A stretch of 64,000 nucleotides of DNA from Trinickia dinghuensis (GTDB taxonomy: Bacteria; Pseudomonadota; Gammaproteobacteria; Burkholderiales; Burkholderiaceae). Positions within the stretch are counted from its first letter, which is position 1; each line of letters begins with the position of its first letter. The stretch lies in the NCBI RefSeq assembly GCF_003367175.1, contig NZ_QRGA01000014.1, positions 62,001-126,000 on the forward strand. The letters run 5' to 3'. Shown one piece after another: positions 1-64,000 of the stretch. Under the pieces are notes generated by a model that was not told where the DNA came from, searched no databases, and worked only from the letters and a program-made list of their open reading frames with translations. Position numbers and translations under genes: made by a program.

Positions 1-447
1 ACCGACGCAGACGAGCACGTCTTCGGTCGAGGACGCGACCCAGTTGGAAAACGGCTCGGGCGAAAGATTGATGAGCGCGCGCGTGCCGGCCTTCGTCAGA
101 TGCGCGGAGCCGGCCAGCGCGCCGCCCGCGAGCGCGGCGACGGTCAGCAGCACCGGATCGGCATGGCCCAGCGAACCCGCGGCGAGCACCGCGCCGGCGG
201 GAATGCGGATGAACGTGTGGATGGCGTCCCAGAGCGAATCGAAGGCGGGGATACGATCGGCCAGGAATTCGAAGAAGGCCAGCACGCCGGCCGCGCCGAT
301 CACCCAGCCCGACGACTGCGTAGAGAGCGTCTCGGGCAGATGAACGATGCCGAACCGAGCGAGCACGCCGACGAGGAAGACCGTCAGATAAAGACGCAAG
401 CCGCTGGCCCATGACAGACCCGCGCCGAGCGAAAGTGCGTCGATCAT
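1..447 (-). CDS. DUF4126 family membrane protein (partial, 3' end off the window)
   Basis: The minus-strand frame opens at an ATG (MIDALSLGAGLSWASGLRLY) and stays open to the left edge, so only the N-terminal 149 residues are seen. It is hydrophobic, with Gly/Ala-rich membrane segments and the pattern of the DUF4126 family of small inner-membrane proteins of unknown function. Residues about 60-80 (FEFLADRIPAFDSLWDAIHT) are typical of that family. A perfect TATAAT on the minus strand lies about 125 bp upstream, so it is probably transcribed separately from the regulator gene before it. The family assignment is by recognition; the function is unknown. Confidence 0.7.
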   Translation of the reverse strand, partial: MIDALSLGAGLSWASGLRLYLTVFLVGVLARFGIVHLPETLSTQSSGWVIGAAGVLAFFEFLADRIPAFDSLWDAIHTFIRIPAGAVLAAGSLGHADPVLLTVAALAGGALAGSAHLTKAGTRALINLSPEPFSNWVASSTEDVLVCVG

Positions 448-570
448 TGCGCCCTCCCCGCTTCTTTGGCGACGCCGAACAGCCCGCGCGCCGTCCGTAT
501 GCCGGATGCACGTCGAGCATGCCGGAGCATCACGTGCATGCCGCGCACCCTCGCGGTGCGCCGATGTCCC

Positions 571-576
571 ATTATA
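571..576 (-). promoter_or_regulatory. -10 element (TATAAT) upstream of the DUF4126 gene
   Basis: On the minus strand the sequence reads CTGTCTATAATGGG, a consensus -10. No good -35 sits 16-18 bp upstream. The predicted transcript would start near 564 and carry a leader of about 115 nt. That leader contains a small inverted repeat (GCGCACC/GGTGCGC, 543-561). Confidence 0.4.
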
Positions 577-608
577 GACAGGCTGGACAGTCGAACGCCG
601 CACCCATC

Positions 609-1307
609 TCAAACCGCGCCGACGAGCCGATAGCCGATGCCCGTTTCCGTGACGATGTGCTCGGGTTGCGCCGCATCGCGCTCGAGCTTGCGCCGCAGGT
701 GCGCCATGTAGATGCGCAGATAGTGCTGGCTTTCGACGTGCGAGGGGCCCCACACTTCATTGAGCAACTGCCTGTGCGTCAATACGCGGCCCGCATGGCG
801 CACGAGCGCAACGAGCAGGCGATACTCGATCGGTGTCAAATGCACGACCTCCCCGGCGCGCGTGACGATGCGCTGCGAGAGATCGACGCTGACCTCGCCG
901 AAGCGAACCACGGCCGCCTCGCTCGCCCCGCCTCGCTGACGCCGCCGCAGGTGCGCGCGAATGCGGGCCAGCAGCTCCGGCACGCCGAACGGCTTCGTCA
1001 GGTAGTCGTCCGCGCCCGCGTCGAGCGCCGCGACTTTCTCGGCCTCCTGCGTGCGCGCGGACAACACGATGACAGGAATGTCGGCCCAAGCGCGCAACTC
1101 GCGGATGACGTCGATGCCGTCGGTATCGGGCAAGCCGAGATCGACGACGACGAGATCGGGCTTGCGCGTTGCCGCTTCGATCAAGCCCGCCTTGCCCGTT
1201 TCCGCTTCGTAGACGGTCATGCCTTCCGCCTCGAGCGAGACGCGCACGAAGCGGCGAATTTGGCGCTCGTCCTCGATCACGACGATGTTGACGGCTGATT
1301 CGGTCAT
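609..1307 (-). CDS. kdpE: KdpE-type OmpR-family response regulator
   Basis: This 232-residue protein is a DNA-binding response regulator. The receiver domain spans about residues 5-120, with acidic residues at EDE (12-14), phospho-acceptor Asp56 in VVVDLGLPDTDG and the switch Lys105 in YLTKPFG. A winged-helix OmpR-type effector domain fills about 135-230 (LTPIEYRLL and the terminal ETGIGYRLVG). The overall pattern is that of KdpE, which with the sensor KdpD activates the kdpFABC high-affinity potassium pump. Here no KdpD or pump gene is adjacent: the gene upstream is a quinone oxidoreductase ending 55 bp away. GGAA precedes the ATG. A KdpE-like regulator is near certain; its input kinase is not visible. 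Confidence 0.88.
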   Translation of the reverse strand: MTESAVNIVVIEDERQIRRFVRVSLEAEGMTVYEAETGKAGLIEAATRKPDLVVVDLGLPDTDGIDVIRELRAWADIPVIVLSARTQEAEKVAALDAGADDYLTKPFGVPELLARIRAHLRRRQRGGASEAAVVRFGEVSVDLSQRIVTRAGEVVHLTPIEYRLLVALVRHAGRVLTHRQLLNEVWGPSHVESQHYLRIYMAHLRRKLERDAAQPEHIVTETGIGYRLVGAV

Positions 1308-1362
1308 GCGTTCCGAGGCGAAGCGCCCGCGTAAGCCAACGACGACATGGGCGGATGGCGGA

Positions 1363-2337
1363 TCAGGGGATCAGAACGGTCGAACCGGTCGTCTTGCGTC
1401 CTTCGAGCGCCCGGTGGGCCTCGGCGACATCCTTGAGCGCGTAGCGCTGGCGCACGTTCGTCTTGACCTTGCCCGACGCAATGACGTCGAACAATTCCGC
1501 GGCCATCTGATCGAGCCATTCGCGCTTGGCCATGTAGCTGAACAGCGTCGGCCGCGTGAAAAAGAGCGACCCGCGGCTCGCGAACTCCGAGGCCTCGATC
1601 GGCGGCAGCGGCCCCGATGCGCTGCCGAAGCTGACGAAATAGCCGAGCGGCGCCAGGCAATCGAGCGAGCCCTTGTAAGTGTCCTTGCCGATCGAATCGT
1701 AGACGACGGGCACGCCCGCCCCATTCGTGATTTCCTTCACGCGTTCGGTGAAGTTCTCGCGCGTATAGACGATCGGGTAGTCGCAGCCGAACGTCTTCAC
1801 GAGTTCGGCCTTTTCGTCCGAGCCAACCGTGCCGATCACGGTCGCGCCGAGCGCCTTGGCCCACTGGCAGACGAACAGGCCCACGCCGCCCGCCGCGGCA
1901 TGAATGAGAATCGTCTGGCCGGGCTCGACGCGGAACGTGCGCCGCAGCAGGTACTGCGCGGTCAACCCTTGCAGCATCGCCGAAGCGGCGTCGTCGAAGC
2001 CGATCGCATCGGGCAGCTTCACGAGACCGTCGGCCGGCAGCACGCGCTCCTCGGCATAGGCGCCGGGCGGACGGCCGACATAGGCCACACGATCGCCGGC
2101 TTTCAAACGCGTCACGCCCGTGCCCACCTCGGTGACGACACCGGCGCCCTCCATCCCGAGGCCCGCCGGCAGCGGCATCGGGTAGTGCCCGGTGCGGAAA
2201 TAGACGTCGATGTAATTGAGTCCGACCGCAGCCTGCTTGATGCGCACTTCGCCGGCGCCGGGCGCGCCTACGTCGACGTCGACCCACTGCATGACCTCGG
2301 GGCCGCCCGTTTGCTCCATTCGAATCGCTTTCGCCAT
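1363..2337 (-). CDS. NADPH:quinone oxidoreductase family protein (zinc-free MDR)
   Basis: This 324-residue medium-chain reductase has an N-terminal GroES-like domain and a Rossmann domain with the NADPH-binding stretch AAAGGVG at about residues 147-153. Ending in TTGSTVLIP, it resembles QOR/zeta-crystallin enzymes, which reduce quinones or alkenals with NADPH and lack the zinc ligands of alcohol dehydrogenases. I chose the ATG at MAKAIRMEQTGG because AAGGAG sits just upstream and homologues start there; an upstream in-frame start would add 19 unconserved residues. It is followed by kdpE on the same strand after 55 bp. The exact substrate cannot be read from the sequence. Confidence 0.88.
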   Translation of the reverse strand: MAKAIRMEQTGGPEVMQWVDVDVGAPGAGEVRIKQAAVGLNYIDVYFRTGHYPMPLPAGLGMEGAGVVTEVGTGVTRLKAGDRVAYVGRPPGAYAEERVLPADGLVKLPDAIGFDDAASAMLQGLTAQYLLRRTFRVEPGQTILIHAAAGGVGLFVCQWAKALGATVIGTVGSDEKAELVKTFGCDYPIVYTRENFTERVKEITNGAGVPVVYDSIGKDTYKGSLDCLAPLGYFVSFGSASGPLPPIEASEFASRGSLFFTRPTLFSYMAKREWLDQMAAELFDVIASGKVKTNVRQRYALKDVAEAHRALEGRKTTGSTVLIP

Positions 2338-2492
2338 GCCATTCTCCTTGCCGAGCGCGAGGCTCGAGTCGTTCGGTTCGCGCGGCAAAGCCAAAGCGAG
2401 CCGAAGCTTGTGGCCGCCGCGTCCTGGGTACCTTCAGGTCATACGGATCGTCGAAACGATTGAGACGATCGAAACGAAATACAGGTATTGCG

Positions 2493-2882
2493 TCAAACGG
2501 CAGCGGCAGTCCGCGCCGCCAGCGCGTCGAGCAGCATGCGCGCCGTGGCGACGTTCGTCGCGCAAGGCACGTCGTGGACGTCGCAGGCGCGCACGAGCGC
2601 GTTGATGTCCGGTTCGTGGGGCTGAGGCGTCATCGGGTCGCGCAGGAAGACGACGAGGTCCACCTTTCCTTCGGCAAGCATGGCCCCGATTTGCAGATCG
2701 CCGCCGTACGGGCCCGAGAGCATGCGCTGGACGGTCAGGGCGTGCGTATCGGCGATGCGCCCGCCCGTCGTGCCCGTCGCGATCAGCTTGCAGTGGCGCA
2801 GCGTTTGCGCATATTCGCCTGCGAGGGAGACGATGTCGTCTTTCTTATGGTCGTGCGCAATCAACGCGACGCAGGGGGTCAT
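2493..2882 (-). CDS. mgsA: Methylglyoxal synthase
   Basis: This 129-residue protein converts dihydroxyacetone phosphate to methylglyoxal and phosphate, a bypass that relieves sugar-phosphate stress. The family hallmarks are all visible: the N-terminal IAHDHKK, the phosphate-binding [20 protein letters not shown] with the catalytic Asp62, and [16 protein letters not shown]. Length matches the family. It stands alone on the minus strand, 93 bp downstream of an SDR gene on the same strand. The SD region before the ATG is GAAGGAG. Confidence 0.96.
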
Positions 2883-2976
2883 GGCACAGCTCCTTCGTGT
2901 TCAAGCCAAGTCAAATGAAAGGCCGATCGATCCGATCGGGAAACGCATGGGGGTGTCGGCACACCGAACGTCGAAC

Positions 2977-3756
2977 TTAGAACGTGCCGGGATAGGTGCC
3001 GCCGTCGATGAGCCAGTTTTGCCCCGTAATGTAGCTCGCGTGCACGCTGCACAAGAACGCGCAGGCCTTGCCGAATTCCTCGCTCTGCCCGAGCCGCTGA
3101 GCGGGAATGCCGGCCGCGCGCTCGCGCCGCGCCTCGTCGACGCTGATGCCCTTCGCTTGCGCCTGCGCGTTGAGCGTCGTGGCGATGCGATCGGTATCGA
3201 ACAGGCCCGGCAGCAGATTGTTGATGGTCACGTTGTGCCGCGCGACCTTGCGCGCGACGCCCGCGACGAAGCCCGTGAGCCCCGAGCGCGCGCCGTTCGA
3301 CAGCCCGAGCACGTCGATCGGCGCCTTGACGGCCGAGCTCGTGATGTTGACGATCCGGCCGAAACCGCGGTCGATCATGCCGTCGATCGTCGCTTGCAAA
3401 AGCGCGATCGGCGTGAGCATGTTCGCTTCCAGCGCGCGAATCCAGTCGTCGTGCGTGAACTTGCGAAAATCGCCGGGCGGCGGCCCGCCGGCATTGTTGA
3501 CCAGAATGTCGGGCGAGGGGCAGGCGGCGAGCGCGGCCGTCCGGCCCTCGGGCGTCGTGATATCGCAGGCGACCGTGCGCACCGATACGCCCGTCTTCGC
3601 GCGGATGTCGGCCGCAGTTGCCTCGAGCGTCTCCTGCGTGCGCGCGACGATGACGAGTTCGACGCCTTCGGCCGCGAGCGCCTCGGCGCAGCCGCGCCCG
3701 AGTCCTTTGCTGGCCGCGCACACGAGCGCGGTGCGTCCTGCGATTCCAAGGTCCAT
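2977..3756 (-). CDS. SDR family oxidoreductase with atypical active site
   Basis: This 259-residue Rossmann protein starts MDLGIAGRTALVCAASKGLG; this ATG is preferred because the upstream in-frame extension has no family similarity. The cofactor motif ASKGLGRG and the NAGGPP motif after strand 4 are present. The usual catalytic YxxxK is not: the aligned stretch reads GLSNGARSGLTG, with Ser/Asn and Arg where Tyr and Lys are expected. Some SDRs annotated as 3-oxoacyl-ACP reductase-like share this. Activity and substrate are therefore unclear. The protein ends in QNWLIDGGTYPGTF, a normal SDR C-terminus. It is divergent from upp. Confidence 0.85.
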   Translation of the reverse strand: MDLGIAGRTALVCAASKGLGRGCAEALAAEGVELVIVARTQETLEATAADIRAKTGVSVRTVACDITTPEGRTAALAACPSPDILVNNAGGPPPGDFRKFTHDDWIRALEANMLTPIALLQATIDGMIDRGFGRIVNITSSAVKAPIDVLGLSNGARSGLTGFVAGVARKVARHNVTINNLLPGLFDTDRIATTLNAQAQAKGISVDEARRERAAGIPAQRLGQSEEFGKACAFLCSVHASYITGQNWLIDGGTYPGTF

Positions 3757-3957
3757 ACTTGAGTCCCGATGAGGTTGGGCGATGGGGGCGATTGTAGAAG
3801 AATCGCCGCGACCGCGCGCGGTGTCCTCCGGCACGTCGACGATGCGACGATCGAGGGCCGCGCCGCCCCGCGCACCACGACGTCGCTCGGCCTGCTCGCC
3901 TGTCACGGAAATAACGGAAATTCGGTACGCTTGCGTCTTTCGGTAAACTTGTCTGAA

Positions 3958-3963
3958 TATACT
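3958..3963 (+). promoter_or_regulatory. Possible -10 element (TATACT) of the upp promoter
   Basis: GAATATACTTAG lies 22 bp before the upp ATG in an AT-richer stretch. The -35 region is weak. No clear Shine-Dalgarno lies between it and the start codon. Confidence 0.3.
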
Positions 3964-3985
3964 TAGCCGCCTCGCGCCCCCCGCC

Positions 3986-4636
3986 ATGAAACAAGATAGC
4001 CGCTTCCCGAACCTATTCATCCTCGATCATCCGCTCATTCAGCACAAACTCACGCACATGCGCGACAAGGACACGTCGACGCGCACGTTCCGCGAACTGC
4101 TGCGCGAGATCACGCTGCTGATGGGTTACGAGATCACGCGCAACCTGCCGATCACGACGCGCCGCGTGGAGACGCCGCTCGTCGAGATCGACGCGCCCGT
4201 CATCGCCGGCAAGAAGCTCGCGATCGTACCGGTGCTGCGCGCGGGCGTCGGCATGTCCGACGGCTTGCTCGAGCTGATTCCGTCGGCGCGCGTCGGGCAC
4301 ATCGGGGTCTATCGCGACACCGACCATCGCCCCGTCGAATATCTGGTCCGGCTGCCCGATCTCGAGGATCGCACGTTCATCCTCTGCGATCCGATGGTGG
4401 CCACGGGCTACTCGGCCGTCCATGCGGTGGACGTCCTCAAGCGCCGCGGCGTGGCCGGCGGGGAAATTTCGTTCGTCGCGCTCGTGGCGGCGCCGGAAGG
4501 CGTGCAGGTGTTCCAGGATGCGCACCCGGACGTGAAGCTGTATGTCGCATCGCTCGATTCGCATCTGAACGACCACGCGTATATCGTGCCGGGTCTCGGC
4601 GACGCCGGCGACCGGTTGTTCGGAACCAAGAACTAA
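3986..4636 (+). CDS. upp: Uracil phosphoribosyltransferase
   Basis: This 216-residue enzyme salvages uracil to UMP using PRPP. It has the PRPP-binding motif DPMVATGYS at residues 135-143, the uracil-binding C-terminus [16 protein letters not shown], and the family segment [13 protein letters not shown] at 82-93. Length equals that of bacterial Upp. It stands alone, without the uracil permease that often neighbours it. A GC-rich stem-loop follows the stop codon. Confidence 0.97.
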
Positions 4637-4655
4637 AACGGGGAAGCATCGACCT

Positions 4656-4678
4656 TGCGCCGCGCGGATCGCGGCGCA
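4656..4678 (+). terminator. GC-rich stem-loop after upp
   Basis: A perfect 9-bp inverted repeat (TGCGCCGCG / CGCGGCGCA) with a 5-nt loop begins 20 nt after the upp stop. There is no U-tract, so it may only stabilise the 3' end or act with Rho. Confidence 0.35.
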
Positions 4679-4820
4679 CGCAGCGCCAGCGGCTCGCCGC
4701 CGCCGATACACACCGGCCACTTCATATCGCTGGACGCCATTCGGGTTTGTCTCGCATCAGAAAATCGCCCGGCGTGCCGTTAAACGACGTGGAACCACTC
4801 CCGTCATCGCAAGCATCGCC

Positions 4821-6914
4821 ATGCACGGCACATATAATTTTTGGCTAGTCGCGCTATCGCTAGTGGTCGCGACACTCGCTTCTTTCACCGCGCTCGACCT
4901 TTCCGGGCGCATCGCTCAGCTGCCGAATCGCCGGCAGCGCCACGCTTGGCTCGCCGGTGGCGCCGGGGCCATGGGCGTCGGCATTTGGTCGATGCATTTC
5001 ATCGGCGTGCTCGCGTTCAAGCTGCCGATTCCGGTCGGCTACGACTTCAAGATCACGGCCTGCTCGCTGCTGATCGCGGTCGGCGTGTCGTACTTCGCGC
5101 TGCACGTGATCGCCCACGACGCGCTCGGCGCGAAACGCCTCGCCAGCGCCTCCGTGCTCATGGGCCTGGGCATCGTCGGGATGCACTACACCGGCGACGC
5201 CGCGATGCTCATGCAGCCCGGAATCGTCTACGACCCCGTGCTCGTCGCGGCGTCGATCGCGATTGCCGTCGTCGCATCGGGTGCCGCGCTGTTCATCGCG
5301 CACAAGCTTCGGATCGAAGATCAGGGGCACGTGCTCGAGAAACGCATGGCGGCCTCGCTCATCATGGGACTGGCCATCACAGGCATGCACTACACGGCCA
5401 ACGCGGCCGCGAACTATCTGCCGGGGGCAATCTGCGGCGCCGCCGACGGCGTCGATCTGCGCTGGCTCGGCACAACGATCTCGATCTTCACGTTCGCGAT
5501 CCTGATCGTCACGCTGATGCTGTCGCGCTTCGATGCGCGCACGGCGTCGCTCGTGCAGTCGGTCTCGCAATTGAACAGCCGGATCGTGTACATGGCCGCG
5601 TTCGACGCGCTGACGGATCTCCCGAACCGGCTCACGCTCACCGAGCATATCGAGCGGGCAATCGAACACGGCAAGCAGGGCAAGGGACTGTTCGCGATCC
5701 TGTTCATGGATCTCGACGGCTTCAAGACGATCAACGATTCGCTCGGCCACACGGTCGGCGACCAGGTTCTGCAGGCCTTCGCCCAGCGCCTCGCCGATTG
5801 CGTGAGCGCCGGCGACACCGTGGCGCGCCTGGGCGGCGACGAATTCGTCATACTCGTGCGGCACATCGGCTTGCCCGAGGATGCGCAGCGCGTGGGCGAA
5901 GCCGTGCTCGAGCGCATGCGCGAGACGATTTGGGTCGAGGGGCGGCCGCTGCAGGTCGCGCCGAGCATCGGCATCGCCCTGTTCCCGCGTGACGGCGACA
6001 CGGTCGAGACGCTGCTCAAGAACGCCGATGCGGCGATGTACGCCGCCAAGCGAGCAGGCCGCGGCACGTGCCGCTTCTTCGAATCGGACATGAACGAAGC
6101 CGCCACGCGCACGCTGCAGATCCAGCAGGCGCTGCACGAAGCGCTCGACAAGGAGTACTTCTCGCTGCGCTTCCAGCCGAAGTTCTACGGCCGCGACGGG
6201 GCACTGGCCGGTGCCGAGGCGTTGCTGCGGCTCAATCACCCGACGCTCGGCCTGCTCTCGCCCGCCGAATTCATCTCGATCGCCGAGCGCAACGGGCAAA
6301 TCGTGCCGATCGGCTATTGGGTCGTACGCGAGGCGTGCCGGCAGATCCGCCGCTGGCAGGCGGCGGGACTCAAGACGACGAAGGTGGCGATCAACCTGTC
6401 GCCGCGCCAGCTCGCGCAACCCGATCTGCTCGAGACGATCCAGGAGATCGTGCACGCCGAGCGCATGAGCCCCGAGAAGATCATGTTCGAGATCACGGAG
6501 ACGGCGGCGATGCACGACGTGCGCCGCACGGCCGAAACGGTGCACGCCTTTCAGAAGTGCGGCTTCGAGGTCGCCATCGACGATTTCGGCACCGGCTATT
6601 CAAGCTTGGCGTACTTGCAGCGCTTCCGCGTGCGGCAACTGAAAATCGACCGGTTCTTCGTCGACGGGCTCGACGCCCATGACAGCGAAGGCACGGCGAT
6701 CGTCGCCGCAATCATCAAGCTGGCGCATTCGCTCGGCATGAACGTCGTAGCCGAAGGGGTCGAAACAGAGTCTCAGCGCGAAAAGCTCGAGGCGCTGCGC
6801 TGCGACCAGCTCCAGGGTTACCTGCTCGGCGTACCGCTCACGCCCGATGCATTCGGGGTCCTACTCGGCGGACCGGGCGAGCCCCTGCCGCCCAGTGCCA
6901 CGGTGACGGCTTAA
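4821..6914 (+). CDS. MHYT-GGDEF-EAL c-di-GMP signalling protein
   Basis: This 697-residue inner-membrane protein makes and/or degrades cyclic di-GMP. An N-terminal seven-helix MHYT sensor domain (about 1-235) shows MHF at 58 and MHYT at 121 and 189, thought to bind a metal or gas ligand. The GGDEF domain (about 250-425) keeps GGDEF at 338-342 but has SAGD in place of the RxxD inhibitory site. The EAL domain (about 435-690) keeps EAL at 466-468, NLSPRQL, ITET, DDFGTG at 587-592 and AEGVE at 644-648, so phosphodiesterase activity is likely. It is a single gene with about 185 bp of unassigned sequence upstream. The balance of cyclase and phosphodiesterase activity cannot be told from sequence. 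Confidence 0.93.
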   Translation: MHGTYNFWLVALSLVVATLASFTALDLSGRIAQLPNRRQRHAWLAGGAGAMGVGIWSMHFIGVLAFKLPIPVGYDFKITACSLLIAVGVSYFALHVIAHDALGAKRLASASVLMGLGIVGMHYTGDAAMLMQPGIVYDPVLVAASIAIAVVASGAALFIAHKLRIEDQGHVLEKRMAASLIMGLAITGMHYTANAAANYLPGAICGAADGVDLRWLGTTISIFTFAILIVTLMLSRFDARTASLVQSVSQLNSRIVYMAAFDALTDLPNRLTLTEHIERAIEHGKQGKGLFAILFMDLDGFKTINDSLGHTVGDQVLQAFAQRLADCVSAGDTVARLGGDEFVILVRHIGLPEDAQRVGEAVLERMRETIWVEGRPLQVAPSIGIALFPRDGDTVETLLKNADAAMYAAKRAGRGTCRFFESDMNEAATRTLQIQQALHEALDKEYFSLRFQPKFYGRDGALAGAEALLRLNHPTLGLLSPAEFISIAERNGQIVPIGYWVVREACRQIRRWQAAGLKTTKVAINLSPRQLAQPDLLETIQEIVHAERMSPEKIMFEITETAAMHDVRRTAETVHAFQKCGFEVAIDDFGTGYSSLAYLQRFRVRQLKIDRFFVDGLDAHDSEGTAIVAAIIKLAHSLGMNVVAEGVETESQREKLEALRCDQLQGYLLGVPLTPDAFGVLLGGPGEPLPPSATVTA

Positions 6915-7009
6915 TCCCCTCGCTCCCGCAGCCGCCGAGCCGAGCGTGCGGCTGCCGGACCGTGCGGTGCCGTGCCGCGCCTAGCGCTCGGCCCGGCAGG
7001 GGCCCGGCA

Positions 7010-7018
7010 TGATAAAAT
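7010..7018 (+). promoter_or_regulatory. Extended -10 candidate upstream of yebC
   Basis: TGATAAAAT has the TGn extension and lies about 190 bp before the yebC start. The leader downstream holds a small stem-loop (CCGTC...GACGG, about 7021-7040). The -35 is not convincing. Confidence 0.3.
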
Positions 7019-7205
7019 CGCCGTCTGCTCTTCGGACGGCCTGCACGACTCGCATCGCGGCCTGCTTCACGCCAAACGGATAACCGCGACCCGCCGCCCG
7101 ACACCCGAACACCGAGCCCGGCAGGACACGCACGGCTCACACGATTCGCAATCGACAAAAACGCATCATGCGTGTGCCGAAACGGCATGCGCCACGGAGA
7201 AAGGT

Positions 7206-7934
7206 ATGGCTGGTCACTCGAAATGGGCCAACATCAAGCACAAGAAAGCCGCCGCTGACGCCAAGCGCGGCAAAGTCTGGACGCGCCTCATCAAGGAAAT
7301 CCAGGTCGCGGCGCGCATGGGCGGCGGCGAGATCGATTCGAATCCGCGCCTGCGGCTCGCCGTCGAGAAAGCCTACGACGCCAACATGCCGAAGGACAAC
7401 GTCAACCGCGCGATCCAGCGCGGCGTGGGCGGCGTCGACGGCGCCAGCTACGAGGAAATCCGCTACGAAGGCTACGGCATCGGCGGCGCGGCCGTCATCG
7501 TCGATACGATGACCGACAACCGCACGCGCACCGTCGCGGAAGTGCGTCACGCGTTCTCGAAGTTCGGCGGCAACATGGGCACGGACGGCTCGGTGTCGTT
7601 CCTGTTCGATCACGTCGGCCAGTTCCTGTTCGCCCCCGGCACGCCCGAGGACAAGCTGATGGACGCGGCGCTCGAGGCCGGCGCGAACGACGTCGTCACG
7701 AACGACGACGAAAGCATCGAAGTGCTGTGCGGCCCGAACGACTTCTCGAAGGTCAAGGAAGCGCTCGAGGCGGCCGGCTTCAAGGCCGAACTCGCCGAAG
7801 TGACGATGAAGCCGCAGACGGAAGTCGAATTCACGGGCGACGATGCCGTGAAGATGCAAAAGCTGCTCGACGCGCTCGAAAATCTCGACGACGTGCAAGA
7901 GGTCTACACGAACGCGTCGATCGCGGAAGAGTAA
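7206..7934 (+). CDS. yebC: YebC/PmpR family protein
   Basis: This 242-residue protein begins with the invariant [21 protein letters not shown] of the YebC/PmpR (TACO1) family. Further family blocks are [46 protein letters not shown] and the C-terminal [17 protein letters not shown]. Members have been described as DNA-binding regulators and as translation factors that help ribosomes through proline-rich stretches; the sequence does not decide between these. GGAGAAAGG precedes the ATG. A rho-independent terminator separates it from purD. Confidence 0.95.
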
Positions 7935-8009
7935 GGGATGCATCGCGCGCCGTCCGCTTCCCGCCTGAGTCGAGCGAAGCGGACGCCAAGCGCGCAGGGC
8001 AAAGACATC

Positions 8010-8045
8010 GCGGCCGGGCTCAATGCGCCGGCCGCCCCTTTTTTT
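8010..8045 (+). terminator. Rho-independent terminator after yebC
   Basis: A perfect 8-bp stem (GCGGCCGG / CCGGCCGC) with a 10-nt loop is followed by CCCC and seven T residues. It lies 75 nt after the yebC stop and only 20 nt before the purD start, so purD either has read-through supply or uses a promoter inside this region. Confidence 0.85.
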
Positions 8046-8065
8046 AGTCTTCGGGGAACGATCAT

Positions 8066-9340
8066 ATGAAACTACTCGTCGTCGGTTCCGGCGGTCGCGA
8101 GCACGCGCTCGCCTGGAAGCTCGCGCAGTCGCCGCGCGTGCAACTCGTCTATGTCGCACCCGGCAACGGCGGCACGGCCAGCGACGAGCGTCTGCGCAAC
8201 GTCGACATCACCGATCTGGACGCGCTCGCCGATTTCGCGGAAAAGGAGCAGATCGCGCTGACCGTCGTCGGTCCCGAGGCGCCGCTCGCCGCCGGCATCG
8301 TCAACGTGTTTCGCCGGCGCGGCCTGAAGGTGTTCGGCCCGACGAAGGAAGCCGCACAGCTCGAAAGCTCGAAGGATTTCGCCAAGGCGTTCATGAAGCG
8401 CCACGGCATTCCGACGGCCGAGTACGAGACGTTCTCCGATGCAGCCCTTGCACACGCCTACGTCGATCGCAAAGGCGCGCCGATCGTCATCAAGGCCGAC
8501 GGCCTGGCAGCGGGCAAGGGCGTCGTGGTTGCCGCGACGCTCGACGAAGCGCACGCGGCCATCGACATGATGCTGGCCGACAACAAGCTCGGCGATGCCG
8601 GCGCGCGCGTGGTCGTCGAGGAATTCCTGGCGGGCGAGGAAGCGAGCTTCATCGTCATGGTCGACGGCAAGCACGTGCTGCCGCTCGCCTCGAGCCAAGA
8701 TCACAAGCGCCTGCTCGACGCCGATCAAGGCCCGAACACGGGCGGCATGGGCGCGTACTCGCCGGCCCCGATCGTCACGCCGCAGCTGCATGCCCGCGTG
8801 ATGCGCGAAATCATCCTGCCGACCGTGCGCGGCATGGAAAAGGAAGGCATCCGCTATACGGGCTTCCTCTATGCCGGCCTCATGATCGACGAGCAAGGCA
8901 ACCCGAAGACGCTCGAATTCAACTGCCGCATGGGCGATCCCGAAACGCAGCCGATCATGGCGCGTCTGAAGGGCGATTTCTCGAAGGTGGTCGAAAGCGC
9001 GATCGCGGGCACGCTCGATACGGTCGAACTCACGTGGGATCGCCGCACGGCGCTCGGCGTCGTGCTCGCCGCTCACAACTACCCGGACACGCCTCGCAAG
9101 GGCGACCGCATCAACGGCATTCCGCCCGAGACCGACGACGCCGTGACGTTCCATGCCGGCACGACGATCGCCGACGGCAAGCTCGTGACGGCCGGCGGGC
9201 GTGTGCTGTGCGTCGTCGGCTTGTCCGATTCGGTGCGCGGCGCGCAATCGGCCGCCTACGAGGCGATCAACCAAATCGCGTTCGACGGCATGCAATATCG
9301 CCGCGACATCGGGTATCGTGCCCTGAACCGCAAGCACTGA
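8066..9340 (+). CDS. purD: Phosphoribosylamine-glycine ligase (GAR synthetase)
   Basis: This 424-residue ATP-grasp ligase catalyses step 2 of purine synthesis, joining phosphoribosylamine and glycine. It opens with [19 protein letters not shown] and has [11 protein letters not shown], the ATP-grasp loop [15 protein letters not shown], the metal-binding [13 protein letters not shown] and the C-terminal RRDIGYRAL. Length is normal. It starts a tightly packed co-directional run through rng (hemF follows after 13 bp). The weak SD is GGGGAAC. Confidence 0.97.
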
Positions 9341-9353
9341 GGCCGGGCCTCCC

Positions 9354-10277
9354 ATGTCTGACACGACCTACGACGTCTCTCAAGTGCGCAGCTACCTGCA
9401 AGGGCTGCAAACGCGCATCGCCGACGCGCTCGGCGCGCTCGACGGCACGCCGTTCGGCGTCGACGCGTGGCAGCGCCCGGCGGGCGACCGCCTGCGCGGG
9501 GGCGGCGTCACGCGCATCCTCGAAGACGGCGCGCTGATCGAGCGCGGCGGCGTCGGATTCTCGGACGTGGCCGGCGACAAACTCCCCCCGTCGGCCACCG
9601 CGCTGCGGCCCCATTTAGCGGGACGCGGTTTCGAGGCAATGGGCGTCTCGCTCGTGATGCACCCGCGCAATCCGTACTGCCCCACCGCGCACATGAACGT
9701 GCGTATGCTCGCGGCCACCAAGGAGGGCGAAGCGCCCGTGTTCTGGTTCGGCGGCGGCATGGATCTAACGCCTTACTACGGCTTCGAGGAAGACGCGGCG
9801 CATTTTCACGGCGTTTGCCGCGATGCGCTCGCGCCGTTCGGTGCCGATCTTTATCCGCGCTTCAAGCGCTGGTGCGACGACTACTTCTTTCTGAAGCATC
9901 GCAACGAGACGCGGGGCGTGGGCGGCATCTTTTTCGACGATTTCGACGAACTCGGCTTCGAGCGCTCGTTCGCGATGATGCAAAGCGTCGGCGACGCGTT
10001 CGTGAACGCCTACCTCCCTCTGCTGGAAAAACGGCGGGCGACCCCGTACGGCGAACGCGAACGCGCATTTCAGGGGTACCGGCGCGGCCGCTACGTCGAA
10101 TTCAACCTCGTCTACGACCGTGGCACACTGTTCGGGCTGCAAAGCGGCGGGCGCACGGAGTCGATTCTGCTGTCGATGCCGCCCGGCGCGAATTGGCGCT
10201 ATAACTGGCAGCCGGAACCCGGCTCGCACGAGGCTCGGCTCTACAGCGATTTTCTGAAGCCGCGCGACTGGGTTTGA
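9354..10277 (+). CDS. hemF: Oxygen-dependent coproporphyrinogen III oxidase
   Basis: This 307-residue enzyme decarboxylates coproporphyrinogen III to protoporphyrinogen IX with O2 in heme synthesis. The signatures [34 protein letters not shown] and [31 protein letters not shown] (quoted in part: [12 protein letters not shown]) are all present. The conserved His and Asp residues of the substrate pocket are retained. Its stop codon overlaps the nadD start (TGATG), indicating translational coupling. Confidence 0.97.
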
Positions 10278-11089
10278 TGGCCACCCGACCGATCGACGAG
10301 GACCGACATCTGATCTCGACCGCCCCCGCCACATCCGGCCTCGCGTCCGCCGCGCGCCCTATGCTGCCACGCCGCATCGGCCTGCTCGGCGGCACGTTCG
10401 ATCCGATTCACAACGGGCACCTCGCGCTCGCGCGCCGCTTTGCCGAGCAGTTGGTGCTGACGGAACTCGTGCTGCTGCCAGCCGGCCAGCCGTATCAGAA
10501 ATCGGGCGTCTCGGCAGCGCAGCATCGCCTGGCGATGACACGCGCGGCGGCCGCTTCGCTCGTGCTGCCCGGCGTCGCCGTGACGGTGGCCACCGACGAA
10601 ATCGAGCATACGGGGCCCACCTACACGGTCGAAACGCTCGCACGCTGGCGCGCCAGAGAGGGTCAGAACGCTTCGCTCGCCCTGCTGATCGGCGCGGACC
10701 AGCTCTTGCGGCTGGACACCTGGCGAGATTGGCAGCGGCTGTTCGAATTCGCGCATGTGTGCGCGGCCACGCGGCCCGGCTTCGATCTGTCGAGCCTCTC
10801 GCCGGCGCTGGCCGGCGAACTCGGGCCGCGTCGCGCCGACGCGTCGATGCTGCGCTGCACGAGCGCCGGACATTTGCTTGTCGACGATACGCTCGCGCTC
10901 GACGTTTCGGCCACGGACATCCGCGCCCATGTGAAAGCCCGGCTCGCTCACGTCGGCAAGACGGGCGGCAAAGCGCTTGCCGCCGGTGCACCGAGCGCGG
11001 CAAGCACCGCGAGCGCGCCGCCGGCACCTGAACCGATCCCCGAGGCTGTCTGGGACTATATTCTTCAACATCACCTGTACCACCCGTAA
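10277..11089 (+). CDS. nadD: Nicotinate-nucleotide adenylyltransferase
   Basis: This protein adenylates nicotinate mononucleotide to deamido-NAD. It has the nucleotidyltransferase motif [11 protein letters not shown] at residues 38-48, [14 protein letters not shown] and, near the C-terminus, [10 protein letters not shown], the equivalent of the ISSTxIR motif. At 270 residues it is longer than most NadD. About 28 extra N-terminal residues lie before an internal ATG at 10361, and a low-complexity Ala-rich insert ([19 protein letters not shown]) precedes the terminal helix. I chose the ATG overlapping the hemF stop; 10361 is the alternative. rsfS follows after 2 bp. Confidence 0.93.
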
Positions 11090-11091
11090 CC

Positions 11092-11571
11092 ATGGATATT
11101 CGCAAACTGCAACGCGCGATCGTAGACGGTCTCGAAGACGTCAAGGCGCAAGACATCCGAGTCTTCAATACGACCCATCTGACCGAATTGTTCGACCGCG
11201 TCGTCGTCGCGAGCGGCAACTCGAACCGGCAAACGAAGGCGCTCGCCTCGAGCGTCCGGGAAAAAGTGAAGGAAGCCGGCGGCGACATCATCAGCACGGA
11301 AGGCGAGGACATCGGCGAGTGGGTGCTCGTGGACTGCGGCGATGCGATCGTCCATATCCTCCAGCCGGCGCTGCGCCAGTACTACAACCTCGAGGAAATC
11401 TGGGGCGACAAGCCCGTGCGGGTGAAGCTCACGGCCACGAGCCCGTTCGCGGGCGCGCATGCGAGCGAGCCGGAAGACGACGAAGACGAGGAGAGCGCCG
11501 CGCCCGCCGCGAAGGCCACCCGTAAGGCACCGGCCCGAAAGAGTCCCGCGCGCAAGACGAGCGCCAAGTAA
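11092..11571 (+). CDS. rsfS: Ribosomal silencing factor RsfS
   Basis: This 159-residue protein of the RsfS/Iojap family binds ribosomal protein uL14 and blocks subunit joining when nutrients are scarce. The family core (about 1-115) is clear: [41 protein letters not shown] and REYYNLE-like [12 protein letters not shown] charged tail of about 45 residues, first acidic (EPEDDEDEE) then Lys/Arg/Ala-rich ([15 protein letters not shown]), is extra to the domain and typical of Burkholderia homologues. It sits between nadD and rlmH, a widely conserved order. Confidence 0.95.
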
Positions 11572-11632
11572 CGACCGCGGCGGCGCATGGGAAGAACGCC
11601 GATCCCGCGCTGCGCCTTGCTTTCTTGCTTGC

Positions 11633-12103
11633 ATGAAACTCCACATCCTGGCCGTCGGCCATAAGATGCCCGATTGGATCAGCGCCGGCTTCGACGAATA
11701 CGCGAAGCGGATGCCGCCCGAGTTGCGCATCGAGCTGCGCGAGCTCAAGCCCGAGCCCAGAACGGGCGGACGCTCGGCGCAAAGCGTGATGGCCGCGGAG
11801 CGCCAGCGCATCGAAGCCGCGTTGCCGAAAGCGGCGCGCGTCGTGGCGCTCGACGAACGCGGCCGCGACTGGACCACGATGCAACTGGCCGGCGCCCTGC
11901 CCGATTGGCAGCGCGACGGGCGCGACGTCGCGTTCGTGATCGGCGGTGCCGACGGCCTCGATCCCGAGATCAAACAGCGTGCCGAGTTGCTGCTGCGCAT
12001 CTCCAGCCTGACGCTGCCGCACGGCATGGTTCGCGTGCTGCTTGCGGAACAGCTTTACCGCGCGTGGAGCATCACGCAGAATCACCCTTATCACCGCGTC
12101 TGA
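11633..12103 (+). CDS. rlmH: 23S rRNA (pseudouridine1915-N3)-methyltransferase
   Basis: This 156-residue SPOUT methyltransferase modifies pseudouridine 1915 in 23S rRNA helix 69. It has the normal start [16 protein letters not shown], the SAM-binding knot [13 protein letters not shown] and the C-terminal block [20 protein letters not shown] followed by [13 protein letters not shown]. The length is that of RlmH. It lies 61 bp after rsfS and is part of the same run. Confidence 0.97.
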
Positions 12104-12154
12104 TGCGGCGTCCGTCTTCTCGATCGGGCGCCTACGCCTAACGAGAACGAACAC

Positions 12155-12790
12155 ATGCCTCAGCCGAGTACACGCCTTTCCCCGTTTCCCTTCGTTTATC
12201 TTGCTTCGCAAAGCCCGCGCCGGCGCGAATTGCTTGCGCAGCTCGGGGTCAGTGTCGAGATGTTGCTGCCGCGCCCCGACGAAGACGCCGAGGCGCTCGA
12301 AGCCGAGCAACCCGGCGAATCGGCCCATGCTTACGTGCAGCGCGTCTGCGTGGCGAAGGCCGAAGCGGCTCGGGCGCGGCTCGTGACGGGCGGCCATGTG
12401 CCGGCACCGATCCTCGTCGCCGATACGACCGTCACGATCGACGATGCGATTCTCGGCAAGCCGAACGACGTGGAGCATGCCGTGCAAATGCTGGCTCGCC
12501 TCGTCGGACGCGAACACGAAGTTCTGACGGCGGTGGCCGTCATCGATGCCGAGGGCACCCTCCTGCCCCCGGCGCTGTCCTGCTCCACCGTGCGCTTCGC
12601 GCAAGCACCGCTCACCGCGCTGACACGCTATGCGTTGACCGGCGAGCCGCTGGGCAAAGCGGGCGCCTACGGCATCCAAGGCCGTGCCGCCGAGTTCATC
12701 GAGCGAATCGACGGATCCTATTCGGGTATCATGGGTCTGCCCCTATTTGAAACGGCCGCGCTGCTGCGCCTGGCGCGCGTTGACTTCTGA
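12155..12790 (+). CDS. maf: Maf family nucleoside triphosphate pyrophosphatase
   Basis: This 211-residue protein hydrolyses nucleoside triphosphates to the monophosphate and PPi (dTTP/UTP in the YhdE branch). The Maf motifs [21 protein letters not shown] (catalytic Asp), a GRTH-like [12 protein letters not shown] and [13 protein letters not shown] are present, ending in [18 protein letters not shown]. The conserved K of the IQGRA block argues for the dTTPase/UTPase type; substrate is inferred. It is 15 bp upstream of rng. Confidence 0.94.
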
Positions 12791-12805
12791 AGCTGCCGAG
12801 CCGAC

Positions 12806-14269
12806 ATGAACGAAGAAATCCTGATCAATGTCACGCCGCAGGAAACGCGGGTCGCGCTGATCCAGCAAGGTGCGGTACAAGAGCTGCACGTCGAGCGCAC
12901 GTTGTCGCGCGGCCGCGTCGGCAACGTCTATCTTGGCAAGGTCGTGCGCGTGCTGCCGGGCATGCAGTCGGCCTTCATCGACATCGGCCTCGAGCGTGCC
13001 GCGTTCCTGCACGTCGCGGACATCTGGCATCCGCGCCTGGCCGGCGAGCATGCGAGCCCGCAGCAGCCGATCGAGAAGATCGTGTTCGAGGGCCAGACAT
13101 TGACCGTGCAGGTCATCAAAGATCCGATCGGCACCAAGGGCGCGCGGCTGTCGACGCAGATCAGCATCGCGGGTCGCACGCTCGTCTATCTGCCGCAAGA
13201 GCCGCACATCGGAATTTCGCAGAAGATCGAAAGCGAGGCCGAGCGCGAAGCGATTCGCGCTCGGTTGACCGCCGTGCTGCCCGCCGACGAGAAAGGCGGC
13301 TACATCGTCCGTACGATCGCGGAAGATGCGACGAGCGAAGAACTTGCGAGCGACGTGGCCTATCTGCGCAAGACGTGGGCGACCGTCGTCGCGCTGGCAC
13401 AGCGTCTGCCGCCCACGAGCCTGCTCTATCAGGATTTGAACTTGGCGCAGCGCGTGCTGCGCGACTTCGTCACGGACGAGACCTCGCGCATTCAAGTCGA
13501 TTCGCGCGAGACGTTTCAAATGCTGACCGAGTTCGCCGCCGAATTCACGCCGGCCGTCAGTTCGAAGCTTCATCACTATACGGGCGAGCGGCCGCTGTTC
13601 GATCTCTACAACATCGAGACGGAGATTCAGCGCGCGCTCTCGCGCCGCGTCGATTTGAAGTCGGGCGGCTATTTGATGATCGATCAAACCGAAGCGATGA
13701 CGACGATCGACGTCAACACGGGCGGCTACGTCGGGGCGCGCAACTTCGACGACACGATCTTCAAGACGAATCTCGAAGCCGCGCACACGATCGCGCGCCA
13801 GCTGCGGCTGCGCAATCTCGGCGGGATCATCATCATCGACTTCATCGACATGGAGAACGCGGAGCATCGCGATGCCGTGCTGGGCGAGTTGAAGAAGGCG
13901 CTCTCGCGCGACCGCACGCGCTCGACGGTGAACGGCTTCTCGCAGCTCGGGCTCGTGGAGATGACGCGCAAGCGCACGCGGGAATCGCTCGCGCATGTGC
14001 TCTGCGAGCCGTGTCCCACATGTGAGGGCAAAGGCCAGGTGAAGACGTCGCGCACGGTCTGCTACGACGTGCTGCGCGAGATTCTGCGCGAATCGCGGCA
14101 ATTCAACCCGCGCGAGTTTCGGGTAGTGGCCTCGCAGCAAGTCATCGACTTGTTTCTCGACGAAGAGTCGCAGCATCTGGCGATGCTCATCGATTTCATC
14201 GGCAAGCCTGTCTCACTGCAGGTGGAGTCGAATCTGAGTCAGGAACAGTACGACATCGTGTTGATGTAG
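12806..14269 (+). CDS. rng: Ribonuclease G
   Basis: This 487-residue endoribonuclease matures the 5' end of 16S rRNA and cleaves AU-rich RNA. It has an S1 domain (about 35-125, starting GNVYLGKVVRVLPGMQSAFIDIG), the RNase E/G catalytic core with TIDVNTGGYVGARNFDDTI carrying the Mg-binding Asp, IIIIDFIDM, and the zinc-link region CEPCPTCEGKG. The length fits RNase G rather than the longer RNase E: there is no C-terminal degradosome scaffold. It is the last gene of the purD-rng run; a stem-loop follows. Confidence 0.96.
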   Translation: MNEEILINVTPQETRVALIQQGAVQELHVERTLSRGRVGNVYLGKVVRVLPGMQSAFIDIGLERAAFLHVADIWHPRLAGEHASPQQPIEKIVFEGQTLTVQVIKDPIGTKGARLSTQISIAGRTLVYLPQEPHIGISQKIESEAEREAIRARLTAVLPADEKGGYIVRTIAEDATSEELASDVAYLRKTWATVVALAQRLPPTSLLYQDLNLAQRVLRDFVTDETSRIQVDSRETFQMLTEFAAEFTPAVSSKLHHYTGERPLFDLYNIETEIQRALSRRVDLKSGGYLMIDQTEAMTTIDVNTGGYVGARNFDDTIFKTNLEAAHTIARQLRLRNLGGIIIIDFIDMENAEHRDAVLGELKKALSRDRTRSTVNGFSQLGLVEMTRKRTRESLAHVLCEPCPTCEGKGQVKTSRTVCYDVLREILRESRQFNPREFRVVASQQVIDLFLDEESQHLAMLIDFIGKPVSLQVESNLSQEQYDIVLM

Positions 14270-14286
14270 GACGCTCGCGCGCTGAG

Positions 14287-14314
14287 GCAAAGAGGCGGCC
14301 GTGCCGCCCTTTGC
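14287..14314. terminator. Strong hairpin between rng and the convergent lipoprotein gene
   Basis: GCAAAG-A-GGCGGC pairs with GCCGCCCTTTGC around a 3-nt loop: 12 bp with one bulged A. It lies 18 nt after the rng stop and 15 nt after the lipoprotein stop on the other strand. It is near-symmetrical, so it could end both transcripts, although the U-tract is only CTTTGC/CTCTTTGC. Confidence 0.6.
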
Positions 14315-14328
14315 TCGTTCAATCGCGC

Positions 14329-14559
14329 TCAATGGCGCCACCCTCCGCCGTGCCCATGCCAGCCGCCGCCGAAGCCAATCCCGATGCCGACCGACGGCTC
14401 CGCGTAGTAGCCCGGATAGTAGGCGTAGCCCGGCGCGTAATAGTCGCCACCGTACCCGTAGTAGCCCGGTGCCGCCGGTGCGACGACGCATCCCGACAGC
14501 GAGCCGGTCAGCGCCACGGCCCCAAGCGAGATCATTAAGAAGACGAATGACTTGCGCAT
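14329..14559 (-). CDS. Small Gly/Tyr-rich lipoprotein
   Basis: This 76-residue protein has a type II signal peptide (MRKSFVFLMISLGAVALTGS) ending in the lipobox LSGC, so Cys24 would be lipidated and the protein anchored in a membrane. The mature part is almost only Gly, Tyr, Pro and His (GYYGYGGDYYAPGYAYYPGYY and GGGWHGHGGGWRH), a low-complexity repeat type seen in many Burkholderia envelope lipoproteins. AGGAGGGG precedes the ATG; a longer frame upstream is not supported. Function unknown. It is convergent with rng. Confidence 0.8.
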   Translation of the reverse strand: MRKSFVFLMISLGAVALTGSLSGCVVAPAAPGYYGYGGDYYAPGYAYYPGYYAEPSVGIGIGFGGGWHGHGGGWRH

Positions 14560-14773
14560 GATGCTCCCCTCCTGACTGTTGTTCTTTTTTAGACGAGCAT
14601 CACCCACGCCGCGTTCGGCCCCGAGTTGTGTCAGCGCGTAAAAGCTGTAATGGCCGCTGTAATACGACGAAACGACCATGCCGCGGACCGCGCCGCGCAT
14701 GGCCGTGCCCAATACGGGCCACATCGTTCACTTGCACCATGGGACGGCGATCCATACCTAAACGCATCGTAAT

Positions 14774-14803
14774 TTGCGTGCTTCCGGCCAAATCTCCTAC
14801 ACT
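14774..14803 (+). promoter_or_regulatory. Sigma-70-like promoter of the 52-residue membrane protein
   Basis: TTGCGT at 14774-14779 and TACACT at 14798-14803 are 18 bp apart, 34 bp before the start codon of the small membrane protein. Confidence 0.4.
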
Positions 14804-14836
14804 TTTTGTCAGTAGGGTGTTTGCAAGGAGGACATC

Positions 14837-14995
14837 ATGGCCGAATCGATCGCAAACATAGTCGTCGCCATCATTCTGGTGATCGCCGTCGTCATCATCG
14901 CGGCATCGCACTACCACCGCGAACACCAAAGGGCACGCTGGATGCACCGCATGGACCACAATCGGCTTTGGGACAGGCTCAGGCATCGGCATTGA
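14837..14995 (+). CDS. 52-residue single-span membrane protein
   Basis: A strong SD (AAGGAGG) 5 nt before the ATG and a promoter just upstream support this short gene. The protein is MAESIANI followed by one hydrophobic helix of about 17 residues (VVAIILVIAVVIIAASH) and a basic, His/Arg/Trp-rich cytoplasmic tail (HREHQRARWMHRMDHNRLW). No family recognised. It precedes another small gene in the same direction after 48 bp and may be co-transcribed with it. Confidence 0.6.
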   Translation: MAESIANIVVAIILVIAVVIIAASHYHREHQRARWMHRMDHNRLWDRLRHRH

Positions 14996-15043
14996 TGTGC
15001 AAGTCTCGTCGGACCGAGCTGCATGGAGCCCCAGGAGAACGAC

Positions 15044-15361
15044 ATGCCGGAAGAAGAAGATGCGCTGTGGCAAATGAGCCAATACGAAGGCTTTGAAATC
15101 CACGTGGCCCCGCTCGTGCGGGAACACGAGGCGCAATCGCGCCCGCCGGCTTCGGAGGGATACACCTATATCGGCTACGTCTGCCATCCGGGCGCCGATC
15201 CCAAACTGCCGGGCCACGCCGTGCCGTTTCACGCCGACGGCGACGTCGGCTTCGCGAACGCCGCCGCCGCCCTCGACGAGGGCATGCATATCGGCCGCAC
15301 CATCGTCGACGGGACGCACCCCGACCTGACCGTCCTCCCGCTCGTCACGGGCGGCGTGTGA
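15044..15361 (+). CDS. Conserved hypothetical protein, 105 residues
   Basis: The start at MPEEEDALWQMSQYEGFEIHV is preferred over an ATG 21 bp upstream because CAGGAGAAC lies directly before it. The protein is soluble and acidic, with a readable central segment (YTYIGYVCHPGADPKLPGHAVPFHADGD) and a small C-terminal part GMHIGRTIVDGTH. I do not recognise a domain. The even composition and clean codon pattern suggest a real conserved gene of Burkholderia type. It follows the 52-residue membrane protein and converges on msbA. Confidence 0.65.
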   Translation: MPEEEDALWQMSQYEGFEIHVAPLVREHEAQSRPPASEGYTYIGYVCHPGADPKLPGHAVPFHADGDVGFANAAAALDEGMHIGRTIVDGTHPDLTVLPLVTGGV

Positions 15362-15543
15362 GCCTCTAAGCGTCCAAGCCTCCAGCATGGATGTGTCTAA
15401 GCCGAGCGGCGAAGGTCCAGCCTGCTGACGAGCGCGGCGCGCAGCCCAGCGCCGCCCCGCCAGTCACGAACCCGAGGTCGCGCGGCCCCGCACTGCCGGA
15501 GAAGCCCGGTGCCAACGTGCGGCGAATTCGTCGAGCGCTCGCT

Positions 15544-17328
15544 TCACGCGGCCTGTTGCTGATATTGAATTCGATGCAGATGTGCGTACAGGCCGTTTTG
15601 CCGCAGCAGCGCCTCATGGCTGCCTTGCTCGGCAATGCGGCCCGCTTCCATGACCAGAATCCGATCGGCCCGCTCGATCGTCGAAAGCCGGTGAGCGATG
15701 ACGAGCGTCGTGCGCCCTTTCATCAGCGTCTCGAGCGCCGCCTGCACGTGGCGTTCGGACTCGGAATCGAGCGCCGACGTGGCCTCGTCGAGAATCAGGA
15801 TCGGTGCATCCTTGTAAATCGCACGCGCAATCGCGAGACGCTGGCGCTGCCCGCCCGACAAACGCATACCATTGCCGCCGACGTACGTGTCCATGCCGTC
15901 GGGCATCGCCTGCACGGTATCCCACAGGTTCGCGGCCTCGAGCGCCGCTTGCACGCGCGCGCGATCGGCCTCGCCGCCATAAGCGACGTTGGCGGCAATC
16001 GTATCGTTGAACAGCACGACGTCTTGGCTAACCATCGCGATCTGGCTACGCAGCGCGTGCAAGTCGTACTCGTGAATCGGCACGCCGTCGACGAGAATCT
16101 GTCCGCCCGTCGGCGCGAAAAAGCGCGGCAGCAAATTGACGAGCGTCGTCTTGCCGCTGCCCGACGGACCGGCCAGCGCGATCATCTCCCCAGGCTTCGC
16201 CACAAACGAAACGTGATCGAGCGTCATGCGATCGTCCACGCCGTAGCTGAACGTAACGTCTTTGAATTCGATCTCGCCGCGCGCGTGCTCGAGCGCGCGC
16301 GTGCCGCCGGCCGGCTCGAGCGGCTCGTCGATGAGGCCGATGATGAACTCGGCCGCCGTGACGCCGCGCTGCAGCGGCTGATTCACGTCGATCAAGTGCT
16401 TGAGCGGCGAGATCACCAGCAACATCGCCGTGACGAACGACACGAAGCCGCCGACCGTCGTCTGATTGTTCGCCGACTGCACGACGGCAATCGTGATGAC
16501 GATCGCGAGCGCGAACGAGGCGAGAATCTGCGTGAGCGGCTGCGCGAGCCCGCCCGCCACCGTCATGCGCATGGCGTAGCCGCGCAGGCGCTGGCTCATC
16601 GCCTCGAAGCGATTCATCTCGTAGGCTTCGCCGTTGTGGATCTTCACGACCTTGTAGCCCGCCACCGTTTCCTCGACGATGTACGAGAGGTCGTTCGTCA
16701 GATTCTGCTGCTCGCGGCCGAGCCGGCGCAGCCGCCGGTTGATCTTGCTCACGAGCCAGCCGATGCCGGGGAGAATCACCGCGACGATCAGCGTCAAACG
16801 CCAGTTCAAGTAGAACAGATAGGCGAGCGTGAAGAAAACCGACAACGAATCGCGCACGAGCGTCACCACCACGCTCGTCAGCACGCCCAGGATCTGATTG
16901 ACCTCGAAGACGATCGCATTGATCACCGTGCTCGCCGTCTCGCGCTGGAAGAACGTCGCGCTCGTGTGGATCATCCGCCGGAACATATCGAGCCGCAGTT
17001 GCAGCAAGATCCGGTTCGAAACGTACGCGAGCAAATATTGCGACGCGTACTGCGACACGCCTCGCACGAGCGCTAGGCCGATGACGGCGATCGGGACGTA
17101 CCGCGTCGCGAGTTTGCTGGCATTGTGGCCGAAGCCGTGGTCGAGCAGCGGCTTGAGCAGCGCCGGAATGCCGGCGTCGGTCGCGGCGGAAAGCGCCATC
17201 GACACGACGGCGAGCACCAGCACCCAAACGACGGGTTTCAGATAAGGCCACAACCGCCGCATGACGGCCGGCGTCGACGACGTGTCCTCGCCGCCGATCG
17301 TTTTTCTCAAAGTGGCTCGGTTTTCCAA
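15544..17328 (-). CDS. msbA: Lipid A export ABC transporter MsbA
   Basis: This half-transporter of about 594 residues flips core-lipid A across the inner membrane. The N-terminal six-helix exporter domain (about 20-310) is followed by a nucleotide-binding domain: Walker [15 protein letters not shown], signature [15 protein letters not shown], Walker [13 protein letters not shown] and the H-loop VIAHRLST. I place the start at a TTG ([18 protein letters not shown]) after AAGGAA. This matches the usual length of Burkholderia MsbA (about 596), whereas the longest frame adds 35 unlikely residues. It borders the LPS glycosyltransferase genes, with which it works. Confidence 0.94.
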
Positions 17329-17543
17329 GGTATTCCTTACGTTGTTGCGCTTTCCGGCTGATGTCTCGGCCGCGTTTTGCGCCCGCGGCGATGCGATGAC
17401 CGGCAAAGTTGGGCTAGCGCACCGGTGCGGCAAGACGCCTTGCGGATCGAAAGCGCCACATTATAAAGCCGGCCCGCAAAGCCCAAGCGCGCCGCGGCGC
17501 TTCCGTGGCCGGTATACTGGCGCCTTTTCCCGCCACCGCACCT

Positions 17544-18353
17544 TTGACCGCTTACGCCGTGAATTCGCCGCAGACCGCATCCGCAAGCGTTCAGCGCGCC
17601 TCGCTAGGCGTCGCGATCATTGCGTTGAACGCGCAACCAAGACTCGCGCAATGCCTCGAGGCGCTGCGGTTCGCCGACGATATCGTCGTAATCGACGGCG
17701 GCAGCGCGGACGAGACCGTGGCGATTGCGCGCGCGCTCGGGGCGCGCGTCGTCGTCGAGCCCGATTGGCCCGGTTTCGGCCGTCAAAAGAACCGCGCCGT
17801 CGCCGCACTCGATACCGACTGGATCCTCTCGATCGACACGGACGAGGTCGTCACGCCCGAACTCGCCGCCTCGATCCGGCAAGCGATCGATTCGCCTCGC
17901 GCCGAGGTTTACTCGCTCGATCGCCTCTCGAGCTTTTGCGGACATTGGGTGCGTCATAGCGGCTGGTATCCGGACTGGGTGCCGCGCCTGTTCAAACGGG
18001 GCGCGGCGCGTTTCTCGGACGATCTGGTCCATGAGCGGCTCGTCTTCGACGGACGCATCGAACGGCTCGCCGGCCACCTGCTGCACTACTCCTACGACGA
18101 CTTCGAAACCGTGCTGCGCAAGGTCGACGCGTATTCGAGCGCCGGAGCGAGGCAACGCCACGCGGCCGGCAAGCGCGGCGGGTTCGCGCGGGCCGTGCTG
18201 CGAGGCTTTTGGGCGTTCGTGCGGACCTACCTGCTAAGAGGCGGCATCTTGGACGGGCGCAGCGGATTCATGATCGCCGTGTTCAACGCGGAAACGGTCT
18301 ACTACCGATTCCTCAAGCTGCACTTGGCGAGGCAAGGCGATCGAAAGCATTGA
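17544..18353 (+). CDS. LPS core glycosyltransferase, family GT2 (WaaE/KdtX-like)
   Basis: This GT-A fold enzyme has the N-terminal VAIIALNAQPRLAQCLEAL, IDGGSADET, the nucleotide-sugar DxD-type motif SIDTDEVV and the WaaE-branch marker HSGWYPDWVPRLFKRG followed by VHERL. WaaE-type enzymes add glucose to the first heptose of the LPS inner core; that acceptor is inferred. No ATG is available near the conserved start. TTG 17544 and GTG 17559 are candidates, and a GTG at 17505 overlaps a TATACT that looks like the -10. The gene is divergent from msbA and convergent with the next GT9 gene. Confidence 0.85.
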   Translation: MTAYAVNSPQTASASVQRASLGVAIIALNAQPRLAQCLEALRFADDIVVIDGGSADETVAIARALGARVVVEPDWPGFGRQKNRAVAALDTDWILSIDTDEVVTPELAASIRQAIDSPRAEVYSLDRLSSFCGHWVRHSGWYPDWVPRLFKRGAARFSDDLVHERLVFDGRIERLAGHLLHYSYDDFETVLRKVDAYSSAGARQRHAAGKRGGFARAVLRGFWAFVRTYLLRGGILDGRSGFMIAVFNAETVYYRFLKLHLARQGDRKH

Positions 18354-18374
18354 CGGCTCGCCGACAGGCTTCGA

Positions 18375-19547
18375 TCACCCCCGATCAACCTTGAGCCATG
18401 TGGCGGCGACCGGACCGCGCGCGTCTTTCGGCAGCGGCAAATCGAGCAACTGAGCGGCCGCTTCGATGACGCGCGAAACGTCCAGCCCGGTCAAGCATTT
18501 GCTTTCGCTATCGCGGTGCCGATCACAGCCCTCGAGGCCGCACGGAACGCAAGCGCCTTCGCCCTGCAGCACATACACGTTCCCGCGCCGCCCTGATCCG
18601 ATTTGCGGCCACGGTTCTTGACCCGCGGGCCACCCGGCGGGCCAAGGGCCCCAACGAACCGGATTGGACGGACCGAACAACGTGAGCGTCGGCGTGCCGC
18701 TGGCCGCGGCAATATGCGTCGCACCGGTATCCGGCCCGATAAAGAGCTTTGCCCGCCGTATCAACTCGGCCGTTTCTCCTAACCTCAGTTGACCGACAAG
18801 GTTCAACACAAACCCGCCCGCCGCCGCGGCGACACTGCCCGCATACTCGATCTCGGCTGCGGCCGGCCCGCCCGTCAATGCCACGGCGTAACCTTGATCG
18901 CGCAACCAAGCGATCATCGCGGCCCATCCCTCCAAACGCCATTGCTTGTAGCGGTACATCGGATACGGATGCAGGACGACGAAGGGGCGGCCCTGCAAAG
19001 GCGCGAGCCGCGTCTCGAACGCAGCGCGCTTGCCAGGCTCGTCGGCGATCCCCGGGGCAACGATTTCCGCACGCGGCGTGATACCCACGAGCGGCGCCAG
19101 AGCGAGGTAGCTCGTCACGGTGTGGACACGCTTATGCTCGTCGAGGGCCGTCCGGTTCAACAGAAAACGGCTCAACCGTTTGGCTCTATGAGGCTCGATG
19201 AGCCCTACCCGCTTGCGCCCCGCCGCCCAAGCGTAAAGCCGGCAACTCGACGACCCGATCGTCGCGCACGCTAAATCGTAGCGGCGCCAAAGGCGCGCTG
19301 CCTCGACTAGGCGTTGTGACCATCGCATGCGGCGAGCGACAGATATCACGCGGCGCAAGTCGGGATTGTTTTCGAGCACGCCCTCCGTCCCCTGATACAC
19401 GAGCATATCGATCTGCGCCTGCGGCCATTGCCGTTTGATCGAACGCACAAGCGCAGTCGTCAGCAACACGTCGCCGATACGCTGTGTGCAGACGACTAGA
19501 ACCGAGCGCGGAGCGTCGCCGAACGAAAGAGGGGACGTTGAGTTCAT
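18375..19547 (-). CDS. Heptosyltransferase-type glycosyltransferase (GT9)
   Basis: This 390-residue GT9 protein resembles LPS heptosyltransferases of the WaaC/WaaF/WaaQ group. It has the N-terminal SVLVVCTQRIGDVLLTTALVRSI and the C-terminal ADP-heptose-site block KLFIGPDTGATHIAAASGTPTLTLFGPSNP. Four Cys residues near the C-terminus (CVPCGLEGCDRH...C) are a feature of one sub-branch. The start MNSTSPLSFGD is chosen because it begins just before the first beta strand. It is the last gene of the minus-strand sugar-transfer cluster; the acceptor is not readable. Confidence 0.85.
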   Translation of the reverse strand: MNSTSPLSFGDAPRSVLVVCTQRIGDVLLTTALVRSIKRQWPQAQIDMLVYQGTEGVLENNPDLRRVISVARRMRWSQRLVEAARLWRRYDLACATIGSSSCRLYAWAAGRKRVGLIEPHRAKRLSRFLLNRTALDEHKRVHTVTSYLALAPLVGITPRAEIVAPGIADEPGKRAAFETRLAPLQGRPFVVLHPYPMYRYKQWRLEGWAAMIAWLRDQGYAVALTGGPAAAEIEYAGSVAAAAGGFVLNLVGQLRLGETAELIRRAKLFIGPDTGATHIAAASGTPTLTLFGPSNPVRWGPWPAGWPAGQEPWPQIGSGRRGNVYVLQGEGACVPCGLEGCDRHRDSESKCLTGLDVSRVIEAAAQLLDLPLPKDARGPVAATWLKVDRG

Positions 19548-19626
19548 CGAAATCGGTGCACAGAAGTCTCGTTTGCGTCCGCACAAGCACGGGCGGCCGA
19601 AAGTGGCACCTCCCCGGACAGTTCGC

Positions 19627-20982
19627 TCATGCGTCGGTCGCTACGTTTTTTTCATCGTGACGGCCACGATTCGACGCGATCAACGCCGCACCGGCGTAGG
19701 CCTCCTGCCGAGCCCCCACCGTAGCGGCGCTGGCTCGATCCGCCTCCGCAAGCTCGCGCTTGCGCGCCTCGATCCAGGCCAGCAACGTTGCGCCGGTCAA
19801 AGCGAAGAACGCGGCGTTCATGACGAGCGTCAGCACATCGATCGTCAAACCAAAAATGACCGTGCTGCCGATCAGCATGATGCCGGTATACGCCGCCGTG
19901 GCGATGTGTGGGTCTGGGTTGTGCCGCTCGCGCCAAAATGGCCGGAACGTACCCGCGTACAACGAAAGCAGCGCAATCACGCCGATCGTCCCCATCTCCG
20001 CGAGGACCGAGAAGAATTCACTGTGGGCCCGCCCATTGATGATCATTTCGGGCCCCTTGCCTTGCTCGACGAGCGAGCGCATCGCCGATTCCAATCGGCC
20101 CCGCCCGACCCCGAGCACCGGATGGTGTACGTACAGTCTCACGGCGGCACGCCAAAGATCGAAACGCACGCCGACGGACGTATCCGAGTTTCCCTTGTAA
20201 AACGCTTGAAGATCCGAGCGGATAGCTTCGACCCGGGTATCCACAACCTTCGTGCTGGCCACCGCGGCGACGCAAACAATCAAAATGCACAAGATCGGGA
20301 CGCGTGCCTTGACGAACCAATGCCGCCCCGCCAAGGCGGCCCATAGGAGAAACGGCACCGCAATCCAGCCGCCGCGAGCGCCCGACGCGTAAGACGCATA
20401 CCCCCCGGCCAGCAACGCCAAAATGCGAATCGCGATCTCGGGCCACTTGGCCGAGCCGTCGCGGCTCAACGCCCCGAACGCCATGAAGCCCAAAATCAGC
20501 GCCGTATCGCCGAACGGAATCGGGTTCGTAAATGCATTGCCGACACGCACGGCACCGTATGCAAGGTTTGGGTGGGCGAGTTGGTACATCACCCATGCGC
20601 CCGCGAGCAAGGCACCCGCCACGAAGCCCCACCCAACGTGTCTCAGTTGCCGCACGTCCAGGGAAGCCAGCAAGAAGAAGCACGGAACCACCAACGCCAA
20701 CCGCAAGAGCGGATCGAGCGCCGGGAAAGTGCCCGTGCGCAGTACGACGATCTGAAAAAAGACGATGAGGGGCATGCCGAGCATGGCCCAAACCCAGAAG
20801 CGATTTCGGCGATAAAGCTGAGCCGCGCGCGCGCGATGCTTCCCGTTGCACAAATAGACGAGGGATAGCGCAAGGATGACAAAAAAACAGTAGCCGGTGC
20901 CCCCTCTCAGCGACAGCATCAGCGCGGGTGAGAGGGCCGCCGCCGCCGCCGCGACGACACCCAACGTTCTTGCGGTATTCAT
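19627..20982 (-). CDS. waaL: O-antigen ligase family protein (WaaL-like)
   Basis: This 451-residue inner-membrane protein has about 11-12 hydrophobic helices and a large periplasmic loop before the last helices. The Wzy_C/WaaL signature region is visible: VGVRFDLWRAAVRLYVHHPVLGVGRG followed by GRAHSEFFSVLAEMGTIG. WaaL joins undecaprenyl-linked O-antigen to core-lipid A in the periplasm; an O-antigen polymerase (Wzy) is the alternative. Its place between GT9 genes and near msbA favours a ligase. The C-terminal 45 residues are polar and cytoplasmic. Confidence 0.8.
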   Translation of the reverse strand: MNTARTLGVVAAAAAALSPALMLSLRGGTGYCFFVILALSLVYLCNGKHRARAAQLYRRNRFWVWAMLGMPLIVFFQIVVLRTGTFPALDPLLRLALVVPCFFLLASLDVRQLRHVGWGFVAGALLAGAWVMYQLAHPNLAYGAVRVGNAFTNPIPFGDTALILGFMAFGALSRDGSAKWPEIAIRILALLAGGYASYASGARGGWIAVPFLLWAALAGRHWFVKARVPILCILIVCVAAVASTKVVDTRVEAIRSDLQAFYKGNSDTSVGVRFDLWRAAVRLYVHHPVLGVGRGRLESAMRSLVEQGKGPEMIINGRAHSEFFSVLAEMGTIGVIALLSLYAGTFRPFWRERHNPDPHIATAAYTGIMLIGSTVIFGLTIDVLTLVMNAAFFALTGATLLAWIEARKRELAEADRASAATVGARQEAYAGAALIASNRGRHDEKNVATDA

Positions 20983-21093
20983 CAGGTCAAACTTCCTGCA
21001 TCTATCTGGTGGTACCGCAACCTGCTTGTACGAGCAGGCTCGGCTCGAGCATTCGCGAGGCCGCCATTATATCCGGTCTCAAATGGCCGACCG

Positions 21094-22083
21094 TCAAGCT
21101 CCCGGTGCCTCGTCGAGCAGTTGATTGACCGCCGCCGCCGCCGCGTCCGGTGAAACGGCGTCCACTCGAGCGCCGCCGCGCAATAGCACATGCCGAATGC
21201 CCAGGGGGTACCAGCGCAAGTATTTCTCCGGACGATCCTCGAAGAAGGCGACTGCCCGCAAATTCAATGCAGCCGCGAGATGGACCGGTGCGCTGTCGGC
21301 AGACACGACGACGTCGAGCAAGCTCATGGCCGCAATGAGATCCGGCACCGTCGGCGGCTCGATAACGCGCGCGGAGGAGACCGCCACGCGGTCCGAAATC
21401 AGACGATCGGCCGGATCGCGGAATATCACCAAATCGGCCCGCCCCCCCAGCGCATGCGCCAATCGAATCCAATTGTCTTCAGGCCATCGTCGCTGCTCGG
21501 CCTTGTTCGATACGAACAATCCGACTCGCGGCTTCGTGCTCGCCCCCAATGCCGCATGCCATTTCGTCCGCAACCCGGCGTCGGGATACACATGGGGTTT
21601 GAGCGCGCCGGCGTCGATGTCGGGCAGCTCGGGCATCAATCGGAAGCCGGAAAGCGCTTCGTGACGGATCGGGCGGCTGGCGACATGTTCCGGCTTGCGG
21701 TCGTCGAACTCGCTGTCCTCGTCATGCCAACGGCAATCTCGCACCTTCAGCTGCCGCGCAAACTGCATGCTGTTTTTATGCATGCCGCCGTTCGGAACGA
21801 TCAGCATATCGAATCGCAAGCGCCGCAACCGCCAAATCAAAGCAAGGCGATCGACGATCGCGGTGAGGGCTCCGGGACGGACGTTCCGATCGAACTGCTT
21901 GCTATAGACATACGAGTGCACGGTGCTGACGTCGGGGTTCCCCTCGAGTACCGCCCGATTTGCCTTGTTGGCCAGCACATGGATTTCCGCAGCCGGCCAT
22001 TTTGTCTTGAGCGCGCGTAAAAGCGGCGTGGTGCACACCATATCGCCAAGGAAATCGATGCGAATGACGAGTATGCGTTTCAT
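21094..22083 (-). CDS. Heptosyltransferase-like glycosyltransferase (GT9)
   Basis: This 329-residue GT9 protein starts MKRILVIRIDFLGDMVCTTPLLRAL, the usual heptosyltransferase N-terminus. It has the donor-site block LLDVVVSADSAPVHLAAALNLRAVAFF, but the usual PxxGPT/S is replaced by EDRPEKYLRW. It overlaps the preceding GT4 gene by 4 bp (ATGA), showing coupled translation. Together with GT4, the ligase and the second GT9 it probably builds the outer core. Exact sugar unknown. Confidence 0.83.
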   Translation of the reverse strand: MKRILVIRIDFLGDMVCTTPLLRALKTKWPAAEIHVLANKANRAVLEGNPDVSTVHSYVYSKQFDRNVRPGALTAIVDRLALIWRLRRLRFDMLIVPNGGMHKNSMQFARQLKVRDCRWHDEDSEFDDRKPEHVASRPIRHEALSGFRLMPELPDIDAGALKPHVYPDAGLRTKWHAALGASTKPRVGLFVSNKAEQRRWPEDNWIRLAHALGGRADLVIFRDPADRLISDRVAVSSARVIEPPTVPDLIAAMSLLDVVVSADSAPVHLAAALNLRAVAFFEDRPEKYLRWYPLGIRHVLLRGGARVDAVSPDAAAAAVNQLLDEAPGA

Positions 22084-23213
22084 CTGTTCAACGGCGAGTC
22101 ATCACAACTCGATGCAACCAACGCCTCGGTGGACGGACGGCGCGCGTGACCGCCGCGAACCGTCGCGGCGAGTTCGAGAAGACGGGCGACATGCGATGCA
22201 ACTGCCGCGTCGTAACGCAAGGCGTCTTGAGCAAGTTCGGGCGGCGCGCTCGTTTTGGAACGAAACGATTGGACCGCGCGATGCAGCGTCGCACGCAAAT
22301 CGTCCACATCGCCGGATCGGAACATCAATTTCGCATGATCCGAAATCGCGTCGCAGCAACCAATGCTGTTCGAAAGAATCACGGGCGTACCGCACATCGC
22401 GGATTCGACGCCGACCAAGCCGAACGGCTCGTACTTCGACGCAAGAATCGTGAAATCGGCCGCGCTATACGCCTGTTCGAGGTCCTTGACGTAGCCGATG
22501 TAGCGGATGCGCTTATCGGCCGATACGGCCTTGCGCCCAGCCACCGCAACGACGACGGGCAAGTCGACGCCGCGCAAGGCGGCTTCGATCAGGGGCAACC
22601 CCTTGCGGTCGTGGCTGCTCGACGGAAAAAGCAGCACGATCTCGCCGTCGGCAAAATCGAACCGCTTGCGCAACTGCGCTCGCTCCGCAGCAGCACAAGG
22701 CTGGAAGCGCGCCGCATCCACGGGCGGGAACATGACGCGAATCTTCGCCTCGTCGAGGTCATACAACTCACGCAATTCGTCGCGCATCTGCACGGAATGG
22801 GCAACAACCACCTCCGCGCGCGCATACTGCCGCTTTTCCAGTGCAACCTGCCATCGATCGGAACGCCTAGGCGTGCGCCCCGTCGCCCTCATAAATCCGA
22901 GATGCGTGCCGCCGCAGATGGCGATCTCCGATGAATCGACGCGGTTACAGCCGATGAGAACATCGACCTCCGCCACCCGTCGCGCGCGTCGCAAGCGCCA
23001 AGAGAACCAATGATCGCGGAGCTTTCCCGGCAACAGCGATACCGCGATCCGGCGCGGCTCGACAAACCGGTACTCAGGCAACGTCTCGTCGAAACCGCGG
23101 GCGAAAAACGCCGGTTTCACGCCTTGCGCCGCCATCGCGCGCACCAAATCCATCGCGTATCGCTCGAGGCCCCCCCCGTAGCTCAACGCATTCGCTGAAA
23201 TGCCGATCTTCAT
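22080..23213 (-). CDS. Glycosyltransferase family 4 protein
   Basis: This 377-residue GT-B enzyme begins MKIGISANALSYGGGLERYAMDLVRAM, the usual acceptor-side Gly-rich loop. It has the GT4 donor block with EPFGLVGVESAMCGTPVILSN, in which the EX7E glutamates (E of EPFG and E of VESA) are present. It probably adds a hexose to the LPS core. The ATG chosen lies after GCGGGAT; an upstream TTG would overlap the dnaE stop. It lies 34 bp downstream of dnaE on the same strand and may be read through from it. Confidence 0.87.
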   Translation of the reverse strand: MKIGISANALSYGGGLERYAMDLVRAMAAQGVKPAFFARGFDETLPEYRFVEPRRIAVSLLPGKLRDHWFSWRLRRARRVAEVDVLIGCNRVDSSEIAICGGTHLGFMRATGRTPRRSDRWQVALEKRQYARAEVVVAHSVQMRDELRELYDLDEAKIRVMFPPVDAARFQPCAAAERAQLRKRFDFADGEIVLLFPSSSHDRKGLPLIEAALRGVDLPVVVAVAGRKAVSADKRIRYIGYVKDLEQAYSAADFTILASKYEPFGLVGVESAMCGTPVILSNSIGCCDAISDHAKLMFRSGDVDDLRATLHRAVQSFRSKTSAPPELAQDALRYDAAVASHVARLLELAATVRGGHARRPSTEALVASSCDDSPLNR

Positions 23214-23247
23214 CCCGCGCGCCCGCTCCGCATCAAGTACCTGCTGG

Positions 23248-26200
23248 TCAATAGACAATTTCCACAGCGCTCCCCGCGAACTCGCTGCGAAGCACCGTCA
23301 GCAGATCATCGCTCGGCCGCACTCGCCATGTGTCCCCGAGGCGGATTTCCCCTTGCGCCCGGTCAGTGCAATAGGCGATCTGCACCGCCAGTCCGACGGG
23401 TGCGGGCGGCCGCTGCCGGCCTGCATCCGCGCCCCCGCCGCGGACTCCCCCGCGGCCCCCGCTCGCTTGAACCGCCACTACCGCTTCCGAGGCCTGCTGC
23501 TCCCGCGCGCAGTGCGCTTCGAGCACTCGCTTAAGGACAGCGGCGTCGGCATTGCCGTTCATCCGCATCTTCACCGCCTGCGCATAGCGGCTGCGCGCGC
23601 GTTCGAGATCCATCACCGATTCGACCGTGAAACGAATGCCACCGGTGAACGCGTCGTTACGCGCCTGCCCTTGCACGACGAGCAACTCATCTTCCTTGAA
23701 CAACGCTTTGTTGGCCTCGTATTGCTCGTTGAAGACCGTCACTTCGCATTGCCCCGTGCCGTCGTCCACGAGCGCGATCAGCATCTTGCCGCGCTGGGTC
23801 ATCTGCGTGCGCAGCGACGCAATGATGCCGGCGACGAGCTTGTCGCGCCCTTCCTTCAGATCGGCCAGCTTCATCCGCACGAAGCGCCGCACCTCGTCTT
23901 TGTAGGCATCGAACAAATGCCCCGACAGGTAAAACCCGAGCGCCGTCTTCTCTTCCTGCAGCTTGCGCTTCTCGTGCCACGCCGGCTCGTCGACGAGTTC
24001 GTGCCCTCGCGACGGCGCATCGCCCATGTCGAACAGGCCCGCCTGCATCGCGTTCGCGCTCGCCTGATCGGCCGCTTCCATCGCCAGCGGCACGGAAGCA
24101 ATCAGCTGAGCGCGGTTCGCGTGAATCGAATCGAACGCGCCGGCGCGGATCAGCGCCTCGATCGTGCGCCGATTCACGACGCGCCGGTCGATGCGCGCGC
24201 AGAAATCGAACAGGTCGGTGAACACCCCCTCCTCACGCGCGCGCAGGATTTCCTCGATCGCGTTCTGACCGCTGCCCTTCACGGCGCCGAGACCGTAGCG
24301 GATCGTGCGCGAACGCTTGCCGTCGGCCTCTGCCACCGGTTCGAAGCGATAAGCCGAGCGGTTGATGTCGGGCGGCAGCACGGCCATGCCGTTCGTCTTG
24401 CAGTCCTCGTAGAGGATCTTGACCTTGTCGGTGTCGTCCATGGCCAAGCTCATGTTGGCCGCCATGAATTCAGCCGGGTGATGCGCTTTGAGCCAGGCCG
24501 TGTAATACGCGAGCAGCGCATAGGCGGCCGCGTGCGACTTGTTGAAACCGTAGCCCGCGAACTTCTCCATCAAGTCGAAGATTTCGTCGGACTTCTCGCG
24601 CGTCAGGCCGTTCTTCGCCGCCCCCTCGGCGAAGATCTCGCGGTGCTTGGCCATCTCCTCGGCCTTCTTCTTACCCATCGCGCGGCGCAGCAAGTCCGCG
24701 CCGCCGAGCGAGTAGCCGCCGATGATTTGGGCCATCTGCATCACCTGCTCCTGATAGACCATGATGCCGTAGGTCTCTTTCAGAACAGGTTCGACGCGCG
24801 GGTCGGGATACTCCACCGTCTCGCGTCCGTGCTTGCGCGCGCAGAAGCTCGGGATCAGATCCATCGGGCCCGGACGGTAGAGCGCCACGAGCGCGATGAT
24901 GTCCTCGAAGCGGTCGGGCTGCGCGTCCTTGAGCATGCCTTGCATGCCCCGGCTTTCCAGCTGGAACACGGCGACCGTATTCGCTTTCTTGAGGATCGAG
25001 AACGACGCGGTATCGTCCAGCGGCACTTGCGCGAGCGACCAATCGGCCTTGGACGGATCGAGCCGCCGAATGTAGCGCTCGGCCCAATCGAGGATCGTCA
25101 GCGTCGTCAAGCCCAAGAAGTCGAACTTCACGAGGCCGACCGCTTCCACGTCGTCCTTGTCGTACTGGCTCACGACCCCGCCGTCGTCGCCTTGCGCGTA
25201 GAGCGGACAGAAATCCGTCAGCTTGCCCGGTGCGATCAGCACGCCGCCCGCGTGCATGCCGACGTTGCGCGTCAAGCCTTCGACGCGCTGAGCGAGCTCG
25301 AGCAACTGCCGCACTTCGTCTTCGTTGTCGTTGCGCTCTTGCAGCAGCGGCTCTTCCTTCATCGCGTCGGCGATCGTCACGTGCTTGCCCGGCTTGAACG
25401 GGATCAGCTTCGCCACGCCATCGGTGAAGTTGTAGCCGAGATCGAGCACGCGGCCGATGTCGCGCACCGCCGCTTTCGCCGCCATCGTGCCGAAGGTCGC
25501 GATCTGCGACACCGCATCGGCGCCGTACTTGCCCTTCACGTACTGGATGACGCGGTCCCGCCCTTCCTGGCAGAAGTCGATGTCGAAGTCGGGCATCGAC
25601 ACGCGTTCCGGGTTCAGGAAACGCTCGAACAGCAGGTTGTAGCGCAGCGGGTCGAGATCGGTAATACCGAGCGCGTAGGCGACCAGCGAGCCCGCGCCCG
25701 AACCGCGGCCGGGCCCCACGGGCACGCCGTTGTTCTTGGCCCAGTTGATGAAGTCGGCCACGATCAGAAAGTAGCCGGGGAAGCCCATCTTGACGATCGT
25801 GCCGCACTCGAAATCGAGCCGCTGGTAATACTTCTCGTGCTCGCGAGCCCGCTCGGCCTCGTCGGGATACAGCTCGACGAGACGCTTTTCCAAGCCCTCT
25901 TTCGACAACTGCACGAGGTAGTCGTCAAGCGACATGCCATCCGGCGTCGGAAACAGCGGCAGCTTCGGCTTGCCGAGTTCGAGCGTCAGATTGCAGCGCT
26001 TGGCAATTTCGACGGTATTGACGATCGCCGACGGAATATCGGCGAACCGCGCAGCCATTTCTTCTTGCGTCGCGAAGCGCTGCTCGTCCGTGAAGCGCTT
26101 CGGCCGCCGCGCGTTCGCGAGAATGTCGCCTTCGGAAATACACACGCGCGCTTCGTGCGCCGTGTAATCGTCCTCGGACATGAACTGGATCGGATGCGTC

Positions 26201-26796
26201 GCGACGACGGGCAGCTTCAACGCCGATGCGACCGCCACGGCCTGCTGCACGTACGACTCGCCGCCGGGCTGGCCGAAGCGCTGCAACTCGATATAGAACG
26301 CGTTCGGAAAAAGCGCGGCCCAACGCTCGGCATGGCGCTTGGCCGCCTGTTCGTTGCCGGCCGCGAGCGCGAGCCCGATGTCGCCCTGCTGCGCACCCGA
26401 CAGCGCGATCAGGCCCTCGCTGAGCGGCGAATCGAGCCATGCCGAATCGATCTCGGCGCGCCCGCGGTATTGATTCGTGAGCCACGCCTTGGTCAGCAGT
26501 TCGCACAGATTCAAATAGCCGCGCCGGTCTTTCACGAGCAGCAGCAAGCGCGAAGGCTTGTCGCGATCGTCCGGGTTCATGACCCAGACGTCGCAGCCCG
26601 CGATCGGCTTCACGCCTTTGCCGCGGGCTTCCTTGTAGAAACGAACGAGACCGAACGCATTCGCGAGATCGGTCATGGCGAGCGCACCCTGGCCGTCGTC
26701 GGCGGCGGCCTTGACGATATCGTCAAGGCGCACGATGCCGTCGGCAATCGAGAATTCGGAGTGGACGCGGAGATGGACGAAGCGGGGATCTGACAT
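23248..26796 (-). CDS. dnaE: DNA polymerase III alpha subunit
   Basis: This 1182-residue replicative polymerase has an N-terminal PHP domain ([16 protein letters not shown], then [12 protein letters not shown]). A family C polymerase core follows, with the catalytic Asp pair in [20 protein letters not shown] and preceded by [20 protein letters not shown]. The fingers region ([23 protein letters not shown]), tandem HhH and a C-terminal OB-fold (about 1000-1090) complete it. There is no 3'-5' exonuclease domain, as expected when DnaQ is separate. A short acidic/Gly-rich insert ([17 protein letters not shown]) lies near the C-terminus. There is no SD before the ATG and a -10-like TACAAT sits 8 bp upstream, so the mRNA may be leaderless. 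Confidence 0.98.
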
Positions 26797-26803
26797 GGGC
26801 CGT

Positions 26804-26809
26804 ATTGTA
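26804..26809 (-). promoter_or_regulatory. dnaE: -10 element (TGTACAAT) directly upstream of dnaE
   Basis: The minus strand reads GGATGTACAATACGGCCC-ATG. Counting 7 nt from the -10 puts transcription start at about 26797, at or next to the A of the start codon. The -35 is weak but the TG extension is present. Confidence 0.4.
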
Positions 26810-27000
26810 CATCCGGGCTCGGCCTCGGCCGGGTGCCGGATGGCCTAGGACGAGCTTTCGGCAGTTTGCGGGATAATAGCGGTTTCGCCGCCGCTCGCGC
26901 ACCGCCGGAGCCGTCTTGGCCCGCCGGTCCGATCGCCTCTTTCGGGCCGCCGCCACGCCCGAATTGCCGCGGCAGTTCGTCTCGTCATTGCACCACCATC

Positions 27001-27876
27001 ATGCGTATCGTCAATCTCGCCGCCTACCGCTTCGTCACCATCGACGCCATCGACACCTGGCGCGAAATGCTCACCGAGCGGTGCGAAGCGCTCGGCCTGC
27101 GCGGCACCATCCTGCTCGCGCCCGAAGGCATCAACCTGTTCATCGCCGGCGCGCCCGAGGCCGCGCGCGATTTCGTCGACTATCTGCGCGGCGATCCGCT
27201 GTTCGAAGGCAAATTCGCCGATCTGCAGTTCAAGGAAAGCTTCTCGGAGAATCAACCGTTTCGCCGCATGCTCGTCAAGCGCAAGCGCGAGATCATCACG
27301 ATGAAGAAGCCGGCGATCCAGCCCGAACTGGGCCGCGCGCCGTCGGTCGATGCGGCCACGCTCAAGCACTGGCTCGATCGCGGCCACGACGACGAAGGCC
27401 GCCCCGTCGTCATGCTCGACACGCGCAACGCGTTCGAGGTCGACGTCGGCACGTTCGAGGATGCCGTCGATTACCGGATCACGAAGTTCAGCGAGTTTCC
27501 GGACGTGATCGAAGCGAATCGCGGCGAGTTCGAAGGCAAGACCGTCGTCTCGTTTTGCACGGGCGGCATTCGCTGCGAGAAAGCCGCGATTCATATGAAA
27601 GAGGTCGGCATCGATCACGTCTACCAGCTCGAAGGCGGCATCCTCAAGTACTTCGAGGAAGTCGGCGGCGCGCACTATCGCGGCGAATGCTTCGTGTTCG
27701 ACTATCGTACGTCGCTCAATCCGCAGCTCGAGCCGACCGAGACCGTTCAATGCTTCGGCTGCCGCGCGGTGGTGACGCCCGAAGATCAAAGCTCGCCGCT
27801 TTATACGCCGGGCAAGACGTGCCCCGCGTGTCATCCGGACAAGGCCCAGGGCGAGGACGCGGCGCACGCGGCGTGA
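27001..27876 (+). CDS. trhO: tRNA uridine(34) hydroxylase (rhodanese-like, UPF0176)
   Basis: This 291-residue protein makes 5-hydroxyuridine at tRNA position 34 in an O2-dependent, prephenate-independent route. It has the N-terminal acylphosphatase-like part ([12 protein letters not shown]), a rhodanese domain (about 125-220) with the active-site loop [12 protein letters not shown], and a C-terminal Cys cluster (CFGCRAVV ... CPACHPD). These match the YceA/TrhO family in order and length. There is no clear SD. Its stop overlaps the gluQ start (GTGA). Confidence 0.93.
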
Positions 27877-28886
27877 GCGACGCTCATCCTTCCGGCGCGG
27901 CGCACGCGGCGACACCCAAATCTGTTTACCGCGGCCGCTTCGCCCCCTCGCCGACGGGCCGGCTGCATGCCGGCTCGCTCGTCGGCGCACTCGCGAGCTA
28001 CCTCGACGCCCGCGCGCATGGCGGCGTCTGGCTCGTTCGAATTGAAGACATCGACGGCCCCCGCACGGTGCCGGGCGCCGATCGCGCGATTCTCGACACG
28101 CTCGCGCGCTTCGGCATGGAAAGCGACGAGCCGCCCATCTGGCAAAACACGCGCACGGCGCACTACGCGCAGGCGTTTGAACGCCTTCAGCGCGCCGGGC
28201 TCATCTACCCGTGCGGCTGCACGCGCAAGGAAATCGCCGATTCGCTCGCGAGCGCTCATGCGCGCCATACGACGCTCGCCTACCCCGGCACCTGCCGGCA
28301 CGGCCTGAACGGGAAAGTCGCGCGCGCATGGCGTCTGCGCGTGCCCGACGGCCCCGACGCCGTCATCACGTTCGGCGATCGCTGGCAGGGCCGGCAAACG
28401 CAGGATCTCGCGCTCGAAGTCGGCGATTTCGTGCTCAAGCGTGCCGATGGGCAGTGGGCGTATCAGCTTGCCGTCGTCGTCGACGATGCCGAGCAAAACA
28501 TCACGCACGTCGTGCGCGGCGCCGATCTGCTCGATTCGACGGCGCGTCAAATCTATCTGCAACGCTGCCTGCACGTGCCGACGCCGTCCTATCTGCACGT
28601 ACCCGTCGTTGCCGATGCCCACGGCGAAAAGCTCAGCAAGCAAACGGGCGCGCTTGAACTCGACGCCGCCGAGCCGCTGCCCGCGCTCGTTGCCGCGGCC
28701 CGGCACCTGGGCCTCGCGCTGGAACGCGATGCTGAGGCTGATGCGAATGCGGACGCTAACGCCAACACCAACGATGGCCGCGCGGGCAGCGCGCGCGCCG
28801 CGCCGCCCTATCGATCGCTCGACGCGTTCTACGCCGATGCCGTCGCGGCCTGGGCGAAACGGCTCGCCGCGCTCAACCGTCCCTGA
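27873..28886 (+). CDS. gluQ: Glutamyl-Q tRNA(Asp) synthetase
   Basis: This 337-residue truncated class I synthetase charges glutamate onto the queuosine of tRNA-Asp. The HIGH-like motif is in [22 protein letters not shown], the KMSKS-like motif is [10 protein letters not shown], and the zinc-site region reads CGCTRKE ... CRHG. It lacks the anticodon-binding domain of GltX, as expected. The GTG start overlaps trhO by 4 bp; both genes act on tRNA wobble chemistry. A low-complexity Asp/Ala/Asn insert ([14 protein letters not shown]) lies before the last helix. Its 3' end overlaps the convergent acdS by 14 bp. Confidence 0.94.
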
Positions 28887-29889
28887 AAATGAAGCTGTAC
28901 GCGCTCAATGCGGGCGCACCGCCCAAGTGGGCGTAAAGCACGCGCGATCCCGGCGGGAATTCGCCGCGGCGCACTTTGTCGATCATGCCGTGCATCGACT
29001 TCCCCTCGTAGACGGGATCGGTCAGCATCCCTTCCGTGCGCGCGCACAGCCGAATCGCCTCCAGCGTGCCCTCGCTCGGCAAGCCGTATTCGGGGCCGCC
29101 GTAGCGCGTGTCGAGCACGACGTCGTCGGCACTGATCGGACGCCCGAGTCCGACGAGTTCAGCGGTGTTCTCGGCGATACGCGTGATTTGCGCGCGCGTG
29201 GCATCGGGCTTGGCCGACGCATCGATACCGATGACGCGCTCGGCTCGCCCGTCGGCCGCGAAGCCGACGATCATCCCCGCTTGCGTGCTGCCCGTCACCG
29301 AGCAGACGACGATGTAGTCGAACTTGAATCCGAGCGCCGCCTCCTGCTCGCGCACCTCCTCGGCGAAGCCAACGAAGCCTAGCCCGCCCAACGGATGCTC
29401 CGAGCAACCCGCGGGAATCGCATAGGGCTTGCCGCCGGCCGCGCGCACGCTGTCGAGCGCATCTTCCCAGCTTTTGCGGATGCCGATGTCGAAGCCGTCG
29501 GGGACGAGACGCACGTCCGCGCCGAGAATACGCGACAACTCGATGTTGCCGACACGATCGTAGACGGCGTCGGAATAGTTGACCCAGTTCTCCTGCACGA
29601 GCACGCACTTCATGCCCAGATGCGCTGCCACAGCCGCGACCTGCCGCGTCTGATTCGATTGAATGCCGCCGATCGAGACCAGCGTGTCGGCGCCCTGCGC
29701 AAGGGCCTCGGGAATGAGGTATTCGAGCTTGCGCGTCTTGTTGCCGCCGAATGCGAGGCCGCTGTTGCAGTCCTCGCGCTTCGCATACAGCTCGACATTA
29801 CCGCCCAGATGCGCGCTCAAGCGTTTGAGCGGCTGGATCGGGGTGGGGCCGAACGTCAGCGGATAGCGGGGAAATCGCTTGAGGTTCAT
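28873..29889 (-). CDS. acdS: 1-aminocyclopropane-1-carboxylate deaminase
   Basis: This 338-residue PLP enzyme splits ACC, the plant ethylene precursor, to 2-oxobutyrate and ammonia. The PLP Lys51 (FGGNK), Ser78 (GGIQS), Tyr294-Glu295 (DPVYE) and Leu322 (AHLGG) all occur at the positions that define genuine ACC deaminase. Related D-cysteine desulfhydrases differ at the last two. Length is exact for AcdS. The ATG is preceded by GGAG. It is divergent from an Lrp-type regulator, the arrangement known for acdS/acdR. This points to a plant-associated lifestyle. Confidence 0.97.
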
Positions 29890-30083
29890 CAAGAACTCCG
29901 GTTGGGTCGAGGAAATGCCGGCGAGCATGGACGGCGGGGCCGTCGCACTGGCGGCATGTGTATGGAACACGGAAAAATGATAGGCAAATCGCCACGAAAT
30001 GAGCTTGCGAAGTTTTATTGCTTGCTCTACTTTTGATCCGGTCTCACACGCTATCGATTAATAAATCGGGTTATTTCACGATC
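29890..30083. promoter_or_regulatory. acdS/acdR divergent control region
   Basis: This 194-bp AT-rich stretch separates the two divergent genes. It holds direct GCTTGC repeats 17 bp apart flanking AAGTTTTATT (about 30003-30025) and a short palindrome CGATTAATAAATCG (30055-30068). Such sites would suit an Lrp-family regulator; binding is inferred. Confidence 0.45.
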
Positions 30084-30656
30084 ATGTGCGCAACGAAATT
30101 GCGTCGCGATTCGAGTCGCGATACCGAGCCCGCTCCGCGAACCCGCCGTCGCGCGGTCCGCACCGCGGCACCCGTCGTCGAACCCGTAGCGGTCGCGCAG
30201 CTCGACCGCATCGATCGCGCGATTCTCAAGCAGCTGCAGCGCGATGCGTCGGTTTCGAACGTCGCGCTGGCCGAGAAGGTCAAGCTCAGCGCGCCGGCCT
30301 GTCTGCGGCGCGTCGAGCGGCTCAAGTCGTTAGGATTGATTCGCGGTGTCGTTGCGTTGCTGGATCCGAAAGCGGTCGGCGCCGGCATGCTCGTCGTCAT
30401 CGGCATCGTGCTCGACCGATCGACGCCGGAAGCGTTCGCCGCGTTCGAGCAGGCGGCGCGCAGTGTGTCGGGATGTATGGAGTGCCACGTCGTAACGGGC
30501 GAATTCGACTACTTCATGCTCGTGCGCACCCGCGACAGCGACAGCTTCAATCGGCTGCACGCCGAGCAATTGCTCTACCTGCCAGGGGTGCGGCAGGTTC
30601 GCTCGTTCATGGTGCTCAAGGAGATTTTGTCGACGACCGAATTTCCGATCGCATGA
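30084..30656 (+). CDS. acdR: Lrp/AsnC family regulator (AcdR type)
   Basis: This 190-residue protein has a helix-turn-helix (ILKQLQRDASVSNVALAEKVKLSAPACLRRVERL, about residues 47-80) and a C-terminal Lrp ligand/oligomer domain (CHVVTGEFDYFMLVRTRD). It carries an extra basic N-terminal tail of about 38 residues (RTRRRAVRTAAP) not found in typical Lrp proteins of about 150-165 residues. Placed divergently from acdS, it is the likely ACC- or Leu-responsive regulator of that gene. The start ATG follows ATTTCACGATC without a strong SD. Confidence 0.88.
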   Translation: MCATKLRRDSSRDTEPAPRTRRRAVRTAAPVVEPVAVAQLDRIDRAILKQLQRDASVSNVALAEKVKLSAPACLRRVERLKSLGLIRGVVALLDPKAVGAGMLVVIGIVLDRSTPEAFAAFEQAARSVSGCMECHVVTGEFDYFMLVRTRDSDSFNRLHAEQLLYLPGVRQVRSFMVLKEILSTTEFPIA

Positions 30657-30708
30657 GGCGGGGACGAAGGCGAGTGCCTTGCAGGAGAGAGAGCGGGAAG
30701 CGGTTGCG

Positions 30709-30731
30709 CAGGGTGCGATGACCGCACCCTG
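30709..30731. terminator. Perfect inverted repeat between acdR and rhlE
   Basis: CAGGGTGCG and CGCACCCTG pair over 9 bp with a 5-nt loop, between two convergent genes. No U-tract follows on either strand, so termination is only a possibility. Confidence 0.4.
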
Positions 30732-30753
30732 TCCGCCGGCCGCGTGCCGTTGC

Positions 30754-32208
<1,455 letters not shown>

Positions 32209-32220
32209 TGTGGCGTTCGC

Positions 32221-32245
32221 TAAAAATGCGCCGCAAAGGCGCTGC
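32221..32245 (-). terminator. Attenuator-like hairpin immediately before rhlE
   Basis: On the minus strand GCGCC-TTTGC-GGCGC is followed by ATTTTTA, ending 13 nt before the rhlE ATG. This is a short intrinsic-terminator shape located inside the rhlE leader rather than after a gene. Confidence 0.5.
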
Positions 32246-32408
32246 GTCGTTCGAGCGCGCGGCGGCGGCAGCAGGCCGCTCGATGAGATCGACGTGAAGG
32301 CGGAGCCACGGCAAGTCTCGCGCGCTCGCGCCGAGGACGCCCGTTATGAACCGCGCTTCTCGCGCGCGGCCGGCTCCAGCCGGCGGATATGCCGCCGGAA
32401 AGGCCGGT

Positions 32409-32417
32409 ATTGTAGCA
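32409..32417 (-). promoter_or_regulatory. rhlE: Extended -10 promoter of rhlE
   Basis: The minus strand reads TGCTACAAT, an extended -10 (TGn then TACAAT). It predicts transcription start near 32402 and a leader of about 195 nt. Confidence 0.45.
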
Positions 32418-32501
32418 CCGCAAGGTTGCAGGAGCCGTGCCTGCCCCCGGGCCCGCCCCGAAAGACCGCCTGATCGGGCCCCTTGGGGCGCCCGGAAAGC
32501 G

Positions 32502-33716
32502 TCAGCGCGTGGACACGGGCCGTACGGCGGCAGCGGCAGCCGCCGCCCGCTCGCGGGCTTCGTCGACGTTCGCGCCGGTCGCCACGGCCACCCCCATGCG
32601 CCGCTTCTTGAAGCTCTCGGGCTTGCCGAACAGCCGCAAATCGGTGCCGGGCACCGCAAGCGCCTCGCGCACGCCCTCGAAGGCGATGCCCGCTTCCTCG
32701 AGCCCACCGTACACGACAGCCGAGGCGCCCGGCGCCAGCAGCGACGTATCGACGGGCAGGCCCAAAATCGCGCGTGCATGCAGTTCGAACTCGGAGAGGC
32801 GCTGCGAGCGCAGCGTCACGAGCCCCGTATCGTGCGGACGCGGGCTGACTTCCGAGAACCAGACTTCGTCGCCGCGCACGAACAGCTCGACACCGAATAC
32901 GCCGCGGCCGCCGAGGGCGCCCGTGACGCTTTCCGCGATCTCCTTGGCGCGCGCGAGCGCAGCCGGGGACATCGGCTGCGGCTGCCACGACTCCACGTAG
33001 TCTCCGTCGACCTGCAGATGGCCGATCGGCTCGCAAAACGACGTGCGCACTTCGCCGCTCGCCGGATCGACGGCGCGCACCGTCAGCAGCGTGATCTCGT
33101 AATCGAAGGTGACGAATCCTTCGACGATGACCCGGCCGACGTTCACGCGCGCCCCGGCCGTCGCGTATTGCCAGGCGCCGTCGACGTCGGCCGGCGCGCG
33201 CACGACGGACTGCCCCTTGCCCGATGACGACATCACGGGCTTGACGACGCACGGATAACCGATGCGCGCAATCGCCTCTCTGAACGACTCGAGCGAATCG
33301 GCGAACGCGTACGGCGAAGTGGGCAAGCCCAGTTCTTCGGCGGCCAGGCGTCGAATGCCTTCGCGATTCATCGTCAACTGCGTCGCACGGGCGGTCGGGA
33401 TGACTTCGGCGAGACGCTGTGCTTCGATTTCGGCGAGGGCGTCGGTGGCGATCGCCTCGATTTCGGGCACGATCAGATGCGGCCGTTCGGCTCGCACGAG
33501 CGCCTTGATCGCCGCGCCGTCGGTCATGTCGATCGTATGGGCACGGTGCGCGACCTGATGGCCCGGCGCATTCGGATAGCGATCCACCGCGATCACTTCG
33601 ACCCCGAGCCGCTGCAGCGCGACGATGACTTCCTTGCCGAGCTCGCCCGCGCCGAGCAGCATGACGCGCGTGGCCGAGGGCGAAAGCGGCGTGCCGATCC
33701 GTTGACCGATCTGCAT
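32502..33716 (-). CDS. purT: Formate-dependent phosphoribosylglycinamide formyltransferase
   Basis: This 404-residue ATP-grasp enzyme makes formyl-GAR from GAR, formate and ATP, the PurN alternative in purine synthesis. It starts [30 protein letters not shown], has [10 protein letters not shown], the ATP-grasp loop [43 protein letters not shown] (conserved metal Glu) and [12 protein letters not shown]. Length is standard; an upstream in-frame extension is rejected. Its promoter region carries a 12-bp tandem duplication. Confidence 0.96.
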
Positions 33717-33758
33717 GGCGAATCCCGTATATGCGAAAGAAATGGAAGAAGCCGATGT

Positions 33759-33782
33759 TAACACGCGCGATAACACGCGCGA
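33759..33782 (-). repeat. Perfect 12-bp tandem duplication in the purT promoter region
   Basis: TAACACGCGCGA occurs twice head to tail, 43 bp upstream of the purT start. It could be a paired regulator site; it does not match the enteric PurR box. Confidence 0.6.
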
Positions 33783-33937
33783 GACAGCCGATTCGGAGCG
33801 ATTCGCGCGGTTGCGGGCGCACCGGGCAAGCCGCCGCCGGCCGGCCGCAATACCGACCTTGCGTACCTTGCTCGCTAGCGACGACAGGAGTGCGTTACCC
33901 TTACGCCTTCGCCAGTTTTGAAAAAAGGTTCGGGGCC

Positions 33938-34477
33938 ATGCCGATCTCATTCATTGCGCCGACACGGGGTGCGTCGCGCAAGCGCTCGCTCTCGCGCGTG
34001 GGCGCGCTCGCCGCCGTGCTCGCCGTCGCCGGCTGCGCGATGCCGACGCACCCCGACTCCGCCGCGGGACCCAGCAACCCGCTCAATCCGGCCGCCGTCC
34101 AATTGCTCGACGGCACGAGCTGGGTTTTGCGCAGCGCGCAAACGAGCGACGGCAAGAGCGCGTTCGCCCTCCCCCCGGCCGAAACGGCCGCCCCGACGCT
34201 CAAGCTCGACACCGCGTCGGGCCAGCGCCGCGCGAGCGGCTTCGCGGGCTGCAATCAATTTTCGGGATCCTATATGCTTCACAGCGGCGGGTTGACGCTC
34301 GGCCCGCTCGCGACGACGGGCAAAACTTGCGGGCAAGATGCCGAGCACCTCGAGCACGCCTATCTCGACGTGCTCTCACATATCGAGTCGACACTCGTGC
34401 AAATGCGGCCGCCGCAGCAGATGCGCATCATCGCGTCGAACGGCATCACGCTGACTTTCGCGCGCGAAGACCGATGA
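33938..34477 (+). CDS. META-domain lipoprotein
   Basis: This 179-residue protein has a signal peptide with lipobox LAVAGC (Cys33). A META/HslJ-like domain follows, starting [16 protein letters not shown] with the conserved [14 protein letters not shown] and [15 protein letters not shown] domains occur in HslJ-type envelope proteins linked to heat-shock and aminobenzoate resistance; a specific function is not known. It is divergent from purT and 42 bp upstream of ftsK. Confidence 0.85.
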
Positions 34478-34519
34478 TCGGCACGGCGCTCGCCCTTCTC
34501 GAACGTTTCACCCTTTAGC

Positions 34520-37500
34520 ATGCATACGGTAGTTTTCGGCTGGTTCGGCATGTCGGTCCTGTGGACCGTGCCTTTGGCCCTGCGTCTGGCGATTGCGGCA
34601 TTGATGCGCGATGCCGGAGCGCGCGGCCGCGGCACGATCCGGCTTTGGCTCGGCTTCGCGGGCGTCTACGTCGGCAGCGGCGCGCTCGAGGCCGCGCTCG
34701 CGCCCCATACCGGCAACGCGCTCGGGCATGCGCTGCTCGGCGTCGCACTGCGCGCGCTCGGGCGCGGCGCGTTCGCCGTGTTGCCCGTGCTCTTGGTTGC
34801 CGGTCTGCCTTGGCTCATGGGCTTTTCCTGGCGCGACACGCTGCGCTGGGCCGATCGGGCGTTCGGCCTCGGCCTGAACATCGGGCCTGGCCGCGCGTCC
34901 TCCGGCGCCGCAGGTACACGCCAGGACGAACCGCGCTCGGCGCGCGGCGGCCTGAACAGCTCCGTCATCCGCACGAGCACGACCCACTCGATGGCGCCGA
35001 AATCGACGGGCCGCTATGCGCGGCCCACGGTATGGCAGCCGCCCCCGCCGGCTTCGGGCACGAAAGCGCGCCCTGCCGCGACGGCGTCCGGTACGGAGCG
35101 GGGTGTTGGCGGCATGGGGGGCATCGGTATTCAGCGCGATCGGCGCGGCACGAATGCCAAGCCGTTCGAGCCTGCCGTGCCGCCCGCTCGCGCCGCCTCC
35201 CACGGTCCGGCTTGGAGCCCCAGCGACGCACCCGGTTCAGCGCGCGCTTCGCGTCCGGGGCCAACCGGCGCGATCGCGCAGCCTCATCTTCATGCAACTC
35301 ACGCCCGACCTAGTCAGCCGGTGACGCCAGCCGCCCCTAGCCGCCCCATCGCGACACCGGTTCCGCCGCGCGCGACCGGCAGCGCCGCCGGAAGTGCCTT
35401 CGCCGCCGTGGCCGGCTACGCGGGAGTCCGTACGGCGCAGGCGGCAGCGGGTGCGGCGGGAATCCCCGGGGCACCCGCGGCGCCGTCCGTCTCGCAGCCG
35501 GCGGCGCCGTCGGCCGGCCAAAGCGTCCAGAGCGCACAGAGCACCGCGGGCGACCGAGCGCGGCCGCCCGTCCGGCCGCCGGTGCCGCAAATGGATATCG
35601 CGCGTCGCGCGGTCCCACCCGCCGAGCCGTCACCGGGCGTGCTCGAAACGCTGAAGGCGATAGAAGCGAATGCCGCGCAGTGGACCGCCCTCGCGAGTTC
35701 CAGCCTGGCGCGGCGCGGAACGGCGGCAGCGCCGCGGCAAGCCGCCGCCGGCATGGAAGCGCCGAGCGGCGCCATCGCCGACAACACAGCACCGGTCCAT
35801 GCGCGCCTAGCGGACGAGATCGAATCGGTGCCGGACACCGCATTCGAGCAGCCGGAGCCGATGCACGCGCCGGCTCCATCTCATTCGCCGCCGAATCAAG
35901 CGAGGAACGACGCGCCGGCCGAGCCTCCGTCCATCTACCCCGATGCCGCGTCCACGAATGCGGAGCCCGTGCAAAGCCCCACCGAGGATGCCGGCGCACA
36001 CACCGAAGCCGAAGCGATCGACGAATACCCGATCCCGAACGAATCGGACGAGGAGCGTCACGGCGAGGCGCCTCGCGCCGCGGTTTCCGCGCCGCCGCCC
36101 TGGATGGAGGACGATGAGCCGCTCGTCGCGCCGGCGAACATCGCACCGGCGCCGGCCGCCCCCGTCCTGCTCGAACTCGCTTCGTCCGCGAAGGCCGACG
36201 CGCAACCCGCGACGCCGGTACTCGCGCCATCGTTGCCGCCTCGGTCGGAGGCGACCGCGGTGCCGGCAGCTCCGATCGCCGCGCCGGCGGAGCCGCGGAC
36301 ACCCGAGCCATCGTTGCCGCCTCAATCGGAGCCGATCGCCGCGCCGGCGGCTCCGCCGACAGGCCAAGCCCCTTCGGCCGAGGTCCCCTGGGCCGCCGTG
36401 CCCTCGCCGACGCCTGCGACACCGGTGCAAGCCCCCACGACTGCGGCGCCCCTCGCTGCGGCGGCCCAAGCGGCGGCAACCGTCACACCCACGCTCGCCC
36501 CCGACGACGCGCCAGCAGCCGACGCCTCATCCGCCGATGCCAACCCGCGCGCCCCGCTGCGCGGCCACGCGCCGACCGAATTCACGTTCCAAGCGCCCGC
36601 CGCCTCGACGGTCGAGCTGCCAACGCTCGATCTGCTCGAGCCCGCGTCGACCGAAACCGAGGAGATTCCGGCCGAGCGCCTCGCGCAAACGGGACAGCTG
36701 ATCGAACAGCGCCTGCAAGAATTCAAGGTGCCCGTGGCCGTCGTCGGCGCGTCGGCCGGCCCCGTCATCACGCGCTTCGAGATCGAGCCGGCGCTCGGCG
36801 TGCGCGGCAGCCAGATCGTCGGGCTGATGAAGGATCTGTCGCGCGGGCTCGGACTCACGTCGATCCGCGTCGTCGAAACGATCCCCGGCAAGACCTGCAT
36901 GGGCCTCGAACTGCCGAACGCGAAACGGCAAACGATCCGGCTCTCCGAGATTCTCGACGCCACGCCCTACCGTCATTCGCTGTCCTCATTGACGCTCGCG
37001 ATGGGCAAGGACATCACCGGCCATCCGATCGTCACCGATCTCGCCAAGGCGCCGCACATGCTCGTCGCGGGCACGACCGGTTCGGGCAAATCGGTCGCGA
37101 TCAACGCCATGATCGTCTCGCTGCTCTACAAGGCCACGCCCGAGGAAGTGCGGCTCATCATGATCGACCCGAAGATGCTCGAGCTGTCGGTCTACGAAGG
37201 GATTCCGCACTTGCTCGCGCCGGTCGTCACCGATATGAAGCTCGCCGCCAACGCGCTGAACTGGTGCGTCGGCGAAATGGAAAAGCGCTACCGGCTCATG
37301 TCGGCCGTCGGCGTGCGCAATCTCGCCGGTTTCAATCAAAAGCTGCGCGACGCGCAAGCCGCGGGCAGGAAGATCGGCAACCCGTTCTCGCTGACGCCCG
37401 AAGCACCGGAACCGCTCTCGCCGCTGCCGATGATCGTCGTCGTCATCGACGAGCTCGCCGATCTGATGATGGTCGCCGGCAAGAAGATCGAAGAGCTGAT

Positions 37501-38089
37501 CGCCCGGCTCGCCCAAAAGGCGCGCGCGGCCGGCATTCACTTGATCCTCGCGACGCAGCGTCCGTCCGTCGATGTCATCACGGGGCTCATCAAGGCGAAC
37601 ATTCCGACGCGCGTCGCTTTCCAGGTATCGTCGAAGATCGATTCGCGCACGATTCTCGATCAGATGGGCGCCGAGTCGCTGCTGGGCCAAGGCGACATGC
37701 TGTTCCTGCCGCCCGGCACCGGCTATCCGCAGCGCGTGCACGGCGCGTTCGTGGCCGACGAGGAAGTCCATCGCGTGGTCGAGCATCTGAAGCAGTTCGG
37801 CGAGCCGGAATACATCGAAGGCATCCTCGACGGCCCGGCAACCGATGGGGCCGCGCAAGACTTGTTCGGCGATGCGCCCGATGCCGAAGCCGATCCGCTC
37901 TACGACGAAGCCGTCGCGTTCGTCGTGCGCACGCGCCGCGCATCGATTTCGGCCGTGCAGCGGCAGCTGCGCATCGGCTACAACCGCGCGGCGCGCCTCG
38001 TCGAGCAAATGGAAGCGGCGGGACTCGTTTCGGCGATGGGCGTCAACGGCAGCCGCGAGGTGATCGCGCCGCCGAGTTCCGAGCCCTGA
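34520..38089 (+). CDS. ftsK: DNA translocase FtsK with very long linker
   Basis: This 1189-residue protein moves chromosome ends through the septum and activates XerCD at dif. The N-terminal membrane part (about 1-125) shows two or three hydrophobic helices and looks shorter than the usual four. An in-frame stop 45 bp upstream rules out a simple extension. A low-complexity Pro/Ala linker of about 570 residues (130-700) follows. The motor domain has [17 protein letters not shown] (about 718), Walker A GTTGSGKS (about 851) and Walker [13 protein letters not shown] (about 972). A winged-helix gamma domain ([22 protein letters not shown]) ends the protein and reads KOPS sites. Confidence 0.94.
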
Positions 38090-38220
38090 TTGCACGTGCC
38101 CGCGTAAAAGGTGCGCGGCAATTGCAAGAACTAGCCGGTCGGCCGCCCGCTTCGCTGCAATGCGGCGGGGCCCACGTGATCCGACACCCCAAACCGTGCA
38201 CTCCCGGCCGCCTCCAGGAT

Positions 38221-38236
38221 CCGGCACGACCCTTGC
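38221..38236 (+). promoter_or_regulatory. Sigma-54 (-24/-12) promoter candidate
   Basis: CCGGCACGACCCTTGC matches the RpoN consensus: GG at 38223-38224 and GC at 38235-38236 with the required 10 nt between, and GGCACG-A-CCC-TTGC intact. Start of transcription would be near 38247. Confidence 0.6.
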
Positions 38237-38246
38237 GCATAGAATT

Positions 38247-38400
38247 AAGACCGATTGCCGCACGCGCGCAAGGAAACGGATCAGGCGCGTTCGGCTTTCA
38301 TGGCAGTACCAATTGGTCATCCCCTGCCGCCCCGCCCCCCGTGAGGCGGTAGCTTCGAGCCTACGCGCTTGCTCTGACGCGTAGGCTCTCTTTGTTTGTG
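38247..38400 (+). ncRNA. Candidate RpoN-dependent small RNA
   Basis: A transcript of about 150 nt is bracketed by the sigma-54 promoter and a perfect rho-independent terminator, in an interval with no protein gene. It has an internal palindrome (CCAATTGG) and a C-rich single-stranded stretch before the terminator stem. I know no named family for it. It could also be a 5' or 3' fragment of something larger. Confidence 0.45.
38357..38400 (+). terminator. Strong rho-independent terminator downstream of the candidate small RNA
   Basis: GAGCCTACGCG and CGCGTAGGCTC form a perfect 11-bp stem with a 10-nt loop, followed by TCTTTGTTTG. It lies about 270 bp after the ftsK stop. Confidence 0.85.
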
Positions 38401-38484
38401 GAGGCGCGGCGCGGCAACGAGTGCCCCATAGCGGCTACTCATGGCCGCTACCGGTCGCTATCGGCAATCGCTAGAGATCAGAGA

Positions 38485-39723
38485 TCACGACGACGGCGTG
38501 AACTGGAAGTCGACCGGCGAGCCGATGGATAGGCGCGTCGGGTTCGCGAGCAGCCCCGTGGCAGGGTCGCGCCGGAAAACATAAGCGCTGTCGCTGTCTT
38601 GATTGCCGACGATGAGCCAGCGGCCCGTCGGATCGATCGCGAACTCGCGCGGCGCGCGCCCGAGCGTCGATTGCCGTCCGACCAGCGCGAGCCGTCCGTC
38701 GGAGGCGTCGACGGAGAAAATGACGATCTCGTTCGCGTCGCCGCGATTCGTCGCGTAGAGGAATTTTCCGTCGGGCGAAAGATGAATCGCGCCGGCGCCC
38801 ACCTTGCCCTTGAAGCCGTGCGCCGCAAGCGGCAGCACTTGAAGCGATTCGAGCTTGCCGTTCGCGTATCGCAGCGTCGTCACGGTCCCGGCCAACTCGC
38901 TCGTCAAATAGGCGTAGTCCCCGTTCGGAGCAAACACGAGGTGACGTGGGCCGGAGCCCGCCGGCATCTGCACGTACCCTTCGGGCGTCGGGCTGATGAG
39001 GCCGCGGCTGCCGTCGCTCGTGTAGCGATATTCGTAGAGTTTGTCGTTACCGAGGTCCTGCGTGAAAAGGTAGCGGCCGTCCGGCGAAAACACCGTCGAA
39101 TGCACATGCGCGTTGTCTTGCCTTCCTTTGACGGGGCCGCCGCCTTCCTGGTGCACCACCAGCGCGGCCGCGCCGACATGGCCGTCCTCTTGCAGCGGAA
39201 ACACGGCGAAGCTGCCGCCCGGATCGGCCGCGACCGAATAGTTCGCCGTCAGTAGATAGCGGCCGTCCGGCGAAAAGGACAGGTAGCAGGGGTCGTTGCC
39301 TTCGGAGGACACGCGATTGAGGAACGTGAGCTGGCCCGCGTGCCGATCGAATGCGAAAGCGCTGATGCCGCCGCGCTCGGTTGCCGGGCCGTTGTCGCCC
39401 GGCAGTTCGTTGACGGCGTAGACGTAGCGGCCGTCGCGCGTGATCGCGAGATACGATGGATTGACGGTCTGAACCGAGGAGACGGGGGTGACCTGCCCGG
39501 TGGACGAATCGAAGTGATAGACGTAGATGCCATGGCTCTTGCCGCCCGTATAGGTGCCGACCAGCAAGTAGTAGACGGGGCCCGCCTTCGTAGCCGCGAC
39601 ATCGTGCGCGGCGGCGGGAATAGTGCCGAGCGCCCAAGCGATGAGAAAACCCGTGATCCAACCGCGCGCTCCCGTCGAAAGCGAAAGCGCGCGCCGCGGC
39701 ATTGCAGGAACGATGCGGGACAT
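38485..39723 (-). CDS. Secreted lactonase-fold (YbhE/7-bladed propeller) protein
   Basis: This 412-residue protein belongs to the 6-phosphogluconolactonase-like beta-propeller family (YVYAVNELPGDNG, LSFSPDGRYLLTANYS, HVHSTVFSPDGRYLFTQDLGNDK, GPRHLVFAPNGDYAYLTSEL, FIYATNRG-like FLYATNRGDANEI). Seven repeats with SPDGRY-type turns can be counted. An N-terminal signal peptide (GWITGFLIAWALGTIPAAAHD) sends it to the periplasm, so a role in the cytosolic pentose phosphate pathway is unlikely. The ATG at MSRIVPAMPRRA has GGAGG upstream. Substrate unknown. Confidence 0.87.
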   Translation of the reverse strand: MSRIVPAMPRRALSLSTGARGWITGFLIAWALGTIPAAAHDVAATKAGPVYYLLVGTYTGGKSHGIYVYHFDSSTGQVTPVSSVQTVNPSYLAITRDGRYVYAVNELPGDNGPATERGGISAFAFDRHAGQLTFLNRVSSEGNDPCYLSFSPDGRYLLTANYSVAADPGGSFAVFPLQEDGHVGAAALVVHQEGGGPVKGRQDNAHVHSTVFSPDGRYLFTQDLGNDKLYEYRYTSDGSRGLISPTPEGYVQMPAGSGPRHLVFAPNGDYAYLTSELAGTVTTLRYANGKLESLQVLPLAAHGFKGKVGAGAIHLSPDGKFLYATNRGDANEIVIFSVDASDGRLALVGRQSTLGRAPREFAIDPTGRWLIVGNQDSDSAYVFRRDPATGLLANPTRLSIGSPVDFQFTPSS

Positions 39724-39921
39724 GTAAATCCTCCATAGGGAATCGGACCCGAAACCCCGCAAACGGCCGTCGCGCGGCGCGCAACGCGGCAGGCCAGCAC
39801 TTTGCATAGGGTCTGAGTAACGCTCGCGCCGGTTCAGGCCGCAAGCACGCAAAGGGCCTGAGCGGACGAGTCGAGCGTCGACTCAGTTCCCAATTTCCAA
39901 AAGGAAGTCAAAGGAGCCGCT

Positions 39922-40080
39922 ATGAATATCTTCGTCAGCCTGGGACCGATTGCCGCGCTGATCGCGGGCATTTTGATTCTGATCGTGCCGCGACTGCTCA
40001 ACTACATCGTCGCACTGTATCTCATTATCATCGGACTATTGGGGCTGCTGGGCCCGCACGCCCACTCGCTCCATTTGTGA
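39922..40080 (+). CDS. DUF3096 small membrane protein
   Basis: This 52-residue protein has two hydrophobic helices (SLGPIAALIAGILILIVPRL and YIVALYLIIIGLLGLL) and ends PHAHSLHL, the DUF3096 pattern. AAAGGAG precedes the ATG. Function unknown. It is divergent from the lactonase-fold gene and converges on a small hypothetical gene. Confidence 0.8.
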   Translation: MNIFVSLGPIAALIAGILILIVPRLLNYIVALYLIIIGLLGLLGPHAHSLHL

Positions 40081-40113
40081 GCGGGGGGCGCCGGGTGGAA
40101 GACGGATTTGGGC

Positions 40114-40359
40114 TCAGCCGTTGACGAACTGGTCGAGCCGCAGCTTGCCCTGCAGCGACAAGCCGCCGACCGCATAATGACCATCACCGTTGCGGTGGTG
40201 CTTGAAGCAGGCCCGCTCGATCAGGAACGCGGCAGCCGTTTCCATGGCGTTACGGGTCAGACCGAGGGTGCGGGCATCGAGATGGAGCAAGGCGTCGTCG
40301 CCCAGCTCGCGTGCTGCGGAGAGAATCGTGATGCAATCGACCTTCGACGGATTCTGCAT
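40114..40359 (-). CDS. Hypothetical protein, 81 residues
   Basis: This small soluble protein (MQNPSKVDCITILSAARELG, then TAAAFLIERACFKHHRNGDG and HYAVGGLSLQGKLRLDQF) has two predicted helices followed by a beta hairpin, like a small winged-helix or effector-associated fold. I do not recognise a family. The clean frame and composition favour a real gene; the SD is weak (GAGAAC). Confidence 0.55.
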   Translation of the reverse strand: MQNPSKVDCITILSAARELGDDALLHLDARTLGLTRNAMETAAAFLIERACFKHHRNGDGHYAVGGLSLQGKLRLDQFVNG

Positions 40360-40660
40360 GGCGTCAGTTCTCGCTTTGAGTGTTGATGACAGGCGCAATG
40401 ATGGTCGCGTACGCCACGCGCTATGCGGTGCTCGTTTTATCGGAAGCGTACGGCCGGAATCCCCGAAACCCGATTGTAGCGAGCGATTTTGCCCGGTGCC
40501 AACGCAAAATCGTTTTCGGCGAAATCGGTCCACCCCGAGGCGTAAGCTTTGCTCGATCCCGCGCGCCGGCGTGTACGTATGCCCGCATTCGTCGTCGGAT
40601 TCCCATCGGTAGTTGTATCGACATTCGATTCGTACGCACAGCAGGAGAACAACCATCACC
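40360..40660. other. Divergent intergenic region upstream of the GH15 gene
   Basis: There is no coding sequence here. It contains an inverted repeat CGATTTTGC (40484-40492) / GCAAAATCG (40504-40512) with an 11-nt spacer, followed by TTTTC. This could be an operator or a weak terminator. Nothing else stands out apart from the GH15 ribosome site. Confidence 0.4.
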
Positions 40661-42511
40661 ATGCCTGCACACATTGAAGACTATGCTCTCGTCGGCGACG
40701 GCCATACCGCCGCGCTCGTCTCGCGTGATGGGTCGGTCGACTGGCTGTGCTGGCCGCGCTTCGATTCGGCTGCTTGTTTCGCAGCGCTGCTCGGCGAGGA
40801 GAAGCACGGCGCGTGGCGAATCGCACCCGCGCTCGGCGCGCCCGCCACGCGTACACGGCGCTATCGCGGCGAGACGCTGATTCTGGAAACGGATCACGAG
40901 ACGCCCGACGGCGCCGTCACCGTGATCGACTTCATGCCGCCCGGCAACGGGCACTCCGAATTCGTGCGCATCGTCGTGGGCAAGCGCGGCAAGGTGCCGA
41001 TGCGCATGTCGCTTACGTTGCGCTTCGACTATGGCCTTTCGGTCCCCTGGGTCACACGGCTCGCGCATGGCAACGGCATCAAGGCGGTGGTAGGGCCGGA
41101 CACCGTCGTGTTGCGCACGCCGGTCGAGCTGCATGGCGAGAACATGCACACGGTGGCGGATTTCACGGTGTCCGAAGGGGATCAGATCCCGTTTACGCTC
41201 GCCTATTCGGCGTCGCATCAGCGGCTGCCGCCCGCGAAGGACCCGCTCGCCGCGCTCGAGCACACGGAGCGGTATTGGCTCGATTGGATCGCGCAATGCG
41301 CCGTGCAGGGCCGATACGCCGAGCCGATCCGCCGTTCGCTGATCACGCTCAAGGCACTGGCCTACAAGCCGACCGGCGGCATCGTCGCCGCGCCCACCAC
41401 CTCGCTGCCCGAGCGCCTGGGGGGCTCGCGCAACTGGGACTACCGCTTCTGCTGGCTGCGCGACGCGACGATCACACTGCTCGGCTTGATGCGCTGCGGC
41501 TTCTACGATGAAGCCCGCGCTTGGCGCGTCTGGCTCGAGCGCGCGCTTGCCGGCTCGCCGGCGCAAGCCCAGATCCTATACGGCGTCGCGGGCGAGCGGC
41601 GCGTGCCCGAAATGGAGATCGACTGGCTGCCCGGCTACGAAGGCGCGGGGCCCGTGCGAATCGGCAACAAGGCGGTCGGCCAGTTGCAGCTCGACGTCTA
41701 TGGCGAAGTGATGAACGCGCTGCATCTGGCCCGCGTCGGAGGCCTGCACGCGGACGAAGACGTGTGGGCGCTGCAATGCCTGCTGCTCGAGCACCTGGAA
41801 ACGATCTGGGCCGAGCCCGACGAGGGGCTCTGGGAAGTACGCAGCGGCCCGCGCCAATTCACGTTCTCCAAGGTGATGGCGTGGGTCGCGTTCGACCGGG
41901 CGATCCGATCGGCCGAAAAGTTCAAGCTGACCGGGACGGTCGATCGCTGGCGTGCGATGCGCGATCGCATTCACGCCGACGTCTGCGACAAGGGATGGAA
42001 CGAGTCGCGCCGGACGTTCACCCAGGTGTACGGCGGCGACGAGCTCGATGCGAGCCTGCTCTTGATGCCGCTGGTGGGCTTCTTGCCGCCCGACGATCCG
42101 CGCGTCACGTCGACGACGGCGGCGATCGAGGGGGAGCTCGCATTCGAGGGATTCATCCGCCGCTACCACACGCACAAGGTCGACGACGGCATGCCGCCCG
42201 GCGAGGGTGTGTTCCTCGCCTGCAGCTTCTGGCTCGTCGACAACCTCGCGCTGCAGGGGCGCATGGACGAAGCGCATGCGATGTACGAGCGCCTGGTGCG
42301 TCTCGTCAACGACGTCGGCCTGCTCTCGGAGGAGTACGATCCGCAGACGAAGCGCTTCACCGGCAATTTTCCGCAGGCGTTTTCGCACGTCGCGCTCGTC
42401 CATACGGGCTTGAACCTGATGCGCCACGAAGAAACGATCGCGCAGGCAACCGGCCATCCGTGCGGGGAGCGGGCCGGCACGCAGGACCAGATCGACAGCG
42501 GAGCGCTCTGA
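40661..42511 (+). CDS. Glycoside hydrolase family 15 protein
   Basis: This 616-residue protein has an N-terminal beta-sandwich domain (IEDYALVGDGHTAALVSRDGSVDWLCWPRFDS) and a C-terminal (alpha/alpha)6 barrel (about 230-600) with GGSRNWDYRFCWLRDATITL. The barrel has the family-typical acidic stretches EIDWLPGYEGAGPVRIGN, LWEVR and DDGMPPGEGVFLACSFWLVD. GH15 enzymes are glucoamylases and trehalases; the bacterial cytosolic branch often acts on trehalose or short alpha-glucans. There is no signal peptide. AGGAGA lies 13 nt before the ATG. It stands alone. Confidence 0.9.
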   Translation: MPAHIEDYALVGDGHTAALVSRDGSVDWLCWPRFDSAACFAALLGEEKHGAWRIAPALGAPATRTRRYRGETLILETDHETPDGAVTVIDFMPPGNGHSEFVRIVVGKRGKVPMRMSLTLRFDYGLSVPWVTRLAHGNGIKAVVGPDTVVLRTPVELHGENMHTVADFTVSEGDQIPFTLAYSASHQRLPPAKDPLAALEHTERYWLDWIAQCAVQGRYAEPIRRSLITLKALAYKPTGGIVAAPTTSLPERLGGSRNWDYRFCWLRDATITLLGLMRCGFYDEARAWRVWLERALAGSPAQAQILYGVAGERRVPEMEIDWLPGYEGAGPVRIGNKAVGQLQLDVYGEVMNALHLARVGGLHADEDVWALQCLLLEHLETIWAEPDEGLWEVRSGPRQFTFSKVMAWVAFDRAIRSAEKFKLTGTVDRWRAMRDRIHADVCDKGWNESRRTFTQVYGGDELDASLLLMPLVGFLPPDDPRVTSTTAAIEGELAFEGFIRRYHTHKVDDGMPPGEGVFLACSFWLVDNLALQGRMDEAHAMYERLVRLVNDVGLLSEEYDPQTKRFTGNFPQAFSHVALVHTGLNLMRHEETIAQATGHPCGERAGTQDQIDSGAL

Positions 42512-42821
42512 CGCACTGACATTCGGCGCCCGCATCGGGTGTCCGCATCGCATCCGGGGTCCGACGCCCCTGTGTGCGGCGGCGCCTCGACGTTCGATCT
42601 CGCGGCTCCCTCTAATATCGGCACGATTGCTGCGCAGCAGTATTCGGGAAAGTCCCCGGCCGAGAGGGGCGATTGCTGCATTGCACCAACCTCCTTTCTC
42701 CTTTATCATCAATCGAGTAATACGACTAATACCGCCACGAGCAACCGTTCGGTACATCCAGCCGCGACGCCGAGCGCCGCATTTTGATTGCCCCGTCCCT
42801 ACCCCGCGGGAGCCCCAAGCC
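42512..42821. other. Intergenic region upstream of phaZ
   Basis: There is no gene in these 310 bp. They hold two related sites: the palindrome TGCTGCGCAGCA (42628-42639) and TTGCTGCATTGCACCAA (42673-42689). Both begin with CGATTGCTGC, 45 bp apart, and resemble PhaR-type TGC...GCA operators. The remaining sequence shows no promoter I would rely on. Confidence 0.45.
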
Positions 42822-44099
42822 ATGCTTTACCAGTTTTACGAATTTCAGCGCGCGCTCTTCAATCCGTTGACCGCCTGGGCGCAAGCCGCCTCGAAGTCGT
42901 TTGCGAATCCGGCCAGCCCCTTTGCCTACGTGCCCGGCGCGACACGTCTTTCCGCCGGCTATGAATTGATGTACCGGCTCGGTAAGGATTATGAAAAGCC
43001 CGAGTTCAATATTCATCAAATTGTCAAAGACGGCCATAACATTCCGATCATCGAGCAAACGATCGTCGAAAAGCCGTTCTGCCGGCTCCTGCGCTTCAAG
43101 CGTTTTGCCGACGACACCGAGGCAGTCGCGCAACTGAAGGACGAACCGATCGTGCTCGTCTGCGCGCCGCTGTCGGGCCACCATTCGACGCTGCTGCGCG
43201 ACACGGTGCGCACGCTGCTGCAGGACCACAAGGTGTACATCACGGACTGGGTGGACGCGCGCATGGTCCCGCTCGAGAACGGCCCGTTCCATCTCGACGA
43301 CTACGTCGCCTACATCCAGGAATTCATCCGCCACATCGGCGCGAAGAATCTGCACGTGCTGTCCGTCTGCCAGCCGACCGTCCCGGTGCTCGCCGCGATT
43401 TCGCTGATGGCGAGCCGCGGCGAGGATACGCCGCGCACGATGACGATGATGGGCGGCCCGATCGACGCGCGGCGCAGCCCCACGTCGGTCAACTCGCTGG
43501 CGATGCAGCACTCGTACCAGTGGTTCGAAAACAACGTGATTCACACGGTGCCGTCGAACTACCCGGGCTTCGGGCGTCACGTCTATCCCGGCTTCCTGCA
43601 GCACGCGGGCTTCGTCGCGATGAACCCTGAGCGCCATGCCGCATCGCATTGGGACTTCTATCAAAGCATGCTGCGCGGCGACGAAGACGACGCCGAGGCT
43701 CACCGCCGCTTTTACGACGAGTACAACGCGGTGCTCGACATGGCCGCCGAGTACTACCTCGACACGATCCGCATCGTGTTCCAGGAATTCCGTCTGGCCG
43801 AGGGCACGTGGGAAATCGACGGCGAACTCGTTCGTCCGCAGGACATCAAGAAGACGGCGCTCTTTACGATCGAGGGCGAACTCGACGATATCTCGGGCAG
43901 CGGACAAACGCGCGCCGCGCACGATCTGTGCACCGGCCTTCCGAAGAAGGACAAGCACCACTTTACCGCCGAGAAGTGCGGCCACTACGGCATCTTCTCG
44001 GGCCGCCGCTGGCGCACGATCATCTACCCGCAATTGCGCGACTTCATTCTCGAGCACAACAAGGAAACGAAACGCTCGCGCGAGCCGATCGAAGCGTGA
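42822..44099 (+). CDS. phaZ: Intracellular polyhydroxyalkanoate depolymerase
   Basis: This 425-residue enzyme mobilises native PHB granules. The catalytic nucleophile is Cys183 in VLSVCQPTVPV, the Cys-variant lipase box of intracellular depolymerases such as Ralstonia PhaZ1. The N-terminal MLYQFYEFQRALFNPLTAWA and the C-terminal KHHFTAEKCGHYGIFSGRRWR (with catalytic His) also fit. There is no signal peptide. Length is normal for the family. The start is the first ATG in the conserved N-terminus. A perfect 14-bp-stem terminator follows. Confidence 0.95.
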   Translation: MLYQFYEFQRALFNPLTAWAQAASKSFANPASPFAYVPGATRLSAGYELMYRLGKDYEKPEFNIHQIVKDGHNIPIIEQTIVEKPFCRLLRFKRFADDTEAVAQLKDEPIVLVCAPLSGHHSTLLRDTVRTLLQDHKVYITDWVDARMVPLENGPFHLDDYVAYIQEFIRHIGAKNLHVLSVCQPTVPVLAAISLMASRGEDTPRTMTMMGGPIDARRSPTSVNSLAMQHSYQWFENNVIHTVPSNYPGFGRHVYPGFLQHAGFVAMNPERHAASHWDFYQSMLRGDEDDAEAHRRFYDEYNAVLDMAAEYYLDTIRIVFQEFRLAEGTWEIDGELVRPQDIKKTALFTIEGELDDISGSGQTRAAHDLCTGLPKKDKHHFTAEKCGHYGIFSGRRWRTIIYPQLRDFILEHNKETKRSREPIEA

Positions 44100-44129
44100 C
44101 GCAACGATAGGCCGACGGGCTGACGGATA

Positions 44130-44160
44130 GGCCGGCGCGCGTCTTTGACGCGCGCCGGCC
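44130..44160. terminator. Perfect hairpin terminator between phaZ and the TetR gene
   Basis: GGCCGGCGCGCGTC and GACGCGCGCCGGCC form a perfect 14-bp stem with a TTT loop, followed by TATTTGCTTATTT. It lies between convergent genes and can probably serve both. Confidence 0.85.
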
Positions 44161-44167
44161 TATTTGC

Positions 44168-44800
44168 TTATTTGCGCATCAGATACGCCAGCAGCAGTTC
44201 GGTGTTCATGCGCACCATCTCGGCGCGTTCCGACGCCGAACTGAAATCGCGGCCCAGCGAAGCTTCGAGCGTGAAGCGATTCGACACGATGTAGTAGCCG
44301 AGCCCCGACAGCGCGACGTACAAGCGCAGCGGATCGATGTTCGAGCGAAATAACCCGGCCCGCTGCCCCCGGTCGAGAATCGAAGACAGCGTGGCCACCA
44401 TCGGCGAAATCATTTCGCGGATACGCGGCGATTTTTGGATATAGCGTGCTTCGTGCAGATTTTCGTTGTTGATGAGACGCAGCAAATCGGGGTGATCGCG
44501 ATAGTAGTCCCAAACGAAATGGGCAAGCCGCGTGATGGCCTCGACCGGGGCGACGCCGTTCAGATCGAGCGTCTTTTCCGCGTCGGTGAGCGCGCCGAAA
44601 GCATGTTCGAGTACTGCCGTGAATAGCTGCTCTTTGCTACCGAAGTAGTAATAGAGCATCCGCTCGTTCGTCTCCGCCCTGCGAGCAATTTGATCGACGC
44701 GCGCGCCGAACAAACCACCACTTGCGAATTCCTCGGCCGCCGCGAGCAGAATACGGCGCCGCGTACCTTCTGGATCTCTTTTGATTTTCGATTGATTCAT
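44168..44800 (-). CDS. TetR/AcrR family transcriptional regulator
   Basis: This 210-residue repressor has the N-terminal TetR HTH (RRRILLAAAEEFASGGLFGARVDQIARRAETNERMLYYYFGSKEQL, residues about 14-58) and an all-helical ligand domain. That domain includes DLLRLINNENLHEARYIQKSP, a segment of the DUF1956/RutR-like groups. The start has AAGGCC upstream, with a matching promoter about 130 bp away. It is convergent with phaZ and divergent from rsxB; its target is not evident. Confidence 0.9.
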   Translation of the reverse strand: MNQSKIKRDPEGTRRRILLAAAEEFASGGLFGARVDQIARRAETNERMLYYYFGSKEQLFTAVLEHAFGALTDAEKTLDLNGVAPVEAITRLAHFVWDYYRDHPDLLRLINNENLHEARYIQKSPRIREMISPMVATLSSILDRGQRAGLFRSNIDPLRLYVALSGLGYYIVSNRFTLEASLGRDFSSASERAEMVRMNTELLLAYLMRK

Positions 44801-45101
44801 GGTGGCCTTTTTGCTTCGTGAGCCGCGTTGCCCCGCCACGCGTCCGGCCCTCCTCCACCCTATGCCGGAAACGTGAACGAGCGCGCCATTTTTCTGAGAA
44901 ACTCCGTGCGTCTCGTGCGAAAAAGCGCTTCGATTATGGCACAAGGGTGACCGATGGCAATCCGGGAAATCGGCGATAATGCGCTCTTTTCCCGCACGCT
45001 GAGCGCACCGCCGCCGCTCGAGGCCCGAGCCGGGCGCGACGCGTCCTCGGGCCGGCGCAATACGCGGCCCGCGTGCTTCTTGATGTCTTGATGTTCAGAA
45101 C
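44801..45101. other. Divergent intergenic region between the TetR gene and rsxB
   Basis: No coding sequence is seen. It contains the minus-strand promoter listed separately and a plus-strand GATAAT at 44975-44980 that may serve rsxB. No clear palindromic TetR operator could be picked out. Confidence 0.4.
44933..44960 (-). promoter_or_regulatory. Sigma-70 promoter of the TetR gene
   Basis: The minus strand has TTGCCA (44955-44960) and CATAAT (44933-44938) with a 16-bp spacer. Transcription start would be near 44927, giving a leader of about 127 nt. Confidence 0.5.
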
Positions 45102-45953
45102 GTGACCGATCGTGTGACTCTCGCAGACCGCATCGAGGATCTGCTCCCGCAAACGCAATGCACGAAGTGCGGCTACGCCGGCTGCCGGCCTTATGCCGAG
45201 GCCGTCGCAAGCGGCGAGGCCGAATATAACCAATGCCCGCCCGGCGGCGTGCAAGGCATCGCGCGCCTGGCCGCCTTGCTCGGCAAAAACGTCGTTGCCT
45301 TGAACCCCGCCAACGGCGAGGAGCGCGCACGGCCGGTGGCCGTCATCGACGAAACGCTTTGCATCGGCTGCACGCTGTGCATGCAGGCTTGCCCCGTCGA
45401 TGCGATCGTCGGCGCGCCCAAGCTCATGCATACGGTTGTCGCCGAACTTTGCACGGGCTGCGATCTGTGCGTGCCGCCGTGTCCCGTCGACTGCATCGAG
45501 ATGGTGCCCGTGACCGGCGAGCGCACGGGCTGGGATGCGTGGAACGAGGCGCAGGCCGATGCGGCCCGCTTGCGCCACGATCGCCGCGCCGCGCGGCTCG
45601 CGCGCGAGCGGCAAGCCGCCGAGGCACGCGCGGCGGCCCGCCGCGCGCAGGCGGCCGCGGGCTCGGCCGAATCAGCCGAAACCGCCAAATCGGCCGCGCA
45701 AGCGCCTACGGACGATGAAGCCGCGAAGAAGCGCGCCATCATCCAAGCCGCGCTCGAGCGCGCACGCCAAAAGAAGGAAGCGCTGGCGGCTCAAGGCGTC
45801 GCGCCGAAGAACATCGCCAACGTCAGCGCCGAAGTCCAAGCGCAGATCGATGCGGCCGAAGCGCGTCGGCAACGTCTCGGCGCCGCCGCGGATGCGAACG
45901 GCGGCCCGCCGGGTGCCGATGCGCCGCCCCCGCCCGCCGACGACGATCGCTGA
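45102..45953 (+). CDS. rsxB: RnfB/RsxB-type ferredoxin (stand-alone)
   Basis: This 283-residue iron-sulfur protein has the Fe4S4 domain of RnfB (CTKCGYAGC ... C, about 20-45) and a 2[4Fe-4S] ferredoxin domain ([12 protein letters not shown] and [12 protein letters not shown], about 87-130). It lacks the N-terminal membrane helix of canonical RnfB. It has a C-terminal Ala/Arg/Glu-rich coiled-coil tail of about 140 residues. None of rnfA, C, D, G, E is nearby, as is usual in Burkholderiales. The partner is unknown. The GTG start is the only reasonable one. nth follows after 40 bp. Confidence 0.88.
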
Positions 45954-45993
45954 ACCCTTTCCCCGCCCGCCACCCTGCCCGCCCGAGCGCCGC

Positions 45994-46638
45994 ATGAACG
46001 CACAAAAACGACGCGCCATCTACGAGACGCTGCAAAGCCTCGATCCGCATCCGACGACCGAGCTCGAATACCGGACGCCGTTCGAATTGCTGATCGCGGT
46101 CATGCTGTCCGCGCAGGCCACCGACGTCGGGGTCAACAAGGCCACGCGCAAGATGTTTCCCGTCGCGAATACGCCGCGGGCCATGCTCGAACTCGGCGAA
46201 GCGGGCGTCACCGAGTACATCAAGACGATCGGGCTGTACCGGACCAAGGCCAAAAACGTCATCGCCACGAGCCGCATTTTGCTCGAGCAGTACGGCGGCG
46301 AAGTCCCGGCCGAACGCGAAGCGCTGGAAGGTCTGCCCGGCGTGGGCCGCAAGACGGCGAACGTCGTGCTCAATACGGCGTTCGGGCAGCCGACCATCGC
46401 CGTCGACACCCACATCTTCCGCGTCTCCAATCGAACGGGACTGGCACCGGGAAAAGACGTCCGCGCCGTCGAAACGGCGCTCGAGAAATTCACGCCGTCC
46501 GAGTTCCGCCAAGATGCGCATCACTGGCTGATCCTGCACGGCCGCTACGTCTGCAAGGCGCGCCGGCCCGAATGCTGGCACTGCGCGATCGAGCCGCTGT
46601 GCGAGTACCGGCCGAAAACGCCGCCGCCGGAGCTTTGA
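45994..46638 (+). CDS. nth: Endonuclease III
   Basis: This 214-residue DNA glycosylase/AP lyase removes oxidised pyrimidines. It has the helix-hairpin-helix LEGLPGVGRKTANVVL with the catalytic Lys, the Asp in AVDTHIFRVSNR, and the C-terminal [4Fe-4S] ligands C-x6-C-x2-C-x5-C (VCKARRPECWHCAIEPLCEY). Length is standard. Pairing with rsxB is the common proteobacterial arrangement (rnf-nth) and may hint at electron supply to an Fe-S protein. A GC-rich hairpin follows. Confidence 0.97.
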   Translation: MNAQKRRAIYETLQSLDPHPTTELEYRTPFELLIAVMLSAQATDVGVNKATRKMFPVANTPRAMLELGEAGVTEYIKTIGLYRTKAKNVIATSRILLEQYGGEVPAEREALEGLPGVGRKTANVVLNTAFGQPTIAVDTHIFRVSNRTGLAPGKDVRAVETALEKFTPSEFRQDAHHWLILHGRYVCKARRPECWHCAIEPLCEYRPKTPPPEL

Positions 46639-46639
46639 C

Positions 46640-46660
46640 GCTGGCCGGCGCCGGATGCCG
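46640..46660. terminator. GC hairpin after nth
   Basis: GGCCGGC pairs with GCCGGCC over 7 bp with a 7-nt loop right after the nth stop, between convergent genes. No U-tract, so a low-confidence terminator. Confidence 0.3.
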
Positions 46661-46749
46661 GCCCCTGCTCGCCTAAGCCGCGCATCACCGCCAGCAAGCC
46701 GCACGGCAATCCGCAGCCGGGTTCGAGCGCCGCGTCGGAGAGCGTCGCT

Positions 46750-47682
46750 TCAGAGATTGGCTTCGAGCGGGACGGCCTCGTCGGGCGGCCCACCCCCGGC
46801 GCGCACCAGCCACAGCACCGCCGCGAGCACGGCCGCACCGCCGAACCACTGAAGCGGCGTCAACCGCTCGCCGAGCAAAATCGCCGCGAGCAGGACGGTA
46901 ACGACGGGCTCGAGCGTCGACAGCATCGACGTGCGCGCGGCCCCGAGCCGCGGCAGTCCGGCGAAGAAAGCAAGCATCGCGGTGACCGTCGAGACCAGCG
47001 CGATCGCGACGACCGCCGCCCAGCCGGATGGGGTCGCCGGCAAATGCGGCGGCGCACCCGACAGCGTGCGGACGATCGACACGCCGCTGAACACGGCGGC
47101 CGCGGACAAGCAGACGATGGCCGTCGTCGCGAGCGGATCGACGCCCGGCGTCACGCGCGCGCCGGCCACGATATAGAGCGAGTAGACCACGGCCGCCGTT
47201 AGCGAGAGCGCAATGCCGAGCGGTTCGCCGTGGCCGCCGCCGACCATCAGCGCCGAACCCGCCAGGCACAGCACGAGCGCGGCGGCCTTCACGCGCGTCA
47301 GGCGCTCGCCGAGCCAGAGCGCCGCCAGTAGCGTGACGAAAGCCGGATACAGATACAGCAGCAGCGCAACAAGGCTCGCCTCGGCGTGCTGCAGTGCGAT
47401 GAAATAGCAGAGCGACTGGCCGACGTAGCCGATCGAGCCCATCGCAACGATGCCCGCGAGCGTGCGCCCACGCGGCCATTGCACGCCGCGCCGGTGCGCG
47501 ATGGCCGCGAGCAGCGTCCCGCCGATGAGAAAGCGCAGGGTCAGCAAACCGAGCACGTCGGTGCCGCCGGCATAGGCATAGCGGCCGAAGATCGCCATCG
47601 CGCCGAAAGCACTGGCGGACAAGGCCACGAGCAAGGCGCCGCGCAGCGTGTCGGCGCGCGCGGGAGGGGTGGGAGCAAGCAT
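46750..47682 (-). CDS. EamA/DMT superfamily transporter
   Basis: This 310-residue inner-membrane protein has ten hydrophobic helices in two EamA repeats (about 17-150 and 160-300). The helix-4 motif ASLVALLLYLYPAFVTLLAALWLGERLT is repeated as TSMLSTLEPVVTVLLAAILLGERLT. DMT carriers export amino acids or metabolites; the cargo is unknown. The start MLAPTPPARADTLRGAL is taken at the ATG before the first helix, as the upstream extension is Arg/Ser-rich and unconserved. Confidence 0.9.
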   Translation of the reverse strand: MLAPTPPARADTLRGALLVALSASAFGAMAIFGRYAYAGGTDVLGLLTLRFLIGGTLLAAIAHRRGVQWPRGRTLAGIVAMGSIGYVGQSLCYFIALQHAEASLVALLLYLYPAFVTLLAALWLGERLTRVKAAALVLCLAGSALMVGGGHGEPLGIALSLTAAVVYSLYIVAGARVTPGVDPLATTAIVCLSAAAVFSGVSIVRTLSGAPPHLPATPSGWAAVVAIALVSTVTAMLAFFAGLPRLGAARTSMLSTLEPVVTVLLAAILLGERLTPLQWFGGAAVLAAVLWLVRAGGGPPDEAVPLEANL

Positions 47683-47979
47683 GGGGAAGGGGCTGCTGTT
47701 GTCTCGGTTGCTATCGTGGTCGTTGCGGCGGCTGCGCGGACGTCGTTCGGTGGTTGTTGCCCTGGACGCCGCGGCGAGGAACGAAAGGCCGCACACGAGA
47801 CGCGTTCCACGCGGCCGGCGCGCGTCCGAGGATTCTACCCGCGCGCCGCCGAGCCGGCCGGCAACGCCCTATCGCGCCGCGGCGTAAAATGGCGGACTGG
47901 CCGTACGCGGAGGGCGCAGGCCCAAGACCAAGGCCGCGCCGCGCGACACCCCTGATAGAAAGAAAGGTCGATTCCCACG

Positions 47980-48411
47980 ATGTTCAATCCGAGCCGCGAC
48001 GAAGTCCGACGCTTTTTCATCGATACCTGGCGCAAGCAGCGCGCGGGCGAAATTCTGACGCCGCTCGAAGCGATCGCGGCCGATTGGATCGTCGAGCACC
48101 CCGAATACCACGCCGAACTGTCGGACGAAGCGACAGCCTCGGCCGACTATTCGCCCGAAGCCGGCCGCACGAATCCGTTCTTGCACCTGTCGATGCATCT
48201 GGCCATCAGCGAGCAGCTCTCGATCGATCAGCCACCCGGCATCCGCGCGGCCCACGACCGGCTCGCCGCCCGGCTCGGATCGACGCACGAGGCGCAGCAC
48301 GCGATCATGGACTGCCTCGGAGAGACGATCTGGGAAGCCCAGCGCAGCAACACGCCGCCCGACACTGACGCCTATCTCGCCCGCATCGAGCGGCGCGCAT
48401 CGCGGGATTGA
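47980..48411 (+). CDS. DUF1841 family protein
   Basis: This 143-residue soluble protein shows the DUF1841 pattern: MFNPSRDEVRRFFIDTWRKQRAG, DWIVEHPEYH, NPFLHLSMHLAISEQLSIDQPPGI (conserved His) and QHAIMDCLGETIWEAQRSN. The family is found in beta/gammaproteobacteria and has no known function. It is divergent from the EamA transporter gene and convergent with the cytochrome genes. A TAAAAT at 47885-47890 is a possible -10. Confidence 0.92.
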   Translation: MFNPSRDEVRRFFIDTWRKQRAGEILTPLEAIAADWIVEHPEYHAELSDEATASADYSPEAGRTNPFLHLSMHLAISEQLSIDQPPGIRAAHDRLAARLGSTHEAQHAIMDCLGETIWEAQRSNTPPDTDAYLARIERRASRD

Positions 48412-48516
48412 GCCGAGGAACGGAAGAGGCCTGTGGCACGCCTGCGACACGTTGTCGCAGGTGCGGTTTTCGAGCCATTTCCAAGCGTTTTCGCCTCGAA
48501 TTGCGGCAAATCCGCA

Positions 48517-48549
48517 ACAAAAAAACACCCCGCCGAAGCGGGGTGTTTT
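48517..48549 (-). terminator. Bidirectional terminator after the cytochrome c pair
   Basis: AAAACACCCCGC pairs with GCGGGGTGTTTT (12 bp) around a 4-nt CGAA/TTCG loop. On the minus strand it is followed by TTTG, giving a run of seven T. It lies 36 bp after the second cytochrome stop and also faces the DUF1841 transcript. Confidence 0.9.
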
Positions 48550-48584
48550 GCATTGAAGCCGGTGGCGGCGCGCGGCGCCTGCCC

Positions 48585-48965
48585 TTACTTCTTGTCGACC
48601 AGATCGCCCGGGAGCGATTCGAGGTACGCGCCGATGTCCTTCATGTCGCTCAGCGACAAGCTTTGCACCTGCGCCTGCATGATCGGGTTGCTGCGCCCGA
48701 AGTTCGGGTTGCCCGTGCCCGTCTGGTACGCGCGCAGCGCCCAGTAGATGTAATCCGCATGCTGGCCGGCCAGCTTCGGATAATCGTTGCTGACGGGCTT
48801 GGTGAACGTGGCCCCGTGGCAGGCCGCGCAGTTATGGGATTCGACGAGCGCCTTGCCGTTGTCGATGCTCGCCGCGTGGGCCGTACCGATCGCGCCTACG
48901 GCCGCGACGAGCGCTGCCCCTGCAGCCTTGGCGACGAAGCGCAGTGCCTGATCAGGCTTGTTCAT
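48585..48965 (-). CDS. Class I c-type cytochrome
   Basis: This 126-residue periplasmic protein has a signal peptide ending AIGTAHA-A, a single heme site CAACH and a distal Met ligand in the C-terminal half (SNPIMQAQVQSLS). This is the small c5/c553-like monoheme type. It ends in GAYLESLPGDLVDKK. It probably shuttles electrons to a terminal oxidase; the partner is unknown. It follows a second cytochrome gene by 51 bp and the pair shares a terminator. Confidence 0.9.
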   Translation of the reverse strand: MNKPDQALRFVAKAAGAALVAAVGAIGTAHAASIDNGKALVESHNCAACHGATFTKPVSNDYPKLAGQHADYIYWALRAYQTGTGNPNFGRSNPIMQAQVQSLSLSDMKDIGAYLESLPGDLVDKK

Positions 48966-49016
48966 GAATTCTCCTATCCCGCGAAATGAGGTAGCTGAAA
49001 GCGGCCGAGAGGACGG

Positions 49017-49385
49017 TCACTTGTCGGGATTGTTCTGCGACGCCGCCGTCTGGGACGAATAGTACGCCGCGATATCGGCGATATCCTGATCCGACAGCGA
49101 GGAGGCGATCGCGTGCATCGTCTGGAAGTGGCGATCGTCCTTCTTGTACTCGTGCAGCGCGTTTTCGAGGTATTGCTGGTTCTGGCCGCCGAGCTTCGGC
49201 ACGCGATAGACCTCGGGGAACGCCGTGCGGTAGTCGGGAATGCCGTGGCAACCGATGCACATCGCGACCTTGCCCTGGCCCGCCTTGGCGTTGCCGACCA
49301 CATCGGCCGCCTGCGCGCTCACCGCAAACCCCGCCAGCGCGGCGAGCGCTGCGGTCACGACATGTTTGCCGACGAAAGAGTTCAT
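49017..49385 (-). CDS. Class I c-type cytochrome
   Basis: This 122-residue protein has a signal peptide (FVGKHVVTAALAALAGFAVSAQA), heme motif CIGCH and Met ligand in FQTMHAIASSLSDQDIADIAAYY, the cytochrome c553/c4-half pattern. It is the first gene of a two-cytochrome minus-strand operon; both are monoheme, so together they resemble a split diheme c4. Function is electron transfer in the periplasm, with donor and acceptor unknown. Confidence 0.9.
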   Translation of the reverse strand: MNSFVGKHVVTAALAALAGFAVSAQAADVVGNAKAGQGKVAMCIGCHGIPDYRTAFPEVYRVPKLGGQNQQYLENALHEYKKDDRHFQTMHAIASSLSDQDIADIAAYYSSQTAASQNNPDK

Positions 49386-49642
49386 AGGTTCTAACCTGGC
49401 TTGAGGGGAAACGAGCGCCCGCTACATCCCGCGGGCAAATGGCGCTGCGCCGTTCTTGTTGTCGATACCGCAACGAGCGGCCAAAAAAATCGCGGTGATT
49501 GTACCGCGCCGCTCGGCTGGGCGTCCACCCGGCTCGGCCGGGCCGTCGCCGGGCGCGAGCCGTCCGACACGATAATGCGGACCGGCAAAGTCGCCTAGCC
49601 CTTCTGACTTATACTGGGTTTTTTTCCATCGAGCAGACCGCC

Positions 49643-50485
49643 ATGCGCTTCGAAGGCTCGTCGCAGTACGTCGCCACCGACGATCTCAAACTCGCCGTCA
49701 ACGCCGCGATCACCCTCAAGCGTCCGCTCCTGATCAAAGGCGAGCCGGGCACGGGCAAGACGATGTTGGCCGAGGAAGTCGCGGCCTCGCTCGGCATGCC
49801 GCTCTACCAGTGGCACATCAAATCGACGACCAAGGCGCAGCAGGGCCTGTACGAGTACGACGCCGTCTCGCGCCTGCGCGATTCGCAGCTCGGCGACTCT
49901 CGCGTGCAGGACATCGCGAACTACATCGTCAAGGGCGTGCTCTGGCAGGCGTTCGAATCGGACGTGCCGGCGGTATTGCTGATCGACGAAATCGACAAGG
50001 CCGACATCGAGTTTCCGAACGATTTGCTGCGCGAGCTCGACCGCATGGAGTTCCACGTCTACGAGACGCGCGAGATCGTGCACGCCAAGCACCGCCCGCT
50101 CGTCGTCATCACGTCGAACAACGAAAAGGAGCTGCCCGACGCGTTTCTGCGCCGCTGCTTCTTCCACTACATCCAATTCCCCGATCCGTCGACGATGCAG
50201 CGTATCGTCGACGTCCATTACCCCGGCATCCGCGAGGATCTGCTGCGCGCGGCGCTGTCGAGCTTCTTCGATCTGCGCGGCGTGTCCGGCCTGAAAAAGA
50301 AGCCGTCGACGTCGGAGCTGCTCGACTGGCTCAAGCTGCTGCTGGCCGAGGACATCCCGCCCGAGGCGCTGCGCTCGCCCGATCAGAAGCAGATCGTGCC
50401 GCCGCTCGCGGGCGCGCTGCTGAAGAACGAGCAGGACATGAGCCTGTTCGAGCGTTTGGTTTTCATGAATCGCCACAACCGCTAG
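49643..50485 (+). CDS. MoxR-family AAA+ ATPase
   Basis: This 280-residue AAA+ protein has Walker A GEPGTGKTMLAEEVA, Walker B AVLLIDEIDKADIEF, sensor 1 VVITSNNEKELPDAFLRRC and arginine-finger region. MoxR ATPases pair with VWA proteins as chaperones that mature metal or large complexes. The next gene, 39 bp downstream, is exactly such a VWA protein. The start ATG follows CGAGCAGACC; a TATACT 28 bp upstream may be the -10. Confidence 0.94.
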   Translation: MRFEGSSQYVATDDLKLAVNAAITLKRPLLIKGEPGTGKTMLAEEVAASLGMPLYQWHIKSTTKAQQGLYEYDAVSRLRDSQLGDSRVQDIANYIVKGVLWQAFESDVPAVLLIDEIDKADIEFPNDLLRELDRMEFHVYETREIVHAKHRPLVVITSNNEKELPDAFLRRCFFHYIQFPDPSTMQRIVDVHYPGIREDLLRAALSSFFDLRGVSGLKKKPSTSELLDWLKLLLAEDIPPEALRSPDQKQIVPPLAGALLKNEQDMSLFERLVFMNRHNR

Positions 50486-50524
50486 CCTAGGGCTCGAGCG
50501 CTCGCGCATACGGAAGACATCGGC

Positions 50525-51700
50525 ATGCTGATCGACTTTTTCTACTCGCTGCGCGCGGCTCAGTTGCCGGTGTCGGTCAAGGAGTATCTGACGCTCGTCG
50601 AAGCCCTGCGCGAAAGCGTGATCGCGCCTTCGCTCGACGAGTTCTACTATCTCGCGCGCCTCACGCTGATCAAGGACGAACGCTACTTCGACAAGTTCGA
50701 CCAGGCGTTCGGCGCCTACTTTCGCGGCGTGCAGCAGCTTCCGAGCGACGCCCTGGAGGTGCCGCTCGACTGGCTCGAGCAGCGTTTGCGCCGCGAACTC
50801 ACGCCCGAGGAAAAGGCGCAGATCGAGGCGATGGGCGGGCTCGACAAGCTCATGGAGCGGCTCAAGGAACTGTTCGACGAGCAGAAAGAGCGGCACGAAG
50901 GCGGCAATAAATGGATCGGCACGGGCGGCACATCGCCGTTCGGCAACGGCGGCTACAACCCCGAAGGCGTGCGCATCGGGGGCAAGTCGGCCGGGAATCG
51001 AACCGCCGTCAAGGTCTGGGAGGCGCGCGGCTACCGCGACTACGACGATCAGGTCGAAATCGGCACGCGCAACATCAAGGTGGCCCTGCGGCGCCTGCGC
51101 CGCTTCGCGCGCGAAGGCGCGGCCGACGAGCTCGACCTGCCCGACACGATACGCAGCACGGCCGCCAACGCCGGCTGGCTCGACCTGAAGATGGTGCCCG
51201 AGCGCCACAACACGGTGAAGGTGCTGATGCTGCTCGACGTCGGCGGCTCGATGGACGATCACATCTTGCGCACCGAGGAGCTGTTCTCCGCGGCGAAGGC
51301 CGAATTCAAGCATCTAGAGTTCTACTACTTCCACAACTGCGTCTACGACCACCTGTGGAAGAACAACCGGCGCCGGCACGTCGAGCGCATGCCGACCTGG
51401 GACGTCCTGCACAAATACGCGTCCGACTACAAGCTCATCTTCGTCGGCGATGCGACGATGAGCCCCTACGAAGTCTTGCAGGCCGGCGGCTCCGTCGAAT
51501 ACAACAATCCCGAGGCCGGTGCGGTTTGGCTGCGCCGCCTCGCCGATCGCTTCCCGCATCATGCATGGCTCAATCCCGAGCCCGAAGGATTGTGGGAATA
51601 TCGCCAGTCCGTCTCGATCATCCGCCAGTTGCTCGCCGATCGCATGTATCCGCTGACGCTCGCCGGGCTCGAGGCAGCGATGCGCAAGCTCAGCAAATAA
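50525..51700 (+). CDS. VWA domain-containing CoxE-like protein
   Basis: This 391-residue protein begins MLIDFFYSLRAAQLPVSVKEYLTLVEALRE, the CoxE-like N-terminus. A C-terminal von Willebrand A region (about 230-390) has the MIDAS-like DVGGSMDDH, in which the first Ser of DxSxS is Gly. It has a conserved central stretch GTGGTSPFGNGGYNPEGVRIGG. With the MoxR ATPase upstream it forms a two-gene chaperone module of the MoxR-VWA type. The client is unknown and no neighbouring gene suggests one. Confidence 0.92.
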   Translation: MLIDFFYSLRAAQLPVSVKEYLTLVEALRESVIAPSLDEFYYLARLTLIKDERYFDKFDQAFGAYFRGVQQLPSDALEVPLDWLEQRLRRELTPEEKAQIEAMGGLDKLMERLKELFDEQKERHEGGNKWIGTGGTSPFGNGGYNPEGVRIGGKSAGNRTAVKVWEARGYRDYDDQVEIGTRNIKVALRRLRRFAREGAADELDLPDTIRSTAANAGWLDLKMVPERHNTVKVLMLLDVGGSMDDHILRTEELFSAAKAEFKHLEFYYFHNCVYDHLWKNNRRRHVERMPTWDVLHKYASDYKLIFVGDATMSPYEVLQAGGSVEYNNPEAGAVWLRRLADRFPHHAWLNPEPEGLWEYRQSVSIIRQLLADRMYPLTLAGLEAAMRKLSK

Positions 51701-51736
51701 CACAGCAGCCCGCGCGCGGGCCAAGCCTCACCACCG

Positions 51737-52960
51737 ATGACTTCCCCTTCCGCCCCCAACTTGCCCGATTCGCCTTCGCTGCGCCGCGCGCTGCTTCGCC
51801 CCCTCGCCGATACGTCGCTGCATGCGATCGTCGCGGGCTTCGTCGCGATGATGACGGGCTATACGAGCTCGCTCGTGCTCGTATTCCAAGCCGGCCGCGC
51901 CGCGCAATTGTCCGACGCGCAGGTCTCGTCATGGATTTGGGCGCTGTCGATCGGCATGGCCTGCTCGACGATCCTGCTCTCGCTGCGCTTCCGCACGCCG
52001 GTCGTCGTCGCCTATTCCACGCCGGGTGCGGCGCTGCTGATCGCCGCGCTGCCGCATGTCCCGTATGCGGACGCGATCGGCGCCTTCATCGTCTGTGCCG
52101 TCCTGATCACGGCCGTCGGGCTGACGGGCTGGTTCGACGCACTGATGAAACGCGTGCCGGCCGGCATCGCATCCGCGCTGCTCGCCGGCATTCTGTTCGA
52201 GATCGGCATCGAGATTTTCCACGCGGCTCAGTACCAGACGACGCTGGTACTGACGATGTTCTTCGTCTACCTGTTCATGAAGCGGCTCGCGCCCCGCTAT
52301 GCGATCTTGTCGACCCTCGTCGTCGGCACGGCCGTGGCGGCCATCCTCGGGCTCATCGATTTCAGCCACTTTCACGTCGCGCTCGCGCATCCCGTGTTCA
52401 CGATGCCGCGCTTCTCGCTCTCCGCGGCCGTCAGCCTCGGCGTGCCGCTGTTCGTCGTCGCCATGGCCTCGCAGAACATGCCGGGTCTCGCGGTGCTGCG
52501 CGCCGACGGCTACACGACGCCCTCGGCGCCGCTGATCTCGACGACGGGCATCGCCTCGCTGCTGCTCGCCCCGTTCGGCTCGCACGGCATCACGCTCGCG
52601 GCGATCACGGCCGCCATCTGCACGGGCCCCGAAGCGCACGAAGACCGCAGCAAGCGCTACACGGCGGCGATCTGGTGCGGCCTTTTCTACCTCGTCGCCG
52701 GCATTTTCGGGGCGACGATCGCCGCCCTGTTCGCCGCGCTGCCGAAAGCGCTCGTCGTCTCGGTGGCGGCGCTCGCGTTGTTCGGCTCTATCATGAGCGG
52801 GCTCACGAACGCGATGAGCAACGTGCGCGAACGCGAAGCGGCGCTCGTCACGTTCATGGTGACGGCCTCCGGGCTCACGTTGCTGTCGATCGGCTCCGCG
52901 TTCTGGGGGCTCGTCGCGGGCGTCGTCACGCAACTGATCTTGAACGCACGGCGTCCGTGA
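51737..52960 (+). CDS. benE: BenE family benzoate/H+ symporter
   Basis: This 407-residue inner-membrane protein has about 12 hydrophobic helices. The BenE signatures are PVVVAYSTPGAALLIAALPHVPYADAIGAFIVCAVLIT, ASQNMPGLAVLRADGY and FGSHGITLAAITAAICTGPEAHED (quoted in part: GSHGITLAAITAAICTGPEA). The family takes up benzoate by proton symport; no benzoate-degradation genes are in the window, so the true substrate is not confirmed. It lies 36 bp after the VWA gene. Confidence 0.9.
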   Translation: MTSPSAPNLPDSPSLRRALLRPLADTSLHAIVAGFVAMMTGYTSSLVLVFQAGRAAQLSDAQVSSWIWALSIGMACSTILLSLRFRTPVVVAYSTPGAALLIAALPHVPYADAIGAFIVCAVLITAVGLTGWFDALMKRVPAGIASALLAGILFEIGIEIFHAAQYQTTLVLTMFFVYLFMKRLAPRYAILSTLVVGTAVAAILGLIDFSHFHVALAHPVFTMPRFSLSAAVSLGVPLFVVAMASQNMPGLAVLRADGYTTPSAPLISTTGIASLLLAPFGSHGITLAAITAAICTGPEAHEDRSKRYTAAIWCGLFYLVAGIFGATIAALFAALPKALVVSVAALALFGSIMSGLTNAMSNVREREAALVTFMVTASGLTLLSIGSAFWGLVAGVVTQLILNARRP

Positions 52961-53136
52961 GGGCTCTGCGCACCGCTCGCTCGCCGTACTTTCGGCCCAC
53001 CGTCGCCACCTGAACGCGACGGGCATAAAATAGTCTCATGTTCGGCCGGTCGCCCGCGTTGCCGTTGCATTGCCGTTTTAGCGGTACGACCCTCATCCAA
53101 CCCATACCGGAGGCGCTCCGCGTCAGACAATCAGCT

Positions 53137-54090
53137 ATGACCAATGCTCTCGACCAACTGAAGCAGTACACGACCGTCGTCGCGGATACCGGCGATTTCC
53201 AACAATTCGTGCAGTACAAGCCGCGCGACGCCACCACGAACCCGTCGCTGATTCTGAAGGCGGTGCAAAAGGACGCGTACAAGCCGCTGCTCGAAAAGAC
53301 CGTCCGTGAACACGCGAGCAAGCCGGCCACGGCGATCATCGATCATCTGCTGATCGCTTTCGGCTGCGAAATCCTCAAAATCATTCCCGGGCGCGTCTCG
53401 ACCGAGGTCGATGCGCGGCTCTCGTTCGACGCCAAGCGTTCGGTCGAGAAAGGGCTCGAACTCATCAAGCTCTACGAAACGGCCGGAATCGGGCGCGAAC
53501 GCGTGCTGATCAAGCTGGCATCGACTTGGGAAGGCGTGCGCGCCGCCGAAGTGCTGCAAAAGGAAGGCGTGAACTGCAACATGACGCTGCTGTTCGCGCC
53601 CGTGCAAGCGGCTGCCAGCGCGGAAGCCGGCGCGAAGCTGATCTCGCCGTTCGTCGGGCGCATCTACGATTGGTACAAGAAGCAGGCCGGCAGCGACTGG
53701 GACGAAGCCAAGATGGGCGGCGCGAACGATCCGGGCGTGCAGTCGGTGCGCAAGATCTACGCGTACTACAAGCACTTCGGCTACAACACCGAAGTCATGG
53801 GCGCGAGCTTCCGCACGACGAGCCAGATCACCGAGCTCGCCGGCTGCGATTTGCTGACGATCAGCCCCGAGCTTCTGCAAAAGCTGCACGACAGCAATGA
53901 AAAGGTCGAGCGCAAGCTGTCGCCCGAGGCAAGCGCAGGCGAACAGCTCGAACGCATCGCCATCGACGAGTCGTCGTTCCGCTTCCAGCTCAACGACGAT
54001 GCGATGGCGACCGAGAAGCTCGCCGAAGGCATCCGCGCGTTCGCGGCCGACGCCATCAAGCTCGAAAAGCTGATCGACGGCTTGCGCTGA
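53137..54090 (+). CDS. tal: Transaldolase
   Basis: This 317-residue TalB-type enzyme moves a dihydroxyacetone unit between sugar phosphates in the pentose phosphate pathway. The Schiff-base Lys126 lies in [25 protein letters not shown] and the C-terminal [23 protein letters not shown] are also typical. The start is placed by homology at [22 protein letters not shown]; the upstream in-frame part is unconserved. A GGAGG lies 26 nt upstream, too far to be the SD. It is monocistronic or read with the VOC gene (35 bp gap). Confidence 0.96.
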
Positions 54091-54125
54091 GCTCGAGCCC
54101 GGATCCCCTTACGTCCACGGAGGCG

Positions 54126-54548
54126 ATGATGGTGGTTCAACCGTATCTGTACTTCCACGGCCGCTGCGACGAAGCGCTTGCGTTCTATGAGCAGGCGCTC
54201 GGCGCCGAGGTCACGTTCAAGATGCGCCACAAGGACGCGCCCGGCGAGTATTCGGTCGAGGGCGATGCGGGCGAGCGCATCATGCACGCCTCGTTCAAGG
54301 TCGGACAGACCACGTTGATGGCCACCGACGGCATGCCCACCGAAACGACGCCGCCGGCCTACTCGGGCTTCAGCATCTCGGTGTCGCTGGACAACGTGGC
54401 CAAGGGCGAGAAGATCTTCAACGCACTGGCCGAAGGCGGCCAGGTGCGCTTCCCGTGGCAATCGACGTTCTGGGCGAAGGGCTTCGGCATGGTCGCCGAC
54501 AAGTTCGGGGTGCCCTGGATGGTCAATGTCGAGAACAAGGAGCCCTGA
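54126..54548 (+). CDS. VOC family protein (PhnB/YjdN-like)
   Basis: This 140-residue protein is a glyoxalase/bleomycin-resistance-fold protein of the YjdN/PhnB group. It begins QPYLYFHGRCDEALAFYEQALGAEV, and includes MATDGMPTET and the C-terminal FWAKGFGMVADKFGVPWMVNV. Members of this branch often lack the metal ligands of glyoxalase I and their roles are mostly unknown. Two adjacent ATGs (54126 and 54129) both follow ACGGAGGC. Confidence 0.9.
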   Translation: MMVVQPYLYFHGRCDEALAFYEQALGAEVTFKMRHKDAPGEYSVEGDAGERIMHASFKVGQTTLMATDGMPTETTPPAYSGFSISVSLDNVAKGEKIFNALAEGGQVRFPWQSTFWAKGFGMVADKFGVPWMVNVENKEP

Positions 54549-54563
54549 GCGGGCGGAACTGAA

Positions 54564-55703
54564 TCAATGAGGGCGGTGCATCTGCGCACGGGCCGCCGCA
54601 TCGCCTTCGATGTGCCAATGCCGCTCCGTATCCCCGAGCAGCCCCCTCAGCGCATCGACCTGCTCGGCGAACCACCCGGCAATCCAGCGCGGTCCCGGCA
54701 GGATGTCGTCGGGTGCGATCCTCACCCCGCCCTCCCCGCGCTCCCCGTCATCGTTCGAATGCCCGGCGCCCGCGCCGGGAATCCGTGCGGCTAGGCGTTG
54801 CCCCGCGCGCGATTCGGAGCCGAACCTCAAGGCGCGCGCCATTGTCAGCAAAGCGGCCCGATCGGCGTAGGCATCGTCTGCTCCTCCCGCCGCCGCCGGA
54901 TGAAGCGCGGCGCTCGTCGACATCATTTCCAGCGCGCTCAACGTCGAGCGATGCAGGCGCTGGATCGCCTCGAGCCGCTTGACGGGAATGTCGATCTCCT
55001 TCGCCACCGACGGCATCAGCGAGCGCAGCTTGACGAGCCGGCCGTTCAAAGCCGCGAAAGCCGCGACGTGCCCCTCGACGTCGAGCGGCTGTCCGCGTGC
55101 GATGCGGGCGCGGATGCGCGCGCAGTCGCGCAGATTGCGGGCGAGCAGATAGCGCCACGAATAGGTGGCGTAAAGCGGCAGCGCGAACGAAAACGCGAGC
55201 GCGATGGCAATGCCGATCAGTACGTTCAGCGTGCGCCAGAGGCCGGTCGCGATCGTGCTGTCGCCGTGCCCCGCCACGATGCAGATCGTAATGGCCGTCA
55301 ATAGCGCGATGTAGCCGGCATTGCCGATCGCGTAGTACCCGCAGACGCCGGCCGCGATCGACAGCAGCACGTAGTGGAACGGCATCGAGCCGATGAAGTG
55401 CAGTTGCGCGATCAACAAAAGCCCGACCAGCGCGCCGAGCGTGGTGCCGAGCGCGCGGTCGGTCGCCTTTTTGCGAATGTTGCCGTGGTGCTGCAGGCCG
55501 CCGATCACGACGAGCACCGTCACCGAGGCCCAGATGCCGTTCGGCACGTGGATGCCCGATGTGACGAGGATCGACACCAGCATCGCGAGGCCGACGCGCA
55601 CAGCGTGGAGCATGGCCGCATGACGGTATCGGTAGTACGGCGAGACGATGACGCTCGCGAGCGTCGTAGCAAGCCACTGGAAGGGGCGGAAGCGTTTGAT
55701 CAC
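54564..55703 (-). CDS. FUSC family inner-membrane protein
   Basis: This protein of about 379 residues has six N-terminal hydrophobic helices (VSILVTSGIHVPNGIWASVTVLVVIGG, ATDRALGTTLGALVGLLLIAQL) and a helical cytoplasmic domain of about 200 residues. This is the half-sized FUSC (fusaric acid resistance/YccS-like) type linked to aromatic acid efflux. The start is uncertain: the longest frame begins inside the terminator of the upstream gene, so I place it at the GTG of VIKRFRPFQW; the GTG at 55730 is an alternative. It is convergent with the VOC gene (15-bp gap). Confidence 0.85.
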   Translation of the reverse strand: MIKRFRPFQWLATTLASVIVSPYYRYRHAAMLHAVRVGLAMLVSILVTSGIHVPNGIWASVTVLVVIGGLQHHGNIRKKATDRALGTTLGALVGLLLIAQLHFIGSMPFHYVLLSIAAGVCGYYAIGNAGYIALLTAITICIVAGHGDSTIATGLWRTLNVLIGIAIALAFSFALPLYATYSWRYLLARNLRDCARIRARIARGQPLDVEGHVAAFAALNGRLVKLRSLMPSVAKEIDIPVKRLEAIQRLHRSTLSALEMMSTSAALHPAAAGGADDAYADRAALLTMARALRFGSESRAGQRLAARIPGAGAGHSNDDGERGEGGVRIAPDDILPGPRWIAGWFAEQVDALRGLLGDTERHWHIEGDAAARAQMHRPH

Positions 55704-55763
55704 GGGTCGATTCTCGGCTAAACGAGGCACTTCGTCGATATACGCAACGAACGTGACAGACGT

Positions 55764-55788
55764 AAAAAAGGGCGGCACGGGGCCGCCC
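55764..55788 (-). terminator. Rho-independent terminator of the mctP operon
   Basis: On the minus strand GGGCGGC-CCCGT-GCCGCCC is followed by six T. It lies about 90 bp after the mctP stop. Confidence 0.88.
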
Positions 55789-55834
55789 TGGCGTTGAATC
55801 GCAGCAGATGAACATGAAGCCCGCGTGCCGTTCC

Positions 55835-55865
55835 CGTTCCCGTTCTCAACACGCGAACGGGAACG
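55835..55865 (-). repeat. Second inverted repeat in the mctP 3' region
   Basis: CGTTCCCGTTC and GAACGGGAACG are perfectly complementary over 11 bp with a 9-nt loop. It sits between the mctP stop and the terminator; CGTTCC is also repeated in tandem beside it. Confidence 0.6.
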
Positions 55866-55877
55866 ACGCGCGATGTC

Positions 55878-57428
55878 TCAGCCTTCGACCACGTCGAGGT
55901 AGTCTTCCGGACGCGTGCGGTCTTCCGCGTGGCTCATGCCCATCGCACGGACGACCATGCTGACGACGATCGCTACCACGAGGTTCACGATCAGCGACCA
56001 CACGGCCGCATAGCCCGGAATGGCATAGCCGCCGAGATGGATCGCGAAGATCGAGCTCTTGAGCCCCGACGATGCCGCCATCAACGTACCGATGGCAATG
56101 CCGACCGCCCAGCCGGCCAGCAGACCGCGCGAATCGAGCTTGCGCGTATAGAGGCCGAGCACGATCGCGGGGAGCGTCTGGATGATCCAGATCCCGCCGA
56201 GCAACTGCAACTGAATCGCATAGGTGAGCGGCAGGCCGAGAATGAAGGCCACGGCCCCGACCTTGACGATCAGCGAAACGAGCTTGGCCACGCCCGTTTC
56301 CTGTTCGTGCGACATGTTGCGGTTGACGAACTCGCGGTGGATGTTGCGCGTGTACAGGTTCGCTGCGGCGATCGACATGATCGCCGCGGGAACGAGTGCG
56401 CCGATCGCGATCGCCGCGAACGCCACGCCGACGAACCACGACGGGAAGAAGTGCAGGAACAGCGCCGGCACGGCGAAGTTCGGGCCGAACGCCTTGAAGT
56501 ACGGCGCGAACTCGGGCATGTCCTTCACGCCCGAAGCAAGCGCCATGTAGCCGAGCAGCGCGAGCAGGCCGAGCACGAGCGAGTACGCCGGCAACATCGC
56601 CATGTTGCGGCGGATCGTGTTGCCCGAGGACGACGACAGAATCGCCGTCACCGAGTGCGGGTACAGGAACAGCGCGAGCGCCGAGCCGACGGCCAACGTC
56701 GCGTAGGCACTATAGCCGTTCATGCTCGCAACGTCCGGTGCCTTGAGCAGCAGCTTCGCGTGCGGCACGACGCTGAAGATGTGGCCGAAGCCGCCGAGCT
56801 GAGCCGGAATGACGATGACCGCGGCGATGATCGTGATGTAGATCAGCAAGTCCTTGACGACCGCGATCATGGCCGGCGCGCGCAGGCCCGACGTGTACGT
56901 GTAGGCCGCGAGAATCGCGAAGGCGATGATGAGCGGCAGATCGCCGACGAAGCCCGACGTGTCGAAGCCGAGGCCGCCGATCACCACTTCGATGCCCACC
57001 AGCTGCAGCGCGATGTAGGGCATCGTCGCGACGATGCCCGTCACGGCGACGGCCAGCGCCAGCGTGCGGCTGCCGTAGCGGGCGCCGACGAAGTCCGCCG
57101 ACGTCACGTAGCCGTGGCGTTTGGCGACGGCCCACAGCTTCGGGAAGACGACGAACGCGAACGGATAGATGAGGATCGTGTAGGGCAGCGCGAAAAAGCC
57201 CGTCGCGCCGGCGCCGAACACGAGGGCCGGCACGGCCACGAACGTGTAGGCCGTGTACAGATCCCCGCCGAGCAGGAACCACGTGACGATTGTGCCGAAG
57301 CGGCGGCCGCCGAGGCCCCACTCTTCCAGATGGTTCAGATCGCCCCGCCGCCAATGCGCGGCGACGAAGCCGAGGATCGTCACCCCGACGAAGAACAAGA
57401 CGAAGACAAATGTTGCCGTTGCGTTCAT
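55878..57428 (-). CDS. mctP: Monocarboxylate transporter, sodium:solute symporter family
   Basis: This 516-residue protein has 13 hydrophobic helices of the SSS family, with NHLEEWGLGGRRFGTIVTWFLLGGDLYTAYTF, GLRAPAMIAVVKDLLIY, FLYPHSVTAILSSSSG and AIAIGALVPAAIMSIAAANL. The pattern is that of MctP, which imports lactate, pyruvate, acetate and propionate. Translation is coupled to the DUF3311 gene by a 4-bp overlap, the usual partner of this transporter. It ends with two hairpins, the second a terminator. Confidence 0.92.
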   Translation of the reverse strand: MNATATFVFVLFFVGVTILGFVAAHWRRGDLNHLEEWGLGGRRFGTIVTWFLLGGDLYTAYTFVAVPALVFGAGATGFFALPYTILIYPFAFVVFPKLWAVAKRHGYVTSADFVGARYGSRTLALAVAVTGIVATMPYIALQLVGIEVVIGGLGFDTSGFVGDLPLIIAFAILAAYTYTSGLRAPAMIAVVKDLLIYITIIAAVIVIPAQLGGFGHIFSVVPHAKLLLKAPDVASMNGYSAYATLAVGSALALFLYPHSVTAILSSSSGNTIRRNMAMLPAYSLVLGLLALLGYMALASGVKDMPEFAPYFKAFGPNFAVPALFLHFFPSWFVGVAFAAIAIGALVPAAIMSIAAANLYTRNIHREFVNRNMSHEQETGVAKLVSLIVKVGAVAFILGLPLTYAIQLQLLGGIWIIQTLPAIVLGLYTRKLDSRGLLAGWAVGIAIGTLMAASSGLKSSIFAIHLGGYAIPGYAAVWSLIVNLVVAIVVSMVVRAMGMSHAEDRTRPEDYLDVVEG

Positions 57429-57667
57429 CGAGCGTCTCCCGAAGAGGCGCCCGGCTTCGAACGCGCTTTGGTCTTGAAATAGACGACGCCCGTGATGACT
57501 GCGCTAATCAGTACCCACAGCAGCTGGTACCAGTAGAAGAACGGGAAGCCACCCAGTTGCGGGTCGACCTTGTTGTACGAAGGCACCCAGATCATCGCGA
57601 TCCAGGGCACTACCAGCAGCCAGAGCCAATGCTTGGAGGCTCGATTGGCGTCGGCATTGTGAGCCAT
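57425..57667 (-). CDS. DUF3311 small membrane subunit
   Basis: This 80-residue protein has two hydrophobic helices (WLWLLVVPWIAMIWVPSYNK and FYWYQLLWVLISAVITGVVYF), matching DUF3311 partners of SSS transporters. It ends in a basic tail. GAGGAG precedes the ATG (MAHNADAN). It overlaps mctP by 4 bp and is the first gene of the operon. By analogy with YhdT-PanF-like pairs it probably assists the transporter. Confidence 0.9.
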   Translation of the reverse strand: MAHNADANRASKHWLWLLVVPWIAMIWVPSYNKVDPQLGGFPFFYWYQLLWVLISAVITGVVYFKTKARSKPGASSGDAR

Positions 57668-57915
57668 GACGTCTCCTCTTTTACTCTTTATCACCCCGCG
57701 GAAGATCCCTTTTGGGGGGACACTCCGATTCCCGGCCGGCCCGAAACCCGCATGGAGAGCGGCTGGCCGGCATCCTTCAGCTTATTAAGCAAGGGAAGAG
57801 TATAGGCGCGTTGCCCGAACGGTCAAGCGGGACAGACCCGGGGCCGGAGGGCACCCGGACAAGCCCGCCCGCCGCGTTCGAGCGCGGAGGCGAGCAAGAG
57901 AAGCCGGCGAGATGG

Positions 57916-58875
57916 TTAGATCGCGAACGTGGCGGCCGCCGATGGGGCACTTGATGTGCGCGGAGCATGCACCTCGCGCAGCGCCTTCACCCAGCGCCGC
58001 GCCGGCAACGCGAGCTTGTCCTCGATCAGCTCGGCGCGGCGCGCGAGCGCCGCATACGGAATCTCGAGCGCCGGGCCCGAGAAGGCGAGCGCGATGCGAT
58101 TGCCTTCGTGCACTTCGGGCAACGCGATCACACGGCCGTCGAACGCCGCGTTCAGATGCTTCATGTTGCGCACGAAGCTCGGATGGTCGCCGAACAGGTT
58201 GATCGTCGCGATGCCCGCGCCGGTCAGGCAGGCACGCACGGCACGGTAGAACGCGACCGTGTCGTGCACGGGGCCGCGGGCCGTCGCATCGTAAAGGTCG
58301 ATCTGCAGCGCGCCGATCGTGCCGTGGTTCGCGTGGTCGTTCACGAAATCCCAGGCATCGGTCTCATGCACCGTCAAACGCGCGTCGTCGTGCGGCAGCG
58401 CGAACATCGTGCGCGCGGCCACGACAACCGCGGGATTGAGTTCGACAGCCTCGACCCGCGCGCGCGGCAAGAAACGATAGGCGAACTTCGTCAAGGCCGC
58501 CGCCCCAAGACCAAGCTGCACGACGCGCTTCGGCGTTTCCAGAAACAGCAGCCACGCCATCATTTGCTGCGCGTATTCGAGCTCGATCCGGTCGGGCTTG
58601 TTGATGCGCATCGCACCCTGCACCCACTCGGTACCGAAGTGCAGGAAGCGCACGCCCCGCTCTTCGGAAAACGTGACGGGCGCATAGCGCGGCTTGCGCG
58701 GCATCTCGATGCGCGGGGGGACGCCGTCGCTCGAATCGTCGGCCGCGGCAGCGCGTGCCGCCCGCTTCGAAGACGACACCGCTTCGGCATGGCGCGTACG
58801 TTTGCTTTGCTCGTCGCGCCGGTCGCGCGCGAAAGCGCGCGCTTCGGCCGAAGCGCGCTTGATGAGATCGGTCAT
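57916..58875 (-). CDS. Spermidine synthase-like methyl/aminopropyltransferase
   Basis: This 319-residue protein has the SAM/decarboxy-SAM fold of spermidine synthases: VVQLGLGAAALTKFAYRFLPRARVEAVELNP, DARLTVHETDAWDFV, ALQIDLYDA and GAGIATINLFGDHPSF. The first 60 residues are basic and likely disordered. The family signature GGGxG of true SpeE is GLGAAA here, and the catalytic Asp is in IDLYD; so enzyme activity as a spermidine synthase is doubtful. It lies downstream of the right-hand biosynthetic operon but is separated by 167 bp with a hairpin and tandem repeats. Confidence 0.85.
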   Translation of the reverse strand: MTDLIKRASAEARAFARDRRDEQSKRTRHAEAVSSSKRAARAAAADDSSDGVPPRIEMPRKPRYAPVTFSEERGVRFLHFGTEWVQGAMRINKPDRIELEYAQQMMAWLLFLETPKRVVQLGLGAAALTKFAYRFLPRARVEAVELNPAVVVAARTMFALPHDDARLTVHETDAWDFVNDHANHGTIGALQIDLYDATARGPVHDTVAFYRAVRACLTGAGIATINLFGDHPSFVRNMKHLNAAFDGRVIALPEVHEGNRIALAFSGPALEIPYAALARRAELIEDKLALPARRWVKALREVHAPRTSSAPSAAATFAI

Positions 58876-58938
58876 GGAAAGATAGATGCGCTTTACGCGC
58901 CAGGTTGAATCGGACGAGAGGATAGCACTGCCGGACAA

Positions 58939-58971
58939 GCGAGCCGGTTGCGAGCCGGTTGCGAGCCGGTT
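58939..58971. repeat. Three tandem copies of an 11-bp unit
   Basis: GCGAGCCGGTT occurs three times head to tail with no mismatch, then decays (GCGGGGCGTTT, GCGAGCGGGTC). It lies between the spermidine-synthase-like gene and the GT2 gene. Confidence 0.85.
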
Positions 58972-58997
58972 GCGGGGCGTTTGCGAGCGGGTCCCGG

Positions 58998-59023
58998 CCG
59001 ATGCGCACGAATGCGCGCATCGG
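58998..59023 (-). terminator. Stem-loop after the GT2 gene
   Basis: CCGATGCGC and GCGCATCGG pair over 9 bp with an 8-nt loop, 20 nt past the GT2 stop on the minus strand. No U-tract follows. Confidence 0.4.
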
Positions 59024-59042
59024 CGTTCGCGCATTCCGATCG

Positions 59043-59891
59043 CTAGCGGGGAGCCTGCGTGAAGCGGCGCAGCACGAGCAGCGGCAGCCGCGGCACGAAC
59101 TCGAACAACAGCCTCAGATACATCCACATCAGCAACACGTTGCTGCGAACGTAGCGGAAATGCGAAACGCCGCCCTCCTCGGGCTTGAAGTAGCGCACCG
59201 GCGCCTCGACGTTGATCGGCCTGACGCCGATCCAGCACAAGCGCACGGCCGCCTCGGGATCGAAGTCGAAACCGCGCATCCAATGCCGATTGGACATGAG
59301 CGCGCGCAGCGGCGCGATGGGATAGACGCGGAACCCGAAGAGCGAATCGCCGATGCCGGCCCAGAGCGTCTCGATGTTGGCGCACAGGTTCGACAGCTTG
59401 CGGCCGAGCACGCGCACGCGCGGCGCGCTCTCGTCGAACTTCGGACGCCCGAGCACCATGCAATCGGGCCGCGACATGGAAGCCGCCATGAACGCGCCGA
59501 TCAGATCGGCCGGATGCTGGCCGTCGGAATCCATCGTCAGCACGTGCGTGAAGCCGTGTGCCACCGCTTCGTCCAGCCCCGCGAGCACCGCCGCGCCCTT
59601 GCCGCGGTTGCGCGGCAACAGGATCACGCGCAGGTCCGAGTCGTCCTTCGCCATCGACTGAAGACGCTCGGCGCTCCCATCGGTGCTGCCGTCGACGACG
59701 ACCCAGACGGGCGCCCATTGCGCACGCGCCTGACGCACGGTGTCGTCGACCTTCACGCCCGGGTTGTAGCTCGGGATGAGGACGAGGTGGGTGGTCGAGG
59801 CTGCGGGCGTCGGCATAGTCGTACGGAGGGGCGGCTTCGTTCTCGGTGTCAGTCTTGGTCTCGGTCGTTCGATGAGGCTCGCATCGCTCAT
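59043..59891 (-). CDS. Glycosyltransferase family 2 (dolichol-phosphate-sugar synthase-like)
   Basis: This 282-residue GT2 enzyme has HLVLIPSYNPGVKVDDTVR, VVVDGSTDGSAERL and the DxD-like LTMDSDGQHPADLIGAFM. A hydrophobic C-terminal segment (VLLMWMYLRLLFEFVPRLPLLVL) may anchor it to the membrane. Its 4-bp ATGA overlap with the chorismatase gene puts it in the same operon. GT2 proteins of this type occur in aryl-polyene and xanthomonadin clusters, where they are thought to glycosylate or lipid-link the pigment; this role is inferred. Confidence 0.9.
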   Translation of the reverse strand: MSDASLIERPRPRLTPRTKPPLRTTMPTPAASTTHLVLIPSYNPGVKVDDTVRQARAQWAPVWVVVDGSTDGSAERLQSMAKDDSDLRVILLPRNRGKGAAVLAGLDEAVAHGFTHVLTMDSDGQHPADLIGAFMAASMSRPDCMVLGRPKFDESAPRVRVLGRKLSNLCANIETLWAGIGDSLFGFRVYPIAPLRALMSNRHWMRGFDFDPEAAVRLCWIGVRPINVEAPVRYFKPEEGGVSHFRYVRSNVLLMWMYLRLLFEFVPRLPLLVLRRFTQAPR

Positions 59892-61054
59892 GCGAGGCGC
59901 TCCACGCCATGTCCCGCGCTCGCTTCGATTTCGAGCAGCAGATCGGCCCGGCAGATCTCGGCGTGCAAGTACAGCGCGCGCAGCGGCGAGGCGCACCGCG
60001 CCCGCAGCATGTCGTCGATCGCGGCAAGCGCATCGACGTCGTGCGGATCGCGCACATAGACCTTGTACGTCAGGTCCGACAGCGCCGGATGGCCGTGTCC
60101 CTTGCGCGCGGCTTCCGCGAGCACCGCATCGATATTGGCGAGCGTCTCGCGCAGTTGCGCCATCAGATCGCCGCGGTGAACGGTTTCGTGCCCGACGATG
60201 CTCGCCGTGCCCGAAACGAACAGCGTAGGCACCGCGCCCGGCCGGCGCAAGCCGGGCCAAGCCGCCGCGCGGGCGAACGTCGGTGCGCTCGGACCGTATT
60301 GCGCCGGATAGCGATACGCGCTGACCTGCCGCGGGTTTTCGACGGCGTCCGAGGCCGAGCGCGTGGCGAGGAACGAGACGACGAGCGGAATCGCCGGGGG
60401 GGCATCGCCCTCGATCCGCACTGACGCGCCCAGTGCGCTCGCGGCCGGCACGCTGTCGATGACGGGCCGGCCGAACGCCTGGAAAACCCGCTGGCGTCCG
60501 GTATTGAATTGACGATAGCGCTCACTGCCGAACTGGGCGGCATTGATGGCCGGCACGACGTTCCAGATCCGCAGGGGATGGCGCATGCCCAGCGTGTCGA
60601 GCACGCGAAAAATCGCTTCATACGCCGCGTAGGCGGCGCGCTCGAGCGGCGTCGCGCCGTCCGCATGCTCGATACCGGCCGCCCCCTCGTGCACCGAGAC
60701 GCTCCCGAACACGATACCGGCCGCTTCGCTGAACCGGTAGCGCAGCGGCCCGTGCCCGCCGCTGACGAGATCGGCGGCATCGCATTGCCAGATCTCGAAG
60801 CAGGCGTCGCCCGCTTCATCGGCTCGCTGCGAAGCCGGCACGAGCCGCGCCATGCATTCGGGCGCGAGCGGCAAATCGGGCGCCGCCTCGGCCAAGAGCG
60901 GCCAGCATGAGGCGTCGCCGAAGCACGCGGCGCCGAGCGCGCCCGGGAACGTCTCGGCGAACGCTTCGCGCCGGGCGTGCGCGGGCCGCTCCCGCAAGAG
61001 CGCGGCCAGCCGCGCGTGTTCGAGACGAATCAGTTTGAGCGTTGCCGCGGACAT
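59888..61054 (-). CDS. xanB2: Chorismatase of the XanB2/FkbO/Hyg5 family
   Basis: This 388-residue protein resembles the pteridine-dependent-dioxygenase-like chorismatases. XanB2 converts chorismate to 3- and 4-hydroxybenzoate, the starter for xanthomonadin/aryl polyenes and for ubiquinone. The visible core includes LRYRFSEAAGIVFGSVSV, HPLRIWNVVPAIN and the GRQRVFQAFGR stretch. The C-terminal half has the YjgF/Rid-like fold of this family (LFVSGTASIVGHETVHRGDL, TYKVYVRDPHDVDAL, LHAEICRADLLLEIEA). The gene lies 8 bp after the FAD enzyme gene and overlaps the GT2 gene. Whether the product is 3-HBA or 4-HBA cannot be told. Confidence 0.87.
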   Translation of the reverse strand: MSAATLKLIRLEHARLAALLRERPAHARREAFAETFPGALGAACFGDASCWPLLAEAAPDLPLAPECMARLVPASQRADEAGDACFEIWQCDAADLVSGGHGPLRYRFSEAAGIVFGSVSVHEGAAGIEHADGATPLERAAYAAYEAIFRVLDTLGMRHPLRIWNVVPAINAAQFGSERYRQFNTGRQRVFQAFGRPVIDSVPAASALGASVRIEGDAPPAIPLVVSFLATRSASDAVENPRQVSAYRYPAQYGPSAPTFARAAAWPGLRRPGAVPTLFVSGTASIVGHETVHRGDLMAQLRETLANIDAVLAEAARKGHGHPALSDLTYKVYVRDPHDVDALAAIDDMLRARCASPLRALYLHAEICRADLLLEIEASAGHGVERLA

Positions 61055-61062
61055 CGAATGCC

Positions 61063-62406
61063 TCACCCTGCCGCCACGGCTGCCTCGTCGGCTTGCCGCA
61101 GCATACGGCGGCGCGCGCGCCACGCACGCAGCGAGCGGCGCGCGGCGAGTACGGCCGACAGGTAGTAGATGGCCTTGAACGTACGCACCGACCGCCAGAT
61201 CGGCGTGTCGTCGAAAATGTCTCCGGCGAGCACCGACAGCAGCGCTTCCTTCACACGGAACACATTGCGCGGATTCATGAACAGATCGCGCATCGCCGGG
61301 GTCGTCATCCGGTAGATGAACCAGGAGAACACCTTCGGCCCGCGACGGACCTCGCGATCGAATTTGGCGAGCGCCGCGCCGGCCCGGGCCGGATCGCGCA
61401 GGCACGCATCGACGGTTTCGGCGCCAATGAAGGCGCTCTGCATCGCGAGCATCACGCCGGTCGAGAACACGGGATCGATGAACGAGAACGCATCGCCAAG
61501 CAGCACGAAGTTGCGCCCGTGCGTCACCTCGCCCGAGTACGAGAAGTTGCCGGTCGCCTCGACCTCGGTTGCAAGCTCCGCCCCGTTAAGCCGCTCCGCG
61601 AGCGGCACGCACATGGCGATCGTTTCGAGGAAAAACGCCTCGATCGACGTACCGCGCGGACGCTGCTTCAGATAATGCGGCCAGACGACCGCACCGATAC
61701 TGGTCGCGCCGTCGGAAAGCGGAATGAACCAGAACCAGCCGTGCTCGAACCAGTAGATCGTGATGTTGCCTTCATCGGCGCCCGGGTGGCGTCGTGCGCC
61801 GGTGAAGTGAGCGTATAGCGCGCTGCTGTTGTGCTTCTTGTTGCGCTGCTTCGTGCGAAACCGGTTGGCCAGCAACGTATCGCGCCCCGACGCATCGACG
61901 ACGAAGCGAGCGCGGCAGCGGTACGGCCGGCCGTCGTCATGCGTCCCGCTTAGGATCGCGCCGCTGTGATCGTCGAGGAATTGCACGTCACGGACTTGGC
62001 ATCCTTCGACGACGTCGGCACCGTGAGCCGCCGCATTGCGCAGCAGGATCTCATCGAGCTCCGAGCGGCGGACTTGGTAGGCATGAGGCATCGATTTGTC
62101 CCACGCCTGCGCGAAAGGGAATCGTTCGAGGCGGCCGCCGTGCTGAGGCGAGACGAATTCCGCGGCCGGCTTCATCATGCCGATCTCGCGGACGGCCTCG
62201 CCGACGCCGAGCCGCTCGAACAGCCGCAAATTCGCCGGCAACAGCGATTCGCCGATGTGGAAGCGCGGATGACGCGCTTTTTCGAGCAGCTGCACGCGGT
62301 GGCCGGCCTTCGCCAGCAAAGTCGCCGCCGTCGAACCCGCCGGCCCGCCGCCGATTACGGCAACGTCCCAGCTCGGCATGTCCTCGCAGCTTGATTGATT
62401 CGTCAC
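61063..62406 (-). CDS. Flavin-dependent halogenase-like oxidoreductase
   Basis: This 447-residue FAD protein has the dinucleotide motif VAVIGGGPAGSTAATLLAKAG and HIGESLLP. It has a Lys at residue 79 (GMMKPAAEF), matching the catalytic Lys of flavin halogenases in place and number, and the halogenase signature WxWxIP at 224-229 (GWFWFIPL). GDAFSFIDPVFSTGV is the second FAD motif. Homologues in xanthomonadin clusters (XanB1) are annotated as reductase/halogenase. The GTG start follows AGGAG. Activity as a true halogenase is inferred; a non-halogenating reductase is the alternative. Confidence 0.87.
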   Translation of the reverse strand: MTNQSSCEDMPSWDVAVIGGGPAGSTAATLLAKAGHRVQLLEKARHPRFHIGESLLPANLRLFERLGVGEAVREIGMMKPAAEFVSPQHGGRLERFPFAQAWDKSMPHAYQVRRSELDEILLRNAAAHGADVVEGCQVRDVQFLDDHSGAILSGTHDDGRPYRCRARFVVDASGRDTLLANRFRTKQRNKKHNSSALYAHFTGARRHPGADEGNITIYWFEHGWFWFIPLSDGATSIGAVVWPHYLKQRPRGTSIEAFFLETIAMCVPLAERLNGAELATEVEATGNFSYSGEVTHGRNFVLLGDAFSFIDPVFSTGVMLAMQSAFIGAETVDACLRDPARAGAALAKFDREVRRGPKVFSWFIYRMTTPAMRDLFMNPRNVFRVKEALLSVLAGDIFDDTPIWRSVRTFKAIYYLSAVLAARRSLRAWRARRRMLRQADEAAVAAG

Positions 62407-62514
62407 AGATCTGCTCCTCGCGGCTGGACCGCCCGGGCCGCCGGCTCGGTCCGATTACGCTCGTACGTTCGTTTAGGTTCCGCGGCGGCCCGGCCGAACC
62501 GCCGGCGCAGCTAA

Positions 62515-63231
62515 CTAAACCTGACCACCATTGACGGACATGACCTGACCGGTCACGAAACCAGCCGCGTCCGAGACGAGATACGCCACCATCGCGGCGA
62601 CCTCGTCGGCCCGGCCGCTCCTGCCGACCGGCACCAGTTGCTTGACGCGCTCGGGAGGAAACACAGCCTCGGTCATCGGCGATTCGATAATGCCGGGAGC
62701 CACCGCATTGACCGTAATGCCGCGCGAGGCCAGCTCGAGCGCGAGGGACTTCGTCGCACCGATGAGCCCCGCCTTCGCCGCGGCGTAGTTCGTTTGCCCG
62801 CGATTGCCGGTCAACGCCGACACCGAAGCGATATTGACGATGCGCCCTCGGCGCGTGCGTATCATCGGCAACAGCAGCGGCTGCGTGACGTTGAAAAAAC
62901 CGTTCAGCGTGACGTCGATGACGCTGCGCCATTGCTGCGACGACATGCCGGCCATGGGCGCGTCGTCATGGATGCCCGCGTTGTTGACAAGAATTTGCAC
63001 GGGGCCGTCTTCGATCACGCGTTCGAGCGCGGCGCGGGCCGCCGCCTCGTCCGTGACGTCGAACGAGACCGCATGGGCCGCGCCGCCGGCCGCGACAAGG
63101 CGCGCGGCTACCGCCTCGGCGGCCTCGACGTTGCGATGCGCGTGCACGTAGAGCTCATGGCCGGCTCGAGCAAGCGCTTCGCAGATCGCTTGCCCCAATG
63201 CACCGCTGCCGCCTGTCACCAATGCCTTCAT
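62515..63231 (-). CDS. 3-oxoacyl-ACP reductase (FabG-type ketoreductase)
   Basis: This 238-residue SDR has the NADPH-binding start ALVTGGSGALGQAICEALARAG, NNAG, the catalytic Ser in NIASVSALTG and intact YxxxK (TNYAAAKAG). The C-terminus is typical: PVGRSGRADEVAAMVAYLVSDAAGFVTGQVMSVNGG. Located directly after an acyl carrier protein gene (20 bp), it is the likely dedicated ketoreductase for polyene chain extension rather than the housekeeping FabG. Confidence 0.92.
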   Translation of the reverse strand: MKALVTGGSGALGQAICEALARAGHELYVHAHRNVEAAEAVAARLVAAGGAAHAVSFDVTDEAAARAALERVIEDGPVQILVNNAGIHDDAPMAGMSSQQWRSVIDVTLNGFFNVTQPLLLPMIRTRRGRIVNIASVSALTGNRGQTNYAAAKAGLIGATKSLALELASRGITVNAVAPGIIESPMTEAVFPPERVKQLVPVGRSGRADEVAAMVAYLVSDAAGFVTGQVMSVNGGQV

Positions 63232-63251
63232 CGGGACTCGTGCCTTGGCAA

Positions 63252-63515
63252 TCAGCGAACGCGATGCTCGGCCACGTACGTTGCCAAAGCACCGAGTGTC
63301 GCGAAGATTTTCGCGTTGTCCGGATTGTCCGAGCGCAGCTCGAAGCCATACTTCTTCGAGATCAGAAGCGCGATTTCGAGGATATCGATGGAATCGAGCC
63401 CGAAGCCTTCGCCATAAAGGATCGTATCCCCTGATACGTCGGTGATCTGAATATCCTCGAGGTTCAATTCGCGGATCATCAGCTCGGCGAGTTCTCTTTC
63501 CAGTTCATTCATCAT
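63252..63515 (-). CDS. Dedicated acyl carrier protein
   Basis: This 87-residue ACP has the phosphopantetheine site GFGLDSIDILEIALLI with Ser42. It is acidic, has the usual four-helix pattern (ELERELAELMIRELN ... YGFELRSDN), and its C-terminus is ATLGALATYVAEHRVR. It is unlike the housekeeping AcpP and closer to ACPs of aryl-polyene/dialkylresorcinol-type clusters. Either of two adjacent ATGs may be used. It is the first gene of the minus-strand operon. Confidence 0.92.
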   Translation of the reverse strand: MMNELERELAELMIRELNLEDIQITDVSGDTILYGEGFGLDSIDILEIALLISKKYGFELRSDNPDNAKIFATLGALATYVAEHRVR

Positions 63516-63544
63516 ACTTACGGCAGACTGACTGCGGGGAGGCG

Positions 63545-63586
63545 CGGCTTTACCGGGCAACGCGTGCGAAGCCCGGTAAAGCCGCT
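63545..63586 (-). repeat. 15-bp perfect inverted repeat in the ACP leader
   Basis: GCGGCTTTACCGGGC and GCCCGGTAAAGCCGC are fully complementary, with a 12-nt loop (AACGCGTGCGAA). It lies 30 nt upstream of the ACP start codon, without a U-tract. Confidence 0.8.
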
Positions 63587-63665
63587 TGCAGGCCCTCCCA
63601 AGCAATAAGGGGGCCCGTTCAAGTTCGAGGGATTCTAGACGATGCCTTTCGTGACGTATACTCGG

Positions 63666-63684
63666 AAAGGTTACTGAATGAAGC
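63666..63684. repeat. Direct repeat copy 1
   Basis: AAAGGTTACTGAATGAAGC; it matches the copy at 63799-63817 in 16 of 19 positions. Confidence 0.6.
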
Positions 63685-63798
63685 GGCCGAACCACCGTTC
63701 GGCTTTGCCTAAAGACCGGGCCGACGCACGCCACGCATGGCGGTACAGCCCGTGCGGCCGAATTGCCGCACACCGCGGGTACGCCGATCGCTGTACAA

Positions 63799-63817
63799 AA
63801 AGGTTACAAAACGAAGC
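63799..63817. repeat. Direct repeat copy 2
   Basis: AAAGGTTACAAAACGAAGC, 133 bp from copy 1 in the same orientation. The constant part AAAGGTTAC...GAAGC could be a regulator site. Confidence 0.6.
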
Positions 63818-63975
63818 ACCGGCGCGACGCGAACTCCGTATGATCCATCGAACGCAGCAATCGCAGTTGCCGGCGAGGATTACCGGGGCGTTATCGGAAT
63901 GGCATTGGTTTCTTTTACTTTCGTACGGTTTCATTCGGGTGTCGCAGAACATCGTTCGCAGCGAGGAGACATCGA

Positions 63976-64000
63976 GTGAATCGGTCAGGTTCGATCTCTA
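63976..64000 (+). CDS. Start of a divergent gene (cut by the right edge)
   Basis: A GTG follows GAGGAGACATCGA, a good ribosome site, and opens MNRSGSIS to the end of the window. Only eight codons are seen, so the product is unknown. If real it is the first plus-strand gene of the divergent pigment-type cluster. Confidence 0.35.

Follow-up and report, generated by a model that had tools for sequence, protein, structure and literature searches.

The analysed window (the whole 64,000-nt stretch of Trinickia dinghuensis contig NZ_QRGA01000014.1) carries near its right end five minus-strand genes, encoding a GT2 glycosyltransferase, a chorismatase, a halogenase-like flavoenzyme, a FabG-type ketoreductase and an acyl carrier protein (ACP; Table 1). 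All five frames are open, and the gaps from GT2 to ACP measure 71, 8, 135 and 20 bp; the first turns into a 4-bp overlap if GT2 is read from the ATG at 59891, and the third shortens to 108 bp with the GTG start of the halogenase-like gene. Frames, spacing and Pfam matches agree with the tight packing recorded in the preliminary description, and the motifs it had listed were recovered as well, namely the phosphopantetheine site of the ACP (Ser42) and the ketoreductase residues N83/S136/Y149/K153, both by motif reading, together with GGGPAG (at 10), Lys70 and GWFWFIP (at 214) in the flavoenzyme. The closest PDB chains of the latter are 3e1t, 8zop and 3i3l (CmlS), and its Lys70 lines up with a lysine of CmlS that we take to be catalytic. 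An aminopropyltransferase-like gene at 57916-58875 was considered as a further member and rejected, as it adjoins three of five genus clusters and was matched nowhere in the 20-kb stretches that cover the remaining two.

Table 1. Features of the left arm, the promoter region and the start of the right-hand operon (window positions)
Feature	Position	Strand	Size and evidence
GT2 glycosyltransferase	59043..59816	-	257 aa; PF00535 Glycos_transf_2, E 1.2e-17; four-relative junction alignment
Chorismatase, polyene-cluster (ArcB/XanB2-like) type	59888..61054	-	388 aa; PF21168, E 1.8e-23; tree
FADH2-dependent halogenase-like flavoenzyme	61063..62379 (or GTG 62406)	-	438 aa; PF04820 Trp_halogenase, E 6.1e-35
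FabG-type ketoreductase	62515..63231	-	238 aa; NF004200, 344.4 bits (cut-off 273); PF00106 adh_short, 1.3e-54
Acyl carrier protein	63252..63515	-	87 aa; NF006617/PRK09184, 146.2 bits (cut-off 70); PF00550 PP-binding, 2.8e-05
Divergent promoter region between operons	63516..63975	.	non-coding; blocks common to 5/5 aligned genus genomes, judged by eye
Membrane protein opening the right-hand operon	63976..64000, on to window-equivalent 64641 (L002:6977-7642)	+	221 aa; first codons in window; no Pfam match

The rightward cluster genes form a divergent plus-strand operon, which corrects the preliminary description. This operon ends about 10.2 kb beyond the window edge and encodes a ligase-dehydratase, an LpxL-type acyltransferase, a LolA-like protein, an MMPL/RND exporter, a deacetylase, a ketosynthase, a ketosynthase-like partner and a putative second dehydratase (Pfam matches: AMP-binding, Lip_A_acyltrans, LolA_3 (PF19574), MMPL (PF03176), Polysacc_deac_1, ketoacyl-synt and Ketoacyl-synt_2). 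ACP, ketoreductase and ACP/CoA ligase are all present in the cluster. The ketosynthase (PF00109/PF02801; residues Cys162/His291/His324 present) and its chain-length-factor-like partner (PF13723) are adjacent genes, and the ketosynthase and the ACP score above the curated cut-offs of PRK09185 and PRK09184, models whose names state no pigment function. The first dehydratase, located on the ligase, is marginal (FabA 23.1 bits against a cut-off of 23; ApeI-like under its cut-off), and the second (L002:16682-17209) matched no Pfam or NCBIfam model; its name ApeP-like, given by position, and the name MipA-like are our own readings. A ketosynthase, a dehydratase, a thioesterase and an exporter had been predicted to the right, and a stretch of about 20 kb free of ketosynthase and dehydratase had been named as evidence to the contrary. 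Ketosynthase, ketosynthase-like protein, ligase-dehydratase, acyltransferase, MMPL exporter and LolA were all found within about 10.2 kb, with the dehydratases marginal or putative, but a 4HBT-type thioesterase is missing from the cluster (PF13279 had no match on the contig, and the only PF03061 match there is about 120 kb away). Likewise, no methyltransferase was found among the cluster proteins scanned with Pfam. A 15-bp inverted repeat in the promoter region (63544-63585) could not be found in four further genus genomes.

The gene order recurs in all four other chorismatase-bearing genus genomes of the sample, an extra PlsC-type acyltransferase aside, and third codon positions were at least 1.8 times more divergent than first or second ones in the ten cluster genes tested. 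These ten genes are therefore under constraint, and the arrangement is not due to chance. One genus member carries the record label Paraburkholderia (sp. NMBU_R16).

The chorismatase scored 186.5 bits with TIGR04444, under the cut-off of 325, matched PF21168 (FkbO_Hyg5-like_N), and had 5ag3/5a3k and FkbO (4bps) as closest PDB chains. A Rid-like C-terminus had been described for it; an L-PSP/Rid match exists (E 5.3e-05), although its score falls under the Pfam cut-off. Among the residues located (Gly282, Cys368, Glu375 and Glu377), the positions of Gly282 and Cys368 hold Gly and Cys in Hyg5 and in all 14 aligned sequences, and Ala in FkbO (4bps). Three residues are characteristic of Hyg5-type chorismatases (PMC7170507); by our own matching, Gly282 and Cys368 would be two of them, the third being left unplaced. 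In the tree, where long branches were flagged, a 100/100 split separates the enzyme, together with 91 other polyene-type sequences, from FkbO, Hyg5 and two Hyg5-like relatives. An FkbO-type enzyme was rejected on this split and on the Gly/Cys residues, a Hyg5-type one on the split. On sequence grounds the cluster-linked chorismatase is placed outside both types, as for the chorismatase-primed subgroup. A position outside the XanB2 group had been named as contrary evidence for the preliminary assignment; the enzyme sits with the polyene-type sequences and not with FkbO or Hyg5, but the answer is partial, as XanB2 itself is absent from the tree (neither XanB2 nor ArcB of BH72 was among the relatives retrieved by name, which are the best 80 of 561). 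In 59 of these best 80, the named chorismatase locus also contains one or more other polyene core genes, and five loci, each of at least 20 kb, have none of the remaining genes in the set.

Taken together, the five genes are very probably the left arm of a near-complete, divergent type II polyketide cluster directed at an aryl polyene of the xanthomonadin/arcuflavin kind. An enzyme encoded in the five-gene operon probably derives the aromatic end of this pigment from chorismate; the right-hand genes and the grouping of the chorismatase both support the xanthomonadin-type, chorismate-derived product first suggested for the locus. From gene content, order, motifs and kinship we infer the pigment itself and each reaction leading to it. 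The chorismatase would convert chorismate to 3-hydroxybenzoate, perhaps to 4-hydroxybenzoate too, the ligase domain would load the hydroxybenzoate onto the ACP, and the ketosynthase pair, FabG and the dehydratases would extend it with malonyl units to a conjugated polyene. The flavoenzyme, which has halogenase motifs, may add a halogen to the aryl end, a lipid anchor would be made or attached by GT2 and the LpxL-type acyltransferase, and LolA and the MMPL pump would bring the pigment to the outer membrane. Marginal or unmatched dehydratases, the PlsC deletion, the lack of a methyltransferase and of a 4HBT-type thioesterase at the cluster, the five lone chorismatase loci and the presence of UbiC count against this explanation.

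Among the closest known systems is the arcuflavin polyene gene set arcA-arcX of Azoarcus sp. BH72 (PMC3949708, Table 1), which shares the halogenase, XanB2-type chorismatase, glycosyl transferase, acyltransferase, ketoreductase, dehydratase, N-terminal-KS protein, ketosynthase, deacetylase, exporter, LolA, ligase and ACP. The Trinickia genes differ in occupying one locus instead of two and in having ligase and dehydratase fused in a single frame; the deletion of PlsC leaves them one acyltransferase short, the scanned proteins include no methyltransferase, and the genome has a single KAS III. According to the sections of PMC3949708 used here, ArcB made 3-hydroxybenzoate from chorismate and ArcT gave ATP exchange with it, ArcT also acts on some 4-substituted benzoic acids, and the reaction of a chorismatase cannot be predicted by alignment alone. 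The Trinickia enzyme presumably prefers 3-hydroxybenzoate. The xanthomonadin pig cluster of Xanthomonas (XanB2, Xcc4014) is likewise a chorismatase-primed type II polyketide aryl polyene system with a halogenase gene and a single ACP; the Trinickia genome has UbiC as well. Compared with apeA-R of E. coli CFT073, as covered by the consulted part of PMC8253772, counterparts of ApeC/O, H, I, J, L, M, P and Q were recognised by predicted function and none of ApeB, ApeD or ApeK, while Trinickia adds chorismatase and halogenase. A search for ApeN (PF11659) gave no match in any genome, controls included, and is therefore uninformative. The cluster is a sound addition to a well-known family of pigments and was largely to be expected, since the part of PMC8506256 consulted lists aryl polyene clusters for 11/11 Trinickia species; no publication on this cluster in Trinickia was found, judging by titles and abstracts plus parts of PMC8506256.

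As UbiC is present, 4-hydroxybenzoate is also available as a starter, and the chorismatase as its sole source here is ruled out. The polyene could thus be primed mainly by 4-hydroxybenzoate from UbiC, as predicted for E. coli, with the chorismatase accessory or redundant, a reading we regard as unlikely. It is favoured by a scan of 150 family genomes, in which UbiC matches occurred in 34/34 genomes whose ligase-dehydratase (< 1e-100) lies on a contig free of chorismatase matches (no more than 12 and 8 first-look candidates were scored per genome, absences there are not proof, and the chorismatase absence was checked in full 20-kb stretches for 14/34), and by one Burkholderia genome (L039) that keeps the cluster with the chorismatase reduced to two end pieces. 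Against it, the chorismatase is constrained in the genus and keeps the residues invariant across 14 aligned relatives, and the related ArcT acts on 3-hydroxybenzoate, in addition to the 4-substituted acids mentioned above. The preliminary claim that hydroxybenzoate is made within the operon rather than by an ammonia-lyase is supported for this operon, with its polyene-type chorismatase, but not for the genome, whose second polyene-type cluster carries an ammonia-lyase. The contig-10 ammonia-lyase had no match in the 14 fetched clusters lacking a chorismatase.

The PlsC-type acyltransferase, expected of an aryl polyene cluster, lies between chorismatase and GT2 in the four other chorismatase-bearing genus genomes sampled and is deleted here; the frame from the GT2 start up to the ATG at 59891 reads as its leftover start. 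In E. coli, loss of the counterpart gave partial pigment with attachment-defective intermediates, as described in the consulted part of PMC8253772. A pathway on its way out, no longer making anchored pigment, would fit this deletion; we consider it improbable, given that the remaining cluster genes are open and the ten tested constrained, and that a PlsC homologue (34%, the closest elsewhere in the genome) is found in the second polyene-type cluster. Moreover, no PlsC match was found in 9/9 Burkholderia (g12) and 3/3 g17 stretches, so its absence is tolerated, nor in 22/22 Burkholderia/Paraburkholderia loci (L056-L077), by which PlsC is common but not defining for aryl polyene clusters. A polyene-dialkylresorcinol hybrid as in Azoarcus (arcuflavin proper) shares the same polyene half of the gene set and is highly improbable, because the genome's one match to PF08541, a domain presumably carried by DarB, is a 329-aa frame of FabH size, leaving no DarB-like enzyme of this family and, with one KAS III only, no apparent sign of a dialkylresorcinol partner (the match speaks to DarB, not DarA).

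Returning to the chorismatase-primed polyene, 23 of the 150 family genomes had a chorismatase match; all 23 also matched the ligase-dehydratase (< 1e-100, a threshold of our own choice), on one contig in 18 (the counts 52, 34 and 18 were tallied by hand from the result tables). Across the family the pigment cluster is steady, and the chorismatase seems to have been repeatedly acquired or lost in it as a module, which would be mildly new. A gain/loss tree of 36 rows (L104 lacked a long match and was left out, the repeats L054-L056 were removed, and g17 and g18 were excluded, as the ligase of these genera lies outside the stretches) showed PlsC hardly clustered (6 changes; 70/500 shuffles as low) and three long rows (L120, 5.35; L129, 1.69; L051, 1.43), and both count against a simple module story. 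UbiC was not found in genus g17. As a tentative proposal, somewhat less probable than not, the Burkholderiaceae chorismatase may be a plug-in starter module, by which the same machinery would run on cluster-made 3-hydroxybenzoate or on 4-hydroxybenzoate from UbiC, lineages would switch repeatedly by gain or loss of the chorismatase gene, halogenase and PlsC would be additional optional inserts, and in g17 the chorismatase would also supply 4-hydroxybenzoate for ubiquinone; if true, g17 ties a pigment gene to respiration. Related genomes have pigment operons that are largely alike yet differ in individual genes (chorismatase, halogenase, PlsC), so that deleting such a gene in a close relative would be a direct test of aryl starter choice and of the role of PlsC in anchoring. 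The second polyene-type cluster of this genome, with its ammonia-lyase, is mildly new.

All five minus-strand genes of the preliminary description (ACP, FabG, halogenase-like, chorismatase and GT2) were found intact and closely packed by frame reading and profile searches, and reading on into L002, the stretch continued past the right edge of the window, revealed a plus-strand operon divergent from this left arm (see table) in the 7.37-Mb, 49-contig genome, where the window occupies G000:C6:62001–126000. The ketosynthase, dehydratase and exporter predicted beyond the edge were found within ~10.2 kb of it, but the thioesterase predicted with them is not there: PF13279 had no match on the cluster's contig in the profile search, and the single match of thioesterase family PF03061 on that contig (C6:255036) is ~120 kb off. 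Excerpts of PMC3949708 list the same functions for the Azoarcus arc genes, give 3-HBA as the product of ArcB and report ATP label exchange by ArcT with 3-HBA; since these functions match and aryl polyene clusters are recorded in 11 of 11 Trinickia species in part of PMC8506256, the window cluster is of a kind already known. The halogenase is described as variably present among such clusters in a section of PMC3691225. Near its N-terminus, the putative second dehydratase carries a short tandem repeat encoding LDPP units (L002:16700–16753, window-equivalent 73699–73752), and a polyamine aminopropyltransferase-like gene (window 57916–58875; 187.2 bits against NF003380, under the cut-off of 304) adjoins GT2 in 3 of 5 clusters of the genus.

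Genes of the right-hand operon (window numbering, equal to L002 numbering plus 56999, continued past the right edge)
Feature	Position	Strand
Membrane protein	63976-64641	+
AMP-ligase fused to marginal ApeI/FabA-like dehydratase domain	64703-66481	+
LpxL-type acyltransferase	66478-67476	+
LolA-like	67480-68130	+
MMPL exporter	68127-70685	+
Polysaccharide deacetylase	70682-71593	+
Ketosynthase	71622-72836	+
Ketosynthase-like partner	72833-73684	+
Putative second dehydratase	73681-74211	+

By sequence inspection and alignment, the motif residues of the ACP, ketoreductase, ketosynthase, halogenase and chorismatase are all in place. Compared with two relatives of the same genus (L016, L018), ten genes, a set that does not extend to the second dehydratase, the deacetylase or either ketosynthase, differed by 0.24–0.41 at third codon positions vs. 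0.00–0.19 at first and second positions. Judged by eye in an alignment, the divergent promoter region (63516–63975) has conserved blocks in common across five genomes of the genus, among them a AAAGGTTAC-like motif that occurs repeatedly; a common regulator is possible. Directly upstream of the ACP gene, the arms of a perfect 15-bp inverted repeat flank a loop of 12 bases (63544–63585); this repeat was not seen in four other genomes of the genus.

In a 96-row chorismatase tree, with long branches flagged (FkbO 1.36, L123 1.32, and others), many weak deep forks and XanB2 not among the rows, FkbO, Hyg5 and the enzymes of L032 and L034 (genus g10) were split from the 92 other chorismatases at 100/100. 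The window enzyme grouped with its own genus, adjoining Burkholderia and Paraburkholderia, within a large group that also includes Azoarcus sp. Aa7 and Aromatoleum. Its Gly282 and Cys368 are the same as in Hyg5, unlike FkbO. Its score against TIGR04444 (FkbO/Hyg5) was 186.5, and that of Azoarcus sp. Aa7 233.1, both below the cut-off of 325 that the L032 enzyme exceeded (400.9). The XanB2 label of the window chorismatase is a putative one, drawn from kinship and gene context.

Among 150 genomes of the family, the chorismatase had matches in 23 and UbiC in 135, and the ligase-dehydratase was matched below 1e-100 in 52, including all 23 chorismatase-positive ones (hand count). The chorismatase shares the ligase's contig in 18 of the 23 and sits on a different contig in the other five, all of genus g10; L032 and L034, the two of these five that the tree contains, are Hyg5-like and, being off the contig of the polyene ligase, probably serve another pathway. 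Among the ligase genomes, all 34 that lack a chorismatase match on the ligase contig have a UbiC match, as do 15 of the 18 that have one there. The three UbiC-negative genomes (G016, G037, G053) are the three chorismatase-bearing g17 genomes of the sample (L030, L033, L031), one of them only 83% complete, so the absence may be a single event; given that they have the cluster chorismatase and no UbiC match, this enzyme may supply their ubiquinone synthesis. Fourteen of the 34 clusters were inspected in full, and all had the KS, KS-like protein, second dehydratase, deacetylase, MMPL, LolA, acyltransferase, ligase, ACP and GT2; 13 had the membrane protein, seven FabG, one (L046) both halogenase and PlsC, and none an intact chorismatase. 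One polyene cluster (L039, genus g12, 12972–13205) retains only two end pieces of the chorismatase gene, matching the L020 enzyme at residues 1–36 (E 1.2e-07) and 332–378 (E 3e-12). In L046, where the cluster has no chorismatase, our own reading places a MipA/OmpV-like frame of 285 aa between halogenase and PlsC (14475–15332), a position like that of Azoarcus arcC, near arcA and arcD.

On a 36-row ligase tree, in which some rows are long, the linked chorismatase required 7 changes (bootstraps 6–7), at least four forced by well-supported branches, while shuffled labels gave a mean of 11.3 and were as low as the observed 7 in 4 of 500 shuffles; the chorismatase is therefore clustered on this tree, yet seems to have been switched on several occasions. 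The halogenase took 5 changes (at least three forced) and PlsC 6 (at least four forced; 70/500 shuffles as low). Among the open-access papers listed by the literature searches, none dealt, by title or abstract, with starter-module switching in these genera.

Among the best 80 named chorismatase loci, out of 561 relatives, 59 also carried one or more of the polyene core genes (KS, KS-like, MMPL, LolA, ligase, deacetylase or second dehydratase), and GT2 was found at 71, PlsC at 46 and halogenase at 32. The 21 of these 80 loci without a core gene comprise five under 10 kb, eight of 10–16 kb and eight of at least 20 kb, and in five of at least 20 kb (L110, L116, L117, L126, L127) the chorismatase stood alone, with no other gene of the set. 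Within the same best 80, PlsC and halogenase were absent from all 22 Burkholderia/Paraburkholderia loci (L056–L077); of the remaining 58 loci, 46 have PlsC and 32 the halogenase.

A PlsC-type acyltransferase gene (PF01553) lies between chorismatase and GT2 in 4/4 other chorismatase-bearing genomes sampled from the genus (L016–L019, of which L017 and L019 recur as L054 and L055). In the window it is deleted (59816–59891, compare L016:11006–11815), although an assembly error could still lie behind the deletion; of the gene, an ATG and some similar codons survive, reading in frame into GT2. PlsC had no match in the 20-kb stretches of 9/9 g12 (Burkholderia) and 3/3 g17 clusters; one was present in locus L029. 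According to an excerpt of PMC8253772, E. coli without ApeD keeps partial pigment along with late intermediates presumed to be defective in attachment.

The closest PlsC homologue elsewhere in the genome (34%) is on contig 10, where a second polyene-type cluster is located (L038:21–12972; G000:C10:101020–113971). It encodes 28–50% identical homologues of FabG, KS, MMPL, LolA, acyltransferase, GT2, ligase-dehydratase, membrane protein, ACP and PlsC, together with a 4HBT-type thioesterase and an aromatic ammonia-lyase (C10:107248–108603). The NCBIfam matches of this lyase were to ammonia-lyases and aminomutases, none over the cut-off, and it is 88% identical to the lyase in the corresponding stretch of genome G044 (L053).
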